NCBI GenBank assembly: GCA_029863035.1
Contig: JAOTWH010000135.1
Span: 1 to 6,246, forward strand
Direction: 5' to 3'
DNA length: 6,246 bases
Source of the DNA: Acidimicrobiia bacterium
Lineage (GTDB): Bacteria; Actinomycetota; Acidimicrobiia; UBA5794; JAOTWH01
The position numbers and the translations under genes are program-made. The notes under the pieces are model-generated. The model saw nothing but the letters and a program-made list of their open reading frames with translations. It ran no database searches and was not told the DNA's origin. Below are positions 1 to 6,246 of the stretch, in pieces. Within the stretch, counting starts at the first letter, position 1, and each line of letters opens with the position of its first letter.

Positions 1-1036
1 GTGGCTCCATCAGCCCATCGCTCACCACCGGCTGAGCGATGCAGTCGTCCATCGGATGGACCCCGGTGCCGGGGATCCCCCACTCGATGGGTGCGTCGGT
101 GTACCCCAGGGCGGGGAGAACCTGGGAGTGGATGTGGGGGAACATGTGAGGGGAGAAGGCGACCCCGCGGGCGGTGATCGATTTGAGGATCTCGGGCAGC
201 CGGGTGATACCGCCATTGGTGGTGACGTCCACCCGCACTACGTCGACCGCATCGAACTCGAGCAGTGCCTGGGGGTGGTAAGAGCCGCCCTGCTCATCGC
301 CCATGGCCACCGGCAGGTTGACCCCGGCCCGGATGTCGGCCACCAAGCGGGCGTCACCGGGAGGCACGATGTCCTCGAACCACCCACAATCGACCTCCTC
401 GAGGCGCTTCCCGAAGTCGATGGCGTCCTGCGCCGTTCGGAACACCATGTTGGCATCGAAGCCGATCCAGCCGTCGGGGGCGGCCTCTCGCGCCGCCCGC
501 ATCCGATCCATGCTGAGGTCCAGGGTGGGAGCGATGGCGATCTTGAAGCGCCGCCACCCCTTGGCCCACAGGTCGGTCACCTGGGCAGCGGTCTCTTCCG
601 GAGTCAGCGATGGCGGGTAGCCAACGATGGCGGTCACCGCCATGGGATGACGATCACCGCCCAGGTAGGCGCTGATCGACTGATCGGCCGCCTTGGCGGC
701 AAGATCCCATGCCGCAACGTCGACGATGGACAGCGCCCGCATCCCGATGCCGGCGGCGTGGACCGCGTGGTTGGTCCACAACGCGTTGTAGAAGAGCTGC
801 TCGGGGTCATCGACCGCCTCGCCCTCGTAAACCGGGGCGATGGTGCGATGAATGATGTCGGCCACCGGACCGTCACGGGTGAGGCAGTAGGCGAAGCCGC
901 GCAGGCCGCTCTCGGCGTCGATGCGGATGAGGACGAACTCGCGATGGCGCATCACCCACGAGCCGAAATGGATGGGCGTCTCCAGCTCGTGCTTGATGGT
1001 GGCGGCACGCACTGACGTAATCCGGTCGGCGCTCAT
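1..1036 (-). CDS. Enolase-superfamily (mandelate racemase-like) sugar-acid dehydratase, 3' end cut by window edge
   Basis: 345 codons are visible with no stop before the left edge, so the C-terminus is missing. The N-terminal capping domain (about 1-130) ends in the family segment around residues 101-127 (ALSIVDVAAWD...YLGG). A TIM barrel follows, with likely metal ligands D194 (FDAN), E221 (WFED) and D247/E248 (MGDEQGG). Acid/base residues are D270 and H297 (SPH), with E318 on strand 8. These fall almost exactly where mandelate racemase has D195, E221, E247, D270, H297 and E317. The strand-2 KxK motif reads K165-I-A167, so the second lysine is absent. The His-Asp dyad fits acid-sugar dehydratases, which convert an aldonate to a 2-keto-3-deoxy acid. 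The ATG overlaps the SDR1 stop as ATGA with only a weak Shine-Dalgarno, implying coupled translation. The superfamily call is firm; the substrate is unknown. Confidence 0.93.
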   Translation of the reverse strand, partial: MSADRITSVRAATIKHELETPIHFGSWVMRHREFVLIRIDAESGLRGFAYCLTRDGPVADIIHRTIAPVYEGEAVDDPEQLFYNALWTNHAVHAAGIGMRALSIVDVAAWDLAAKAADQSISAYLGGDRHPMAVTAIVGYPPSLTPEETAAQVTDLWAKGWRRFKIAIAPTLDLSMDRMRAAREAAPDGWIGFDANMVFRTAQDAIDFGKRLEEVDCGWFEDIVPPGDARLVADIRAGVNLPVAMGDEQGGSYHPQALLEFDAVDVVRVDVTTNGGITRLPEILKSITARGVAFSPHMFPHIHSQVLPALGYTDAPIEWGIPGTGVHPMDDCIAQPVVSDGLMEP

Positions 1037-1848
1037 ACCGCAAGGTATCCATCGTCGCACATCACGGTGTGGCCGGTGACCAGCTCCGAGGCGTCACTGG
1101 CCAGGAAGATCGCCGTTCCGATCAGTTCCCGCGGCAGGCCGAGGCGGTTCTCCCGCAGCATCCGACCGATGATGAAGTCCGTGGTCACCGTGCTTCCGCT
1201 CTTCTCGGCGACACCGCTGATCAGTGGCGAATCCATCAGGGTGGGGCCAATGGCGTTGACTCGGACTCCCCGGGTCCGCCACTCCAGGGCCATTGCCCGG
1301 GTGATCTGCACCACACCGCCCTTGGAGGCCAGATAGGCACTGGCCCACGGATAGGCGATGAAGCCGCCGATCGATGCCATGTTGATGATGCTGCCCTTGC
1401 CCTGGGCCAGCATCTTGCGGCCGAACGCCTGCCCGCACAGGTAAACGCCCTTGAGATTGAGCTCGATAACCGAGTCGAATGCCTCCTCCGGGAAGTCCTC
1501 TACCGACGACCGGTAGGCCTTGCCTGCGTTGGCCAACAGGATGTCGACGCTGCCCAGCTCGTCGACCACCCAATCGGCCAGTGCCTCCACCTCTGGCTTG
1601 TCGGTCACGTCGACGGCACGAGCATGGGCGGTGCCACCCTGAGCGGCGATGGTGGCAGCTGTCTTCTCGGCACCGGCCAGGTTGATGTCGGCAACCACCA
1701 CCCGGGCACCAGCCTGGGCGAATCCGATCGAGCAAGCTGCACCCAGTCCGCTTCCGCCGCCGGTGACCACGGCCACCCGGCCGCTGATGTCGAAAAGATT
1801 GGCGACGTAGTCGTCAGGAACGTTGAGGCCCTCGTCGGTGTCGCTCAT
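1033..1848 (-). CDS. Short-chain dehydrogenase/reductase, NAD-type (SDR1)
   Basis: A 271-aa classical SDR. It shows the Rossmann glycine motif TGGGSGLG (29-36) and an acidic residue after strand 2 (D54 in VADIN), which favours NAD(H) over NADP(H). It also has NAG (107-109) and the catalytic tetrad N131, S159, Y172, K176 (YxxxK). The usual PG after strand 6 is GP (201-202) here, and the C-terminus carries CDDGY instead of the common DGG. The start at 1848 is chosen because AGGA lies 6 nt upstream and the ATG overlaps the preceding stop as ATGA. The frame is open upstream to 2013, but that part reads as the complement of the isomerase gene and has no Rossmann features. Between a lactonase and an enolase-superfamily dehydratase, it most likely oxidises an aldose to its lactone, or a later 2-keto-3-deoxy acid. 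The exact substrate cannot be read. Confidence 0.93.
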   Translation of the reverse strand: MSDTDEGLNVPDDYVANLFDISGRVAVVTGGGSGLGAACSIGFAQAGARVVVADINLAGAEKTAATIAAQGGTAHARAVDVTDKPEVEALADWVVDELGSVDILLANAGKAYRSSVEDFPEEAFDSVIELNLKGVYLCGQAFGRKMLAQGKGSIINMASIGGFIAYPWASAYLASKGGVVQITRAMALEWRTRGVRVNAIGPTLMDSPLISGVAEKSGSTVTTDFIIGRMLRENRLGLPRELIGTAIFLASDASELVTGHTVMCDDGYLAV

Positions 1849-2141
1849 GTCGGATCCTGCGGATTGATCGGATCGGATGGATGGGCGGCCAGCGCTTCTA
1901 CCTCGACCGACAGCCAGGGAAAGAGAGGCAGAGACGAGATCGCCCTGTGCAGCGCAGTGGCATCGGGAGCCTCCCACAATCCCCAGTTGGCTCGCCGTCC
2001 CGGGATGCGCCACAATCGGCGGATGGTCCCCTCTGCCACCAGCTCAGCGGCCCGGGCAGCTTCGGCGGCTCTTAGCTCGGCGTGCTGATCGGCATCGCCG
2101 TCAGGGGGCCAGTTGACCTCGACGTTCACCAGGAATTCCAC
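1845..2141 (-). CDS. Muconolactone delta-isomerase-family small protein
   Basis: A 98-aa protein that resembles CatC (about 90-100 aa) over its whole length. Recognisable segments are the N-terminal strand MEFLVNVEVNWPPD (1-14), the core LWRIPGRRANWGLWEAPDA (43-61), and SLPLFPWLSVEVEALAAHPSD (70-90). This family adopts a small ferredoxin-like fold and normally isomerises muconolactone in catechol breakdown. No catechol-pathway gene lies in the window. Its neighbours are instead a sugar-lactone hydrolase and an SDR, so isomerisation of a sugar lactone, or a mutarotase-like role, is inferred. The start is GTG at 2141, one base after the lactonase stop, with AAAGGA 5 nt upstream. Its stop overlaps the SDR1 start as ATGA. 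Family assignment is strong; function in this setting is open. Confidence 0.88.
   Translation of the reverse strand: MEFLVNVEVNWPPDGDADQHAELRAAEAARAAELVAEGTIRRLWRIPGRRANWGLWEAPDATALHRAISSLPLFPWLSVEVEALAAHPSDPINPQDPT
1855..1858 (-). promoter_or_regulatory. Ribosome binding site fixing the SDR1 start
   Basis: AGGA on the minus strand lies 6 nt upstream of ATG at 1848, inside the isomerase-family gene. It supports this ATG over upstream in-frame starts as far as 2013. Confidence 0.6.
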
Positions 2142-2142
2142 G

Positions 2143-3057
2143 TCAGTCCTTTCGGTCGCTCAATTTCATACCGTCTTGCACTTCCGGCTCGATACCGAGT
2201 TGGTCGGCATTCGGATAGAAGAGTGGTACCCCGCTCAAGCCCGGCACACGGAAGCGGGTGGCGTGCCAGCGGCCGATGTTGGGCATTACCAAGATGTCCA
2301 GATCGGGGCCGGTGAAGACAACGTTGGTGGGCGCCGCCAGAACTGTGCCTTCGGGGTCGTGGCCCAACACCTCGAGTCCGGAGCTCGCGCTCCAGCGGTA
2401 GACAATGTCGGGCCGGTAGCAAGAGATGACCACCGAGCCGTCGGTAGCGAAGGCGATCCCGTCTGGTACCGATCCGGTTAGGTCAGCCAAGACCTCCATC
2501 GGACCCGCGGTGTGGTCGTCGCGTATCGGGAACCTCAGTAGACGACCCGGCGTGCTCTCCAGCACCCACAGACTCGACTCATCTGGAGACACCGCCATGC
2601 CGTTGGGAAAGTCGCGCGACTCCTCAGACCACACCTCGGTTGCCCGGCCAGGACGTACCAGGAAGATGCGGCCGTCCGCCGTCTTCCATCCTCCCGAATC
2701 CGAAACGTAGTAATTGCCCCGGCTGTCGAAAGCACCCCAGTTGGGGTTCTTGAAGGGTGCCTGTGGGGTCCCGGCCGAGAACTCTTCGACAGCTCCCGAG
2801 TCCGGGTCGACCCGGTAGACCCGCTTATTGGCAGGATCGCAGGCGTAGATCATCCCGTGGCTGTCGGCGGCCAGACCCAGGGTGAAACCGCCGGTGTTGG
2901 CAACCTCGGTGAATGTGTCGTCCGGCTCGATGCGATAGATCTGCCCGGCCTCACCGCTCAGGTACACGATCCCGTCGAGCGTTTTGCAGATCCCCTCGGG
3001 GTGGTCGACCCCGTTGGCGATCTGTTCCATGTCCTCGAGAGGTACCAAGGGCTTCAT
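2143..3057 (-). CDS. SMP-30/gluconolactonase-family sugar lactone hydrolase
   Basis: A 304-aa protein of the six-bladed beta-propeller lactonase family, close to the usual 290-305 aa. Expected divalent-metal ligands are E21 (HPEG), N152 (FPNG) and D199 (VPDG), matching the E-N-D triad at about 18, 154 and 204 in SMP-30. N104 in KNPNW fits the substrate/metal-proximal Asn of the family. Repeated blade-like segments of the DGxxYxxD type occur, for example near 28-33, 68-74 and 113-120. No signal peptide is seen, so the enzyme should be cytoplasmic. It probably opens an aldonolactone made by a partner dehydrogenase. It is the first gene of the left operon: ATG at 3057 has GGAAAGG 8 nt upstream, and the promoter region is shared with the divergent lipoyl gene. 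Other members hydrolyse non-sugar lactones, so the substrate is inferred from neighbours. Confidence 0.92.
   Translation of the reverse strand: MKPLVPLEDMEQIANGVDHPEGICKTLDGIVYLSGEAGQIYRIEPDDTFTEVANTGGFTLGLAADSHGMIYACDPANKRVYRVDPDSGAVEEFSAGTPQAPFKNPNWGAFDSRGNYYVSDSGGWKTADGRIFLVRPGRATEVWSEESRDFPNGMAVSPDESSLWVLESTPGRLLRFPIRDDHTAGPMEVLADLTGSVPDGIAFATDGSVVISCYRPDIVYRWSASSGLEVLGHDPEGTVLAAPTNVVFTGPDLDILVMPNIGRWHATRFRVPGLSGVPLFYPNADQLGIEPEVQDGMKLSDRKD
2147..2152 (-). promoter_or_regulatory. Ribosome binding site fixing the GTG start of the isomerase-family gene
   Basis: AAAGGA on the minus strand ends 5 nt before GTG at 2141. It lies inside the last codons of the lactonase gene. It supports the GTG, which also opens the conserved N-terminal strand of the family, as the true start. 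Confidence 0.7.
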
Positions 3058-3065
3058 TGTCGCTG

Positions 3066-3072
3066 CCTTTCC
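3066..3072 (-). promoter_or_regulatory. Ribosome binding site of the lactonase gene
   Basis: GGAAAGG on the minus strand sits 8 nt before ATG at 3057. It favours that codon over the internal Met at residue 10. Confidence 0.7.
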
Positions 3073-3084
3073 GCGTCTGGGCCA

Positions 3085-3113
3085 ACCCTGGCGATTGGAG
3101 GAGGCTTTGTCAA
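3085..3113 (-). promoter_or_regulatory. Candidate promoter of the leftward lactonase operon
   Basis: A perfect -35 hexamer TTGACA (3113-3108) is followed after 17 nt by CAGGGT (3090-3085). The latter keeps only the A at position 2 and the T at position 6 of a -10 box. The position, about 30 nt upstream of the lactonase ATG, is right. The -10 is weak, which would suit an activated promoter. A short inverted repeat GCCA-ACCC-TGGC (3081-3092) covers the -10 and could be a half-operator, but it may be chance. Confidence 0.4.
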
Positions 3114-3136
3114 CGGCGGGCGCTCTCCCCTAGATT
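3107..3136 (+). promoter_or_regulatory. Candidate promoter of the rightward lipoyl-domain/SDR2 operon
   Basis: TTGTCA (3107-3112, five of six matches to TTGACA) and TAGATT (3131-3136, four of six matches to TATAAT) are separated by 18 nt. Transcription would start near 3143, giving a short leader of about 20 nt that contains the ribosome binding site. The -35 overlaps the opposite-strand TTGACA by five bases. Confidence 0.5.
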
Positions 3137-3152
3137 CGGCATGCAGCGAGCA

Positions 3153-3159
3153 GGGAAGG
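3153..3159 (+). promoter_or_regulatory. Ribosome binding site fixing the GTG start of the lipoyl-domain gene
   Basis: GGGAAGG lies 4 nt before GTG at 3164 (a slightly short spacing). It supports GTG over the ATG at 3182, which would remove the first strand of the lipoyl domain. Confidence 0.55.
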
Positions 3160-3163
3160 GTCT

Positions 3164-3406
3164 GTGCGGATACCTATCGCAATGCCGAACCTGGGCTACG
3201 ACATGGAAACGGGAACCGTGGTGGCCTGGCTGAAATCGGTGGGCGACACCGTCGCCCGCGGCGAACACATCGCCGAGATCGAAGGCGAAAAGGCCGTCCT
3301 GCAGATGCCGGCCCTGGCCGCTGGCACCTTGGTGGAGATCGTTCACGATGTGGGAACCGAGGCAGCGGTCGGCGAGACCATCGCCTTCCTGGAAACAGAA
3401 GACTGA
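3164..3406 (+). CDS. Free-standing lipoyl-domain protein
   Basis: An 80-aa protein that is one complete lipoyl domain and nothing else. It begins like E2 subunits of 2-oxoacid dehydrogenases (MPNLGYDMETGTVVAWLKSVGD, split here as MPNLGYDMETG at 7-17 and GDTVARG at 27-33). The lipoyl-lysine hairpin reads EGEKA with K43 at its tip, in place of the canonical ETDKA. The second half (A50 to about G70) carries the usual mirrored fold. The AMKM motif of biotinyl domains is absent. There is no hinge, E1/E3-binding domain or catalytic core, and SDR2 starts 13 nt later, so it is not simply the N-terminus of a longer E2. It is too short for GcvH (about 125 aa). It could carry acyl or reducing groups between enzymes encoded elsewhere; lipoylation and partner are inferred. 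It is transcribed divergently from the lactonase operon. Confidence 0.9.
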   Translation: MRIPIAMPNLGYDMETGTVVAWLKSVGDTVARGEHIAEIEGEKAVLQMPALAAGTLVEIVHDVGTEAAVGETIAFLETED

Positions 3407-3419
3407 CAAGGCCGGGGTG

Positions 3420-4184
3420 ATGGCACAGGACCGCAAGACCGTCGTGGTGACCGGAGCCGCCAAGGGGTTAGGGGCAGCGTCGGCAGAGGCTTTCGCCGCG
3501 GCTGGGTACCGGGTCGCTCTGGTCGACATGGATGAAGAGGCGATGCGCCAACAAGCCGACTCCATGGGCGACGACGATCACTTCACCGTGGTGTGCGACG
3601 TTGCCGATTGGGAACAGGTTGAGACGGCTTTCGGGGAAATCGGTGACAAGGCAGGAGACATCCATGCCCTGCACGCCAACGCCGGAAGCCAGCGCTACGG
3701 CATGTTCGAGGAGATGTCTATCGACGAGATCCGGCGTCACGTCGAGGTCAACCTGCTTGGGCAGCTCTATTGCATCAAGGGTGCGCTACCTCTGATGACG
3801 GATGGCGGGGCCATCGTCATCACCGCCTCGGTGCAGGGACACATCACGTTGCCCGGCTCGGCGGCCTACGCAGCTTCCAAGGCCGGGCTCATGGCGACGG
3901 CTCGCGCCCTGTCGGTCGAGCTCGGGCCCAAGAACATTCGCATCAACACCGTCAGCCCCGGCACCATCGACACCCCCATGTTCCAGGACGCCTTGGAGGG
4001 GATGAACCCACACGAGGCCGACAACTTCCTCGACAGCGTTCGTGAGGCCAACGCTTTGGGCAGGATCGGAGAGCCGCGCCAGGTCGCCGACGTTGTGGTG
4101 TTCCTGTGCTCCGACGGGGCCAGCTACATAACCGGAACCGATCTGCTCGTCGACGGTGGATTCGCCACCGTTAAGAAGTTCTGA
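3420..4184 (+). CDS. Short-chain dehydrogenase/reductase, NAD-type (SDR2)
   Basis: A 254-aa classical SDR. It has TGAAKGLG (11-18), D36 after strand 2 (VDMD) favouring NAD(H), NAG (87-89), catalytic N111, S137, Y150 and K154, the SPG turn (179-181), and a C-terminal VDGGF. Length is typical. ATG at 3420 is chosen because AAGG (3408-3411) lies 8 nt upstream and the family N-terminus follows at once; a GTG one codon earlier is possible. It follows the lipoyl gene after 13 nt, so the two are probably co-transcribed. Its last 14 bp overlap the end of the convergent gluconokinase gene. Candidate roles are oxidation of an aldose or of a 2-keto-3-deoxy sugar acid, the second dehydrogenase step in non-phosphorylative fucose- or rhamnose-type pathways. 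The sequence does not decide between them. Confidence 0.93.
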   Translation: MAQDRKTVVVTGAAKGLGAASAEAFAAAGYRVALVDMDEEAMRQQADSMGDDDHFTVVCDVADWEQVETAFGEIGDKAGDIHALHANAGSQRYGMFEEMSIDEIRRHVEVNLLGQLYCIKGALPLMTDGGAIVITASVQGHITLPGSAAYAASKAGLMATARALSVELGPKNIRINTVSPGTIDTPMFQDALEGMNPHEADNFLDSVREANALGRIGEPRQVADVVVFLCSDGASYITGTDLLVDGGFATVKKF

Positions 4185-4680
4185 AGCGTCGGGCGACCAA
4201 ACCCTCCAGCGCACGGGCCACGATCTCGCTCGGCCCGGCATCGGCATCCACCATCACCGCATCTGCCGGCTCCTCGAGCGCATCGAACTGGCTCTGCAAC
4301 ATGTCGGCCTTCATGTAATGCCCCTCCCGCTCCTCCAGTCTCCGTGCGATGGTGTCGTAGTCGCCCTTTAGGAACACGAAGTGGACCTGAGGGTCTTGCG
4401 CCGCGAGCTGGTCGCGGTAGACCTGCTTCATAGCCGAGCAGGCCAGCACCAGTGAAGTGCCGGTAGCGAGGTGGTCGTCGATGACCCCACGCAATAGGGC
4501 CAGCCAGGGAAGCCGATCATTGTCGTCGAGCGCGATGCCGCTCGCCATCTTCTCGATGCTCTGGGGAGAGTGATAGTCGTCGGCATCGACGAACGCTGCC
4601 CCTAATTCCGCAGCCAGTGATTTGCCAACGGTGGTCTTGCCCGACCCCGACACTCCCATCACGACGACGACGTATCCCAT
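4171..4680 (-). CDS. gntK: Gluconokinase (GntK-type carbohydrate kinase)
   Basis: A 169-aa P-loop kinase that phosphorylates D-gluconate at C6 to 6-phosphogluconate, feeding the pentose-phosphate or Entner-Doudoroff route. The Walker A is GVSGSGKT (9-16), within the family signature GVSGSGKTTVG. Next come the substrate-site acidic segment DADDYHS (32-38), the motif IEKMASGIALDDNDRLPWL (42-60), CSAMKQVYRD (81-90) and GHYMKADMLQSQFDALEEP (120-138). All are hallmarks of bacterial GntK/human IDNK-like gluconokinases, and the length is standard. The ATG shares its A with the stop of the LarA-like gene (TGATG). No Shine-Dalgarno is visible, so translation probably depends on re-initiation. It ends with TAA inside the last codons of convergent SDR2. 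Activity on another aldonate is possible but less likely. Confidence 0.95.
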   Translation of the reverse strand: MGYVVVVMGVSGSGKTTVGKSLAAELGAAFVDADDYHSPQSIEKMASGIALDDNDRLPWLALLRGVIDDHLATGTSLVLACSAMKQVYRDQLAAQDPQVHFVFLKGDYDTIARRLEEREGHYMKADMLQSQFDALEEPADAVMVDADAGPSEIVARALEGLVARRFRTS

Positions 4681-5942
4681 CAGCCGGAGCCGAGGCGATA
4701 CAACAGCTCGCCTGCTTCCTCTACCAAGAAACGTCCCTCGGCATCGCGCCATTCGTCCGGATTGATTCTCGCCGGATCTCGATAGCCCAGGTTGACCTCT
4801 CGACACAGCTCCTCGGGGATCCCCGTTGCCAAGGACACGGTGATGCGGGGATACTCGACGCCGTCGTTGTATTCGCCGAGCCCCTTGACATGGGTGGAGT
4901 GCGCCAGGATGGCCCACGGCAGATGCTCGAAGCGGTCCCATTGGTTCACGAAGTAATCCCGTACGTGATAGCCCACCTCACGGATCAGCTCTCCGTGGAC
5001 CGAGCTGATCTCGGTGAGCTGTGGCGCGTAGATGATCACCTCGCCGCCGTCGGCCACGATCGGCTCGGTCTTGTAGGTGGCTTTGGCGGCGGTCCAGAGG
5101 TCGCCATACATCGCGGACGGCACCGAAAGCACCGACTGGAATGGTCGGTCAACGAACTCGATGTTGAGCTGCGTCGAGGCGTCTGCAGCCGCCTCCCATG
5201 CGTCGAACAGGTTGCCCACATAGAGGCCATGGGTCTCCTTGCCATCCATGACGAGCGCCAGCAGCGTGATCGGTCGCTCGGCCAGCACGAATTCGGCAGC
5301 GCGGTGCAGCATGCGCCGAACCGCGGTGTCCTTGACCCCCATGGCCACCGAGCTGGTCGCCAGGGCTCCCATCCAATGAACGCTGTTGATGATGTCGGGC
5401 CCGGCGATACCGGGGAAGAGGTACTTGGCGCCACCGGAGAACCCTGCCGCCTCGTGCGGGAAGACCGGACCGACGACGAACAGATGGTCGTAATCGCGGA
5501 ACCGGCCGTTGATGTGTATCGGTGTCTCTTTGGTCACGAGGCCATCGGTGATCTCGCCCATGGTGAGCACGTCGATCGTCCCCACATGAACCAATGCCTC
5601 GGGATGATGCCATTCGTGGTTGAAGACCTGTGAGCGCGGAGTGCGAGTCGCTCGCTCCTGTGCGTCCATGCCAACCAGCGAAGCGATGGCTTCCTCGCTC
5701 ATCGGTGGGTGTGTCCCCAACGCGATGAGGTAATCGAGGGCCGCGACGCTCTCTCCAAGTAGTTCGTAGAGCGAGCGATAGATCTGAGGCATCGGGGCGT
5801 TGCGGGTCCCATCGGGGATGATCACCAGCACTCGCTTGCCCCCAAGGTCGAGACCAGCCAGCCCGTCGCCGATGAGCCGGTCGAGTTGGCTTTCGTCGAG
5901 GGGCTGGTCGAGGTCGCTCTCGCCAGTGACGTCGGTAGTCAT
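4680..5942 (-). CDS. LarA-family nickel-pincer 2-hydroxyacid racemase/epimerase (possible aldonate C2 epimerase)
   Basis: A 420-aa protein (lactate racemase LarA is about 424) with the LarA signatures: PDGTR with D44/R47, GTH with H78, PHEAAGFSGGAK with H163 and K173, and SVHW with H189. By position these match LarA D72/R75, H108, H174, K184 (the lysine that binds the nickel-pincer cofactor) and H200. SGGAK replaces SGGRK, and K287 is a candidate for LarA K298. The family interconverts C2 epimers of 2-hydroxyacids by hydride transfer; members act on lactate, malate, phenyllactate or D-gluconate. The overlap with gluconokinase favours an aldonate substrate (inference). LarB, LarC and LarE cofactor genes are not in the window. 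The start at 5942 gives family length and leaves 58 nt after the upstream gene; the frame is open to 6053 but would then overlap it. The ribosome binding site is weak. Confidence 0.9.
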   Translation of the reverse strand: MTTDVTGESDLDQPLDESQLDRLIGDGLAGLDLGGKRVLVIIPDGTRNAPMPQIYRSLYELLGESVAALDYLIALGTHPPMSEEAIASLVGMDAQERATRTPRSQVFNHEWHHPEALVHVGTIDVLTMGEITDGLVTKETPIHINGRFRDYDHLFVVGPVFPHEAAGFSGGAKYLFPGIAGPDIINSVHWMGALATSSVAMGVKDTAVRRMLHRAAEFVLAERPITLLALVMDGKETHGLYVGNLFDAWEAAADASTQLNIEFVDRPFQSVLSVPSAMYGDLWTAAKATYKTEPIVADGGEVIIYAPQLTEISSVHGELIREVGYHVRDYFVNQWDRFEHLPWAILAHSTHVKGLGEYNDGVEYPRITVSLATGIPEELCREVNLGYRDPARINPDEWRDAEGRFLVEEAGELLYRLGSG

Positions 5943-6000
5943 CGCGACCCGACGATACGCCGGCTGGCCATGCGCCGCGGGTAGAAAAGCAGCCGACCTC

Positions 6001-6240
6001 TTAGCGGGGCCGTTGGAATTGCCGCAGGTGCCAAGCGGCACCGTTGCCCTCACCCGGCTTCGGCCAGACGATGATCAGCGGCGGCACCCCCAGCGCGACC
6101 ACAACCGGCCACAGCCACCAGGCACTCATGAATGCCAGCACCCCCAACAAGATGGCGGCGATCAGGGCCGGGAGCAGCAAGGCCAGGACGTACCACGGGC
6201 GGGGTGCGTCGTCGGCGAGCGGGTGCTGTGGGCTAGCCAC
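6001..6240 (-). CDS. Small hypothetical membrane protein with two predicted helices, possibly extending past the right edge
   Basis: 79 codons end in TAA, read from a GTG at 6240. The two codons upstream to the window edge have no stop, so the true start may lie outside. A polar proline-rich N-terminus (1-15) precedes two strongly hydrophobic segments at about 17-38 and 41-59. A short basic, Gly- and Arg-containing tail (60-79) follows. I recognise no family and no catalytic motif. It is 58 nt upstream of the LarA-like gene on the same strand, so co-transcription is possible. The clean pair of hydrophobic helices argues for a real gene, but its function is unknown. It could also be the C-terminus of a larger membrane protein. 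Confidence 0.55.
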   Translation of the reverse strand: MASPQHPLADDAPRPWYVLALLLPALIAAILLGVLAFMSAWWLWPVVVALGVPPLIIVWPKPGEGNGAAWHLRQFQRPR

Positions 6241-6246
6241 CGTTTG

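Follow-up and report, generated by a model that had tools for sequence, protein, structure and literature searches.

Gene pair and stop/start overlap

The window, by which we mean the whole stretch of 6,246 nt of DNA analyzed here, contains on its reverse strand a LarA-type gene and a gluconokinase gene with the following features.

4680..5942, minus strand: LarA-superfamily epimerase, GntE-like, predicted D-gluconate/D-mannonate 2-epimerase (420 aa, ATG start, complete)
4171..4680, minus strand: gluconokinase of the GntK/IdnK type (169 aa)
4678..4682, minus strand: TGATG stop/start overlap of the larA-type gene and the gluconokinase gene (TGA 4682-4680, ATG 4680-4678)
5424..5426, minus strand: Lys173 codon, corresponding, by alignment and by the residue equivalences of PMC7583248, to K184 of LarA (the cofactor tether) and K164 of GntE2
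5451..5456, minus strand: His163-Glu164 codons, by alignment the catalytic His followed by the aldonate-type loop Glu

The epimerase stop overlaps the kinase start as TGATG, as originally predicted, and both the ORF listing and the sequence give one base common to the two ORFs. The further claim that the kinase lacks a ribosome site of its own held in its wording but lost much of its meaning, as we found no Shine-Dalgarno-like match of at least 4 bases within 20 nt before the kinase start and none before the LarA start. Because the LarA start is equally without one, the missing Shine-Dalgarno sequence at the kinase is weak evidence for coupling. Among 16 same-strand LarA-GntK pairs measured in relatives, spacing was tight in 7 (gaps of +3 nt in L114 and L120, 0 in L121, -4 in L126, L128, and L130, and +5 in L001), with the kinase ORF being a fusion in L128 and L130. 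Another 6 pairs lay 352 to 424 nt apart with another gene in between, and the gap values of the remaining 3 (L127, L131, and L132) are meaningless due to overlong ORF calls.

The kinase scored 174.8 bits with the TIGR01313 gluconokinase model (cutoff of 113.75), placing it in the GntK/IdnK family. Our search for LarA relatives scored 8000 candidates, and co-occurrence was compared for the best 30 LarA matches against the 120 best matches listed per search. Among the matches listed, 11 of the 29 nearest LarA relatives (the window's own entry left out) had a gluconokinase match on an equal-sized contig, and this repeated co-occurrence rules out chance adjacency of the two genes. A GntK like that of the window was found in only 2 of at least 80 genome-contig loci, in one of them non-adjacent, by a search that FGGY kinases would escape.

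Residues, fold, and phylogeny of the epimerase

Consistent with the original prediction of a complete LarA-family protein with the cofactor lysine and conserved histidines, the epimerase matched Pfam Lar_N (E value of 4.8e-23; 81.9 bits against a curated cutoff of 23.3), which places it in the LarA superfamily, and Lys173, His78, His163, and His189 were invariant in a 25-row alignment. With equivalences to LarA and GntE2 positions taken from PMC7583248, the residues binding the nickel-pincer nucleotide (NPN; Arg, Lys, and His) and the catalytic residues (Asp, His, His, and Lys) are all present as D44, R47, H78, H163, K173, H189, and K287; cofactor tethering by the LarA lysine is also described in PMC11796402. 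The set of seven was complete in every one of the 30 distinct Deinococcota loci, in 77 of the 78 other genome-contig loci, and in each of the 119 database proteins compared. The GntE-type signature published for LarAH groups 18 to 20 consists of a Glu after the catalytic His followed by V or S, a Trp in helix 11, and A/V in helix 14. Glu164 and Trp283 of the epimerase agree with this signature, whereas its second loop residue is Ala rather than V or S; among the 119 database relatives, this residue was Ala in 9 and Val in 110.

Membership in group 18 itself was ruled out by an NCBIfam NF052594 score of 182.2 bits, below the cutoff of 500. Scores with the lactate and malate racemase families were 66 to 92 bits against cutoffs of 460 to 500, and "lactate racemase" is the label in the database source names of many relatives. 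By sequence, the closest solved structure was 4NAR (E value of 6e-64, versus 2e-6 for lactate racemase), which is Thermotoga maritima GntE2, an enzyme active on D-mannonate (PMC7583248). An AlphaFold2 model of the epimerase (pLDDT of 86) also matched 4NAR best (TM score of 0.82; E value of 1.9e-38), followed by lactate and malate racemases (TM scores of 0.58 to 0.69). In a tree that took in two lactate racemases and no malate racemases, the epimerase was separate from the lactate racemases and did not cluster with them, as the original prediction would have it; malate racemases fit the epimerase less well than 4NAR by fold, and their family scores were far under the cutoffs. Family scores, fold, and this tree with two lactate racemases together argue against a lactate or malate racemase identity. 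Of the GntE enzymes, the trees covered GntE2. It formed a long branch inside the 54-row set of the careful tree with weak support (80/68) and fell outside the epimerase's family in a quick tree.

Gene neighborhoods of relatives

Neighboring genes were chosen by hand among the adjacent ORFs on the same strand that a simple ORF caller predicted (34 downstream and 42 upstream, with some loci giving two), drawn from part of the at least 80 loci with the remaining loci left out; the calls included overlong and wrong-frame ORFs, such as L039, which had no match. Upstream, a short-chain dehydrogenase (SDR) was detected in 17 of 42 ORFs scanned, with D-mannonate oxidoreductase as the top model of a tally that gives no best model per member and whose first member, L002, scored better under another SDR model. 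Counts for other neighbors refer to the 34 downstream genes only and comprised 6-phosphogluconate dehydrogenase (Gnd; 5), FGGY gluconokinase (2), UxaC (2), and UxaE (1). Best blastp matches in 20 regions of the 39 Deinococcota carriers included GntK in 15, a mannonate-oxidoreductase-type SDR in 14, UxaC in 12, UxaE in 6, and Gnd in 2. The D-mannonate oxidoreductase cutoff was passed by all 5 SDRs checked, and 1 UxaC and 2 Gnd proteins passed their own cutoffs; one SDR and one Gnd among these checked neighbors came from loci of other phyla.

UxuA is the usual exit for mannonate. A search of 42 genomes detected it in 14 and not in the other 28, indicating that the epimerase is not always the sole mannonate exit. 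In the window itself, genes for an enolase-superfamily protein, SDRs, and an SMP-30 lactonase suggest an oxidative sugar-acid route, and neither uronate isomerase nor 6-phosphogluconate dehydrogenase was found within its 6,246 nt.

Nickel-pincer cofactor genes in carriers

The epimerase was found in 39 of 111 Deinococcota genomes, in one as a fragment. In 38 of these carriers, larC was not found and neither larB nor larE scored over the family cutoffs, whereas larC was over the cutoff in T. maritima as a control. The only Deinococcota carrier with all three genes was G122, which encodes a further Lar_N protein with a stronger match as a possible user of the cofactor. Among carriers of other phyla, larC was present in 47 of 61 among the matches listed. 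Where a genome of another phylum had just one Lar_N match, larC was present in 14 of 18 cases. The Fisher values calculated for these data take no account of common descent. The LarE search covered Deinococcota only and the LarB search 13 + 111 genomes; Pfam Lar_N is insensitive to some LarA groups, matching 2 of 14 controls and missing the Corynebacterium glutamicum control.

Incompleteness of metagenome-assembled genomes is unlikely as the sole cause of the missing genes in all 38 genomes, although short of proof for each individual genome, because two Deinococcota genomes (G096 and G122) each had larB, larC, and larE over cutoff and lying together, while G120 (a 3.26-Mb contig of ~3.3 Mb; probably Truepera radiovictrix) had none of the three over the cutoffs and G012 (a complete chromosome, Rhodothermota) had neither larC nor larB over the cutoffs. 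Since the enzyme is kept with its residues intact, often inside an apparently complete pathway, we read the absence of larB, larC, and larE from sequence searches in these relatives, a pattern that the original prediction named as refuting if seen in the genome, as a question of where the cofactor would come from and not as a refutation of the predicted reaction. The parts of the literature covered name no enzymes for NPN synthesis other than LarB, LarE, and LarC, and our searches of open-license PMC papers found no report of LarA without LarB, LarC, and LarE.

A phosphoribosyltransferase gene adjoins LarA or is fused to its gluconokinase in part of the branch. A strong match to this protein, often adjoining LarA, occurred in 22 of 39 Deinococcota carriers versus 0 of 72 non-carriers. 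No strong match was found in the other 17 Deinococcota carriers, 16 of which are without larB, larC, and larE, or in the 61 carriers listed from other phyla (14 of which have no larC), and a general replacement of LarB, LarC, and LarE by this protein is unsupported. G122, the carrier with the three genes, is without the phosphoribosyltransferase, although a single genome is no test.

Proposed function and alternatives

The gene structure, residues, predicted fold, and relatives' operons described above suggest that the pair very probably constitutes a GntE-GntK module converting D-mannonate to D-gluconate and then to 6-phosphogluconate. The LarA-type enzyme would reversibly invert C2 of D-mannonate by proton-coupled hydride transfer on an NPN bound through Arg47, Lys173, and His189, and the acid/base pair would be His78 and His163. 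GntK would phosphorylate the resulting D-gluconate, thereby drawing the reaction towards the pentose-phosphate or Entner-Doudoroff pathways, and the stop-start overlap may keep the epimerase and kinase in step. The part of the original prediction that had D-mannonate converted to D-gluconate for phosphorylation is favored by the nearest structure, most signature residues, and the operons of relatives. The module is not new; this route is already known from T. maritima, where GntE2 was assayed as a D-gluconate 2-epimerase (PMC7583248) and gntE and gntK are in one operon (PMC3750489).

The epimerase might instead act at C2 of another aldonate or aldarate (such as altronate/allonate, galactonate/talonate, or glucarate/mannarate), with GntK taking the product or merely sharing the operon. 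The oxidative-route genes of the window and a loop residue unlike that of GntE2 are compatible with such a substrate, as is the suspicion that the true substrate of GntE1 is another uronate-derived acid (PMC7583248), but the D-mannonate oxidoreductase, in some cases with UxaE and Gnd, in the operons of relatives fits mannonate-to-gluconate conversion, and we consider a different substrate unlikely. That the protein is a racemase of lactate, malate, or another short 2-hydroxyacid accidentally beside a gluconokinase gene is highly improbable: the shared superfamily and many of the database names speak for it, but the low family scores, the tree position apart from two lactate racemases, and the repeated gluconokinase co-occurrence speak against it.

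The cofactor results raise the idea that proteins of this branch abandoned NPN, using another redox cofactor or being degenerate non-enzymes, given the 38 Deinococcota carriers without the biosynthetic genes and a G122 gene set that could serve the second Lar_N protein. Against this, the NPN-holding residues and both acid/base His residues are complete in all 30 distinct Deinococcota loci, and larC accompanies most single Lar_N matches in other phyla, where Lar_N misses some LarA groups; loss of NPN thus seems quite unlikely. As a real possibility, which we advance tentatively, the epimerase branch may run an NPN enzyme without LarB, LarE, and LarC by means of an imported cofactor or precursor or an unrecognized route, in part perhaps via the phosphoribosyltransferase, which in part of the branch could, for example, add phosphoribose to a pyridine precursor.

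A GntE-GntK module here would extend a uronate route, best described so far in Thermotoga, to a further branch that probably belongs to Acidimicrobiia and has relatives in Deinococcota, Chloroflexota, and other phyla; labels such as "lactate racemase" in the databases would then need correcting. Of greater consequence is the cofactor, as carriers including the probable T. radiovictrix keep the enzyme without recognizable LarB, LarE, or LarC; if true, these bacteria would either scavenge NPN or make it by a second pathway, which could be tested in a cultured bacterium.

Comparison with known systems

The closest known system is T. maritima GntE2 (TM0442, PDB 4NAR, LarAH20), which shares the UxaR operon with gntK. 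The two share fold, catalytic and cofactor residues, the loop Glu, the helix 11 Trp, a neighboring gluconokinase, and a uronate context in relatives, but are ~35% identical and differ in the loop, which reads EA in the window, EV in most relatives, and ES in GntE2. LarAH group 18, the "putative hexonate epimerase" family of Catenovulum and Saccharobesus, likewise has the catalytic residues and a GntK that is overlapping or fused. In Catenovulum, gntK overlaps larA and adjoins larC and larB; in Saccharobesus, a protein annotated as gluconokinase has a LarA-type C-terminal part and adjoins larB, tagaturonate epimerase, and gnd. Group 18 operons contain larB, and the group forms a branch apart from the window epimerase in the tree, with the Catenovulum protein scoring 621 bits with NF052594 against 182 for the window. 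The Saccharobesus strain did not grow on galacturonate, and the authors doubt that it has a functioning epimerase pathway (PMC7953866).

C. glutamicum GntE1 (LarAH19) is described as a D-mannonate/D-gluconate 2-epimerase with a uronate context (PMC7583248). In the galacturonate fermentation of Lactobacillus suebicus, uronates reach 6-phosphogluconate through C2 inversion, as proposed here, but a mannonate kinase acts first and a 6-phosphomannonate 2-epimerase then acts on the phosphate (PMC6978723), unlike the order that we propose for the pair in the window.

The LarA-type enzyme and its gluconokinase

The ORF listing, with the sequence itself for the LarA-type gene and a profile match for the kinase, placed the pair within the 6,246-base window as follows:

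5942-4680, minus strand, complete LarA-type ORF, 420 aa
4680-4171, minus strand, GntK/IdnK gluconokinase ORF, 169 aa

Confirming the original prediction of a complete LarA-family ORF, the 420-aa protein matched Pfam Lar_N at 81.9 bits (cut-off 23.3), and the 169-aa ORF matched the GntK/IdnK gluconokinase model at 174.8 bits (cut-off 113.75). The proposed stop/start overlap was also evident in the ORF listing and sequence, with the last base of the LarA TGA being the first base of the kinase ATG. The kinase had further been described as lacking a ribosome site. We detected no Shine-Dalgarno-like stretch within 20 nt upstream of its start, but the LarA start has none either, so this absence carries little weight by itself. 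The gluconokinase gene and the SDR gene on the plus strand (3420-4184) have convergent 3' ends that overlap by 14 nt (window 4171-4184).

The best solved-structure match by sequence was 4NAR (E 6e-64, residues 24-417), followed by lactate racemases at E 2e-6 and weaker. 4NAR is T. maritima GntE2, for which PMC7583248 reports demonstrated conversion of D-mannonate to D-gluconate. The window protein has all the NPN-binding and catalytic residues, whose equivalents are given in PMC7583248, including the cofactor lysine and conserved histidines originally noted, and a 25-row alignment shows no variation at these positions. The seven cofactor/catalytic residues were complete in 30/30 distinct Deinococcota loci, 77/78 other loci (the exception being locus L066), and 119/119 database proteins. 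The loop signature of groups 18 to 20 is described as Glu followed by V or S (PMC7583248); in the window protein the pair reads Glu-Ala, a variant also present in 9 of the 119 database proteins, the other 110 having Glu-Val. An AlphaFold2 model of the window protein (28 sequences, mean pLDDT 86, pTM 0.84) matched 4NAR with a TM of 0.82 (E 1.9e-38), ahead of lactate and malate racemases (TM 0.58-0.69). The best NCBIfam model was group 18, "putative hexonate epimerase," which scored the window protein at 182 bits, GntE2 at 188, and the Catenovulum protein at 621; membership in group 18 was ruled out for the window protein, which falls far under the 500-bit cut-off. Because of the 4NAR match, the residues, the structural model, and the NCBIfam scores, we place the window protein on the predicted aldonate-epimerase side of the LarA superfamily, outside group 18.

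In a 58-row IQ-TREE phylogeny (mixture model; bootstrap values not fully converged; C. glutamicum GntE1 absent), the window protein fell in a 17-row clade (support 99/94) shared with Trueperaceae/Deinococcales proteins, its nearest rows being the database relatives P0002 (88% identity) and P0004 (85%). GntE2 lay within a wider 54-row set, on a long branch with a weak node, and group 18 lay outside that set. In contrast, a quick 138-row tree with a simpler model placed GntE2 outside the set. In the published tree of PMC11770544, which adds an oomycete GntE, GntEs occupy one branch.

Gene context and pathway

A close GntK match was found on a contig of the same size for 11 of the 29 nearest LarA matches listed (window's own entry excluded). 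Counting against this pattern, a window-like GntK was found in just 2 of the 80 related loci listed. Hand-picked same-strand neighbors of these 80 loci comprised 42 upstream and 34 downstream ORFs. Upstream, 17 were SDRs, the tally being headed by D-mannonate oxidoreductase. Downstream were 6-phosphogluconate dehydrogenase (5), HisN-like phosphatases (5), KDG-type kinases (3), FGGY gluconokinase (2), UxaC (2), and UxaE (1). By blastp against reference proteins, 20 LarA regions from 39 Deinococcota carriers, some ending at contig ends, contained GntK (15), mannonate-oxidoreductase SDR (14), UxaC (12), UxaE (6), and Gnd (2). Nine labeled proteins, including those of locus L004 and Roseithermus, were compared with NCBIfam: SDRs (5/5), UxaC (1), and Gnd (2) passed cut-offs, and the L130 UxaE had no match at 1e-40. 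The L115 UxaE matched Pfam UxaE at 9e-133.

L115 is the clearest operon, with UxaE, mannonate oxidoreductase, LarA, phosphoribosyltransferase, GntK, and UxaC on one strand. It belongs to genome G120 (a 3,260,398-bp contig out of about 3.3 Mb), whose LarA is almost identical to a protein named Truepera radiovictrix; G120 is probably this species. The probable uronate operon ends with its likely regulator:

L115:12394-13395, LacI-family regulator

Of 42 genomes searched for UxuA, 14 had it; it was not found in G120, G110, or Roseithermus sacchariphilus.

Since the neighbors in relatives are mannonate oxidoreductase, UxaC, UxaE, Gnd, and GntK, the context fits a route from uronate through D-mannonate and D-gluconate to 6-phosphogluconate. 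The predicted epimerase-gluconokinase function of the window pair is well supported by the GntE2 match, residues, and operons, as originally proposed, but the route is not new. This pathway is already known, having a Thermotoga precedent: PMC3750489 places gntE and gntK in the UxaR operon of T. maritima, and the route was proposed by Rodionova et al. 2012, as cited in PMC6978723.

The LarA-gluconokinase pairing recurs on two Alteromonadaceae plasmids. In Catenovulum, gntK overlaps larA; the other, in Saccharobesus litoralis, carries:

L081:7419-9188, 589-aa protein annotated as gluconokinase, with a LarA-like C-terminal part

This gene adjoins larB, tagaturonate epimerase, and gnd. PMC7953866, however, records no growth of the strain on galacturonate.

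Cofactor genes in carriers

The interest of this module lies in how NPN would be supplied in its branch. Among 13 genomes with the enzyme, larC was present in 8 and larB above cut-off in 7. The 11 non-Deinococcota of these plus 50 further genomes make 61 other-phyla carriers, with larC in 39/50 and overall in 47/61. Where other-phyla genomes gave just one Lar_N match, larC was present in 14 of 18, which argues for NPN use by the GntE-like family, although the Lar_N model fails to recognize some LarA groups.

The enzyme was present in 39 of 111 Deinococcota genomes searched (in G112 as a fragment alone), and in 38 of these carriers we found no larC and no larB or larE above family cut-offs. Each of the three genes passed its cut-off in the same two genomes, G096 and G122, where they lie together. 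Only G122 also has the enzyme, along with a second, stronger Lar_N protein. With weak matches included, larB appeared in 80/111 and larE in 111/111, but by position ranges these sub-cut-off matches look like other members of their superfamilies. Seven genomes fall within the 29-row set around the window protein in the quick tree, and each is one of the 38 lar-less carriers. The complete chromosome of R. sacchariphilus (G012, Rhodothermota), whose LarA is flanked by mannonate oxidoreductase and Gnd, likewise had no larC and no larB above cut-off. Four Deinococcota genomes (G091, G092, G097, and G099) had an additional strong match to Lar_N, at 182-210 bits, and yet no larB/C/E. No Lar_N match was found in G096 despite its cluster:

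L135:5860-8678, larB-larE-larC

G096 thereby resembles the larB/E/C genomes without larA that PMC11796402 mentions.

A phosphoribosyltransferase associated with the module

Many Deinococcota carriers encode a PF00156 phosphoribosyltransferase (about 136-146 aa) positioned between LarA and GntK or joined to the GntK N terminus, as in two fusion genes that overlap the LarA stop by 4 nt:

L128:9566-10543, phosphoribosyltransferase-GntK fusion
L130:9627-10607, phosphoribosyltransferase-GntK fusion

Its motif, LVDDV-V-G-T, we take to be of the PRPP type, and among solved structures it is closest to purine phosphoribosyltransferases. Strong matches (E below 1e-43) occurred in 22 of the 111 Deinococcota genomes, namely 22/39 carriers and 0/72 noncarriers (Fisher 5e-13, shared ancestry ignored), with weak matches (1e-10 to 1e-12) in 5/72 noncarriers. 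The gene adjoins LarA in 16 of the 22 and lies on another contig in 6. The 61 other-phyla carriers gave a single weak match (3e-11). Judged by this distribution, the phosphoribosyltransferase is tied to the LarA-GntK module. It would be at most a partial answer to cofactor supply, because 16 lar-less Deinococcota carriers had no strong match and the window contains no such gene.

Other genes of the window

Two further features were identified, the first by ORF listing and profile match and the second by profile matches:

3164-3406, plus strand, stand-alone biotinyl/lipoyl domain protein, 80 aa
2-3057, minus strand, enolase-superfamily protein (running off the window), SDR, muconolactone-isomerase-like small protein, and SMP-30/gluconolactonase

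The biotinyl/lipoyl domain gene lies directly 5' of the SDR gene, and no host enzyme for its product was found within the window. The 2-3057 cluster resembles an operon for the oxidative catabolism of sugar acids, and its enolase-family gene shares 90% identity with a gene of an Acidimicrobiia MAG.
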